This document shows positions 1 through 36,434 of a stretch of DNA of 36,434 nucleotides, one piece after another. The position numbers were made by a program, and so were the translations under genes. The stretch covers positions 1 to 36,434 of the forward strand of contig JACAEX010000039.1 in NCBI GenBank assembly GCA_013388635.1. Reading direction: 5' to 3'. Source of the stretch: Syntrophaceae bacterium (lineage in GTDB: Bacteria; Desulfobacterota; BSN033; UBA1163). Below the pieces are notes generated by a model. It was not told the DNA's origin. It ran no database searches and was given only the letters and a program-made list of their open reading frames with translations. The first letter of the stretch is position 1. Every line of letters starts with the position of its first letter.

Positions 1-119
1 ATGTCTCGTTGTCGGTGGAGTTGATTACGCCGATAGCGATGGAGAAGGAGTTGCGGTTTGCGATTCGGGAGGGGGGTCGGACCGTTGGGGCAGGCGTCAT
101 CAGCGATGTCATAGAGTAA
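1..119 (+). CDS. tuf: Elongation factor Tu, C-terminal fragment (partial)
   Basis: This is the last 38 codons of EF-Tu, the GTPase that delivers aminoacyl-tRNA to the ribosome. The reading frame begins at base 3 and ends at TAA 117-119. The visible tail contains the domain III signature [18 protein letters not shown] followed by [13 protein letters not shown], the usual end of bacterial EF-Tu. The rest lies left of the window. It sits 15 bp upstream of rpsJ, the classic str-S10 junction, so it is probably co-transcribed with the ribosomal genes that follow. Confidence 0.96.
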
Positions 120-134
120 GGAAGGGGTTCGGAG

Positions 135-443
135 ATGACCACACAGAAGATCAGGGTCTGTCTAAAATCTTATGACCATAAACTTCTGGATAAATCGACA
201 GCCGAGATCGTCGAAACGGTTCGACGAACCGGCGCCAGTGTCGCAGGTCCGATCCCGCTTCCCACGAAGATCAACAAGTTCTGCGTTCTGAGATCTCCTC
301 ATGTCGACAAGAAATCGAGAGAACAGTTTGAGATTCGGACGCATAAACGCCTGATCGATATTCTGGATCCCACGCAGCAGACCGTCGATGCACTGATGAA
401 GCTCGACCTGGCAGCGGGGATCGACGTAGAAATCAAGCTTTAA
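135..443 (+). CDS. rpsJ: 30S ribosomal protein S10
   Basis: This 102-residue protein matches S10 (NusE) in length and sequence style, including the loop region GPIPLPTK near residues 38-45 and the C-terminal IDVEIKL. S10 assembles into the 30S head and also works as NusE in transcription antitermination with NusB. The ATG at 135 is preceded by a GGAAGGGG-type ribosome binding site. It is the first gene of the S10 block, 15 bp after tuf, and is followed by an 82-bp gap containing small hairpins before rplC. Confidence 0.98.
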
Positions 444-525
444 TTCCCCCTGCCTCCTCAGTGAGGGGCTGGTCGATAAGACCCGACCAAAGGAAACCGT
501 TCACTACCAATCGGGGAGGGGGATT

Positions 526-1203
526 TTGGATGGAAAGAGAATGAACAGGACGCTCGGGATCATTGGCAGAAAGTTAGGGATGACTCAGGTCTTTCTCGAA
601 GATGGGTCAGCTGTTCCAGTGACCATCGTCGAAGCCGGGCCATGCAGGGTGATCCAGAAGAAGACGAAGGAGAAGGATGGCTATGAGGCCATTCAACTCG
701 GGTTCCTTCCAAAGAATAGTCAGAGGGTGAACAAGCCGCTCTCGGGCCATTTTAAAAAGGCGGGGACAGGGCCCTATTCTTACACGAGGGAGTTCCGGGT
801 GGAAGGCGTGGAGAAGTTTGAACTGGGACAGGAGATCACGGTGAATCTATTTAAGGCTGGAGATGTCGTCGATGTCACTGGCCTCAGCAAGGGAAGAGGG
901 TTTACAGGGGTGATCAAGCGTCACGGATTTCACGGCTCCCCTGGATCCCATGGCACGCACGAATATTTTCGCCACGGGGGCTCTGTGGGCTCAGCCACCT
1001 ACCCCCATCACGTTTTTAAAGGCCTGAAGATGCCTGGCCATCACGGAAATCAGAGGGTGACCATCCAGAACATCAAGGTCTTCGATGTGAAAGAGGATCA
1101 GAACCTGATCCTGCTCAGAGGCGGAATTCCAGGAAGCCGGAACGGATTGATCCTCATTCGAGGTGCCACCAAGAAGAGTAAGAGAGCCAATCCATCGGCT
1201 TGA
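526..1203 (+). CDS. rplC: 50S ribosomal protein L3
   Basis: L3 is an early-assembling 23S rRNA binding protein near the peptidyl transferase centre. The N-terminal GIIGRKLGMTQVF and the central glycine/histidine-rich loop (HGFHGSPGSHGTHEYFRHGG) are diagnostic. Two starts are possible. TTG 526 has a strong Shine-Dalgarno sequence (GGGGAGGGGGA, 513-523, about 6 nt spacing) and gives 225 residues. ATG 541 gives MNRTLGII, closer to the usual L3 N-terminus, but has only a weak site. I keep 526 on ribosome-binding-site grounds, with real doubt about the extra five residues. rplD follows 12 bp downstream. Confidence 0.96.
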   Translation: MDGKRMNRTLGIIGRKLGMTQVFLEDGSAVPVTIVEAGPCRVIQKKTKEKDGYEAIQLGFLPKNSQRVNKPLSGHFKKAGTGPYSYTREFRVEGVEKFELGQEITVNLFKAGDVVDVTGLSKGRGFTGVIKRHGFHGSPGSHGTHEYFRHGGSVGSATYPHHVFKGLKMPGHHGNQRVTIQNIKVFDVKEDQNLILLRGGIPGSRNGLILIRGATKKSKRANPSA

Positions 1204-1215
1204 AGAAGGGGTTAG

Positions 1216-1836
1216 ATGGGTACGTTTGCCGTTTATGACATTGGGAACCGGAAGGTGAGCGATATCGAATTGGATGACAGGGTCTTCAATGCGGAGATCA
1301 ATCCTTCCCTGTTTTACGATGTGGTCCGAGCGACGCTCGCCTCTCAAAGGAAAGGCTCTGCGTCCACCAAGAATAAAGCGCTGGTTCGGGGAGGGGGCGC
1401 CAAGCCGTGGAGACAGAAGGGAACGGGAAGGGCACGCGCAGGATCCCGGCGCTCGCCACTCTGGAGGGGAGGAGGGACGATCTTCGGGCCCATGCCCCGG
1501 GATTACTCCATCTCGCTTCCGAAAAAGATGAAACAGGCCGCGCTCCGTGGTGCTCTCAGCTTGAAGCGTCAGGAGGCGAAGCTGATCCTTCTCGACGACT
1601 TTCCCCTCGAAGGATTTAAAACCCGTCAGGTCCTTGAGGTGCTGAAGAGATTTCAGGTCGAGGATGCCCTCATCGTGACCGATGAGAAACGGCCCCAGCT
1701 GGAACGGTCGGCCCGGAATATTCCCAATGTCCAAGTCCTGAGATGTGAAGGGCTCAACGTTTACGACATCTTAAATCACGAACATCTGATTCTGCTCAGT
1801 CCGGCCGTTCAGAAGATCCAGGGGGTGCTGGCGTGA
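1216..1836 (+). CDS. rplD: 50S ribosomal protein L4
   Basis: This 206-residue protein is L4, which lines the peptide exit tunnel and in some bacteria autoregulates the S10 operon. The tunnel-loop hallmark is visible around residues 45-80, with [35 protein letters not shown] and WRGGG. The ATG is preceded by AAGGGG. Its TGA stop overlaps the rplW start by one base (TGATG), which indicates translational coupling. Confidence 0.98.
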
Positions 1837-2126
1837 TGAAGGAATCTTATCAGATCATTCGAAGGCCTCTGGTCACTGAAAAGAGCACCCAGCAGAAGGA
1901 GGCGAACCGCCAATATGCCTTTGAGGTAGACGTGAGAGCGAATAAGGTTGAGATTCAATCTGCTGTGGAACGTCTCTTCAAGGTGAAGGTTCTTCAGGTG
2001 AGGACCTGCAACGTCCTGGGTAAAGTGAAACGTCTGGGAAGAAGGTATGGGAAGAGGCCCGACTGGAAGAAGGCCATTGTCACTCTGAAGGAAGGGGACC
2101 GCATCGATTTCTTTGAAGGAGCGTAA
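1836..2126 (+). CDS. rplW: 50S ribosomal protein L23
   Basis: L23 sits at the exit of the peptide tunnel and is the docking site for signal recognition particle and trigger factor. The 96-residue protein has the family opening [12 protein letters not shown] and the central [24 protein letters not shown]. The start is taken as ATG 1836, overlapping the rplD stop; an in-frame GTG directly before it (1833) is less likely. The gene ends just before a perfect hairpin and a 169-bp repeat-bearing gap that separates it from rplB, where L23 and L2 genes are normally nearly adjacent. Confidence 0.97.
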
Positions 2127-2152
2127 TCCTCTCGAATAAAAACTCGAGAGGA
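2127..2152 (+). repeat. Perfect 9-bp hairpin abutting the rplW stop codon
   Basis: TCCTCTCGA (2127-2135) and TCGAGAGGA (2144-2152) form a perfect 9-bp stem with an 8-nt loop, beginning at the first base after the rplW TAA. There is no following T-tract and expression must continue into rplB, so it is not an obvious terminator. It could be an RNA processing or stabilising hairpin, or the border of the repeat that follows. Confidence 0.75.
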
Positions 2153-2290
2153 AATCCTAAATCCGAGGCACGAATCTCGAAACAATGTTTGAAATTCAAA
2201 ATCTCAAATTTAGAAGTCCTTCTTGTTTTGGATTTCGGTAACTAAGATTTGCTTCGAAATTAGGATTTCAAATTTAGAATTTTAGGGGTT
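2153..2290. repeat. Long imperfect palindrome, AAATCC/GGATTT family, copy 1
   Basis: The rplW-rplB gap is AT-rich and built as a degenerate inverted repeat. The left part has AAATCCTAAATCCGAG and CACGAATCTCGAAACA; the right part has GTTTTGGATTTCGG, TGCTTCGAAATTAGGATTT and AGAATTTTAGG. The same words recur at 4449-4600, 7586-7745 and 12118-12158, so this is one copy of a dispersed intergenic family. It contains no convincing open reading frame. Confidence 0.75.
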
Positions 2291-2295
2291 AAGAG

Positions 2296-3111
2296 ATGGC
2301 TATCAAAAAGTATCGACCCACCTCGCCAGGAAGGCGGTTTCAGACCGCTCCGACTTTTGAGGAGATTTCATCTCCAGAGCCGGAGAAAAGCCTCCTCGTC
2401 CCTCTGAGAAAGACAGGCGGAAGAAACTGCTACGGAAGAATTACCGCATGGCATCGAGGAGGAGGTCATAAGAGGATGTATCGGGTGATCGATTTCAGAA
2501 GGGATAAGCGGGAGATCCCGGCCCGAGTTGCCTCCATCGAATACGATCCGAATCGTTCCGCCCGGATTGCTTTGCTTCACTACGCGGATGGGGAGAAGCG
2601 TTACATCCTTGCGCCCGATCAGCTTCGGGTGGGCGACCCCGTGATTGCGAGTCCGACGGCCGACATTAAACCTGGCAATGCCCTCCCCTTGCGCCATATC
2701 CCAACAGGCACCCTGATCCACAATGTGGAGCTGAAAGTGGGAAAAGGTGGACAGCTCATTCGAAGCGCAGGGGTCGCCGGTCAGTTGATGGCCAAGGAGG
2801 GGAAGTATGCTCACATCAAGCTCCCCTCTGGAGAAGTTCGGTTGGTCCTGCAGGATTGCTATGCCACCATCGGCCAGGTCAGCAATCTTGAACATGAGAA
2901 CATCTCTCTGGGAAAAGCGGGAAGAAATCGTTGGCTGGGTTGGAGGCCGACCGTTCGTGGAGTGGCCATGAACCCGATCGACCATCCCTTGGGCGGAGGA
3001 GAAGGAAAGAGTTCAGGCGGCAGGCACCCCTGCACGCCGTGGGGAGTGCTCGAAAAAAAGACCCGAAGAAATAAGAGCACGGATAAGTATATCTTGAAGA
3101 GGAGGGATTAA
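2296..3111 (+). CDS. rplB: 50S ribosomal protein L2
   Basis: L2 is a core 23S rRNA binding protein needed for subunit association and peptidyl transferase activity. At 271 residues it has the normal length. It shows [19 protein letters not shown] near the N-terminus and [20 protein letters not shown] near the C-terminus, including the conserved histidine of the active-centre loop. The ATG at 2296 has a modest upstream purine stretch (GGGGTTAAGAG). Its TAA overlaps the rpsS ATG by one base (TAATG). Confidence 0.98.
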
Positions 3112-3401
3112 TGGCCCGCTCGATCAGAAAGGGACCCTTTGTGGATGCCCATCTGATAAAAAAGGTGAGAGAGGTCCGGAGGACGAAGGAGTCAAAGGTG
3201 ATCAAGACCTGGTCGAGGCGGTCCACCATCGTTCCGGATATGGTGGGGCTGACCTTTGCGGTCCACAACGGGAAGAAATTTATTCCGGTGTTTGTGACCG
3301 AGGAGATGGTGGGTCATAAGTTAGGGGAATTTTCTCCCACTCGAACCTTCCACGGTCATTCCGGGGATAGAAAGACCAAGGTCAAAGGCAAGGCTGCCTA
3401 A
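3111..3401 (+). CDS. rpsS: 30S ribosomal protein S19
   Basis: This 96-residue protein is S19, which binds the 30S head with S13. The opening [15 protein letters not shown] and the central [19 protein letters not shown] are typical, as is the [17 protein letters not shown] motif near the end. It overlaps rplB by one base and is followed 15 bp later by rplV, so the three are translated in close succession. Confidence 0.98.
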
Positions 3402-3416
3402 GAGGCTGAGGGAGAG

Positions 3417-3749
3417 ATGGAAGTAGTTGCGAAATTGAGATTCGGTCGTATCGCACCCAGGAAGGCTCGGCTGGTGGCCGATCTGATTCGGGGCAAGAAA
3501 TCCGAAGAGGCATTAAACATTCTGAACTTTACAAAGAAGGCGGCAGCCAAGATTTTGATAAAATTGCTGAAATCCGCCATTGCCAATGCCACGCAAAAAA
3601 AGGTTTCAGATATCGATCGGCTTTACATCAAAAAGATCACGGTGGATCAGGGGCCGACCATGAAACGCTACACCCCTCGGGCACACGGCCGGGCCACCAT
3701 GATCCGAAAAAGAACGAGCCACATCACGATCGTCTTGGACGAAAGGTAA
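3417..3749 (+). CDS. rplV: 50S ribosomal protein L22
   Basis: L22 spans the 50S subunit and contributes an extended beta-hairpin to the exit tunnel, where changes can give macrolide resistance. The 110-residue sequence has [19 protein letters not shown] near residue 8 and the hairpin region [24 protein letters not shown] at the end. The ATG is preceded by GGGAGAG. It lies in the invariant rpsS-rplV-rpsC order, with gaps of 15 and 13 bp. Confidence 0.98.
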
Positions 3750-3762
3750 AGGAGGAAAAGGC

Positions 3763-4425
3763 TTGGGACAGAAAGTACATCCTAATAGCTTTCGACTGGG
3801 ATTCATCAAGACATGGGATTCCCGATGGTATGCCGAAAAGGATTACCCTCAACTCCTGATCGAAGATATCCGGATCCGCGATTACCTGAAGAAGAAACTC
3901 TACCATGCCGGAGTCGCCAAGATCGAGATCGAACGGGCTGCCAGTAAATCGAAGAAGGCAAAGGTCACGATCTATACGGCTCGACCCGGCATCATCATCG
4001 GGAAGAAGGGTGCGGAGGTCGAGAACCTAAAAAGGGAACTTCAGGAGATGACCCAAAAAGAGATCTTCATCAACATCCAGGAGGTCAAGAGGGCTGAGAC
4101 CAATGCCCAGCTCGTTGCTGAGAATGTGGCGCTTCAGCTCGAGCGCCGCGTGGGATTTCGGAGGGCGATGAAGAAGGCGGTCAGCTCTGCGCTCAAATTA
4201 GGGGCCAAGGGGATCAAGATCTCTTGTGCCGGGAGGTTGGGAGGAGCTGAAATGGCCCGTAAAGAATGGTATCGGGAAGGTCGGGTCCCGCTCCATACCC
4301 TGCGGGCCGATATCGATTTTGGCCTTGCAGAGGCCAAGACCACCTATGGGATCATCGGCGTCAAGGTCTGGATCTTCAAAGGGGAGGTCTTCCCAGGCAG
4401 AGAAGGAGAAGAAAGGGCCGCTTAA
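3763..4425 (+). CDS. rpsC: 30S ribosomal protein S3
   Basis: S3 forms the mRNA entry channel with S4 and S5 and contributes to mRNA unwinding. The 220-residue protein starts [23 protein letters not shown], carries the KH-domain GXXG region as [14 protein letters not shown] near residue 66-79, and has [23 protein letters not shown] towards the C-terminus. The start is TTG 3763 behind AAAGGAGGAAAAG. The TAA is followed directly by a perfect 9-bp hairpin and a 179-bp gap before rplP, which is unusual because rpsC and rplP are normally adjacent. Confidence 0.97.
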
Positions 4426-4448
4426 CCGTTCGTTCTCCAAACGAACGG
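4426..4448 (+). repeat. Perfect 9-bp hairpin abutting the rpsC stop codon
   Basis: CCGTTCGTT (4426-4434) and AACGAACGG (4440-4448) form a perfect 9-bp stem with a 5-nt loop (CTCCA), starting at the first base after the rpsC TAA. It has the same position and stem length as the hairpin after rplW but an unrelated sequence, so structure and placement are conserved rather than sequence. Confidence 0.78.
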
Positions 4449-4600
4449 AAGCTCGAAATCCTAAGCACGAAATTCGAGACAAGCATGAAGCTTCAAAATA
4501 AGAATGACAAAAAGAAATGAAATCGTTTTGAGTTTTGAAAATTTGAATTTAGGATTTGTTTCGAGTTTCGATATTCGTATTTCGGATTTAAAGGATTAAG
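4449..4600. repeat. Long imperfect palindrome, AAATCC/GGATTT family, copy 2
   Basis: The rpsC-rplP gap holds GCTCGAAATCCTAAGCACGA and AATTCGAGACAAGC on the left. On the right are GAATTTAGGATTTGTTTCGA, TTTCGATATTCG and TATTTCGGATTTAAAGG. These are near-complementary halves of the element seen after rplW. The element fills the gap up to the rplP start region and carries no ribosomal-type coding sequence. Confidence 0.75.
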
Positions 4601-4604
4601 AATT

Positions 4605-5021
4605 ATGTTGATGCCGAAGAAGACAAAGTATCGAAAACAGCAGAAGGGAAGAAGAAGGGGAGTGGCCTCTCGGGGAAATACCCTTAACTTCGGCGACTTC
4701 GGCCTTCAGGCCATGGAATGTGGCTGGTTGACCACACGTCAGATCGAGGCTGCAAGAATTGCGATGACCCGATTCATCAAACGGACGGGTCGGATCTGGA
4801 TCCGTATCTTTCCTGACAAGCCCATTACGAAGAAGCCTGCGGAGACCCGGATGGGAAAAGGAAAGGGCGCTCCTGAAGATTGGGTGGCGGTGGTTCAACC
4901 CGGCCGAATACTCTATGAGATGGAGGGAGTTCCTGAGGAGAGGGCGAGGGAGGCATTCCTTTTAGCTTCTCATAAACTACCTATCCATACCCGATTCATC
5001 ATGAGGGGGAGCCACTCATGA
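4605..5021 (+). CDS. rplP: 50S ribosomal protein L16
   Basis: L16 helps position tRNA at the A site and completes 50S assembly. The 138-residue protein begins [19 protein letters not shown], the usual start, and has the conserved RPW-like region as [28 protein letters not shown] around residues 60-90. Its TGA overlaps the rpmC ATG by four bases (ATGA). An AT-rich palindromic repeat lies immediately upstream, and only a weak AAAGGATTAAG ribosome binding site separates that repeat from the start. Confidence 0.98.
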
Positions 5022-5218
5022 AAGCGAAGGATCTCCGCCTTCTTAGCGAGGGAGAGTTGCTTGAGAAAGAAAGAGAATTGAAGGAGGAACTCTTCAATCT
5101 CCGGTTTCAGCATAGCACCGGACAACTGGAGAACGTGATGCGTGTCCCCCAGATCAAACGGGACATCGCCCGGGTGAAGACGGTCCTCAAGGAGAAGGGC
5201 CGGGGCAAAGGGAAATAA
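5018..5218 (+). CDS. rpmC: 50S ribosomal protein L29
   Basis: The 66-residue, highly helical L29 sits beside L23 at the tunnel exit. The sequence shows the two-helix hairpin with the motif [34 protein letters not shown]. It overlaps rplP by four bases, so initiation is probably coupled. It is followed by a 57-bp gap containing a GC-rich hairpin. Confidence 0.97.
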
Positions 5219-5227
5219 GTATCTTCA

Positions 5228-5250
5228 TCCCCTCCCGCCAGAGGAGGGGA
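5228..5250. repeat. GC-rich hairpin between rpmC and rpsQ
   Basis: CCCCTCC (5229-5235) and GGAGGGG (5243-5249), with a flanking T-A pair, form an 8-bp perfect stem around the loop CGCCAGA. Similar CCCTCC/GGAGGG hairpins occur near 13297-13330 and 30541-30570. No T-tract follows, so I read it as a repeat or mRNA hairpin rather than a terminator. Confidence 0.65.
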
Positions 5251-5275
5251 AATCATCGGAGGCAAATTTCTTAGT

Positions 5276-5539
5276 ATGGAAATGGTAGAGAGAGGAAAGA
5301 GGAAGACTTTAACGGGCGTGGTCCTGAGCGACAAGATGGATAAGACCGTCGTGGTCATGGTCAATCGTCTCGTCCTCCACCCAGTTTATAAGAAGTATGT
5401 CCGGAAACGGAAAAAGGTGAAGGCGCATGACGAGGGAAACCGATGCCGTATCGGGGACAAGGTCCTGTTGATCGAAACCCGTCCGTTAAGCAAAGAGAAG
5501 CGGTGGCGGGTGAAAGAAGTCCTTGAGCGGGCAGCTTGA
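5276..5539 (+). CDS. rpsQ: 30S ribosomal protein S17
   Basis: S17 is an OB-fold primary 16S rRNA binder. The 87-residue protein has [16 protein letters not shown] at the N-terminus, followed by [21 protein letters not shown] and [23 protein letters not shown], which are family hallmarks. Two ATGs (5276 and 5282) are possible; the only clear GGAGG (5258-5262) is 13 nt from the first. It is separated from rplN by a purine/pyrimidine palindrome. Confidence 0.96.
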
Positions 5540-5545
5540 CCGATT

Positions 5546-5618
5546 GGAAAGCAGGGGGTGGAAGGTAGGGGGTAGAGAAGAGATTTGACCACTTTCCACA
5601 TTCTATCCTCCACTTTCC
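5546..5618. repeat. Imperfect purine/pyrimidine palindrome between rpsQ and rplN
   Basis: The gap contains GGAAAGCAGGGGGTGGAAGG and GTAGGGGGTAGAG, followed by CCACTTTCCACATTCTATCC and TCCACTTTCC. The second half is roughly the reverse complement of the first, giving a long imperfect stem. It resembles no tRNA or riboswitch that I know and looks like a third class of dispersed palindromic element in this operon. Confidence 0.6.
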
Positions 5619-5633
5619 GTTATGGGGTTCGTG

Positions 5634-6002
5634 ATGATCCAGATGCGTACGATCCTTGATGTCGCCGATAATTCGGGGGCTAAAAAATTAGGGTGTGTGA
5701 AGGTCCTTGGCGGGACGCGGCGAAAGTATGCCACGCTGGGCGATATCATTGTCGTTTCAGTCAAGGATGCCCTTCCCAACTCCAAGATCAAGAAGGGGGA
5801 TGTGGTCCGAGCCGTCATCGTCCGGACGAAGAAAGAGGTGAAACGTCCCGACGGCTCCTATATCAAATTTGATGACAACTCAGCGGTCCTCATCAACCCC
5901 CAGGGAGAACCTGTGGGCACTCGAATTTTTGGCCCTGTCGCCAGAGAACTGCGTGCCAAGCGGTTTATGAAGATCATTTCACTGGCTCCAGAAGTCCTCT
6001 GA
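5634..6002 (+). CDS. rplN: 50S ribosomal protein L14
   Basis: L14 lies at the subunit interface and forms an intersubunit bridge. Starting at ATG 5634 the protein reads [20 protein letters not shown] and is 122 residues, the standard L14 length. An in-frame ATG at 5622 would add four residues and is rejected because TGGGG serves as the ribosome binding site for 5634. The conserved [27 protein letters not shown] and [10 protein letters not shown] are present. rplX follows 12 bp later. Confidence 0.97.
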
Positions 6003-6014
6003 AAAGGAATCGAC

Positions 6015-6344
6015 ATGATTGCGCCGAGATTTCATATCAAAAAGAATGACCTGGTGATGGTGATCCACGGAAGGGAGAAGGGCAAGAGCGGTCGGATCCT
6101 GAAGGTTTTCCCGGAGAAGGAGAAGGTGATCGTCGAAAAGATCAATTTCGTCAAGAGGCATTCCCGGCCCCACGGCCAGCAGAGAAAGGGGGGAATTATC
6201 GAAAAAGAGGCGCCTCTTCACATCTCCAATGTGATGCTTCTCTGCGAGAAATGCAACAAACCCGTACGCATCGGTCACCGGATGGTGGAAGGCAGCAAGA
6301 AGGCCCGCTACTGTCGGAAGTGCGGCGAGATTTTCGATAAATAA
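6015..6344 (+). CDS. rplX: 50S ribosomal protein L24, zinc-ribbon-bearing form
   Basis: L24 is an assembly-initiating 23S binding protein. The N-terminal KOW motif is visible as [21 protein letters not shown] near residues 9-29. The C-terminal half carries two CxxC pairs (C77/C80 and C100/C103) consistent with a zinc ribbon, which many bacterial L24 proteins lack. The 109-residue length fits. An AAAAGGAA ribosome binding site precedes ATG 6015. A strong hairpin follows the stop. Confidence 0.97.
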
Positions 6345-6345
6345 A

Positions 6346-6373
6346 AATCAGATGTGGAATGCCACATTTGATT
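6346..6373. repeat. 12-bp hairpin between rplX and rplE
   Basis: AATCAGATGTGG (6346-6357) pairs with CCACATTTGATT (6362-6373) across an AATG loop, with one G-T wobble and no mismatches. It starts one base after the rplX stop and ends 16 bp before the rplE start. A T-tract is absent. As elsewhere in this operon, a hairpin lies immediately behind a stop codon. Confidence 0.75.
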
Positions 6374-6389
6374 CTAATTGGGTGAAACA

Positions 6390-6929
6390 ATGGCGAGGTT
6401 AAAGGAGATCTACCAGGAGAGGGTCGTCCCCGCTCTGATGAAGCGATTTGGCTATCGGAACAAGATGGAGGTCCCTAAACTCCAAAAAATCGTGATCAAT
6501 ATGGGATTGGGGGAGGCCATCCAGAATATTAAGATTCTCGATTCAGCCGTTCAGGAACTGAGCCAGATCACAGGGCAGAAGGCCGTGATCACGAAAGCCA
6601 AAAAATCGATTGCACAGTTCAAATTGAGGACGGGGATGCCGATTGGATGCATGGTCACCCTTCGGAAAGAGAGAATGTACGAATTCTTCAATCGCCTGGT
6701 GAATGTCGCGCTTCCGAGGGTGAGGGACTTTAAGGGCCTTTCCGGAAAATCCTTCGACGGGAGAGGGAATTACGCGCTGGGCATTCGCGAACAACTGATC
6801 TTCCCGGAGATCCATTACGACAAGATTGATAAGGTGAAGGGGATGAATATTGTCATTGTCACCACGGCCAGGACCGATGAGGAAGGAAAGGAGTTGTTGA
6901 GACTATTGGGAATGCCTTTCAGGAACTAG
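6390..6929 (+). CDS. rplE: 50S ribosomal protein L5
   Basis: L5 binds 5S rRNA and contacts P-site tRNA. From ATG 6390 the protein is 179 residues, the usual length; an upstream in-frame TTG at 6378 is not needed because GGGTGA lies just before the ATG. Recognisable segments are [37 protein letters not shown] and the C-terminal [20 protein letters not shown]. It is followed 51 bp later by the zinc form of S14. Confidence 0.98.
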
Positions 6930-6980
6930 AAGACGCTCTGCGCCGAGCGCTTGGCGCAAGGCGTGATGGGGAGGAGGAAT

Positions 6981-7166
6981 TTGGCAAAGATATCACTGAT
7001 GGTTAAGGCCCAAAGGCCTCAGAAATTTAAGGTCCGGCAGTATCATCGATGCCCGCTCTGTGGAAGGCCAAGGGCATATTACCGAAAATTTAACATGTGC
7101 CGACTCTGTCTGAGGAAGTATGCCTCCAGAGGAGAGATCCCTGGAGTGATCAAATCCAGCTGGTGA
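6981..7166 (+). CDS. rpsZ: 30S ribosomal protein S14, zinc-binding type
   Basis: This short S14 is 61 residues when started at TTG 6981, which has GAGGAGG four bases upstream; the longer frame from 6951 adds ten atypical residues. Four cysteines (C24, C27, C40, C43) in CPLCGRP and CRLC form the zinc knuckle of the C+ type. [16 protein letters not shown] and [11 protein letters not shown] are characteristic. S14 binds late to the 30S head near S3 and S10. Confidence 0.96.
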
Positions 7167-7182
7167 GAAGGTGGAGGGTTCT

Positions 7183-7581
7183 ATGTCGATGACCGATCCA
7201 TTGGCCGATATGTTCACCCGGATTCGGAACGGGTCTAAGGAGAGATTTGAGAAGGTGGATGTACCCTCCTCCAAACTGAAACGGGAGATCGTGAAGATCT
7301 TGAAAGAGGAAGGGTTTATCAAAAATTTCAAGATCGTTACGGACGATCACCAGCATGAGATGATCCGAATCTTTCTCAAATACGATGCCAGCAAACAGGG
7401 TGTCATCCATATCCGCAGGGTCAGCAAGCCGGGCCGGAGGGTCTATGTCGGCACGGAACGTATTCCCCTGGTGATGAGCGGATTGGGGATTTCGATCCTC
7501 TCCACCCCGAAAGGAGTCCTTACTGATAAAGACGCCCGAAAGGCCCGCGTAGGCGGAGAAGTTCTGTGTTATGTCTGGTAA
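7183..7581 (+). CDS. rpsH: 30S ribosomal protein S8
   Basis: S8 is a primary 16S rRNA binding protein and in enterobacteria the autoregulator of the spc operon. From ATG 7183 it is 132 residues and starts SMTDPLADMFTRIRNG. The C-terminal RNA-binding part shows RVYVGTERIPLVMSGLGISILSTPKGVLTDKDARK and ends GGEVLCYVW. A GTG at 7171 is in frame, but GGAGGG lies between it and the ATG. It is followed by a 172-bp gap with a repeat instead of immediate rplF. Confidence 0.98.
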   Translation: MSMTDPLADMFTRIRNGSKERFEKVDVPSSKLKREIVKILKEEGFIKNFKIVTDDHQHEMIRIFLKYDASKQGVIHIRRVSKPGRRVYVGTERIPLVMSGLGISILSTPKGVLTDKDARKARVGGEVLCYVW

Positions 7582-7585
7582 AAAT

Positions 7586-7745
7586 TAAATTCGAAGCACG
7601 AAATCCGAAATTCGAAACAGGCACCGATTTTCAAAATACAAATTTTCGAAGTCGTTCACTATAGTTTAGAAATTTGGAAATCAGGATTTGTTTCGGATTG
7701 GTCCTTAACGGACGCTTCGCCCGATATTCGGATTTAGGATTTTCG
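7586..7745. repeat. Long imperfect palindrome, AAATCC/GGATTT family, copy 3
   Basis: The rpsH-rplF gap has ATTCGAAGCACGAAATCCGA and AATTCGAAACAGGCACCGA on the left. On the right are ATCAGGATTTGTTTCGGATT and GATATTCGGATTTAGGATTT. About 23 bp of unrelated GC-richer sequence (GGTCCTTAACGGACGCTTCG and on) interrupts the right arm. The arms are near-complementary, so transcription would give a large imperfect hairpin. Confidence 0.78.
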
Positions 7746-7753
7746 AGGTTGCT

Positions 7754-8290
7754 ATGTCTCGTATTGGAAGAATGCCGGTCGTGTTGCCCAAGGAGGTTAA
7801 GGTCACCTGCGAGCCGTCGAAGGTGGAGGTGGCAGGGCCGAAAGGCCATCTCGTTCATCACCTCCCTCCCGGAATCTCGGTTTCTGCGGACGGAGCGAAG
7901 GTCTCTGTCCAGCGCTCTGATGACAGCCGGACCTCTAAGTCTCTGCAGGGGCTGACCCGGAGCCTCATCGCCAATATGGTCACCGGGGTGACGCGAGGGT
8001 TTGAGAAGCGACTGGAGATTGTCGGGATCGGATTCCGTGCAGACGTTCAAGATAACTTTCTTAAACTTTCTCTGGGATTCTCCCATCCAGTTCTTTTCCC
8101 CATCCCTCAGGGGATCAAGATAGAGGTGGAAAAACAGACTCAAATCACGATCAAAGGAATCGATAAGCAACAGGTTGGAGATGTCGCAGCCGAGCTACGT
8201 TCGATCAAACCGCCCGAGCCCTATAAAGGAAAAGGGATACGGTACGTGGGTGAAAGGATTCGTAAGAAGGTCGGAAAGGCCAAAGCTTAA
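7754..8290 (+). CDS. rplF: 50S ribosomal protein L6
   Basis: L6 sits near the factor-binding stalk base. The 178-residue protein shows the duplicated fold, with MSRIGRMPVVLPKEVKVTC at the N-terminus and the second-domain motif QQVGDVAAELRSIKPPEPYKGKGIRYVGE near residues 136-165. The start is ATG 7754, which comes 9 bp after the repeat, with GAGG immediately before it. rplR follows 15 bp later. Confidence 0.98.
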   Translation: MSRIGRMPVVLPKEVKVTCEPSKVEVAGPKGHLVHHLPPGISVSADGAKVSVQRSDDSRTSKSLQGLTRSLIANMVTGVTRGFEKRLEIVGIGFRADVQDNFLKLSLGFSHPVLFPIPQGIKIEVEKQTQITIKGIDKQQVGDVAAELRSIKPPEPYKGKGIRYVGERIRKKVGKAKA

Positions 8291-8305
8291 GGGAGAGGTA
8301 AGCCG

Positions 8306-8668
8306 TTGAGAAACAGAAAGATATTGGCTCGCATGAAGAGAAAAAAGAGGGTGAGAGGTGTGATCCGGGGAACTCCTGAGCGACCTCGGCTCAATGTCTT
8401 TCGAAGTCTGAGGCATATCTACGCCCAGGCCATTGTGGACACGGAGGGAAAAACCCTGGTCAGCGCTTCCACCTTGAGCCCTGAGCTCAAAGGGACCCTT
8501 CGCTACCCCGGAAATGTCGAAGCGGCAAAGAAGGTCGGGGAACTGATTGCCAAGAAATGTCTTGAAAAGGGGATCCAGAAGGTGGTCTTCGATCGGAACG
8601 GTTATCTTTATCATGGAAGGGTTAAAGCATTGGCCGAGGCCGCGAGAACGAATGGCTTGATCTTTTAA
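8306..8668 (+). CDS. rplR: 50S ribosomal protein L18
   Basis: L18 delivers 5S rRNA to the 50S subunit together with L5. The 120-residue protein has [34 protein letters not shown] at its start and the C-terminal [31 protein letters not shown] 8306 is used as start with GGGAGAGG upstream; ATG 8333 is an alternative but would remove conserved basic residues. It lies 26 bp before rpsE. Confidence 0.97.
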
Positions 8669-8694
8669 ATGGAGGCATCCAGGAGGGATAGAAA

Positions 8695-9189
8695 TTGCCG
8701 AAGATTGATCCGAGCACGCTGGAATTAACAGACCGGGTGGTCCATATCAACCGTGTGGCAAAGGTGGTCAAGGGAGGGAGAAGGTTTAGCTTTAGCGCCC
8801 TGGTCGTCGTCGGAGATGGGAAAGGCCATGTGGGAAGTGGATTGGGAAAGGCCAACGAGGTCCCCGAGGCCATCCGGAAGGGGATCGAACATGCGAAACG
8901 GAACTTAGTATACGTCCCCATCGTCAATAACACCATCCCTTATGAAGTGATCGGCAGATTTGGAGCCTCGAGAGTGCTTCTCAAGCCAGCTTCTGAAGGT
9001 ACGGGGGTCATCGCGGGTGCTGTGATCAGGGCGATTGCCGAGTCGGCAGGGATTCAGAATATCCTCACAAAATCATTGGGATCGAACAATCCCCACAATC
9101 TGATCAAGGCTACCTTCCAGGCCATCACCCAGCTGAGAAGTCCTGATGAGGTTACTGATAGGAAGGTTGAGAAGGCATCTGGGGAGTGA
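8695..9189 (+). CDS. rpsE: 30S ribosomal protein S5
   Basis: S5 contributes to decoding accuracy at the mRNA entry site with S3 and S4. The 164-residue protein has the double-stranded-RNA-binding-like N domain ([33 protein letters not shown]) and the C domain with [18 protein letters not shown]. The start is TTG 8695 behind AGGAGGG at 7-nt spacing. The next gene, rpmD, starts only 9 bp after the stop. Confidence 0.97.
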
Positions 9190-9198
9190 GAGCTCGAT

Positions 9199-9381
9199 AT
9201 GGAGAAGACGATCAAGGTGAGATGGAGAAGGAGTGCCATCGGACGAGCGGCTGACCAGAAGAAGACCATTCAGGGGTTGGGTTTCAAACGACTCAATCAG
9301 ACCCTGGTTCTGCCCGATCGACCCGAGATTCGAGGGATGATCGATCGGGTGAGCCATCTGTTGGAAGTGATTGAAGGATGA
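9199..9381 (+). CDS. rpmD: 50S ribosomal protein L30
   Basis: This 60-residue protein is bacterial L30, recognisable by IKVRWRRSAIGRAADQKKTIQGLGFKRLNQT and the following RGMIDRVSHLLEVIE. It is a small surface protein of the 50S subunit and is absent in some lineages, so its presence is mildly informative. It fits exactly between rpsE and rplO. Confidence 0.96.
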   Translation: MEKTIKVRWRRSAIGRAADQKKTIQGLGFKRLNQTLVLPDRPEIRGMIDRVSHLLEVIEG

Positions 9382-9394
9382 AAAAGGAGTTCGG

Positions 9395-9838
9395 ATGAGA
9401 GTTGAAGAATTGCGACCTCCCAGTGGAGCAAGAAAGAGAAGGAAGCGTGTGGGCAGGGGGACTGGATCTGGCCACGGGAAGACGGCCTGTCGAGGGTCAA
9501 AGGGTCAGAACGCCCGTTCCGGTCGGGGGACCAAGGCCGGTTTCGAGGGCGGGCAGATGCCCCTTCAGCGGCGCCTTCCCAAGAGGGGGTTTCGCAATCC
9601 GTTTAGAAAAGAGTATTCGATCATCCACGTGGGAGACCTCAATCGTTTTCCAAGGGATACCGTGGTGGAACCCGACCTGTTGATCGAATCCGGTCTTCTA
9701 AAAAAGGGAGAAAGGGTGAAGCTTCTCTCCGATGGGGAGCTCCAGCATCCTTTGACCGTGCGCGTCCATCAGGTCAGCAAGGCAGCGATTAAAAAGGTGG
9801 AGGCCATTTCAGGGAGGGTGGAGGTCATCGGGTCATGA
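9395..9838 (+). CDS. rplO: 50S ribosomal protein L15
   Basis: L15 is a late-assembling 50S protein with a long basic extension into 23S rRNA. The 147-residue sequence has [31 protein letters not shown] near residues 13-43, then [18 protein letters not shown] 9395 is chosen because AAAAAGGAG lies 5 nt upstream; an in-frame TTG at 9371 would run into the rpmD end. Its TGA overlaps secY by four bases. Confidence 0.97.
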
Positions 9839-11163
9839 TCTCAGGGGCCCAAAATATCTTTAAGATTCCCGAGCTGAAAAGGAGGATCCTGTGGACCCTC
9901 GCCTTCTTGGCGATCTACCGGGTGGGAGTCCATATCCCTACGCCAGGGGTCAATGGCGATGCCCTTGCCTCCTTCTTTGCACAGGCGAGAGGGACGCTTT
10001 TCAGCCTGATCGATATGTTCTCAGGAGGAGCTCTGGAAAGGCTCTCGGTCTTCGCCCTGGGGATCATGCCCTACATCAGCGCTTCGATCATTCTCCAGCT
10101 TCTGACCGTGGTCATCCCTTATCTGGCCCAGCTTCAGAAAGAGGGAGAGATCGGTCGAAAGAAGATTGTCCAGTACACCCGTTACGGGACGGTCATTCTC
10201 AGTATGATCCAGGGGTTTGGAATCGCTGTCGGTCTGGAGAATATGAGGGGGGCAGCGGGTGAGATGATCGTCTTGACTCCAGGGTGGTCCTTCCGGTTCA
10301 TGACGGTCATCACGCTGACGGCTGGCACAGCCTTCATCATGTGGCTGGGTGAACAGATCACCGAAAGGGGAATCGGAAACGGCATCTCCTTGATCATCTT
10401 TGCCGGGATCGTGGCCCGGATGCCGAATGCCATTGCCAGCACCTATGAACTCTTCCGGGTGGGCCAGATGAATATCATCACAATTCTGGTCTTAATCCTC
10501 ATCATGATCCTGGTGGTGGCGATCATCATCTTCATCGAGACCGGTCAACGGAGACTTCCTGTCCAGTACGCCAAACGGGTCGTCGGGAGGAAGGTCTATG
10601 GGGGCCAGAGCACCCATCTGCCCTTAAAGTTAAATACCTCGGGAGTCATCCCTCCGATCTTCGCCTCTTCGATCCTGATGTTTCCTTTGACGATCGCCAA
10701 CTTCATGCCAAAACCCTGGCTGGAGGCACACCCCTGGGTTCAGTCGGTCCTCAACAGCTTAGGCCCGGGGGCGCTACTCTATAATCTTCTCTATGTGGGA
10801 TTTATCATCTTCTTCTGTTATTTCTATACGGCCGTGACCTTTAACCCCAATGATGTCGCCGAGAACATGAAGAAATTTGGCGGGTACATCCCGGGCATCC
10901 GTCCTGGACAGAAGACGGCGGAGTATATTGATAAGGTGCTCACCCGAATCACCCTCGGCGGAGCCATCTATGTCTCTGCCATCTGCGTGCTGCCCACCAT
11001 CCTCTACAGAAAGTTCAATGTCTCTTTCTATTTTGGAGGGACATCCCTCCTGATCGTGGTGGGCGTGGCCCTGGACACGGTACAACAGATCGAGGCCCAT
11101 ATGCTCACCCGGCATTATGAAGGATTGATGAGAAAAGGCAGATTGAAGGGAAGAAGAGGGTAG
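9835..11163 (+). CDS. secY: Protein translocase subunit SecY
   Basis: SecY is the channel of the SecYEG translocon in the inner membrane. The 442-residue protein has ten hydrophobic segments and the conserved [17 protein letters not shown] and [13 protein letters not shown] regions. The cytosolic loop contains [21 protein letters not shown], and the fourth loop carries [22 protein letters not shown], the SecA/ribosome contact region. It overlaps rplO by four bases (ATGA) and precedes adk by 43 bp, the normal spc order. Confidence 0.98.
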
Positions 11164-11206
11164 ACTGAGATCGATTTCAAATTGGGAATGGAATAGGAAG
11201 TTTTTG

Positions 11207-11860
11207 ATGAATCTGATTCTATTGGGACCGCCGGGTGCGGGAAAAGGGACTCAGGCGCAGAAGGTCGTTGAACGTTATCACATCCCCCAGGTTTCTACTG
11301 GAGACATCCTGCGGAAGGCAGTGAGAGAGGGTACTGCTTTGGGTAAAAAGGCGAAGGCCTTTATGGACCAGGGCCAACTCGTTCCGGATGAGTTGGTCAT
11401 CGGGATCATCGAAGAGCGGCTGAAGGCCCAGGATTGCAGCTCAGGTTTCATCCTCGACGGGTTTCCGAGAACAATGGCGCAGGCCGAGTCCCTCGATCCC
11501 ATTCTGCAAAGATTGGGAAAGGGGATTGATCATGTGATCAATATCGAAGTGGATACCGAGGAGTTAGTGCGCCGGCTCACCGGCAGGAGGACCTGTAGAA
11601 GCTGTGGGGCAATGTTTCACATCCTCTTTCACCCGCCCAAGGCAGAGGGGATCTGTGATCGGTGTGGAGGAGACCTTTATCAACGGGAGGACGACAGGGA
11701 GGAGACCATCCGAACCCGTTTGAAGGAGTATGAGAAACAGACCGCTCCTCTGATCCGATATTATGCGCTTAAAAGCTATCTCCGGTCGGTCCGGGGAACG
11801 GGGGGAGAGGAAGAGATCTTTGAACGAATCGTTCGTCTCTTAGAGACAGCGCCCGATTAG
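11207..11860 (+). CDS. adk: Adenylate kinase, zinc-LID type
   Basis: Adenylate kinase converts ATP plus AMP to two ADP in the cytoplasm. From ATG 11207 (AGGAAG six bases upstream) it is 217 residues. The P-loop GPPGAGKGT lies at residues 7-15 and FILDGFPRT near residue 81. The LID domain carries four cysteines (C130, C133, C150, C153), the zinc-binding form found in many Gram-positive and some deltaproteobacterial enzymes. infA follows directly; the map gene usual in this place is absent. Confidence 0.97.
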   Translation: MNLILLGPPGAGKGTQAQKVVERYHIPQVSTGDILRKAVREGTALGKKAKAFMDQGQLVPDELVIGIIEERLKAQDCSSGFILDGFPRTMAQAESLDPILQRLGKGIDHVINIEVDTEELVRRLTGRRTCRSCGAMFHILFHPPKAEGICDRCGGDLYQREDDREETIRTRLKEYEKQTAPLIRYYALKSYLRSVRGTGGEEEIFERIVRLLETAPD

Positions 11861-11878
11861 AGCGCAGATGGAGTTTCT

Positions 11879-12097
11879 ATGCCGAAGGAGGAGGCCATCC
11901 AAGTGGAGGGGAAGGTTCTGGAAACCCTTCCCAATGCCATGTTCCGGGTGGAACTGGAAAGTGGACACAAGGTGCTGGCCCATATCTCCGGAAAGATGAG
12001 AATGCACTTCATCAAGATCCTCCCCGGAGATAAGGTGACGGTGGAATTATCACCCTATGACCTCACTCGGGGAAGGATTATCTTCCGGGAGAAATAG
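11879..12097 (+). CDS. infA: Translation initiation factor IF-1
   Basis: IF-1 is a 72-residue S1/OB-fold protein that blocks the A site during initiation. The sequence [40 protein letters not shown] is diagnostic, and it ends with [11 protein letters not shown]. The start ATG 11879 has a GGAG-containing upstream region (GCAGATGGAG). Its neighbours adk and rpmJ are in the expected order. Confidence 0.98.
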
Positions 12098-12117
12098 ACC
12101 CTGAATAAAGTTTTTAG

Positions 12118-12158
12118 AAAATTTCGAAGCACGAATTTGTTTCGGATTTCGGATTTTT
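12118..12158. repeat. Truncated AAATCC/GGATTT-family repeat between infA and rpmJ
   Basis: AAATTTCGAAGCACGAA joined to TTTGTTTCGGATTTCGG combines the outer-left and right-arm words of the longer copies, with the centre missing. It looks like an internal deletion derivative of the elements in the rplW-rplB, rpsC-rplP and rpsH-rplF gaps. Confidence 0.65.
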
Positions 12159-12177
12159 GAACAATGAGGTACGAATT

Positions 12178-12291
12178 GTGAAAGTCAGGGCTTCAGTCAA
12201 AAAAATCTGTGACAAGTGTAAGATCGTAAAACGTAAAGGGGTGATCCGGGTGATCTGTGAGAACCCCAAACACAAACAGCGACAAGGATAG
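12178..12291 (+). CDS. rpmJ: 50S ribosomal protein L36, zinc type
   Basis: This is a 37-residue open frame starting with GTG 12178 and ending at TAG 12289-12291. The protein starts [20 protein letters not shown], and the C11, C14, C27, H32 pattern is the zinc-ribbon ligand set of C+ L36. The preceding AATGAGGTACGAATT provides a GAGG ribosome binding site. The gene lies exactly where L36 belongs, between infA and rpsM, but is flanked on both sides by repeat elements. Confidence 0.96.
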
Positions 12292-12441
12292 ATGCCAATA
12301 ACCAATTTCCAAGCACCAATCATCAAATAAGTTCCAATAACCAATACTCAAATTTGTTACTCTTCATCTTTTTATTGGGTTATTGGAATTTGGTCATTGG
12401 GGATTATCTGGATCTTGGGATTTGGATATTGGGATTTAGAA
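12292..12441. repeat. Long imperfect palindrome, CCAAT/ATTGG family, copy 1
   Basis: The rpmJ-rpsM gap reads GCCAATAACCAATTTCCAAG and CACCAATCATCAAATAAG, then GTTCCAATAACCAATACTC on the left. The right half is TTATTGGGTTATTGGAATTT, GGTCATTGGGGATTATC and TTGGGATTTGGATATTGGG. The two halves are near-complementary, giving a large imperfect stem of about 150 bp. A second member lies at about 25720-25845. An open frame crosses it but has no protein-like features. Confidence 0.78.
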
Positions 12442-12451
12442 GGAGAAAAGT

Positions 12452-12829
12452 ATGGCACGGATTGCAGGCGTCGATCTTCCAAGGGATAAACGGGTGGAGG
12501 TGGCCCTCACCTATATCTACGGAATTGGAAGATCCGCTTCAAACAAGATCCTCGAAAAGGCAAACGTCAACAAGGACACCCGGGTCCAAAAGCTCACCGA
12601 GGCAGAGGTCGTTCGCATTCGGGATATCATCGACCAGGAATACAAAGTGGAGGGAGACCTCAGGCGAGAGGTGGCCACCAACATCAAGCGGTTGATGGAT
12701 ATCGGCTCTTACCGTGGACTCCGACATCGCAAGTCGCTGCCTGTCCGGGGACAGAGAACCCACACCAACGCCAGGACCAGAAAGGGACCCCGTCGAGCGA
12801 TCATCGGGAAGAAAAAGGAAAAAGAATAA
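12452..12829 (+). CDS. rpsM: 30S ribosomal protein S13
   Basis: S13 sits in the 30S head and contacts the P-site tRNA and the 50S subunit. The 125-residue protein starts [25 protein letters not shown] and has the basic C-terminal [28 protein letters not shown] strong AGAAGGAGAAAAG lies before ATG 12452, so its translation should be independent of the repeat upstream. rpsK follows after 43 bp. Confidence 0.98.
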
Positions 12830-12872
12830 GAGAGACCCTTAGGATTTCTGAGGGCATAAAAAAGGAGAGGAT

Positions 12873-13262
12873 ATGGCCAAAGGGGCCGGGGCAAAGAAAA
12901 AGAAGGTCAAAAAAAATATTCAAACGGGTATCGCCCACATTCAAGCGACGTTTAACAACACCCTGATCACGATTACCGATACAGAGGGAAATGTGATCAC
13001 TTGGTCGAGCGCCGGGACGCAGGGCTTCAAGGGCTCCCGAAAGAGCACGCCCTTTGCCGCCCAGATGGCAGCAGAGGATGCGGCCAAAAAGGCGATGGAG
13101 CACGGTGTCCGCTCCATCGATGTCTATGTGAAGGGACCAGGAGCCGGGAGGGAATCGGCCTTGCGTTCTCTTCAGGCCGCCGGCCTGAAGGTCCATCTCA
13201 TTAAGGATGTCACCCCCATTCCCCATGATGGATGTCGTCCTCCAAAGAGAAGACGTGTGTAG
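12873..13262 (+). CDS. rpsK: 30S ribosomal protein S11
   Basis: S11 forms part of the 30S platform that holds the Shine-Dalgarno helix. The 129-residue protein shows [24 protein letters not shown], then [23 protein letters not shown] and the C-terminal [18 protein letters not shown]. It starts at ATG 12873 behind AAAGGAGAGG. An 88-bp gap with a GC-rich hairpin separates it from rpsD. Confidence 0.98.
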
Positions 13263-13279
13263 GCATATGTCTGATTCCA

Positions 13280-13332
13280 CCCCCTGCCCCGTATCCTTCT
13301 CTCCCAAGGGGAGGGAGGAGGGTGAGGGGAAG
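13280..13332. repeat. GC-rich repeat/hairpin between rpsK and rpsD
   Basis: CTTCTCTCCC followed closely by GGGGAGGGAGGAGGGTGAGG makes a short-loop hairpin (CTCCC/GGGAG core) with a G-rich 3' extension. The wording resembles the CTACCCCACAAGGTAGGGTA and AAGGGTGAGG block at 30543-30572, suggesting one dispersed family. Confidence 0.6.
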
Positions 13333-13350
13333 TTAAGCAGGAGGTAAGCA

Positions 13351-13977
13351 TTGGCGAGGTACACGAAATCAGTTTGTCGGCTGTGTCGGAGAGAGAATCT
13401 CAAACTCTTTCTCAAGGGTGAGAGATGTTATACGGAGAAGTGCGCGGTCGATCGGAGGAGCTATCCTCCAGGACAACATGGTCAAGGCCGGAGAAAGTTC
13501 TCAGACTACGGAGCTCAGTTACGAGAAAAGCAGAAAGTGAAAAGGCTCTATGGGGTTCTGGAGAACCAGTTCCGAAACATCTTCAAAGAAGCCGATCGAC
13601 AGAAAGGCATCACCGGAGAGATCCTACTATCTCTTCTCGAAAGGAGATTGGACAACACGGTCTACCGTCTCGGTTTTGCCAGTTCGAGAAACGAAGCCCG
13701 ACAGCTGGTGAGGCACAGTCACTTCCTGGTCAATGAGACGAAGGTGAACATCCCTTCCTATCTCGTTAAACCCGGGGATGTGATTCGGGTTCGAGAGAAG
13801 AGCAAAAAGGTTGTCCGAATCCTGGAGGCGCTGGAGGGGATGGCTCGAAGGGGTGTCCCCCAATGGTTGGAATTGGATAAGGAACAGATGAAAGGGAGTG
13901 TCAAGGGCCTGCCGACTCGTGAGGATATCACCCTTCCAATTCAAGAGAAGTTGATCGTCGAGCTGTATTCGAAGTAG
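13351..13977 (+). CDS. rpsD: 30S ribosomal protein S4, zinc-binding form
   Basis: S4 nucleates 30S assembly and helps proofreading; in some bacteria it represses the alpha operon. The 208-residue protein has four N-terminal cysteines (C9, C12, C26, C31), the zinc-finger C+ form. The S4 RNA-binding domain is visible as [33 protein letters not shown] near residues 93-125. TTG 13351 is the start, with AGCAGGAGG upstream. The gene sits between rpsK and rpoA as expected. Confidence 0.97.
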
Positions 13978-14018
13978 TTCGCTAAATTCTTGAAACCCTT
14001 TTCTTCAAGGGAGGCAAT

Positions 14019-15041
14019 ATGCATCAAAAAAGCTCAAGAGACCTTATTCGACCCAAGCGGTTAGAGGTGGAGAAAGAAACGTTAACATCCTTTTATGGGA
14101 AGTTTGTCGCTGAGCCCTTCGAGAGGGGATTTGGCATCACCATTGGAAACTCTCTTCGACGGATCCTGCTTTCCTCTCTTCAGGGGGCGGCGATCACGTC
14201 GGTCAAAATAGATGGGGTGCTCCATGAATTCTCAACGATTCCCGGAGTGAAAGAGGATGTCACAGAGATCATCCTCAATCTCAAAGAGGTCAGGCTGAAA
14301 CTCCACACGGAGGGCCCTAAGACGATTCGGGTGAAGACAGAGGGTCCCAGGGTTCTGAAGGCGGGAGATATTCAGACCGGGGATGCCGTGGAGATACTCA
14401 ATCCCGAACATCATCTCGCCACCCTTTCGAGAGACGCAAAACTCTCGATGGAAATGGTGGTGAAGATGGGGAGGGGTTATGTCCCTGCAGAGCGCAACAA
14501 GGAGGAGAATCAGCCCATCGGCACGATCCCGATGGATGCCATCTTCTCTCCTGTCAAGAAGGTGAACTATACTGTGACCAATGCCCGTGTGGGCCAGATC
14601 ACCGACTATGACAAATTGACGCTCGAGGTATGGACGGATGGTAGCTTGAGCCCGGAGGAGGCGGTTTCGCACTCGGCTAAGATTCTGAAGAATCAGCTTT
14701 CCATCTTCACCTCCTTTGAGGAAGAGGAAGAGGAGGAGACAGAGGCCTCTCCTGAACAGGAAGAGACTTCCAAATTGAACGAGAATCTCTTTCGGAGCGT
14801 GGATGAGTTAGAACTCTCTGTCCGGTCCGCTAACTGCCTGAAGCATGCCAATATCAAGTTGATCGGAGATCTGGTTCAAAAGACGGAGGCAGAGATTCTT
14901 GCGACGAAGAACTTCGGCCGGAAATCCCTCAACGAGATCAAGGAGATCTTAGGCCAAATGGGTCTCAGCCTGGGAATGAAGCTTGAGAATTGGCCTCCGA
15001 AAAAGGCGGAAGAGGGGATGGAATCAGGGGCGCTCAGATAG
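14019..15041 (+). CDS. rpoA: DNA-directed RNA polymerase subunit alpha
   Basis: RpoA dimerises to scaffold RNA polymerase and binds UP elements and activators through its C-terminal domain. The 340-residue protein has the N-terminal dimerisation region [25 protein letters not shown] near residues 37-61. An acidic linker of consecutive glutamates sits around residues 235-250. The C-terminal helix-hairpin-helix domain contains [21 protein letters not shown] and [14 protein letters not shown]. The ATG is preceded by AAGGGAGG. rplQ follows by 9 bp. Confidence 0.98.
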
Positions 15042-15050
15042 GAGGGATGG

Positions 15051-15599
15051 ATGAGGCATCGTGTCGCCGGTAGAAAATTGAGTCGGCATACCCGGCATCG
15101 GGAATTGATGTTTCGCAACATGCTGGTCTCGTTGCTTCAACACGAACGGATCAGGACCACGCTGGCCAAGGCGAAAGAACTCCGAAGTTGGGCAGACAGG
15201 ATCATCAGCCTCGGCAAGAAGGGAACCCTTCATGCCAGGAGACAGGCCTTCGCTCTTTTGCGTGACGAAGGGCTTGTGAAGAAGCTCTTTGAAAAGATTG
15301 CGCCGCGGTTGAAAGATCGAGAAGGGGGTTATACCCGGATTTATAAAATGGGCTGGCGGCAAGGAGATGGAGCTCCTCTCTCTCTGGTCGAACTGGTCAC
15401 CTACTCCCCGGCTGGAGAAAAGAAGAAATCAACCATTGAAAAGGCAAAAGAGGTCGTCGGAAAGGTGACCCCTAAGAAGAAGGAAAAGAAGGTGGAGGGG
15501 AAAGAGAAAGAGACGAAGACCAGGAAGGGAGAAAAAAAGGCTCCGGAGGAGAAGAAGGAGGGACCGAAGAAGAAAGCTACAAAAGAAAAGGGTGAATAG
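15051..15599 (+). CDS. rplQ: 50S ribosomal protein L17 with long lysine-rich tail
   Basis: The first about 120 residues are a standard L17 ([20 protein letters not shown], then [25 protein letters not shown] and the end of the core at SLVELV). L17 lies at the base of the 50S subunit near the tunnel exit. The protein continues for roughly 60 more residues that are almost entirely lysine, glutamate, glycine and proline, so the total is 182 rather than about 120-130. Similar basic tails occur in some related lineages, but the function is unknown. It closes the ribosomal block. Confidence 0.97.
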
Positions 15600-16094
15600 A
15601 AAACTTATCTGCGCCCCGCCATTTTAAAATATAGAATCAGTATCTGCCTTTGTGACTTATTCCGAGCCTCTGGGGCGAAAGATATCGGCCCCTTGGACCA
15701 GACAAGGTCACGCCAAATCCGTCCGTTAAGGTTCAAAGGATTTCCTCTATTTCGCATCCCGAAAAACCTTTTCATCACCTCTCATTTAATTCCATATACC
15801 ACCAGTTTAAGCTGAAGCCTTATAAGGACCAGCTCAGGCCCCCTCCAAAACTCAAAAGATTTCTTGACAAAATTTTCAAACGATGTCTTTAATGGATACA
15901 AAATCCCCTTTAATAACATTTAATATGAGGCGATTCGGATCAAGAGCAAATTAATCGCAAAGTCCTTGCACGGTTCAGCGCAGGCTGCATGAGATTTTGA
16001 CAGTTGGTGATGGGTCAGGTGGTATTGACAAAAGGTAAGCCCTTCTATAAAATTTTGTATGTGTAGGAAAAGCTGATAGAAAGGAGGAAGAACA
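15600..16094. other. 495-bp non-coding gap after the ribosomal block
   Basis: No convincing gene is seen. The gap contains a GGGGC...GGCCCC hairpin near 15675-15695 without a T-tract, an AT-rich stretch at about 15850-15935, and two candidate promoters. One is TTGACA at 15864-15869 with TTTAAT at 15888-15893 (18-bp spacer); the other is listed separately. It probably holds the 3' end of the alpha operon transcript and the promoter region of the PA2779-like operon. Confidence 0.6.
16025..16051 (+). promoter_or_regulatory. Candidate sigma-70 promoter of the PA2779-C39-TPR operon
   Basis: TTGACA at 16025-16030 and TATAAA at 16046-16051 are separated by 15 bp, slightly shorter than optimal, about 45 bp before the GTG start at 16095. 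A second promoter-like pair lies about 160 bp further upstream, so either may be used. Confidence 0.5.
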
Positions 16095-16487
16095 GTGAAA
16101 AGATCGCTCACGAAATGTCTGGTCTGTTACCTGGTTGTGGCACTTGTCGTGATCGGAATGGTCCAGAGAGCATTTGCTGGATTTTCGCCTTCGGAAGCGA
16201 TTTCCGTCGCGAAGTTCGACCGTTCTTCTGACCTCAAGAAAATCCAGAAGGTCCTCGAGATGAAGGTGGTTGGCGAGAGACTTAAGGAATTGGGTTTTAC
16301 GCCCGGTGAAATCCAGGGGAGGTTAGCCCAATTGAGTGATGAGCAGCTCCATCGGCTTGCGCTCCATCTTGATGAACTTCAGGTAGGCGGTGATGCTGGG
16401 TGGGTTATCGTATTTCTTCTGATCGCCATCCTCGTCGTCCTTATCCTTTATCTTTCAGGACACCGCCTTGTTGTAAAAAAGGGATGA
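16095..16487 (+). CDS. PA2779-like small membrane protein
   Basis: This 130-residue protein has an N-terminal signal-like hydrophobic segment ending AFAG around residue 28. Next comes a soluble helical part with KELGFTPGEIQGRLAQLSDEQLHRLALHLDEL. A C-terminal transmembrane helix (GWVIVFLLIAILVVLILYL) precedes a short basic tail. That architecture and its coupling to a C39-type peptidase match the PA2779 family, whose function is unknown to me. It starts at GTG 16095 behind a strong AGAAAGGAGGAAG. The stop overlaps the next gene (ATGA), so the two are translated together. Confidence 0.75.
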   Translation: MKRSLTKCLVCYLVVALVVIGMVQRAFAGFSPSEAISVAKFDRSSDLKKIQKVLEMKVVGERLKELGFTPGEIQGRLAQLSDEQLHRLALHLDELQVGGDAGWVIVFLLIAILVVLILYLSGHRLVVKKG

Positions 16488-17101
16488 CGAAGCTGGGAGG
16501 TCATAGCTCCTCTGGACATCACTCGGTGAGGCTTTTCGTCCGAGAGGTAAAAGGAAGGGGACACCTCGAGAAAGGGTGTTCCCTTCTATTATTTTTGCTT
16601 ATCGTTGTACAGATTTCTGCATGTGCGAGGGCCTCCGTCATCCCACAATCTTCATCCAAACGTAACATTGAAAACGTGCCATTCTACCCTCAGGAAGCCT
16701 ACCAGTGTGGGCCTGCCTCCATGGCCGGCGTGTTCAGTTACTGGAAAGTCAAGGTCTCCCCGGAGGAGATTGCCGAGGAGATCTATAGCCCTTCTGCCAA
16801 AGGAACCCTAACCCTCGATATGGTGCTCTACGCCGAAAGGAAAGGTTTGAAAGCCAACTGGTACAAAGGTAGTTTAGAGGACATTAAAGAGAAAGTCGAT
16901 TCTGGTCACCCAGTCATTGTTCTGGTAGACCTGGGGTTCTGGTTTTATCAGCAGAACCATTTCATGGTGGTCACGGGTTATGACGAAAGGGGCGTTATCG
17001 TTAATTCAGGAAGAGAGAGGCAGAAGTTTATCCCAGCAAGGGATTTCTTAAGATCCTGGAGAAGAACAAACTTCTTGACCCTCTGGATCACTCCAAAATG
17101 A
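16484..17101 (+). CDS. C39-like cysteine peptidase lipoprotein (PA2778-like)
   Basis: This is a papain-fold C39-like domain protein of 205 residues. A hydrophobic stretch LLLFLLIVVQISAC provides a lipobox with Cys47 as the likely lipidated residue. The catalytic cysteine is C75 in EAYQCGPASMAG, the histidine is H159 in NHFMVVTGYD, and an NSG near residue 173 follows. C39 domains cleave double-glycine leaders in bacteriocin exporters, but this one has no ABC transporter, and in the PA2778 family the substrate is unknown. ATG 16484 overlaps the previous stop; GTG 16526 is an alternative start with a more normal signal length. Confidence 0.78.
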   Translation: MTKLGGHSSSGHHSVRLFVREVKGRGHLEKGCSLLLFLLIVVQISACARASVIPQSSSKRNIENVPFYPQEAYQCGPASMAGVFSYWKVKVSPEEIAEEIYSPSAKGTLTLDMVLYAERKGLKANWYKGSLEDIKEKVDSGHPVIVLVDLGFWFYQQNHFMVVTGYDERGVIVNSGRERQKFIPARDFLRSWRRTNFLTLWITPK

Positions 17102-17583
17102 GAACTGCCTGGTCCAAAGACAGAAGGAGAAGGATTTTTTCTTTTCTTATTCTTTTTGTTCTCGGAGGAGTCTGTTTCAGTTGTTCTATGCCGAGAATCG
17201 TTACGGTAAGAGATCCCCTGACTCCAGAGGAGCATTTGAATCTCGGAGTCGCCTATGAAAGGAACGGCGAGCTCGACCTGGCGATCCGCGAATATGAATT
17301 GGCCCTGAAGAGACTTCCGGTGGCCTACTTATATCTTGGGAATGCTTATCTCCTAAAGAATGAGTTCAAGATCGCAAGCGACTACTACAGGAAAGCGATT
17401 GAGAAAGACCCCAATAATGCCGATGCCCATAATAATCTTGCATGGCTTTACTACCTCAGGCGAGAGAATCTTGACGAAGCGGAAAATCTGGCTCTAAGAG
17501 CCCTTGAACTCAACCCTCAGAAGGAGAGCCTCTACCGAGATACGCTCCACAAAATCCAGGAGTTGAAGAGGCCTCCAGATTAG
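17098..17583 (+). CDS. TPR-repeat envelope protein
   Basis: This 161-residue protein has an arginine-rich N-terminus and a hydrophobic segment (IFSFLILFVLGGVCFSC) that may be a signal peptide or lipoprotein signal, though the lipobox is not canonical. About three TPR units follow: HLNLGVAYERNGELDLAIREYELAL, AYLYLGNAYLLKNEFKIASDYYRKAI and AHNNLAWLYYLRRENLDEAENLALRAL. In Pseudomonas-type PA2778 proteins the peptidase and TPR parts are, as I recall, fused; here they are separate genes overlapping by four bases. This supports a joint complex. Confidence 0.8.
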   Translation: MRTAWSKDRRRRIFSFLILFVLGGVCFSCSMPRIVTVRDPLTPEEHLNLGVAYERNGELDLAIREYELALKRLPVAYLYLGNAYLLKNEFKIASDYYRKAIEKDPNNADAHNNLAWLYYLRRENLDEAENLALRALELNPQKESLYRDTLHKIQELKRPPD

Positions 17584-17665
17584 CAGGCGGCGCAGCCAAA
17601 TTGTTTAAATACAAACCACGAGCTTATTGGGGAATATGACCGGAGTGGTTTTGACGGAGGCGAAG

Positions 17666-19828
17666 ATGTATGAGTTCCGATATTCGAATATCGAGCGCGA
17701 GATGGAGGTATATGGTTATGATTCATTTGTAAAGAGCCACTGTCGGATGTGCCACGGCGGGTGCGGGGTCATCGTCTACGTGAAAGAGGGGAGGGTCGCA
17801 AAGATCGCTGGCGATCCGGATTGCCCGATTGCTCATGGGACCCTTTGCCCCAAAGGGCTTGCCTCAGCTCAGCTTGCCTATCATCCGGACAGGCTGACCT
17901 ATCCTGTCAAAAGGGTCGGTCCCAAGGCGAGTGGCCATTGGAAAAGGATCTCATGGGACGAAGCCCTGGACACGATTGCAGAGCGAATCCTCACCTATAA
18001 GGAGAGGTACGGAGCCGAATCGATCGTATTCGGCTACGGAACCGGCCGGGAAAACGAGGCTGTGATCTACCGCATCGCCAATTGTCTCGGCACGCCAAAC
18101 GTCCTCACAGCAGGCCATTTCTGCTATGGCCCCCGGATATCAACCGGCATCATCACCTGCGGCACCAATCCCATCGTCGACTACGAGAATTTCCCCAACT
18201 GCATCATTTTGTGGGGAAACAATCTGACGATCAGTAACCCTGACGAATACAAAGGAGAACCCTTCTCAGTCGCCCTCGACCATGGTGCGAAGCTCATCGT
18301 CGTCGATCCCAGGCTCACCCGGCCTGCAGCTCGGGCAGATATCTGGCTTCAGCTCAGACCCGGAACAGATGCTGCCCTTGGCCTCGGGATGCTCAATGTG
18401 ATCGTCAACGAAGGGCTTTATGACAGGGAGTTCGTTGAAAAATATACTTACGGTTGGGAGCCATTCGTCAAGAGAGTGAACGAGTACCCCCTTGACAGGG
18501 TTGAAGAGATAACCTGGGTGCCGAAGGAAAAGATCAGGGAGGCAGCCAGGCTCTTTGCAATGACCAAGCCTGCTGCGATTCAGTGGGGGGTGGCCATCGA
18601 ACAGCAGATCAATTGTGCAGACAATGATCGGCTTCTGATGTGCCTGATGGGAATAACCGGTAACATCGATGCGCCTGGCGGTCAGGTTCTCAACCGGGCG
18701 CCCAATGTCGTGAACGTGGGCCAATTTGGGGCCCATGGGATGCTTCCGAGGGACCAGTTTGCAAAGCGGCTGGGAGGGGAACGTTTCCGTCTTGCTTCAC
18801 GATTCGCCATACTTCAACCGAAATGCGTCTGGGATGCGATCCTAAAGGAAAAGCCATACCCGGTAAAGATGCTCTTTCTGATCAGCTCCAACCCTGTGAT
18901 CACCCGTGCCAATGCGAAAGAGGTCTACCGTGCCCTTGAGAAGGTTGAATTCATGGCCGTGGCTGACTTCTTTCTGACCCCTACGGCAGAACTTGCAGAC
19001 ATCGTTCTGCCTGCTGCAACCTGGCTTGAGATGGATTACATCGGCGACTTCTGGAAACGGCATGGTTATATCCTCCCCCGGCGAAAGGTCATCCAGGTGG
19101 GCGAGTGCCGATCAGACCATGAGATGCTCAACGACTTGGCACACCGGATCGGCCAGGGCCAGTACTGGTGGGAGAACTTTGAGCAGGCCCTCGATTACAT
19201 CCTTCATCCCATGGGCATCACCTGGAAGGATTTCAAGAAGATGAACTATATCAGGGCAGACGTAAAGTATTACAAGTACAAAGAGGGAGGTTTCTCCACG
19301 CCCACGAGGAAGTTTGAGCTCTATTCCACCATCCTCGAGAAGATGGGATACGATCCCCTTCCGCAGTACAGGGAGCCTCCTGAAAGCCCGGTCAGTGCAC
19401 CAGAACTCTACAAGGAGTATCCCTATATCCTGATCACCGGTGCCCGGCAGCCTGGGTTCTTCCACACGGAGAACAGGCAGATCGCCCGGCTCAGAGAGCT
19501 CCATCGAGACCCGATCGTTGAGATCCATCCTGACGCGGCGGTAAAGGAAGGCATTGAAGAGGGTGACTGGGTGATCATTGAATCCCCTCGGGGAAGGGTG
19601 AGGCAACGGGCGAAGCTCTGCCTGGGACGCGATCCCCGGATTGTGGCGGCTGAGCATGCGTGGTGGTTTCCGGAGAAGAGAGATCCAGGTCATGGCTGGG
19701 ATGAGTCAAATATCAATATCCTCACGGACAATGCCTTGGAGGGCTGCGACCCGGCAATGGGTGCCTCGAACATCAGGACACTCCTCTGCAGGATATATCC
19801 CGAAAAAAAAGTAGGAGGGCAGCGATGA
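17666..19828 (+). CDS. Molybdopterin oxidoreductase, DMSO reductase superfamily, cytoplasmic type
   Basis: This is a large catalytic subunit with an N-terminal [4Fe-4S] motif (C26-x2-C29-x3-C33-x27-C61) and the molybdopterin domains of the DMSO reductase/formate dehydrogenase superfamily. Cys153 in GHFCYGPR is the probable molybdenum or tungsten ligand. ATG 17666 is chosen because GGAGG lies five bases upstream; an upstream TTG at 17627 would add 13 unremarkable residues. There is no twin-arginine signal, so it should be cytoplasmic. With the ferredoxin subunit directly behind, it resembles soluble two-subunit enzymes such as transhydroxylases. The substrate cannot be named from sequence; thiosulfate, polysulfide, formate or a hydroxylation substrate are all possible. 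Confidence 0.85.
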   Translation: MYEFRYSNIEREMEVYGYDSFVKSHCRMCHGGCGVIVYVKEGRVAKIAGDPDCPIAHGTLCPKGLASAQLAYHPDRLTYPVKRVGPKASGHWKRISWDEALDTIAERILTYKERYGAESIVFGYGTGRENEAVIYRIANCLGTPNVLTAGHFCYGPRISTGIITCGTNPIVDYENFPNCIILWGNNLTISNPDEYKGEPFSVALDHGAKLIVVDPRLTRPAARADIWLQLRPGTDAALGLGMLNVIVNEGLYDREFVEKYTYGWEPFVKRVNEYPLDRVEEITWVPKEKIREAARLFAMTKPAAIQWGVAIEQQINCADNDRLLMCLMGITGNIDAPGGQVLNRAPNVVNVGQFGAHGMLPRDQFAKRLGGERFRLASRFAILQPKCVWDAILKEKPYPVKMLFLISSNPVITRANAKEVYRALEKVEFMAVADFFLTPTAELADIVLPAATWLEMDYIGDFWKRHGYILPRRKVIQVGECRSDHEMLNDLAHRIGQGQYWWENFEQALDYILHPMGITWKDFKKMNYIRADVKYYKYKEGGFSTPTRKFELYSTILEKMGYDPLPQYREPPESPVSAPELYKEYPYILITGARQPGFFHTENRQIARLRELHRDPIVEIHPDAAVKEGIEEGDWVIIESPRGRVRQRAKLCLGRDPRIVAAEHAWWFPEKRDPGHGWDESNINILTDNALEGCDPAMGASNIRTLLCRIYPEKKVGGQR

Positions 19829-20382
19829 GCAGGTATGCGCTGATTATCGAGGAGTTTGCCTGCTGGGGATGCAGGGCATGTGAAGTCGCCTGCAAGCAGG
19901 AGTATAATCCAGTCGATGCACCCGATGGGGTCAAGTACCTGTCTGTCTGGCCAGATGGTCCGAGGCTGATGAACGGGAAGCTCGATTTCATCTGGCGTGT
20001 CAATGTCTGCAGACACTGCGACGAACCCGCCTGTGCCAAAGTCTGTCCGGTGGAGGCCATAAGGAAAAGGAAGGACGGGATCGTCATCCTCGACCCAGAG
20101 AAATGCACCGGATGTCAACTCTGTATCGATGCATGCCCTTACCATGCGATTGGTTTTGACGAGAAGAAAAAGACCGCCGCCAAGTGCAATCTCTGCTATC
20201 ATCGGGTTGACAAGGGACTCTATCCAGCCTGTGCTGATAACATCTGCCTTGCCCATTGCATCTATTTTGGCGACCCTGCCGAGATCGAAGAGAAGATTCT
20301 GGAGAAGAGGAAGGTCAGAGGGGGTTGGGGAGAGATCATCCCCAAGAGCATAAAGATCTCGAGAGGGATAAGAGATGGATGA
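19825..20382 (+). CDS. Four-cluster ferredoxin subunit (DmsB/PhsB/HycB-like)
   Basis: This 185-residue electron-transfer subunit has 16 cysteines in four groups: CWGCRACEVAC, CRHCDEPACAKVCP, CTGCQLCIDACP and a last set of CNLC with CADNICLAHC. That pattern predicts four [4Fe-4S] clusters. Its ATG overlaps the stop of the molybdopterin subunit by four bases, so it is almost certainly that enzyme's partner. No NrfD-type or cytochrome b anchor follows, so electrons probably pass to or from a soluble carrier. Confidence 0.9.
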   Translation: MSRYALIIEEFACWGCRACEVACKQEYNPVDAPDGVKYLSVWPDGPRLMNGKLDFIWRVNVCRHCDEPACAKVCPVEAIRKRKDGIVILDPEKCTGCQLCIDACPYHAIGFDEKKKTAAKCNLCYHRVDKGLYPACADNICLAHCIYFGDPAEIEEKILEKRKVRGGWGEIIPKSIKISRGIRDG

Positions 20383-20439
20383 TCCCTCCCTATCTGTTGA
20401 ATGTCCCCAAATTGTTATCCAAGATTTTGGGCAACCAAA

Positions 20440-20468
20440 TTGACATGGTCGAATGGTTGAACGATAAT
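20440..20468 (+). promoter_or_regulatory. Sigma-70 promoter of the DUF6599-DUF362 operon
   Basis: A perfect TTGACA (20440-20445) is separated by 17 bp from GATAAT (20463-20468), one mismatch from TATAAT. The start codon of the next gene is 36 bp downstream. This is the best promoter-like sequence in the window, and it separates the DUF6599 operon from the molybdoenzyme genes. Confidence 0.7.
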
Positions 20469-20503
20469 GGACTCAGTGGGCCATAAGTCCTGAAGACGGT
20501 AAA

Positions 20504-21430
20504 ATGCGGAGACTGCTGTTTCTTATTTTGGTGATGGCGATGGCGATAAATGGAGGATTAGCCATTGCAACAGATCAGCAAGGTGCGAAAAGAGAGATGA
20601 AAAGGCTGCTCCCGGTAGAAATGGAAGGTTATAAGTCCGATGGAAAGGATCAACTCTATGACCGGCAGACGACCTTTCGATATATGGATGGCGCAGCCGA
20701 GCTTTACCGGTCCTATGGATTTAAACTCTTAATGGTCCGGCGCTATATAAAAGCGGATCATCCTTCCATCGTCGTGGAGCTCTTTGATATGGGTTCGTCA
20801 GAGGACGCCTTTGGGATCTTCTCTTACGAAACAGGAGAAGAAGAGGTGGGGGTTGGTCAGGGATCGGATTATGGAGGAGGGCTCCTTCGATTCTGGAAGG
20901 GGAACTATTTTGTTAATGTCTTTGCGGAAAGAGAAACCGCTTCGACAAAGAAGGATATTCTCGGAATTGGTCACGCCATAGCAAAGAATATCAAGAAAGA
21001 AGGCAAAAAACCAGAACTGCTCCAATTCTTGCCCGGTGAAGGTCTTTCAGAAAGAAGCCTTCGATATTTTCATCTTCATCCGGTTTTAAATCACCACTAT
21101 TTCATCTCCCATCAGAACATCCTTCATCTTGGGGAAGAGACGAACGGGGTTCTGGCCACCTACCTCCTACGGCAAAAGAAAGAGAAAACCTTTCTGCTTT
21201 TAGTTCGGTATCCTGCGAAGGGACTGGCTGAGGACGCTTTTCATAGTTTTCTCAAAGCTTATATGCCAGAGGCTTCTCTTTCGAGAACAATTAAAACAGA
21301 GAATGGAAAATGGACTTCTGCACAGATCCTTGAACAGTATATTCTAGTGGTCTTTGACGCACCCTCCCAGGAAAAGGCAAAAGCATTGATTGAGGCCACT
21401 CGAAATAATTTACGAAGGAGGCCCCTATGA
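20504..21430 (+). CDS. Secreted DUF6599-family protein
   Basis: The 308-residue protein has an N-terminal signal peptide (RRLLFLILVMAMAINGG, cleavage after about residue 22). A periplasmic domain follows, marked by TTFRYMDGAAELYRSYGFKLL and ELFDMGSSEDAFGIFSYETG, both typical of DUF6599. A second half with a similar fold, including YLLRQKKEKTFLLLVRYPAKG, suggests an internal duplication. The function is unknown. Its stop overlaps the DUF362 gene (ATGA), so the two proteins are made together and may act together. Confidence 0.75.
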   Translation: MRRLLFLILVMAMAINGGLAIATDQQGAKREMKRLLPVEMEGYKSDGKDQLYDRQTTFRYMDGAAELYRSYGFKLLMVRRYIKADHPSIVVELFDMGSSEDAFGIFSYETGEEEVGVGQGSDYGGGLLRFWKGNYFVNVFAERETASTKKDILGIGHAIAKNIKKEGKKPELLQFLPGEGLSERSLRYFHLHPVLNHHYFISHQNILHLGEETNGVLATYLLRQKKEKTFLLLVRYPAKGLAEDAFHSFLKAYMPEASLSRTIKTENGKWTSAQILEQYILVVFDAPSQEKAKALIEATRNNLRRRPL

Positions 21431-22317
21431 GAAGACGAAAAGTCATTACCCGCAGGGACTTTCTCCGGAACACCGCCTATACCGCTTTGGCCACTGCCTT
21501 TGGTTCCTCTCTAAGAGGAGACGTGAAGGCAGAGGGAAAAGTAAAAGTCGTTCTCGTCCGCGACAAGAATGTAATTGACTCGCAAGGCCGTATTAATCAA
21601 ACCATTGTTCAGGAGATGCTTGATCGGGGAGTATGTCAATTATTGGGTGAAGAGAAACCGATTCGAGCTTGGAAAAAATTGATCAGGCCAGATGATATCG
21701 TGGGCATCAAGAGCAATGTCTGGTTCTATTTGCCCACTCCTGAGGAACTCGAAAATGCAATTGTCAAAAGGGTCATGGATGCAGGTGTTCCCCGAAAGAA
21801 CATTGGGATCGACGACCGGGATGTGCTCAATAACCCTATCTTTCGTTCTTCCACCGCGTTGATCAACGTCCGACCTCTGAGAACCCATCACTGGTCTGGC
21901 ATTGGTGGCTGTATAAAGAACTATGTAATGTTTGTTACCTCTCCCTGGGCTTATCACGACGACGCCTGCTCGCCGCTTGCCTCGATATGGAATCAACCCA
22001 TTGTCAAGGGCAAGAACCGGCTGAACATTCTGAGTTTGATTCGGACTCAATTCTACAACCGTGGTCCCCACCATTTTGACCGGAGATTTGTCTCGGAATA
22101 TAAAGGCCTTCTCATCGGAAAAGATCCTGTGGCATTGGATGCGGTTGGCGCTCGTCTCCTCCAGCTCCAGCGGATCGCCCACTTTGGCGAAGACCGACCT
22201 TTGGACACAACGCCCAAGCACATCTTTGTCGCGGATGAAAAATATAAACTCGGAGTGAGCGACCTCCGCCGGATCGAACTGGTCAAAATAGGATGGAGGG
22301 AGGGTTCATTGGTGTGA
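21427..22317 (+). CDS. Tat-exported DUF362 domain protein
   Basis: The N-terminus RRRKVITRRDFLRNTAYTAL is a clear twin-arginine signal, normally used for proteins exported folded with a cofactor. The rest (296 residues in total) follows the DUF362 pattern: RPDDIVGIKSN, ALINVRPLRTHHWSGIGGCIKN and a C-terminal GLLIGKDPVALDAVGARLL. DUF362 proteins often carry iron-sulfur clusters, but I see no ferredoxin-type CxxCxxC here, so the cofactor is unclear. The gene is translationally coupled to DUF6599. Confidence 0.82.
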   Translation: MRRRKVITRRDFLRNTAYTALATAFGSSLRGDVKAEGKVKVVLVRDKNVIDSQGRINQTIVQEMLDRGVCQLLGEEKPIRAWKKLIRPDDIVGIKSNVWFYLPTPEELENAIVKRVMDAGVPRKNIGIDDRDVLNNPIFRSSTALINVRPLRTHHWSGIGGCIKNYVMFVTSPWAYHDDACSPLASIWNQPIVKGKNRLNILSLIRTQFYNRGPHHFDRRFVSEYKGLLIGKDPVALDAVGARLLQLQRIAHFGEDRPLDTTPKHIFVADEKYKLGVSDLRRIELVKIGWREGSLV

Positions 22318-22337
22318 AATAGGGACAGCGACTATTT
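22317..22337. repeat. Short inverted repeat at the end of the DUF362 gene
   Basis: AAATAGGGACAGCGACTATTT spans the stop codon region, with 6-bp arms AAATAG and CTATTT. AGGGACAG and, at the other end of this 257-bp gap, AGGGGTCAG near 22560 resemble the borders of REP-type elements linked to REP-associated tyrosine transposases. I see no transposase here. This is a weak match by eye. Confidence 0.35.
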
Positions 22338-22371
22338 AAAAAGAGTTTGACCGCGCCTGGAGATAACACAA

Positions 22372-22423
22372 GATTGGCGTATCTACCTTTCGGGAAATCC
22401 CGACTCTCCCGGCTTCGCCAATC
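22372..22423. repeat. Hairpin in the DUF362-PK-like convergent gap
   Basis: GATTGGCG (22372-22379) and CGCCAATC (22416-22423) form an 8-bp perfect outer stem. Inside are TCGGGA and TCCCGA, which can pair with each other or with nearby copies. It lies between two convergent genes, so it could act as a bidirectional transcription end, although no T-tract is present. Confidence 0.5.
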
Positions 22424-22574
22424 CAGAACGATATTGGTATCCATGGTTGTGGTCATCTTCCCCTCATGTCTTCGATAAACCTATCCTTTTTGGACCCTGG
22501 AAATTAAGACGGCGTTTGATCCAAATTTTAGAGCAGTGATTCAAGATTCTCTTTTAAGCAGGGGTCAGCTCTTC

Positions 22575-23183
22575 TTAAGAGTTCTTCTTCATGTCCCTCC
22601 TAAAAGGTTTAGCGAGGATCTCGAGGACTCGAAAGTCGAAAAAGTTATTGCAGTGTGAAGGCCATACGACCACTGCACAATCCGCTCCCTTGCCTTTCTC
22701 TGATGAGGTTCCTCCCACAGAGATTGTTTTTTCGATGGGGATGGCTCCGCTATCGGCTGCCATAATCGCACATTCAATCGCCACCTTCATTCCCACCCCG
22801 AAAAGGGAACGCAGGGCTTCAGCAAGGACTTCAGAATGGGAAACACCGGAAAATTTGTTAGTGAAGGAACGTTCTAAGCCGGATAGGATATGGCTCTGCT
22901 TCACCACCTGACAACCCATGGACTCCAGCTCTTTCAGGATCTTCAAGTCGAAACTCCATACCCCGGGTTTGGAAAAACCTGGCTGGTAACTCACAATAAC
23001 GAGGTTCGTCTCTTTGGCCATTTTCTTTGCAAATTTGAGGCCTGTGCCACCGCTGGAGCTTGCCACCACGACGCTCTTGATATCGCCCTCTTTCAGTCGT
23101 TGATAAACGATCTCCACGATATCATCCGTGTTCTCCACTCCTGGTTGATTGAAGTAAAAAATCGGTCGCTCAATTCCTTTCAT
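22575..23183 (-). CDS. Stand-alone pyruvate kinase C-terminal-like domain protein
   Basis: The 202-residue protein consists only of an alpha/beta domain like the C-terminal domain of pyruvate kinase. It has the segment YFNQPGVENTDDIVEIVYQRLKEGD, the nucleotide- or phosphate-binding-like VVASSSGGTGLKFAKKM, and a late GADCAVVVWPSHCNNFFD. Archaeal stand-alone members of this group have known structures, but to my knowledge no settled function. ATG 23183 is chosen because GGAGGGAGG precedes it; ATG 23198 lies within that purine tract. It is the last gene of the minus-strand run. Confidence 0.7.
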   Translation of the reverse strand: MKGIERPIFYFNQPGVENTDDIVEIVYQRLKEGDIKSVVVASSSGGTGLKFAKKMAKETNLVIVSYQPGFSKPGVWSFDLKILKELESMGCQVVKQSHILSGLERSFTNKFSGVSHSEVLAEALRSLFGVGMKVAIECAIMAADSGAIPIEKTISVGGTSSEKGKGADCAVVVWPSHCNNFFDFRVLEILAKPFRRDMKKNS

Positions 23184-23282
23184 CGGTCCTCCCTCCATTT
23201 AAAGATATCGATTTTATGAAAGCACCAAGATTGACGCATAACCATTTCAGTAGCCATCGAGCCGAACGATGAGAGAATGGAG

Positions 23283-23795
23283 TTAACCTCTCAGTGTAAA
23301 TCGCCATTTGCAAAAGAGTTCTTTTGGATGGGGATCAGGCGGGGCAAAGAGACATTCCACCTGGATGCGATCATCGATCTCACGTACGAAGCCTGAAAAC
23401 TCGCCGCGGTGCATCTCCTTACACACAAATTCCCCCAATCCCCTTTTGAGACGGGCCTCCTGAGTAGGACAGCTTGGCACGGTGATGATCACTTCGTTCT
23501 CTTTCTCTTCGATCTCATAACCGACCAGGATTGTCCATGGGAAATACCTCAGGGCCTTGACAAACCCCCGCAACCCTTTTTCCTTTATACCGAAACGTTT
23601 AATCAAATCCTTCGCAGCCATGCCGGCCACCCGTCCCCAGACCTGTTCGTTGACTCGCTCTGCCGTGGGCTGATCGAAACGTTCGCTCACATAGATGAAC
23701 CAGAAGGCGTCGATGACCCTGTAATGCCAGAGCAAGAAGTCGATGTAACTCCTGAGTTCCGATGCGTCCATTTTGTCGAAAATCTTCATGTCCAT
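23283..23795 (-). CDS. DUF6125/ATC-hydrolase-like small protein
   Basis: This 170-residue soluble protein has no signal peptide. The N-terminal half is helical, with [36 protein letters not shown]. The second half contains a conserved-looking cysteine region [20 protein letters not shown] and [10 protein letters not shown]. It resembles the DUF6125 and L-2-amino-thiazoline-4-carboxylate hydrolase-like group, in which a late Cys/His region is conserved. I am not certain of the family, and the activity is unknown. Confidence 0.5.
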
Positions 23796-23848
23796 TTTCT
23801 TCTCCTACGTTGAAATCTCGAATGAGACGAATGACACCGAATGGATCA

Positions 23849-23886
23849 AATACATCTCCTCATCTCCCTATCTCCTAATCTCCTCG
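23849..23886. repeat. Short CTCC-rich tandem-like tract
   Basis: The intergenic sequence ATCTCCTCATCTCCCTATCTC followed by CTAATCTCCTCG is built from repeated CTCC(T/C)AT units of about 7-8 bp. It lies between the M48 gene end and the DUF6125-like gene. It is probably another dispersed low-complexity repeat. Confidence 0.5.
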
Positions 23887-23890
23887 CCCT

Positions 23891-25147
23891 TTATTTCTTA
23901 GAAGAAGTGAGTCTTCCAATCCGCTCAACCAGTGGGGGATGAGAATAGTAGAACCATGCGTAAAGAGGATGAGGGGTTAAATTGGCCAGGTTGTCGGCTG
24001 CCAAACGTTTGAGCGCGCTGCGCATCGGCTCTGCCGTCTTCATTAAGTCGGTAGCAAAATCATCGGCCTCGCATTCAAACCCTCTTGAAATTATTGACTC
24101 CAATGGCTGAGCAAAATAGGCGATCGTACTGAGAAAGACGCCGATCAGAAATAGTCCGATATAAGGACTCGCTTGATGGAAACCAAATGTCTGATAGGGC
24201 ATTGGCCAACCCAGGAATTTCGACGCGGCGTAGAAAACGGCAAGCGAGAGGAATTCGAGAAGAACGATCTGCTTGAGCAGATGTTTCTTTTTCCAGTGGC
24301 CTATCTCGTGAGCTAAGACGGCCAGAACCTCCTCCTCGGGGTGAGATGCCAGCAATGTATCGAACAGGACGATCCTCTTGGTTCTGCCGATCCCTGTGAA
24401 GTAAGCGTTGGTGTGCTTGCTGCGCTTACCCGCATCCATCCTGAAGATACCTTTCACCCGGAGCCCAACGCTCTCCATCAGACTCCCGATACGATGCACC
24501 AATCGTTTGTCCTCGATCGGTTCGAATTTGTTGAACAGAGGAGCGATCACAACCGGGAAGATCCAGAGCATCAATAGTTCAAACCCGCCCACCCCTATCC
24601 ACGCCCAAACCCACCAGGCCTTTCCGCCATGAACGACAAGGTTTAGAAGGAGCCAGAGGACCAACCCTCCCAAGATGGCTGATATGGCGATGCTTTTAAA
24701 GAGGTCCAAAATCCAGAGCTTAAAGGTCATGGTGTTAAATCCGTAACGGCCCTCGATCACAAAGGTGTCGTAAAGGGCGAAAGGGATATGAAATAGATTC
24801 ACAATGATCGAAAGGGCGCCGAAAAAGATCAAACCCTCAACGATCGGTCCGTATTCACAGGCATCTATCATCTTTACCAGCCATGGCAAGAAGCCGGATA
24901 AGATAACGAGAAGAAAGAAACCTTGATTCGCCAGAGCGGCAACTAGGTGGAAATGGTCGGACTCGACCGTGTAAGAAGAGATCTTCCTCAGCTTCTCTTC
25001 GTCGATGACGTCCTGAAAAAGCTCTGGTACCCTGCCTGCCTTCTTGCGGAGGTAAGAGAGGTTAAGCAGGCTAAGAAATACCTGGGTTCCAGACCTCAAT
25101 AAAAAGACGGCGATGAAGATGAAAAGTAAAAGGTTGAGCTCAACCAT
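23891..25147 (-). CDS. M48-family membrane metallopeptidase (Ste24/CAAX protease-like)
   Basis: The 418-residue protein has the CAAX-protease-1 layout: several N-terminal transmembrane helices, then the zinc motif HEIGHWKKKH (H280, E281, H284) between further helices, and a third-ligand region FECEADDFATDL. The C-terminal HPLYAWFYYSHPPLVERIGRL is typical of bacterial Ste24-like enzymes. Bacterial members are thought to act in membrane protein quality control; prenyl substrates are not expected. It follows the XRE gene by 11 bp, indicating an operon. Confidence 0.9.
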   Translation of the reverse strand: MVELNLLLFIFIAVFLLRSGTQVFLSLLNLSYLRKKAGRVPELFQDVIDEEKLRKISSYTVESDHFHLVAALANQGFFLLVILSGFLPWLVKMIDACEYGPIVEGLIFFGALSIIVNLFHIPFALYDTFVIEGRYGFNTMTFKLWILDLFKSIAISAILGGLVLWLLLNLVVHGGKAWWVWAWIGVGGFELLMLWIFPVVIAPLFNKFEPIEDKRLVHRIGSLMESVGLRVKGIFRMDAGKRSKHTNAYFTGIGRTKRIVLFDTLLASHPEEEVLAVLAHEIGHWKKKHLLKQIVLLEFLSLAVFYAASKFLGWPMPYQTFGFHQASPYIGLFLIGVFLSTIAYFAQPLESIISRGFECEADDFATDLMKTAEPMRSALKRLAADNLANLTPHPLYAWFYYSHPPLVERIGRLTSSKK

Positions 25148-25158
25148 GAAAGGGGTGG

Positions 25159-25662
25159 TTATCTCTTCGAGACCTTTCTGATCCTCTTACCCCTGGTTTT
25201 CGAAACCTTCTTCTCCGTTAATTTGGCCTTCTTCTCTCCAAGAAGCTTTTTCACCTCCCGGCGACCGAGCTTTCGAAGGGCTATCAGTGCGCTCTTCTTT
25301 TCCGCCCTCGGTAAAAAGAGACCGCTCTCCCATTGATGAACAGCACCGACGGTGACCCCTGTAAGCATGGCCAGTTCCTTCTGGGTGATCCCCAGGCGTT
25401 TGCGAAGGCTTCGGATCAGGCGTGGAGAGAGACGGGATGCCTTCACCTCTTCAGGGGTTGCCGCTAAAATGACCTTTCCCTTCTCCAGCTCAGCCTTCTG
25501 ACGGGCTGCGAATCGTTCGAGGGCCAATACGGCTTTTCGGACCTGGGAAACCACGTTCTTCAACAACCGAACATCCTTTCCCAACGGAACGGAAATCTTC
25601 CGCATCTCCCTTCTTGCCAAGCGCACAATTTCAGACTTGATGATCCCTTCCAGCTTTCCCAT
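25159..25662 (-). CDS. XRE-family helix-turn-helix regulator
   Basis: This 167-residue DNA-binding protein has an N-terminal helical, basic segment (residues 1-75). A Cro/C1-type HTH follows at about residues 80-135, containing LRKRLGITQKELAMLTGV and GAVHQWESGLFLPR. A lysine-rich C-terminal tail ends the protein. The HTH resembles those of HigA/MqsA-like antitoxins, but no toxin gene is adjacent. It is placed directly before the M48 gene on the same strand, so it may autoregulate that pair. Confidence 0.82.
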   Translation of the reverse strand: MGKLEGIIKSEIVRLARREMRKISVPLGKDVRLLKNVVSQVRKAVLALERFAARQKAELEKGKVILAATPEEVKASRLSPRLIRSLRKRLGITQKELAMLTGVTVGAVHQWESGLFLPRAEKKSALIALRKLGRREVKKLLGEKKAKLTEKKVSKTRGKRIRKVSKR

Positions 25663-25685
25663 AGGTCCATCCTCCTTTTCCTATC

Positions 25686-25855
25686 ATTGCAAAGAGCATA
25701 GAGCAAAGCGCATAGCGTCTAAAATACCAAATCACAAATTCCAGGCTCCAATTTCATAATGACCAAAATGGTTTTGTTTGGAAATTTTAATTTTGTTCAT
25801 TGGTCCTTATTTGGTACGTGGTGCTTGGGATTTGGGGTTTCCCTATCGCTATGCT
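25686..25855. repeat. Long imperfect palindrome, CCAAT/ATTGG family, copy 2
   Basis: The gap between the FAD oxidase and the XRE gene begins AGCATAGAGCAAAGCGCATA and ends CCCTATCGCTATGCT, an outer inverted repeat. Inside are ACCAAATCACAAATTCCAGG and CTCCAATTTCATAATGACC, opposite TTCATTGGTCCTTATTTGG and GTGCTTGGGATTTGGGG, which pair imperfectly. The inner part matches the style of the rpmJ-rpsM element. Confidence 0.7.
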
Positions 25856-27239
25856 ACTCAAAGATCTTGCCGGGGTTCATGATACCGTTGGGATCTAAAA
25901 GATCCTTGATCTGTTTCATCAAATGGAGACTCTCTCCGTGTTCTCTCTTCATAAACTTCTTCTTTCCAATCCCGACCCCGTGCTCACCTGTTGCGGTACC
26001 CCCACATTTTAAGGCAAAACTGACGACCTGCTCCCCTGCCTCTTCAACCTTCTGCCATTGATCTTTGTCATCGGGGACACCCAGAATCTCCATGTGGAGG
26101 TTGCCGCTGCCCGCATGACCAAAGGCATATCCTTTCAATCCTCTCTCTGCCACCATCCTCTGACCCCACTCCACCATATCGGGATATTTTGAGATGGGCA
26201 CGGCCGTATCGATATAGAGAGGGAAGAGGCCGGGATTGTTCGCCTTGATCGACTCATGGACGTCATACCGTGCTTCCCAGAGGCGATTTCGTTCCTCTCT
26301 GCCGATCCCTGAATCGAAATGGACATGTCGATGCTCAGCACAAATCTCCTTTACGATCTTCAACTCCTCTCGTAAGCTGGAGACACTTGTTCCGTGAAAC
26401 TCCATGAAGAGGGTGGGTCTCTCTTCCAAAGAAAGTTTCTTATATCGGTTGACCACCTGGACGGTCTGGCTATCGAGGAGTTCGAGGGCCGCGGGGGAGA
26501 GGCCGGTTCGCATAATCTGGGAAACCGTGTTTGTGGCATCGCGAATGTCATTGAACTGAACGACAGCAGCCATGAACTCTGCGGGCAGGCCGATCAAGCG
26601 AAGGGTGACCTCTGTCACCAGGCCCAGGGTTCCTTCTGACCCGACAAAAAGACGGCAGAGGTCATACCCGGAAGAGCTCTTGATCGCATTCGTCCCTGTG
26701 CGGATGATCTCTCCCGAGGGAAGGACAACCAGCATGTTAAGAATAAAATCTTTGGTGGCCCCATACTTGATCGTCCTTACTCCGCTCGCATTATTGGCCA
26801 CCATTCCACCAATGGTCGCGGCTGCCCCAGGGTCTGGGGGAAAGAAGAGACCGTAGCGGGAGAGGTACCGGTTCAATTCCTTATAAATGATCCCCGTCTC
26901 CACACGGACCTGAAGATCCTCCTCTCTCAGCTCCAGGACGTGATTCATCTTTTGCAGGTCGAAAACGATGCCTCCTTCTACTGGTATGGGATTTCCCTCT
27001 AAGCTCGTTCCTGCACCCCAGGGGGTCACAGGGATCCTTCTTCCATTGGCCATCTTTATGATCTGGCTGATCTCCTCTGCGCTGATTGGCCAGACGACCA
27101 CATCGGGCCTTCGCTTTGGATGGGTGGACTCGTCCTTAGCGTGGAGATCGAGGACCGATTCACCCGTGGAGATCCTTTCTGATCCCACGACCCCCTTGAT
27201 GAACTCCAGGTCTCTCGCTGTCAGCTTGCTATATTTCAT
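25854..27239 (-). CDS. FAD-linked oxidase, GlcD/D-lactate dehydrogenase type
   Basis: This 461-residue flavoprotein has the PCMH FAD-binding fold: VVWPISAEEISQIIKMA near residue 48, VTPWGAGTSLEGN, and FFPPDPGAAATIGGMVANNASGVRTIKYG. The C-terminal FAD-oxidase domain contains GYAFGHAGSGNLHMEIL and GTATGEHGVGIGKKKFM, and ends LLDPNGIMNPGKIFE. These are the marks of GlcD-like glycolate or D-lactate dehydrogenases. No GlcE or iron-sulfur GlcF partner is adjacent, so the electron acceptor is unknown. It lies 70 bp downstream of argH on the same strand. Confidence 0.88.
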   Translation of the reverse strand: MKYSKLTARDLEFIKGVVGSERISTGESVLDLHAKDESTHPKRRPDVVVWPISAEEISQIIKMANGRRIPVTPWGAGTSLEGNPIPVEGGIVFDLQKMNHVLELREEDLQVRVETGIIYKELNRYLSRYGLFFPPDPGAAATIGGMVANNASGVRTIKYGATKDFILNMLVVLPSGEIIRTGTNAIKSSSGYDLCRLFVGSEGTLGLVTEVTLRLIGLPAEFMAAVVQFNDIRDATNTVSQIMRTGLSPAALELLDSQTVQVVNRYKKLSLEERPTLFMEFHGTSVSSLREELKIVKEICAEHRHVHFDSGIGREERNRLWEARYDVHESIKANNPGLFPLYIDTAVPISKYPDMVEWGQRMVAERGLKGYAFGHAGSGNLHMEILGVPDDKDQWQKVEEAGEQVVSFALKCGGTATGEHGVGIGKKKFMKREHGESLHLMKQIKDLLDPNGIMNPGKIFE

Positions 27240-27309
27240 AAGAATTCAGTCACATCGTCGTCGGTTCTGTAGTTCTAAGGGCTTCGCCATCGGACTGGTG
27301 GATTATCAT

Positions 27310-28818
27310 CTACGAGGCAATTTCCCTCTCCATCCTGGCCACCAAAGCCTTTGCCTTATCGATCTTTTTCCTCTGGGAGACCAACCAATTCCTGTTGGCT
27401 TTCAGCGCCTTCTGAAGCGATGCGACATGCTCTTTCACCCTCTTTTCGGATGGCATCCCTGTCGACTTCGCCTGAGCCAGAATCTTCTCCGGTGCCTGAG
27501 CCTTTCTCGCCTCCTCCTCCGTGATCGGGACATCGACCTCCATCTCATGAAGTGCTCTCTTCAGGCTTCGATAGGAGACCTCTCCTTCTCCCTCCCTCTC
27601 TGAATATTTGACCGCCTTCTCCATAATCATCTTTGCCTTTCGTAAAGGAAGGCCGAAGGATCGCACCAAACGTTCCATTAGCGCAGTGGCGCCAGCAAAC
27701 CCCTCCTTGGCCTGCTCAAGCATCTGACTCTTATTGACCCGAAGGAGTCGTATCACATCTGCCATGACGGAGAGAGAGGGTTTTGATTCATCGACCAGAT
27801 CCATGATCCAGTACTTCGTCCACTGCGTATCCCGATTATATCCCATGAAGAGGGCCTTGCCGACGGATAGGAGGCTCACCACCATTCCGTGGGCAAAGGA
27901 GGTCTTGGCCTTGATCACCTCTAAGGAACAAGGATTTCGCTTCTGGGGCATGATGGAGCTGCCGGTACAATGTCGGTCACTCAACCTCACCATATTGAAT
28001 TCTCGGGTGGAGAGAAGGATCAAGGTCTGGGCCATTGTAGAGAGATGGTCCATCATCACGGCCACCGCATAGGCCAGTTCCACCTCGGGCTCCCACCGTT
28101 GGGTGATCGGATCGGTCACGCTCTCTGTAGGGCCGTTGAATCCGAGGAGCCTCGACGTCAGGTGCCGGTCCAGGTTAAAGGATGTCCCGTAACCTGCGGC
28201 CGCGCCCAGCGGGCTATTGTTGAAGAGGGCGAACCAGTGAATAAACCTTTGAACATCTCGCTGAAGTGGTTCGGCGAAGGAGAGGAGGAGATGTCCGAAG
28301 GTGGTTGCCACAGCGTGCTGGTGGTGGGTGTAACCAGGCATGATCGTCAGGCGGTGTTCTCGGGCCTTCTGGATGAGAGTCTCCATCAAAAAGATCAGCC
28401 CCTCAACATACTCCAAGACCTGGTCCCGAAGATAGAGCCGCATATCGAGGGCGATCTGGTCGTTTCGACTCCTGCCGGTATGGATCTTCCCACCGTGCTC
28501 GATTCCCAGACGCCCGATGAGAAAACTCTCAATGTTGGAATGGACGTCCTCCTTTGAAGGGTCTAATTTAAACTTTCCTTTTTGATGAAGGATCTCCAGT
28601 TCCCTCAACCCTTTGAGGATCTTCCTTCCGTCCTGTTTTGAGAGAATGCCTTGACGGGAGAGCATCAGGACGTGGGCACGATTCCCCCATAGATCATAGG
28701 GGATCAATCGTTCATCGCAAGGCGGAATCCCCCTTACATCTCTCCCAGAAAGAAAATCGACCAGCTCCTGAGAGGGCAACTCTTCAAATCGCCCACCCCA
28801 TAGTTTATCAATTTTCAT
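27310..28818 (-). CDS. argH: Argininosuccinate lyase
   Basis: ArgH splits argininosuccinate into arginine and fumarate, the last step of arginine synthesis. The 502-residue protein has KLWGGRFEE at the N-terminus, HTGRSRNDQIALDMRLYLRD, PGYTHHQHAVATTFGHLL and the fumarase/aspartase signature GSSIMPQKRNP. It is about 40 residues longer than many bacterial ArgH proteins (typically near 460), with a basic C-terminal helix (KANRNWLVSQRKKIDKAKALV). It follows argG by 103 bp in the order argG-argH. Confidence 0.95.
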   Translation of the reverse strand: MKIDKLWGGRFEELPSQELVDFLSGRDVRGIPPCDERLIPYDLWGNRAHVLMLSRQGILSKQDGRKILKGLRELEILHQKGKFKLDPSKEDVHSNIESFLIGRLGIEHGGKIHTGRSRNDQIALDMRLYLRDQVLEYVEGLIFLMETLIQKAREHRLTIMPGYTHHQHAVATTFGHLLLSFAEPLQRDVQRFIHWFALFNNSPLGAAAGYGTSFNLDRHLTSRLLGFNGPTESVTDPITQRWEPEVELAYAVAVMMDHLSTMAQTLILLSTREFNMVRLSDRHCTGSSIMPQKRNPCSLEVIKAKTSFAHGMVVSLLSVGKALFMGYNRDTQWTKYWIMDLVDESKPSLSVMADVIRLLRVNKSQMLEQAKEGFAGATALMERLVRSFGLPLRKAKMIMEKAVKYSEREGEGEVSYRSLKRALHEMEVDVPITEEEARKAQAPEKILAQAKSTGMPSEKRVKEHVASLQKALKANRNWLVSQRKKIDKAKALVARMEREIAS

Positions 28819-28921
28819 CGCAAGCTCCTAAATATAGCACGACCCGAACCGAGCAGCTTTTATGATTAAAAATGGGCCGTTCAAAGTTAGGCAAAGGATT
28901 TGGAGTTTGGTGCCTGACCTT

Positions 28922-30151
28922 CTATTTGGTCTTTCTTCTGGCCAAGATCTCAAATGGAAGACCGCGGATAAAAGCGGCATCGGCACAGCGTCTCTGATCA
29001 AAGCCGGTGGTTTTGATGGATCGGATCTCTGGCGAGAAGAGGCTGGTCTTCGATTCCCGATGGACAATATCGATATTCCCTTTATAGAGTTTGATCTTAT
29101 ATCTTCCGTTGACCACCTTTTGAGAAGTTTCAATGAAGGCGTCAAGATCATATCTCAACGGATGGTAAGCCATCCCATGGTAGATCAGGTAAGCCCACTT
29201 CTGATCCACTCCTTTCTTGAACTGAATCTCATCTTTGGTAAGACAGAACTGCTCCAGGTCTCGATGGAGCTTCAGGATGATGGTTGCCGCAGGGGCCTCA
29301 TAGATCTCGCGGCTTTTGAGGTCCATGATTCCATCCTCGAATATATCGATCTTGCCGATCGAGTGTCTACCTCCGACGAGATTCAGTTCGGCAATAATCT
29401 CACCCAAGGGTTTCCCTCTTCCGTTCAGCTTAACGGGAACTCCCTTCTCAAACTCCAGAGCGAGGAATTCAGGTTCATCCGGCGCCTTCTCAGGTGGTCG
29501 ATACCACATCCAGATGTCATCGGGAAGGGGCTGGTTCAGATCGATTGCGCCGCTTGCAATGGATCGGCACCACATCGTTTTGTCATCCCCGCCCGTGATC
29601 ATCTCGGTCACCGGGATGCCCCAGGCCTTACAGAGTTGCTCTTCCTCCAATCGCGTCAAATCGAAATCCCTTACCGGAACGAGGATCTTCAGCTCAGGAG
29701 CAAACATCTTAAAGACATTATGCATGCGATATTGATCATTTCCCTTCCCACTCGATCCCTCAAGGATGGCATCACACCCCTGCGCGAGAGCAACTTCGGC
29801 CACCTTCCTCGCCACGATCTGTCTTGTCATTGAAGTGGAGACAGGATAGCCCAGATAGTCGGAATTGGCCTGGATGGCCCTTGCGATCCAGACTTCGGTG
29901 AATTCCTTCCGAAGGTCAAAGAAGAGGGGTTTGATCTTCAGTACCTTTGCCTTTCTTCGGCTCTCCTGGACCTCCTCCTCTCCCTGCCCAACGTCGATCG
30001 TGACGGGAACGATCTCCCTTGCTTTATACTTTCGCCTAAGCAATTCAATCGAGAGGGAGGAATCGAGTCCTCCAGAATAAGCCACAGCCACTTTGTTGAC
30101 TTTAGGTGTCTCGGTCTCCTCAATCTTTCTTAATATCCTCTTAAGGTCCAT
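28922..30151 (-). CDS. argG: Argininosuccinate synthase
   Basis: ArgG condenses citrulline and aspartate with ATP to argininosuccinate. The 409-residue protein has the N-type ATP-pyrophosphatase loop AYSGGLDSSLS near residue 24. It also has EGSSGKGNDQYRMHNVF, VTEMITGGDDKTMWCRSIASG and the late GRGKPLGEIIAELN. It heads the minus-strand run. A candidate promoter lies just upstream, and argH is the next gene, so this is the arginine end-pathway unit; argF and argC are not in view. Confidence 0.96.
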   Translation of the reverse strand: MDLKRILRKIEETETPKVNKVAVAYSGGLDSSLSIELLRRKYKAREIVPVTIDVGQGEEEVQESRRKAKVLKIKPLFFDLRKEFTEVWIARAIQANSDYLGYPVSTSMTRQIVARKVAEVALAQGCDAILEGSSGKGNDQYRMHNVFKMFAPELKILVPVRDFDLTRLEEEQLCKAWGIPVTEMITGGDDKTMWCRSIASGAIDLNQPLPDDIWMWYRPPEKAPDEPEFLALEFEKGVPVKLNGRGKPLGEIIAELNLVGGRHSIGKIDIFEDGIMDLKSREIYEAPAATIILKLHRDLEQFCLTKDEIQFKKGVDQKWAYLIYHGMAYHPLRYDLDAFIETSQKVVNGRYKIKLYKGNIDIVHRESKTSLFSPEIRSIKTTGFDQRRCADAAFIRGLPFEILARRKTK

Positions 30152-30184
30152 AAAGCTCCGCCTTTCTTTGGAATGTATGTAAAA

Positions 30185-30214
30185 ATGCTACCATAAATTG
30201 ACCATTTTAGGCAA
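30185..30214 (-). promoter_or_regulatory. Candidate argG promoter
   Basis: On the minus strand TTGCCT (plus coordinates 30209-30214) and TAGCAT (30185-30190) are 18 bp apart, about 34 bp before the argG ATG. The match is moderate. No clear ArgR box was recognised. Confidence 0.4.
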
Positions 30215-30319
30215 TCTTTTTTTTCACACCTTTCTGAGTGGGTAGGACATTCGAAACTATTACTCCTTCTGTTTTTGATCGTCCCTTGATGGGAAAATCA
30301 GTTGGGTTGCTAAGCAGAA

Positions 30320-30474
30320 AGAGGTTATGGAGACCTTTGAATAAGATTCTGAAGGATGTCCGAAATGGTTTTGTTTCAATTGAGCGGGCAGGAGAGCATT
30401 ACGGCGTGGTGATCGACCCGGTCACATTTCAGATGAATCGAGAAAAGACACAAAAAAGGAGAGGACCAGGTTAG
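30320..30474 (+). pseudogene. Frameshifted C-terminal remnant of hydantoinase B/oxoprolinase family
   Basis: The open frame ending at TAG 30472 encodes ILKDVRNGFVSIERAGEHYG followed by VVIDPVTF, the conserved C-terminal end of HyuB/acetone carboxylase alpha-type proteins, where one expects GYGDP followed by E-x-V-x-x-DV-x-x-G. The GYGD codons are found at 30323-30334 in a different frame; restoring one base after them would rejoin GYGDPLNKILKDV. So this is the last 50 or so codons of a gene of several hundred residues, broken by a 1-bp deletion. Nothing further upstream is recognisable, and it abuts the argG promoter region. Confidence 0.75.
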
Positions 30475-30511
30475 GCCCGTTTTCCTTAACCTCCCCAATC
30501 CCACCATCTTG

Positions 30512-30603
30512 CTAATCCAAACGCAATAAATCATTATGCCTCCTACCCCACAAGGTAGGGTAAGGGTGAGGTGATGTCAGCTTATTTAATGCGTTGGTAT
30601 TAG
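30512..30603. repeat. 92-bp palindromic element, possible bidirectional terminator
   Basis: CTAATCCAAACGCAATAAAT (30512-30531) and ATTTAATGCGTTGGTATTAG (30584-30603) are inverted with few mismatches. The inside contains CTACC/GGTAG and AAGGGTGAGG, similar to the GC-rich hairpins of the ribosomal block. It lies in the gap between the hyuB remnant and the end of the barrel gene. It could be a miniature mobile element or a transcription end. Confidence 0.6.
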
Positions 30604-30635
30604 TTCGGTCCGAAAGCTTCCCTTGCAGGTTTCGA

Positions 30636-32750
30636 TCAAAATTTATACCTTGCTCCCAGGAATACGACACTTGCGCTATAGGACGGATCTCTGTAGGCCC
30701 CTGTCAGATAGGCACCGTTTGTGCCTGAGGTGGCAGGGACAAACTGGTACCCATCGTATTGCGCATTATTATATTTGAATTTTTCATAGGCATAGCCTAC
30801 CGAGAAGGACAGTCTATTTGTAGCATTGTAAACAGCCTTAATCATATATAATTTTAATCTGTAATCATCCCAGAAGGAGATATCGATATTTTTCTGGTCT
30901 CTGCCTGCAGGAAGGGGATTGGTACCTAATAAATACGTAAAATCTGCAGATCCGTTCGATCTCACATAATCATGTTTGAGAGTCAATGTTAATTTTTTGG
31001 GAATGACATAAATATCTGTTCCAATCCCGTAATCAAATTCTCTGTCCTTCTCTGTTACCTCCCAATTGAAGATTGACGGAGTGGGTGGAAGGGAGGGATC
31101 AAAGCCAGAGGTAGCGTTAAATGGTAACTGTCTCTGAAATTGGTCGCCTTTAATCCTTTCATAGGCGAAGTAACCGAATAACCTTCCAAATTTTCCCACA
31201 ATATAGTCTGCATCGACACCAACCCCATCACTCCTCTCCTTTTCAAGCCCTAAGATGGTCTTCTTATAGTCTGTATCTTTATGCCTATACTCAATTACAA
31301 AATTAAGGTTTTCCACCGGAAAGAGATCCACCGATAGGGTATAGGTGTTCCGGTCCTGTTCCGCTGCGTCAAAGCGCCTGACCCATGTCTCGATGATTCG
31401 AGGATCACTTGATGCCACATCCGGTGCGCGAAATGTGGCATCTCTTTGTAATCTCTCATAGCCAATTCTGGCCAGCATAAACTCCCAGCCACTCCATCTC
31501 AATTCAGCAGAATAGAGGTTGTCTCTGTTTATTGGCAGATCCTCCCGTTCCCTTTTTGTCCTGATAAAATTGTAACCAGTGCTGAGATAAAGATGCGCCG
31601 GAAGCCTGAAGCCGAGTTCTAAGCCATAGGTATCCTTTTTGTAATCAAAGAGGGGGTTAACATAAGTGTTTGCACCGTCAATGGTGATGATTTCATCAGA
31701 CTTATTATCAGTCTTGTAATGTTTATAAAAAACCTTTCCATCTAAAAAGGAGATCGGGTTTGAACTCAGAACAAAGTTATAATTCTGCGTTTCAATTTTG
31801 CCTTTAAAATCGGGGTTGCTTAAAGTAATGGTCGTAATGCCAGTACTCACATAAGAGGAGGCTAAGTCTGCATCCGCTTTTGCCCTCGAAAAACCAAGAT
31901 TCATATTCAACTTACTTCTCACGGGGAGTCTCACAGCACCCTTGAAAGCGAGTTTATAATAATCATTATCAGGTGGAAGAGTGAGACTGTCCGTATTCGG
32001 TTGGACGCCCGAAGCAGGATTCCGGAAATTCAAATTGGTGTTACTATTCTTAAATTCACTATATAAGAAACCGAGGGATAAGAAGACAGGATTTTTGGAA
32101 TACCCTGCCTCCAGTTTTATATTGTCTGTCGTGTAATCAATGGGCTCAGGAAGTTCTATAGCGATCCCTCCCGGGGTGGTTCCTGCTGCTCCTAATGGAA
32201 ATATTCCGTCCCTCTTTTCCCTTAAGGCCGAAACGTCAAAGTAAAAGGGCCTCAGCATCTCAAAATTAAATCCGCCACCAAGACGCTTCCTTTCAATGGA
32301 ATAGTCAAATTCATCCCAAGTGGAGATATCTGAGCTCGGTGGATGAGTGGGGTAGGTCAGATTATCCTCGCCTACCCCCGAATAAAAGCTTCTTCCATGA
32401 AAAGTGAAGTTATGAGGGATTTGGTTGTATTCAAAGTAGGTCTTAAATTTTCCCCATATGCCCCCCTCCAATCTGTAAGACTGGGTGTCATATCCAATAT
32501 CGTCGGCCTTGAAATTCATAAGAAAATTTTCTGTATCGTAATCAGCGTGAATACTACCATAAGCACCAAAACCATCCCTTATGTCTCTATATTCGTTAAA
32601 TTTTGCCTTATTCCCTGCAATGTTACTGATTTTGCTATCAAGGGTGATGCTTCCTTCTAACCCTTCCATCAACCCTTTTTCCTCAGAAAAGGCATGCAAG
32701 AAAGAGAAAAGAACTGTAGCCACTGACAATAGGATTATCTTTGATCTCAT
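30636..32750 (-). CDS. MtrB/PioB-like outer-membrane beta-barrel
   Basis: From ATG 32750, which is preceded by a very strong AGGAGGTGA, the protein is 704 residues. It starts with a signal peptide (SKIILLSVATVLFSFLHAFS) and ends in the aromatic residue pattern YKF expected of a BAM-inserted barrel. Alternating strands such as FYFDVSALREKRDGIFPLG, NFVIEYRHKDTDYKKT and LSFSVGYAYEKFKYN are spread throughout, as in MtrB/PioB, the sheath that holds an MtrA-type decaheme cytochrome across the outer membrane. The partner cytochrome is 11 bp upstream. The N-terminal CxxC seen in Shewanella MtrB is absent. Confidence 0.85.
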   Translation of the reverse strand: MRSKIILLSVATVLFSFLHAFSEEKGLMEGLEGSITLDSKISNIAGNKAKFNEYRDIRDGFGAYGSIHADYDTENFLMNFKADDIGYDTQSYRLEGGIWGKFKTYFEYNQIPHNFTFHGRSFYSGVGEDNLTYPTHPPSSDISTWDEFDYSIERKRLGGGFNFEMLRPFYFDVSALREKRDGIFPLGAAGTTPGGIAIELPEPIDYTTDNIKLEAGYSKNPVFLSLGFLYSEFKNSNTNLNFRNPASGVQPNTDSLTLPPDNDYYKLAFKGAVRLPVRSKLNMNLGFSRAKADADLASSYVSTGITTITLSNPDFKGKIETQNYNFVLSSNPISFLDGKVFYKHYKTDNKSDEIITIDGANTYVNPLFDYKKDTYGLELGFRLPAHLYLSTGYNFIRTKREREDLPINRDNLYSAELRWSGWEFMLARIGYERLQRDATFRAPDVASSDPRIIETWVRRFDAAEQDRNTYTLSVDLFPVENLNFVIEYRHKDTDYKKTILGLEKERSDGVGVDADYIVGKFGRLFGYFAYERIKGDQFQRQLPFNATSGFDPSLPPTPSIFNWEVTEKDREFDYGIGTDIYVIPKKLTLTLKHDYVRSNGSADFTYLLGTNPLPAGRDQKNIDISFWDDYRLKLYMIKAVYNATNRLSFSVGYAYEKFKYNNAQYDGYQFVPATSGTNGAYLTGAYRDPSYSASVVFLGARYKF

Positions 32751-32761
32751 GGTCTCACCTC

Positions 32762-33685
32762 CTATCTCACAAATGTCTTTCCTCTTGCTGAAGGACCGTT
32801 GCTCCCGTGAATATTCGAATGGCAATTCAAGCAAGACCTTGCAAACATTCTGTTTTTACCGGCGGTTGCCGTGCCTTGAAAAGTTTCAAACCCTGTGTAG
32901 ATGGTCCCGGGATGGCCTCTCCAGTTGTGACAACTCTGACAGAGTTGCGGGACCTTATGGGTCAGAAGCTTGGAATGGTTGCTCCCATGGGTGACGTGAC
33001 AATTTAAACAGTTTTCTTCCACGGGAGGATGTGGCCACATGAAGGGCCCTCTTTTTTCTGAATGACACCTATAGCAGAGTTCGTTGACGGAATCTGCTTT
33101 TACTAACTTTGTGCTGAAAGCACCGTGAGGATTGTGGCAATCATTGCATCTTATCTTCCCTTCATTTATGGGATGACGCGACTGTTTATTCGCTTTAACT
33201 CTTATGTCGCGGTGACAGCTGTAGCACAAGTCGGGCTCCCTCGCTCTTAGATTCTTCTCTTTCACCGCAGCTGAATGGACAGAATGGCAATGATCGCAGG
33301 AAACCTGAACAGACCTATGTCTGCTCATATCCCAAAATACCAGCGGTTTTGATTCTCCATGACATGCAAGACACTTCGCTGTCTTTTCCTTGGCATCTAC
33401 CTTTTTCCCGAAGGCAAAGATGTCCACGCCCCTGCCTCCCCCTTTTTCAGCATGTTGAGCCCCAGGCCCGTGGCATGCCTCACAGCCTTCACGGTTCATA
33501 GGGCTTCCGGAAATGGCTTTCTTGCCATGGACGGATTTCAGAAACCCTTTATAGGTATCCTCATGGCACCCCTTGCAGCTTTCGGTACCCACGTAATCCG
33601 TCCCTCCTTTTGCACCTTTCTGCCCAAAGGGGATTAGAATGGAAAGAAAAAAGACCGACAAAAATATCAGAGCTCTCTTTCCCAT
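32762..33685 (-). CDS. DmsE/MtrA-type decaheme c-type cytochrome
   Basis: The 307-residue protein has an N-terminal signal peptide (RALIFLSVFFLSILIPFG) and ten CxxCH heme sites: CKGCH, CEACH, CLACH, CDHCH, CYSCH, CNDCH, CYRCH, CLNCH, CQSCH and CLNCH. Length, heme count and the SRHPINEG and HVTHGSNH spacing regions match the MtrA/DmsE family, which carries electrons through an MtrB barrel. The barrel gene follows by 11 bp, so the two form an outer-membrane electron conduit. No outer-surface cytochrome (MtrC/OmcA) or inner-membrane quinol dehydrogenase (CymA) is in the window. Confidence 0.93.
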   Translation of the reverse strand: MGKRALIFLSVFFLSILIPFGQKGAKGGTDYVGTESCKGCHEDTYKGFLKSVHGKKAISGSPMNREGCEACHGPGAQHAEKGGGRGVDIFAFGKKVDAKEKTAKCLACHGESKPLVFWDMSRHRSVQVSCDHCHSVHSAAVKEKNLRAREPDLCYSCHRDIRVKANKQSRHPINEGKIRCNDCHNPHGAFSTKLVKADSVNELCYRCHSEKRGPFMWPHPPVEENCLNCHVTHGSNHSKLLTHKVPQLCQSCHNWRGHPGTIYTGFETFQGTATAGKNRMFARSCLNCHSNIHGSNGPSARGKTFVR

Positions 33686-33807
33686 AATTTGACCTACCCC
33701 CTTTCCTGTTGAAACGTTTGAGATTTTCCCGCCCTATGTCCCATTTCGATGGAGGGAAAGAATTTGAGATCTAATAAAAAACCTGAGAATCCTTAGCTCC
33801 AAAAGAC

Positions 33808-33838
33808 AAAAGGAGGGATCAGAAAAATCCCCCCTTTT
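33808..33838. terminator. Hairpin in the leader of the decaheme operon
   Basis: AAAAGGAGGGAT (33808-33819) and ATCCCCCCTTTT (33827-33838) form a 12-bp stem with one A-C mismatch and a 7-nt loop. On the minus strand the 3' side ends TCCTTTTGTCTTTT, resembling an intrinsic terminator. It lies between the promoter at 33852-33880 and the cytochrome start at 33685, so it may attenuate that operon. On the plus strand it is also followed by a T-rich run. Confidence 0.55.
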
Positions 33839-33851
33839 AAAATTTTTCGTT

Positions 33852-33880
33852 TTTTTAACATGCCGATTTCGGATTGTCAA
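33852..33880 (-). promoter_or_regulatory. Sigma-70 promoter of the decaheme-barrel operon
   Basis: On the minus strand TTGACA (plus coordinates 33875-33880) is followed after 17 bp by TAAAAA (33852-33857), about 165 bp before the cytochrome start codon. The -35 is perfect; the -10 keeps the first TA and the fifth A of the consensus. The 33686-33993 gap is otherwise occupied by this promoter and the hairpin described at 33808-33838. Confidence 0.55.
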
Positions 33881-33993
33881 GATGAAAAAATTCACAAGAA
33901 AATATTTGCTGCGAATATACGCCTCTATATCAAAGAATGCTCAGACAGTAAATCGGGTGAACTATGTATTTTTTGATGAAAAAGGCTGTATTC

Positions 33994-35031
33994 TTAATTG
34001 GGGAGGAAGGACGGGTTATACCAGCAGTGGGGATCTTCGGCAAGGTACTCGCCGGTCAGAGCGAAGGCCAGACTTCGGCAACCTCGACAATTTTTGATTT
34101 CACATCTTCCACATTTCCCTTTAAGGTTTTCCTTTATCCGTAATTTCTCCAGTATCTCCGATTCCTCCCAGATCTGTTTCAAGGAATTATGTAACAGATT
34201 CCCTATGGGAATGGGAAATCTTCGGCAGGGAAAAACGTTACCATCTGGCATCACACAAAGTCCGTCTCTTCCGACGACACAGGGGGCGCCCAAGAGTTCT
34301 GGTCCCTCTCCTTGGAAACTTATCTGAAAGGCTTGATAAGGGAACAAAGCATTTTCTTCATCAATGGCAAATAGATCTGAGAGTGTTTTGATCAGCTCTT
34401 TCCAATCTTCTCCACTCAACACCTCCTTCATTCTTTCCCTTCCTCTACCCCATGGAATGAAACGTTCAATGATAAATCCATTGACACCCAACTCCTTAGA
34501 GAGGTTAAAGAAGGAAGAAAGACTCTTTAAGTTCCTTTTCATGACTGTAAACATGAGGATAATCTCAAAGGAATCCTTACCTTTAAACAAAGAGAGATTC
34601 TGAATCACCTTCTCAAACGTCTTCTCCTGGCGAATGGAATCATTGGTCTCTGCATCGGCTCCATCTAAAGAGATTTTGATCTTCTTCAATTTAGAAAAGG
34701 AAGAAAGTTTCTCGACCCACTCCCGATCAAAGAAAAGACCATTGGTAATTATCCCAAGTTCTTCAATGAGAGGACTCCGATCAAGATAATTTAGGAGTGA
34801 AAATAGTTCGGGTTTTAGCAGAGGCTCTCCGCCGGTGAGATGGATGCAGGCTTTTTTGTCCCATTCCTGCAGAGTGGCAAGAACGTTATCAAAGATCTTT
34901 TTAAGCCCAGACCAATCTAAATCTTTGTCCTTCGAGAAATCATCTTGATAACAGTGCTGACAACGAAGGTTACAATAGTTTGTGATATGCCATTGAATAT
35001 AAAATTGATCTTTCTTAGGTATAGATCCCAT
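33994..35031 (-). CDS. Radical SAM protein with SPASM domain
   Basis: This 345-residue enzyme has the radical SAM cluster motif NYCNLRCQHCYQ (CxxxCxxC) near residue 20 and the GGEP motif as HLTGGEPLLKPELF near residue 65. A C-terminal SPASM-like auxiliary cluster region contains APCVVGRDGLCVMPDGNVFPCRRFPIPIGN, CGRCEIKNCRGC and a late DPHC. SPASM enzymes modify peptides (RiPPs, PqqE, anSME) or act in heme metabolism. No peptide precursor, transporter or protease is adjacent, so it is either an orphan or acts on one of the neighbouring proteins. The start has only a weak ribosome binding site and AT-rich DNA upstream. Confidence 0.85.
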   Translation of the reverse strand: MGSIPKKDQFYIQWHITNYCNLRCQHCYQDDFSKDKDLDWSGLKKIFDNVLATLQEWDKKACIHLTGGEPLLKPELFSLLNYLDRSPLIEELGIITNGLFFDREWVEKLSSFSKLKKIKISLDGADAETNDSIRQEKTFEKVIQNLSLFKGKDSFEIILMFTVMKRNLKSLSSFFNLSKELGVNGFIIERFIPWGRGRERMKEVLSGEDWKELIKTLSDLFAIDEENALFPYQAFQISFQGEGPELLGAPCVVGRDGLCVMPDGNVFPCRRFPIPIGNLLHNSLKQIWEESEILEKLRIKENLKGKCGRCEIKNCRGCRSLAFALTGEYLAEDPHCWYNPSFLPN

Positions 35032-35560
35032 GATTTATAAATTTCTTTTTATAAGATATTAGCTTTTACAATATAATAATAAAAAATTTAAGAAAAAGCA
35101 CTTGTTTTTATCTCGAATTTTTATTAATTTTTTTCCTTCAATATTGTTATATTAATATATTAAAATGAACCAGGTAGTCATATTTCAACTATGGAATATA
35201 GTCTTGTATATTTTGTTTTCGATTTCGTCTAAAACAGATAAAAAAAGAAAATAGAAAAAGCCTTTATAGTTTTAATTTCTCTTCTTTAGGCGGAAGATAT
35301 TAAACCCGTAAAGTTTTTTGTTGTTATATATGATCCTTCGGTCACAATGATGATGTGATATGGATCCGTAGTTGGATACGCCACGGATGCTTCAAATATC
35401 TGAGAATTCATCGAAGTAGAAGAGGATGGTTCATTCGAATATTTTGACACCGATTTCGTCTAATAAAAAACCTTAGAAAGGAGGTGAATTATATTTTCAA
35501 GGAAAGAGAAGTAATGGGTAGGTAAAAGAAATGATTAAAATTTAAAAGGAGGTAAAAACA
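35032..35560. other. AT-rich gap with gene-end remnants and an orphan Shine-Dalgarno site
   Basis: No complete gene is seen. The first 150 bases are extremely AT-rich and should hold the radical SAM promoter. From about 35295 a frame reads KPVKFFVVIYDPS and, after stops, EFIEVEEDGSFEYFDTDFV then TAA at 35461. This looks like a decayed gene end. CGATTTCGTCTAA occurs exactly twice (35220-35232 and 35451-35463). A 13-base perfect match to the 16S 3' end lies at 35475-35487 with no proper reading frame behind it. Confidence 0.5.
35434..35463 (+). repeat. 30-bp repeat, copy 1 (gene-end FEYF...FV)
   Basis: TTCGAATATTTTG (35434-35446) followed after 8 variable bases by TTCGTCTAA (35455-35463) encodes FEYFDTDFV and a stop. 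An equally spaced copy lies at 36263-36292. The two flank the 145-residue secreted protein gene. Confidence 0.6.
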
Positions 35561-35998
35561 ATGAAAAGCAAAATGGTTTTTTTGATTGTCGTATCTCTAT
35601 TTTTTCTTTTCATTCCAACTGCACAGGCCCTTACAGATGAGGAAATCATGAGGGCGACCCATATCATCAACCTTGAGGCTCAGCCCATGTGGTTTAGGCC
35701 GGGACAGCCCATCGATTTTATCGCATCAATAAGATACGACGGTGGGACTCAGGATGGCTTCGACATAGGTGTCTTCCATGAGGGAAGGGTCGTAGGATGG
35801 GAAATGAACAAGAGGCTCAACCGGGGCATGAACACCTTTAAACTTCACGATAGAGATTTCAGAGGTGATCCAGGTGGATATATTGTAAAAGTTAGATTTA
35901 AGGGCAAAATCTTTACACAGAAGAGATTTGCCACAAGGACGCATTGTCCTGTGGTCTTTTTTACGATAAACCCGACAGCGCCTCCACCAAAACCTTAA
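35561..35998 (+). CDS. Small secreted protein of unknown function
   Basis: The 145-residue protein begins with a clear signal peptide (KSKMVFLIVVSLFFLFIPTAQA, cleavage after the AQA). The mature part is about 120 residues and looks all-beta: FRPGQPIDFIASIRYDGG, FDIGVFHEGRVVGWEM and GDPGGYIVKVRFKGKIFTQKRFATR. It ends in a proline-rich tail. A single cysteine lies near the end. I do not recognise the family; an immunoglobulin-like or adhesin-type fold is possible. It has a strong AAAAGGAGGT before ATG 35561, a terminator-like hairpin after it, and no same-strand partner. Confidence 0.7.
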   Translation: MKSKMVFLIVVSLFFLFIPTAQALTDEEIMRATHIINLEAQPMWFRPGQPIDFIASIRYDGGTQDGFDIGVFHEGRVVGWEMNKRLNRGMNTFKLHDRDFRGDPGGYIVKVRFKGKIFTQKRFATRTHCPVVFFTINPTAPPPKP

Positions 35999-36006
35999 CC
36001 ATTTAT

Positions 36007-36038
36007 AGAGGGCAGGCGATTTTTACCCCCTGCCCTCT
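36007..36038 (+). terminator. Probable terminator of the secreted protein gene
   Basis: AGAGGGCAGG (36007-36016) and CCTGCCCTCT (36029-36038) form a perfect 10-bp stem with a 12-nt loop, starting 8 bp after the stop codon. The U-tract is missing (only TTACACC follows), so it may be a weak or factor-assisted end. Confidence 0.65.
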
Positions 36039-36318
36039 TACACCCCATTGGCCCTCCCTTTACTGGATTACTACTACACTCTTTCACCTCTGTATAAAAC
36101 GCCTTATCCAGAAAGTACTTATAGTTAATGTACGTAATCCATGCATCTCTGAAGGGGTGAAAAGTGCCACCATAAAGATGTAAGGAAAAATTTACTCCGC
36201 TGGATTTGAAATGCCGCCAATAATGGCACGCCGCCCAAGGGAAAAATAGAGATAATAATTCTTTCGAATATTTTGGCGCTTACTTCGTCTAACGATTCAA
36301 ACAGCCTATAAAAACAAC
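36039..36318. other. Non-coding gap left of the insertion sequence
   Basis: No gene is seen. The stretch holds the 30-bp repeat copy at 36263-36292, preceded by a short frame AANNGTPPKGKNRDNNSFEYFGAYFV that ends in the same way as copy 1. It also has an AGTGCCAC/AATGGCAC pair at about 36165-36217. It looks like decayed accessory DNA. Confidence 0.5.
36263..36292 (+). repeat. 30-bp repeat, copy 2 (gene-end FEYF...FV)
   Basis: TTCGAATATTTTG (36263-36275) and TTCGTCTAA (36284-36292) are separated by the same 8 bases' length as in the copy at 35434-35463, and encode FEYFGAYFV and a stop. The shared frame and stop argue for a common coding origin rather than a simple DNA repeat. Confidence 0.6.
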
Positions 36319-36367
36319 TGTTAGCTAAAATTTAAAAGTGCACACTTTAAGTTTTAAAAGTGCACAC
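36319..36367. repeat. Probable end of an insertion sequence
   Basis: TGTTAGCTAAAA is followed by two direct copies of TTTAAAAGTGCACAC (36331-36345 and 36353-36367), 22 bp apart, and the second overlaps the transposase stop codon. Ends beginning TG or TGT with internal repeats are common in IS21- and IS481-type elements. The other end lies beyond the window. Confidence 0.5.
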
Positions 36368-36434
36368 CTTTGAGGTCGGTATTTTTAATGCGTTGCACAT
36401 CGATCAGTTTTCCCTCGCACCAGAATCTGATTTC
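36354..36434 (-). mobile_element. Transposase C-terminus (partial)
   Basis: On the minus strand the frame entering at 36434 encodes 26 residues (EIRFWCEGKLIDVQ, then RIKNTDLKGVHF) and a stop at 36354-36356. The ending LIDVQ...KN-x-DL-x-x-VHF resembles the C-termini of DDE integrase-core transposases, and the stop codon lies inside a terminal repeat. The rest lies off the right edge, so the family (IS481 or IS21-like) is not settled. Confidence 0.5.

Follow-up and report, generated by a model that had tools for sequence, protein, structure and literature searches.

The closest described counterparts of the locus reported here are the porin-cytochrome conduits of the MtrAB type. In the Shewanella MtrAB pair (part of MtrCAB; solved for S. 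baltica, 6r2q), the gene for a decaheme cytochrome, mtrA, lies directly before the gene for an outer-membrane barrel, mtrB, and MtrB has been described as having 26 strands with a small capping helix between strands 1 and 2 (PMC7198977). PioAB of Rhodopseudomonas and MtoAB of Sideroxydans are described as MtrAB cores without MtrC, in an account in which mtrCAB counts as mobile and MtrAB forms a core module (PMC8805035), and these studied MtrAB-only systems have been linked to electron uptake (PMC8805035, PMC12016527). In the Desulfobacterota, Mtr genes are described from over 40 species, including Desulfuromonas acetexigens, with mtrC sometimes away from mtrAB (PMC12133095), and a study of Desulfatiglandales MAGs found no such homologues (PMC13343851). 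Within the scope of our literature search, mtrAB of the host's family is not named.

The window analysed here is an entire contig (C91) of 36,434 bases from the 3.42-Mb genome (106 contigs, 95.4% complete) of a bacterium that is anaerobic and uncultured. Only 2,749 bases therefore lie upstream of the decaheme cytochrome gene, so that "nearby" is limited on that side. The features used below are as follows.

28922 to 30151, minus strand: argG (argininosuccinate synthase-like, named by eye; orthologues in relatives), downstream flank and context marker outside the conduit
30636 to 32750, minus strand: mtrB-like gene, 26-strand outer-membrane beta-barrel, 704 aa (TIGR03509, PF11854, AlphaFold2 model, superposition on 6r2q_B)
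32751 to 32763, minus strand: mtrA-mtrB junction, AGGAGG over the mtrA stop and then a spacer up to the mtrB ATG (from the sequence)
32762 to 33685, minus strand: mtrA-like gene, predicted exported decaheme c-type cytochrome, 307 aa (ten CxxCH, TIGR03508, phmmer to 6r2q_A)
32819 to 33577, minus strand: span of the ten CxxCH heme-attachment motifs in the mtrA-like gene (motif scan)
33994 to 35031, minus strand: radical SAM/SPASM protein (PF04055, PF13186), upstream flank and context marker

As in Shewanella, the decaheme ORF (33685-32762) comes directly before the barrel ORF (32750-30636), with 11 bases between them. The AGGAGG that overlaps the stop codon of the mtrA-like gene resembles a Shine-Dalgarno sequence, and the two genes are probably co-translated.

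The decaheme cytochrome and its barrel

The 307-aa cytochrome starts with a signal-like hydrophobic stretch (judged by eye) and contains CxxCH motifs at residues 37, 68, 105, 130, 154, 180, 204, 226, 249, and 285. The six frames of the window together contain just three further CxxCH words, all of them away from the mtrA-like gene, so ten in one ORF are not a product of chance. The protein scores 262.7 bits on TIGR03508, the DmsE/MtrA family (curated cut-off 192.2), and phmmer matches it to 6r2q_A in the PDB with an E value of 2.8e-64, the second-best match being at 1.4e-8. The 6r2q entry is titled 'Structure of the Mtr complex', while the PDB sequence record labels chain A with an unrelated molecule name. 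Across 44 aligned MtrA rows all ten CxxCH are invariant, and all ten align with those of Shewanella MtrA. Ten further His (53, 78, 123, 137, 171, 187, 219, 233, 258, and 293) are invariant or at least 90% conserved in the same rows and each aligns with a His of 6r2q_A, making them candidate distal ligands, as expected for bis-His hemes. The MtrA model was built without hemes and has a mean pLDDT of 68.2, with residues 236-307 below 50; a fold search with this low-confidence model gave 6r2q_A as the best PDB match (E 2.6e-11, TM 0.54/0.61, rmsd 7.5).

The mtrB-like frame runs from an ATG at 32750 to a stop at 30636; a 732-aa version of this ORF is the same barrel frame begun at an upstream TTG. 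The 704-aa barrel scores 290 bits on PF11854 (cut-off 23) and 248.3 bits on TIGR03509 (cut-off 240.05, a margin of only 8 bits), and 6r2q_B is its sole match among PDB sequences at E up to 1. The AlphaFold2 model has a mean pLDDT of 89.5, with 26 long strands by manual count and a short helix (H48-51) between strands 1 and 2. It superposes on Shewanella MtrB (6r2q_B) with Z 27.1 and an rmsd of 2.5 A (626 residues aligned; second-best chain Z 14.3), at a sequence identity to 6r2q_B of ~21%. The Shewanella-type subset of MtrB proteins carries an N-terminal CxxC-type motif. The host barrel, unlike these, lacks such a motif and has no cysteine anywhere in its sequence.

The preliminary description had proposed an MtrA/MtrB-type module made of ten CxxCH sites and a 704-residue barrel in tandem at 30636-33685. 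Its coordinates and length were exact, and the module is borne out by the family HMM scores, the strong PDB matches to chains A and B of 6r2q, the 26-strand model, and the concordant trees described below. We are nearly certain that the two genes encode an MtrAB porin-cytochrome conduit. On sequence and model, the pair is an MtrA-family decaheme cytochrome and a 26-strand MtrB-type barrel, encoded side by side and inherited together, and host mtrAB adds another instance of a system already described, consistent with earlier accounts (PMC8805035, PMC12133095). The Geobacter pair GSU2203/GSU2204 is less similar: the host decaheme reaches 248.8 bits on the GSU2203 model against a cut-off of 325, and the barrel 38.7 bits on the GSU2204 model against 350.

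Homologues, trees, and distribution of the pair

We scanned named genomes with the MtrA alignment and analysed the best 80 of 576 confirmed stretches. An MtrB-profile ORF adjoins the cytochrome in 79 of these 80 loci; in the exception, L144, the sequence stops 477 bases past the cytochrome. Among the same best 80 of 576, the closest named locus is L070, from a Thermodesulfobacteriota MAG. Trees were made by 'quick' searches from 91 MtrA rows (the best MtrA per locus, leaving out rows with X and L066, which is the same as L070) and 85 MtrB rows (leaving out six short rows and L066). Both trees place the window's protein in a 26-row clade (SH-aLRT 99 and 100) whose membership, on checking, is identical between them. 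It is composed chiefly of Thermodesulfobacteriota, Nitrospirota, and 'Deltaproteobacteria' MAGs and is separate from the rows of Shewanella, Sideroxydans, and Thiocapsa. The clade is thus distinct from the Sideroxydans row (L131) that stands for MtoAB; PioA and PioB are outside the tree sampling. Placement of the barrel outside MtrB/PioB, which the preliminary description had named as a result that would refute its proposal, is not what we find. By its nearest named MAG, the host belongs to the same phylum as the Desulfobacterota Mtr lineage, which likewise keeps mtrAB together, with mtrC not always adjacent; compared by description only, that lineage differs in encoding mtrC in the genome, with none over the cut-off in the host (PMC12133095).

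Within the host's family, the barrel was found in the host and in 5 of 16 other genomes (6/17), and in every family genome with mtrAB the decaheme gene directly precedes it. The order argH-argG-mtrB-mtrA-radical SAM recurs in G003, with one divergent WG-repeat gene added between mtrA and the radical SAM gene. Comparison of 19 genomes identified argG orthologues of 85-88% identity in G003, G005, G007, G009, and G011. In G007 and G011, argG adjoins the radical SAM gene, leaving an mtrAB-free gap, and the mtrAB of G011 sits on a different contig from this site; G009 has no radical SAM match within the stretch examined, and the G005 contig ends early. The window's MtrB is 61% identical to that of G008 and 66% to that of G011, versus 44% to that of G003 at the same site, while argG identity to the window is equal in G011 and G003 (86%). 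Gain and loss, or replacement, of mtrAB within the family is therefore likely, given the empty sites and a pair that is closer to G008 and G011 than to same-site G003 despite equal argG.

Patchy presence and empty sites might also be expected of a relic, or of a non-respiratory porin-cytochrome pair without a role in electron exchange. We consider this hardly credible, as both frames are intact, the ten heme motifs are kept, the genes are always paired in the family, and pN (0.16-0.23) is far under pS (0.71-0.77). Judged by these rates, the pair is under purifying selection.

The outer end of the conduit

A genome search for MtrC/OmcA, suggested in the preliminary description, was run with TIGR03507. 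No protein exceeded the cut-off in any of 23 genomes, comprising the host (assembly 95.4% complete) and 22 relatives, and the best host score was 18.1 against 209.3 bits. In this the host genome differs from Shewanella MtrCAB. The 23-genome set, which leaves out G015 and the mtrAB carrier G016, also served for the core-cytochrome, WG-repeat, and secreted-protein searches. The earlier statement that no surface cytochrome lies nearby agrees with the CxxCH scan of the window, within 2.7 kb on the upstream side. Among the 21 named loci of the clade (from the best 80 of 576), of which only 6 have at least 3 kb of sequence on both sides, none has an ORF of at least 450 aa with at least seven CxxCH besides MtrA. 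When all named loci (the best 80 of 576) are taken together, 41 have 3 kb on both sides, and 11 of these contain such a multiheme ORF.

We considered several other candidates for the surface partner. The small secreted protein of 145 aa (35561-35998), which had been put forward for this role, has no Pfam or NCBIfam match, was found in none of 22 relatives, four of which carry mtrAB themselves, and does not recur beside mtrAB; it is unlikely to be the conduit's partner. A WG-repeat lipoprotein gene lies right after mtrB in L073 and L076 and divergently beside mtrA in G003. As a partner here it was rejected: it was not found in the host genome, and among the 4 genomes (out of 23) that encode it, G003 alone is known to carry mtrAB. 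A 611-aa octaheme protein on C48, considered as a hidden surface cytochrome, showed no link to the conduit, with 41 against 375 bits on an octaheme model and matches in 15/15 family genomes searched, irrespective of mtrAB. Secreted proteins of FG-GAP/fibronectin type with one CxxCH occur near mtrAB in L068, L069/L082, and L075.

The conduit could instead, in the manner of DmsEF, deliver electrons to a reductase outside the cell (a surface molybdoenzyme, for example) rather than to a mineral or a cell. The NCBIfam model matched by the cytochrome is named after DmsE, and a molybdopterin oxidoreductase with an Fe-S protein is encoded at 17627-20382 of the window. This enzyme was rejected as DmsA: it scores 232.9 against the DmsA cut-off of 777.7, has no export signal by eye, and lies ~10 kb away on the other strand. 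No adjacent exported DmsA/DmsB pair is found beside mtrAB in the window, which extends only 2.7 kb on one side, and the clade shows no recurrent enzyme of this kind next to mtrAB. The molybdoenzyme on C32 appears by eye to be exported, yet it neighbours NrfD and multiheme cytochromes, with no barrel. Altogether, a DmsEF-like role seems very improbable.

Inner wiring and the direction of electron flow

The proposal that the conduit stands without partners holds for the MtrC/OmcA family but not for other multiheme cytochromes. The genome search for these, also suggested earlier, gave 16 host ORFs with at least two CxxCH besides MtrA, from reading of loci and two paired-CxxCH pattern searches (motifs 24-85 bases apart; control 0 in both), a pattern that misses CxxxCH and isolated motifs. 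Similarly, the reported absence of an inner-membrane quinol oxidase is correct locally, in the window, whereas candidates are present on other contigs. A 663-aa membrane protein on C32 combines nine CxxCH with a cytochrome b domain (PF01292), a make-up resembling that of CbcL. Genes called CbcL homologues, mtrH/mtoC, are described as clustered with mtrAB/mtoAB in seven species (PMC6295460). The 663-aa protein is matched in 15/15 family genomes searched (G015 and G016 left out) and is therefore core, unlike mtrAB. Other candidates include an 11-heme protein with cytochrome b (C51), a 6-heme protein paired with a 7-heme/cytochrome b protein (C44), and, again on C32, an NrfC/NrfD/molybdoenzyme locus that also encodes 6- and 16-heme cytochromes. 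Since the core cytochromes are present in family genomes whether or not these carry mtrAB, they single out no partner.

Unlike PioAB and MtoAB, the host pair has no adjacent cymA/imoA-like or mtoD-like cytochrome gene by the CxxCH scan of the window, with only 2.7 kb covered on one side. In the clade's Syntrophaceae loci (L077-L079), the genes downstream of mtrB encode a tetraheme, an Fe-S protein, and NrfD. In the greedy ORF calling the Fe-S frame of L077 is concealed by an overlapping ORF, and in L079 the tetraheme and Fe-S proteins form one ORF across masked bases. The host encodes on C19 a c3-like tetraheme that is 45% identical over 100 residues to the tetraheme beside mtrAB in L148 and 35% identical to that of L137. 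A putative route from the quinone pool through a small cytochrome to MtrA is suggested by association only. In addition, the host DsrJ scores 152.2 bits on NF038038, over the model cut-off of 100, and we therefore assign a DsrMKJOP-type complex to the host.

Our preferred reading, held with moderate confidence, is that MtrAB works as an outward, optional respiratory outlet. By analogy with the solved S. baltica MtrAB, the cytochrome would be threaded through the barrel with heme 1 in the periplasm and heme 10 at the cell surface, forming an insulated electron wire across the outer membrane. Menaquinol would be oxidised at the inner membrane by a cytochrome b/multiheme or NrfD-type module encoded on other contigs, and a small periplasmic cytochrome, for which the C19 tetraheme is the best candidate, would carry the electrons to MtrA. 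MtrA would pass them outward, and the outer end, with no MtrC-family protein found, would hand them to a mineral, a partner cell, or a soluble acceptor, either directly or by way of a surface protein outside the MtrC family.

The same conduit may run inward, on the lines suggested for PioAB and MtoAB: an extracellular donor (Fe(II), a mineral, a cathode, or a partner cell) would supply electrons to the periplasm. These MtrAB homologues are used or proposed for iron oxidation, MtoAB likewise without MtrC, and MtoA has been detected on magnetite in Sideroxydans (PMC8805035, PMC12016527). The DsrMKJOP-type locus and c3 cytochromes of the host could feed sulfate reduction with imported electrons. 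However, the window's MtrA stands apart from the Sideroxydans and Thiocapsa rows, although MtoA and PioA are described as forming no function-specific clade (PMC8805035), and the NrfD quinone module to which the Syntrophaceae pair is linked can operate in both directions. An inward conduit on the PioAB/MtoAB model is possible but tentative. As for direction in general, outward flow appears likelier, with inward flow somewhat short of even; we prefer outward flow because of the quinone-module linkage and the quinol-linked cytochromes present, and this preference is weak because characterised MtrC-less systems run inward.

A broader proposal, which we regard as doubtful, is that the window belongs to a clade of MtrAB wires that work without MtrC in Thermodesulfobacteriota and Nitrospirota living anaerobically. 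The outer end would have no multiheme surface cytochrome, and electron exchange between heme 10 and a mineral or partner cell would be direct or would pass through a surface lipoprotein without heme, which in some members would be the WG-repeat protein whose gene comes immediately after mtrB. The inner end would be fed by the NrfD/c3 network of sulfate-type respiration, and the pair would act as a plug-in module that close relatives acquire and lose.

An MtrAB without MtrC poses the question of whether a bare wire suffices for electron exchange with solids or cells, and which way the electrons would move. Natural test cases are offered by a clade that shows no linked MtrC in the flanks covered, in anaerobes whose way of life is probably syntrophic or based on sulfur respiration. 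Within one family mtrAB is patchy while the core inner-membrane cytochromes stay the same, which suggests that a two-gene cassette can add extracellular electron exchange to these organisms.

Redox genes elsewhere in the window genome

window 17627-20382: molybdopterin oxidoreductase and its Fe-S subunit
L058:6649-7902 (contig C32 of the same genome): ORF with four CxxCH

The molybdopterin oxidoreductase and Fe-S subunit of the window have no evident export signal, and among the matches listed none reached an NCBIfam cut-off for the oxidoreductase. The C32 ORF carries all four of its CxxCH motifs in the C-terminal part and, by eye, is similar to the UshA-like multiheme (seleno)protein family.

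Genomic setting of mtrAB

window 28922-35031: argG-radical SAM region, compared with L195, L196 and L067 (the G003 mtrAB locus)
L073:6677-7672, L076:3887-4855, L067:17152-18354: WG-repeat protein (PF14903)
L081:1722-2564, L085:465-1295, L091:3793-4635: secreted FGE-sulfatase (SUMF1-like) domain protein
L068:11727-13607, L069:15214-16422, L075:1117-2595: secreted single-CxxCH proteins with FG-GAP or fibronectin repeats

We observed that mtrAB occupies the argG-radical SAM gap in the window genome and the related genome G003, and that this gap is empty in two other family genomes (G007 and G011). The window and G003 pairs, both sited in the gap, are less alike than copies sited elsewhere. One Nitrospirota MAG has two mtrAB pairs in tandem (L091:4726-11649).

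The WG-repeat gene is directly 3′ of mtrB in L073 and L076, whose products have a lipobox by eye, and adjoins mtrA divergently in G003. In Nitrospirota and Myxococcota MAGs, mtrA is directly preceded by the FGE-sulfatase gene, a domain call made by a Pfam run on the L081 copy. The FG-GAP or fibronectin repeat proteins, found near mtrAB in three lineages, have their CxxCH near the N-terminus.

mtrAB-NrfD clusters in Syntrophaceae

L077:3225-5723, L078:13065-15505, L079:6214-8510: mtrAB-linked tetraheme/Fe-S/NrfD cluster

Downstream of mtrAB, these three Syntrophaceae MAGs encode a tetraheme cytochrome, then a four-cluster-type Fe-S protein and then NrfD. In L077 and L079 the series continues with a gene for a monoheme cytochrome and a pair of ORFs resembling, by eye, cytochrome c biogenesis proteins. 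The Syntrophaceae cluster appears to be a complete electron-exit operon.
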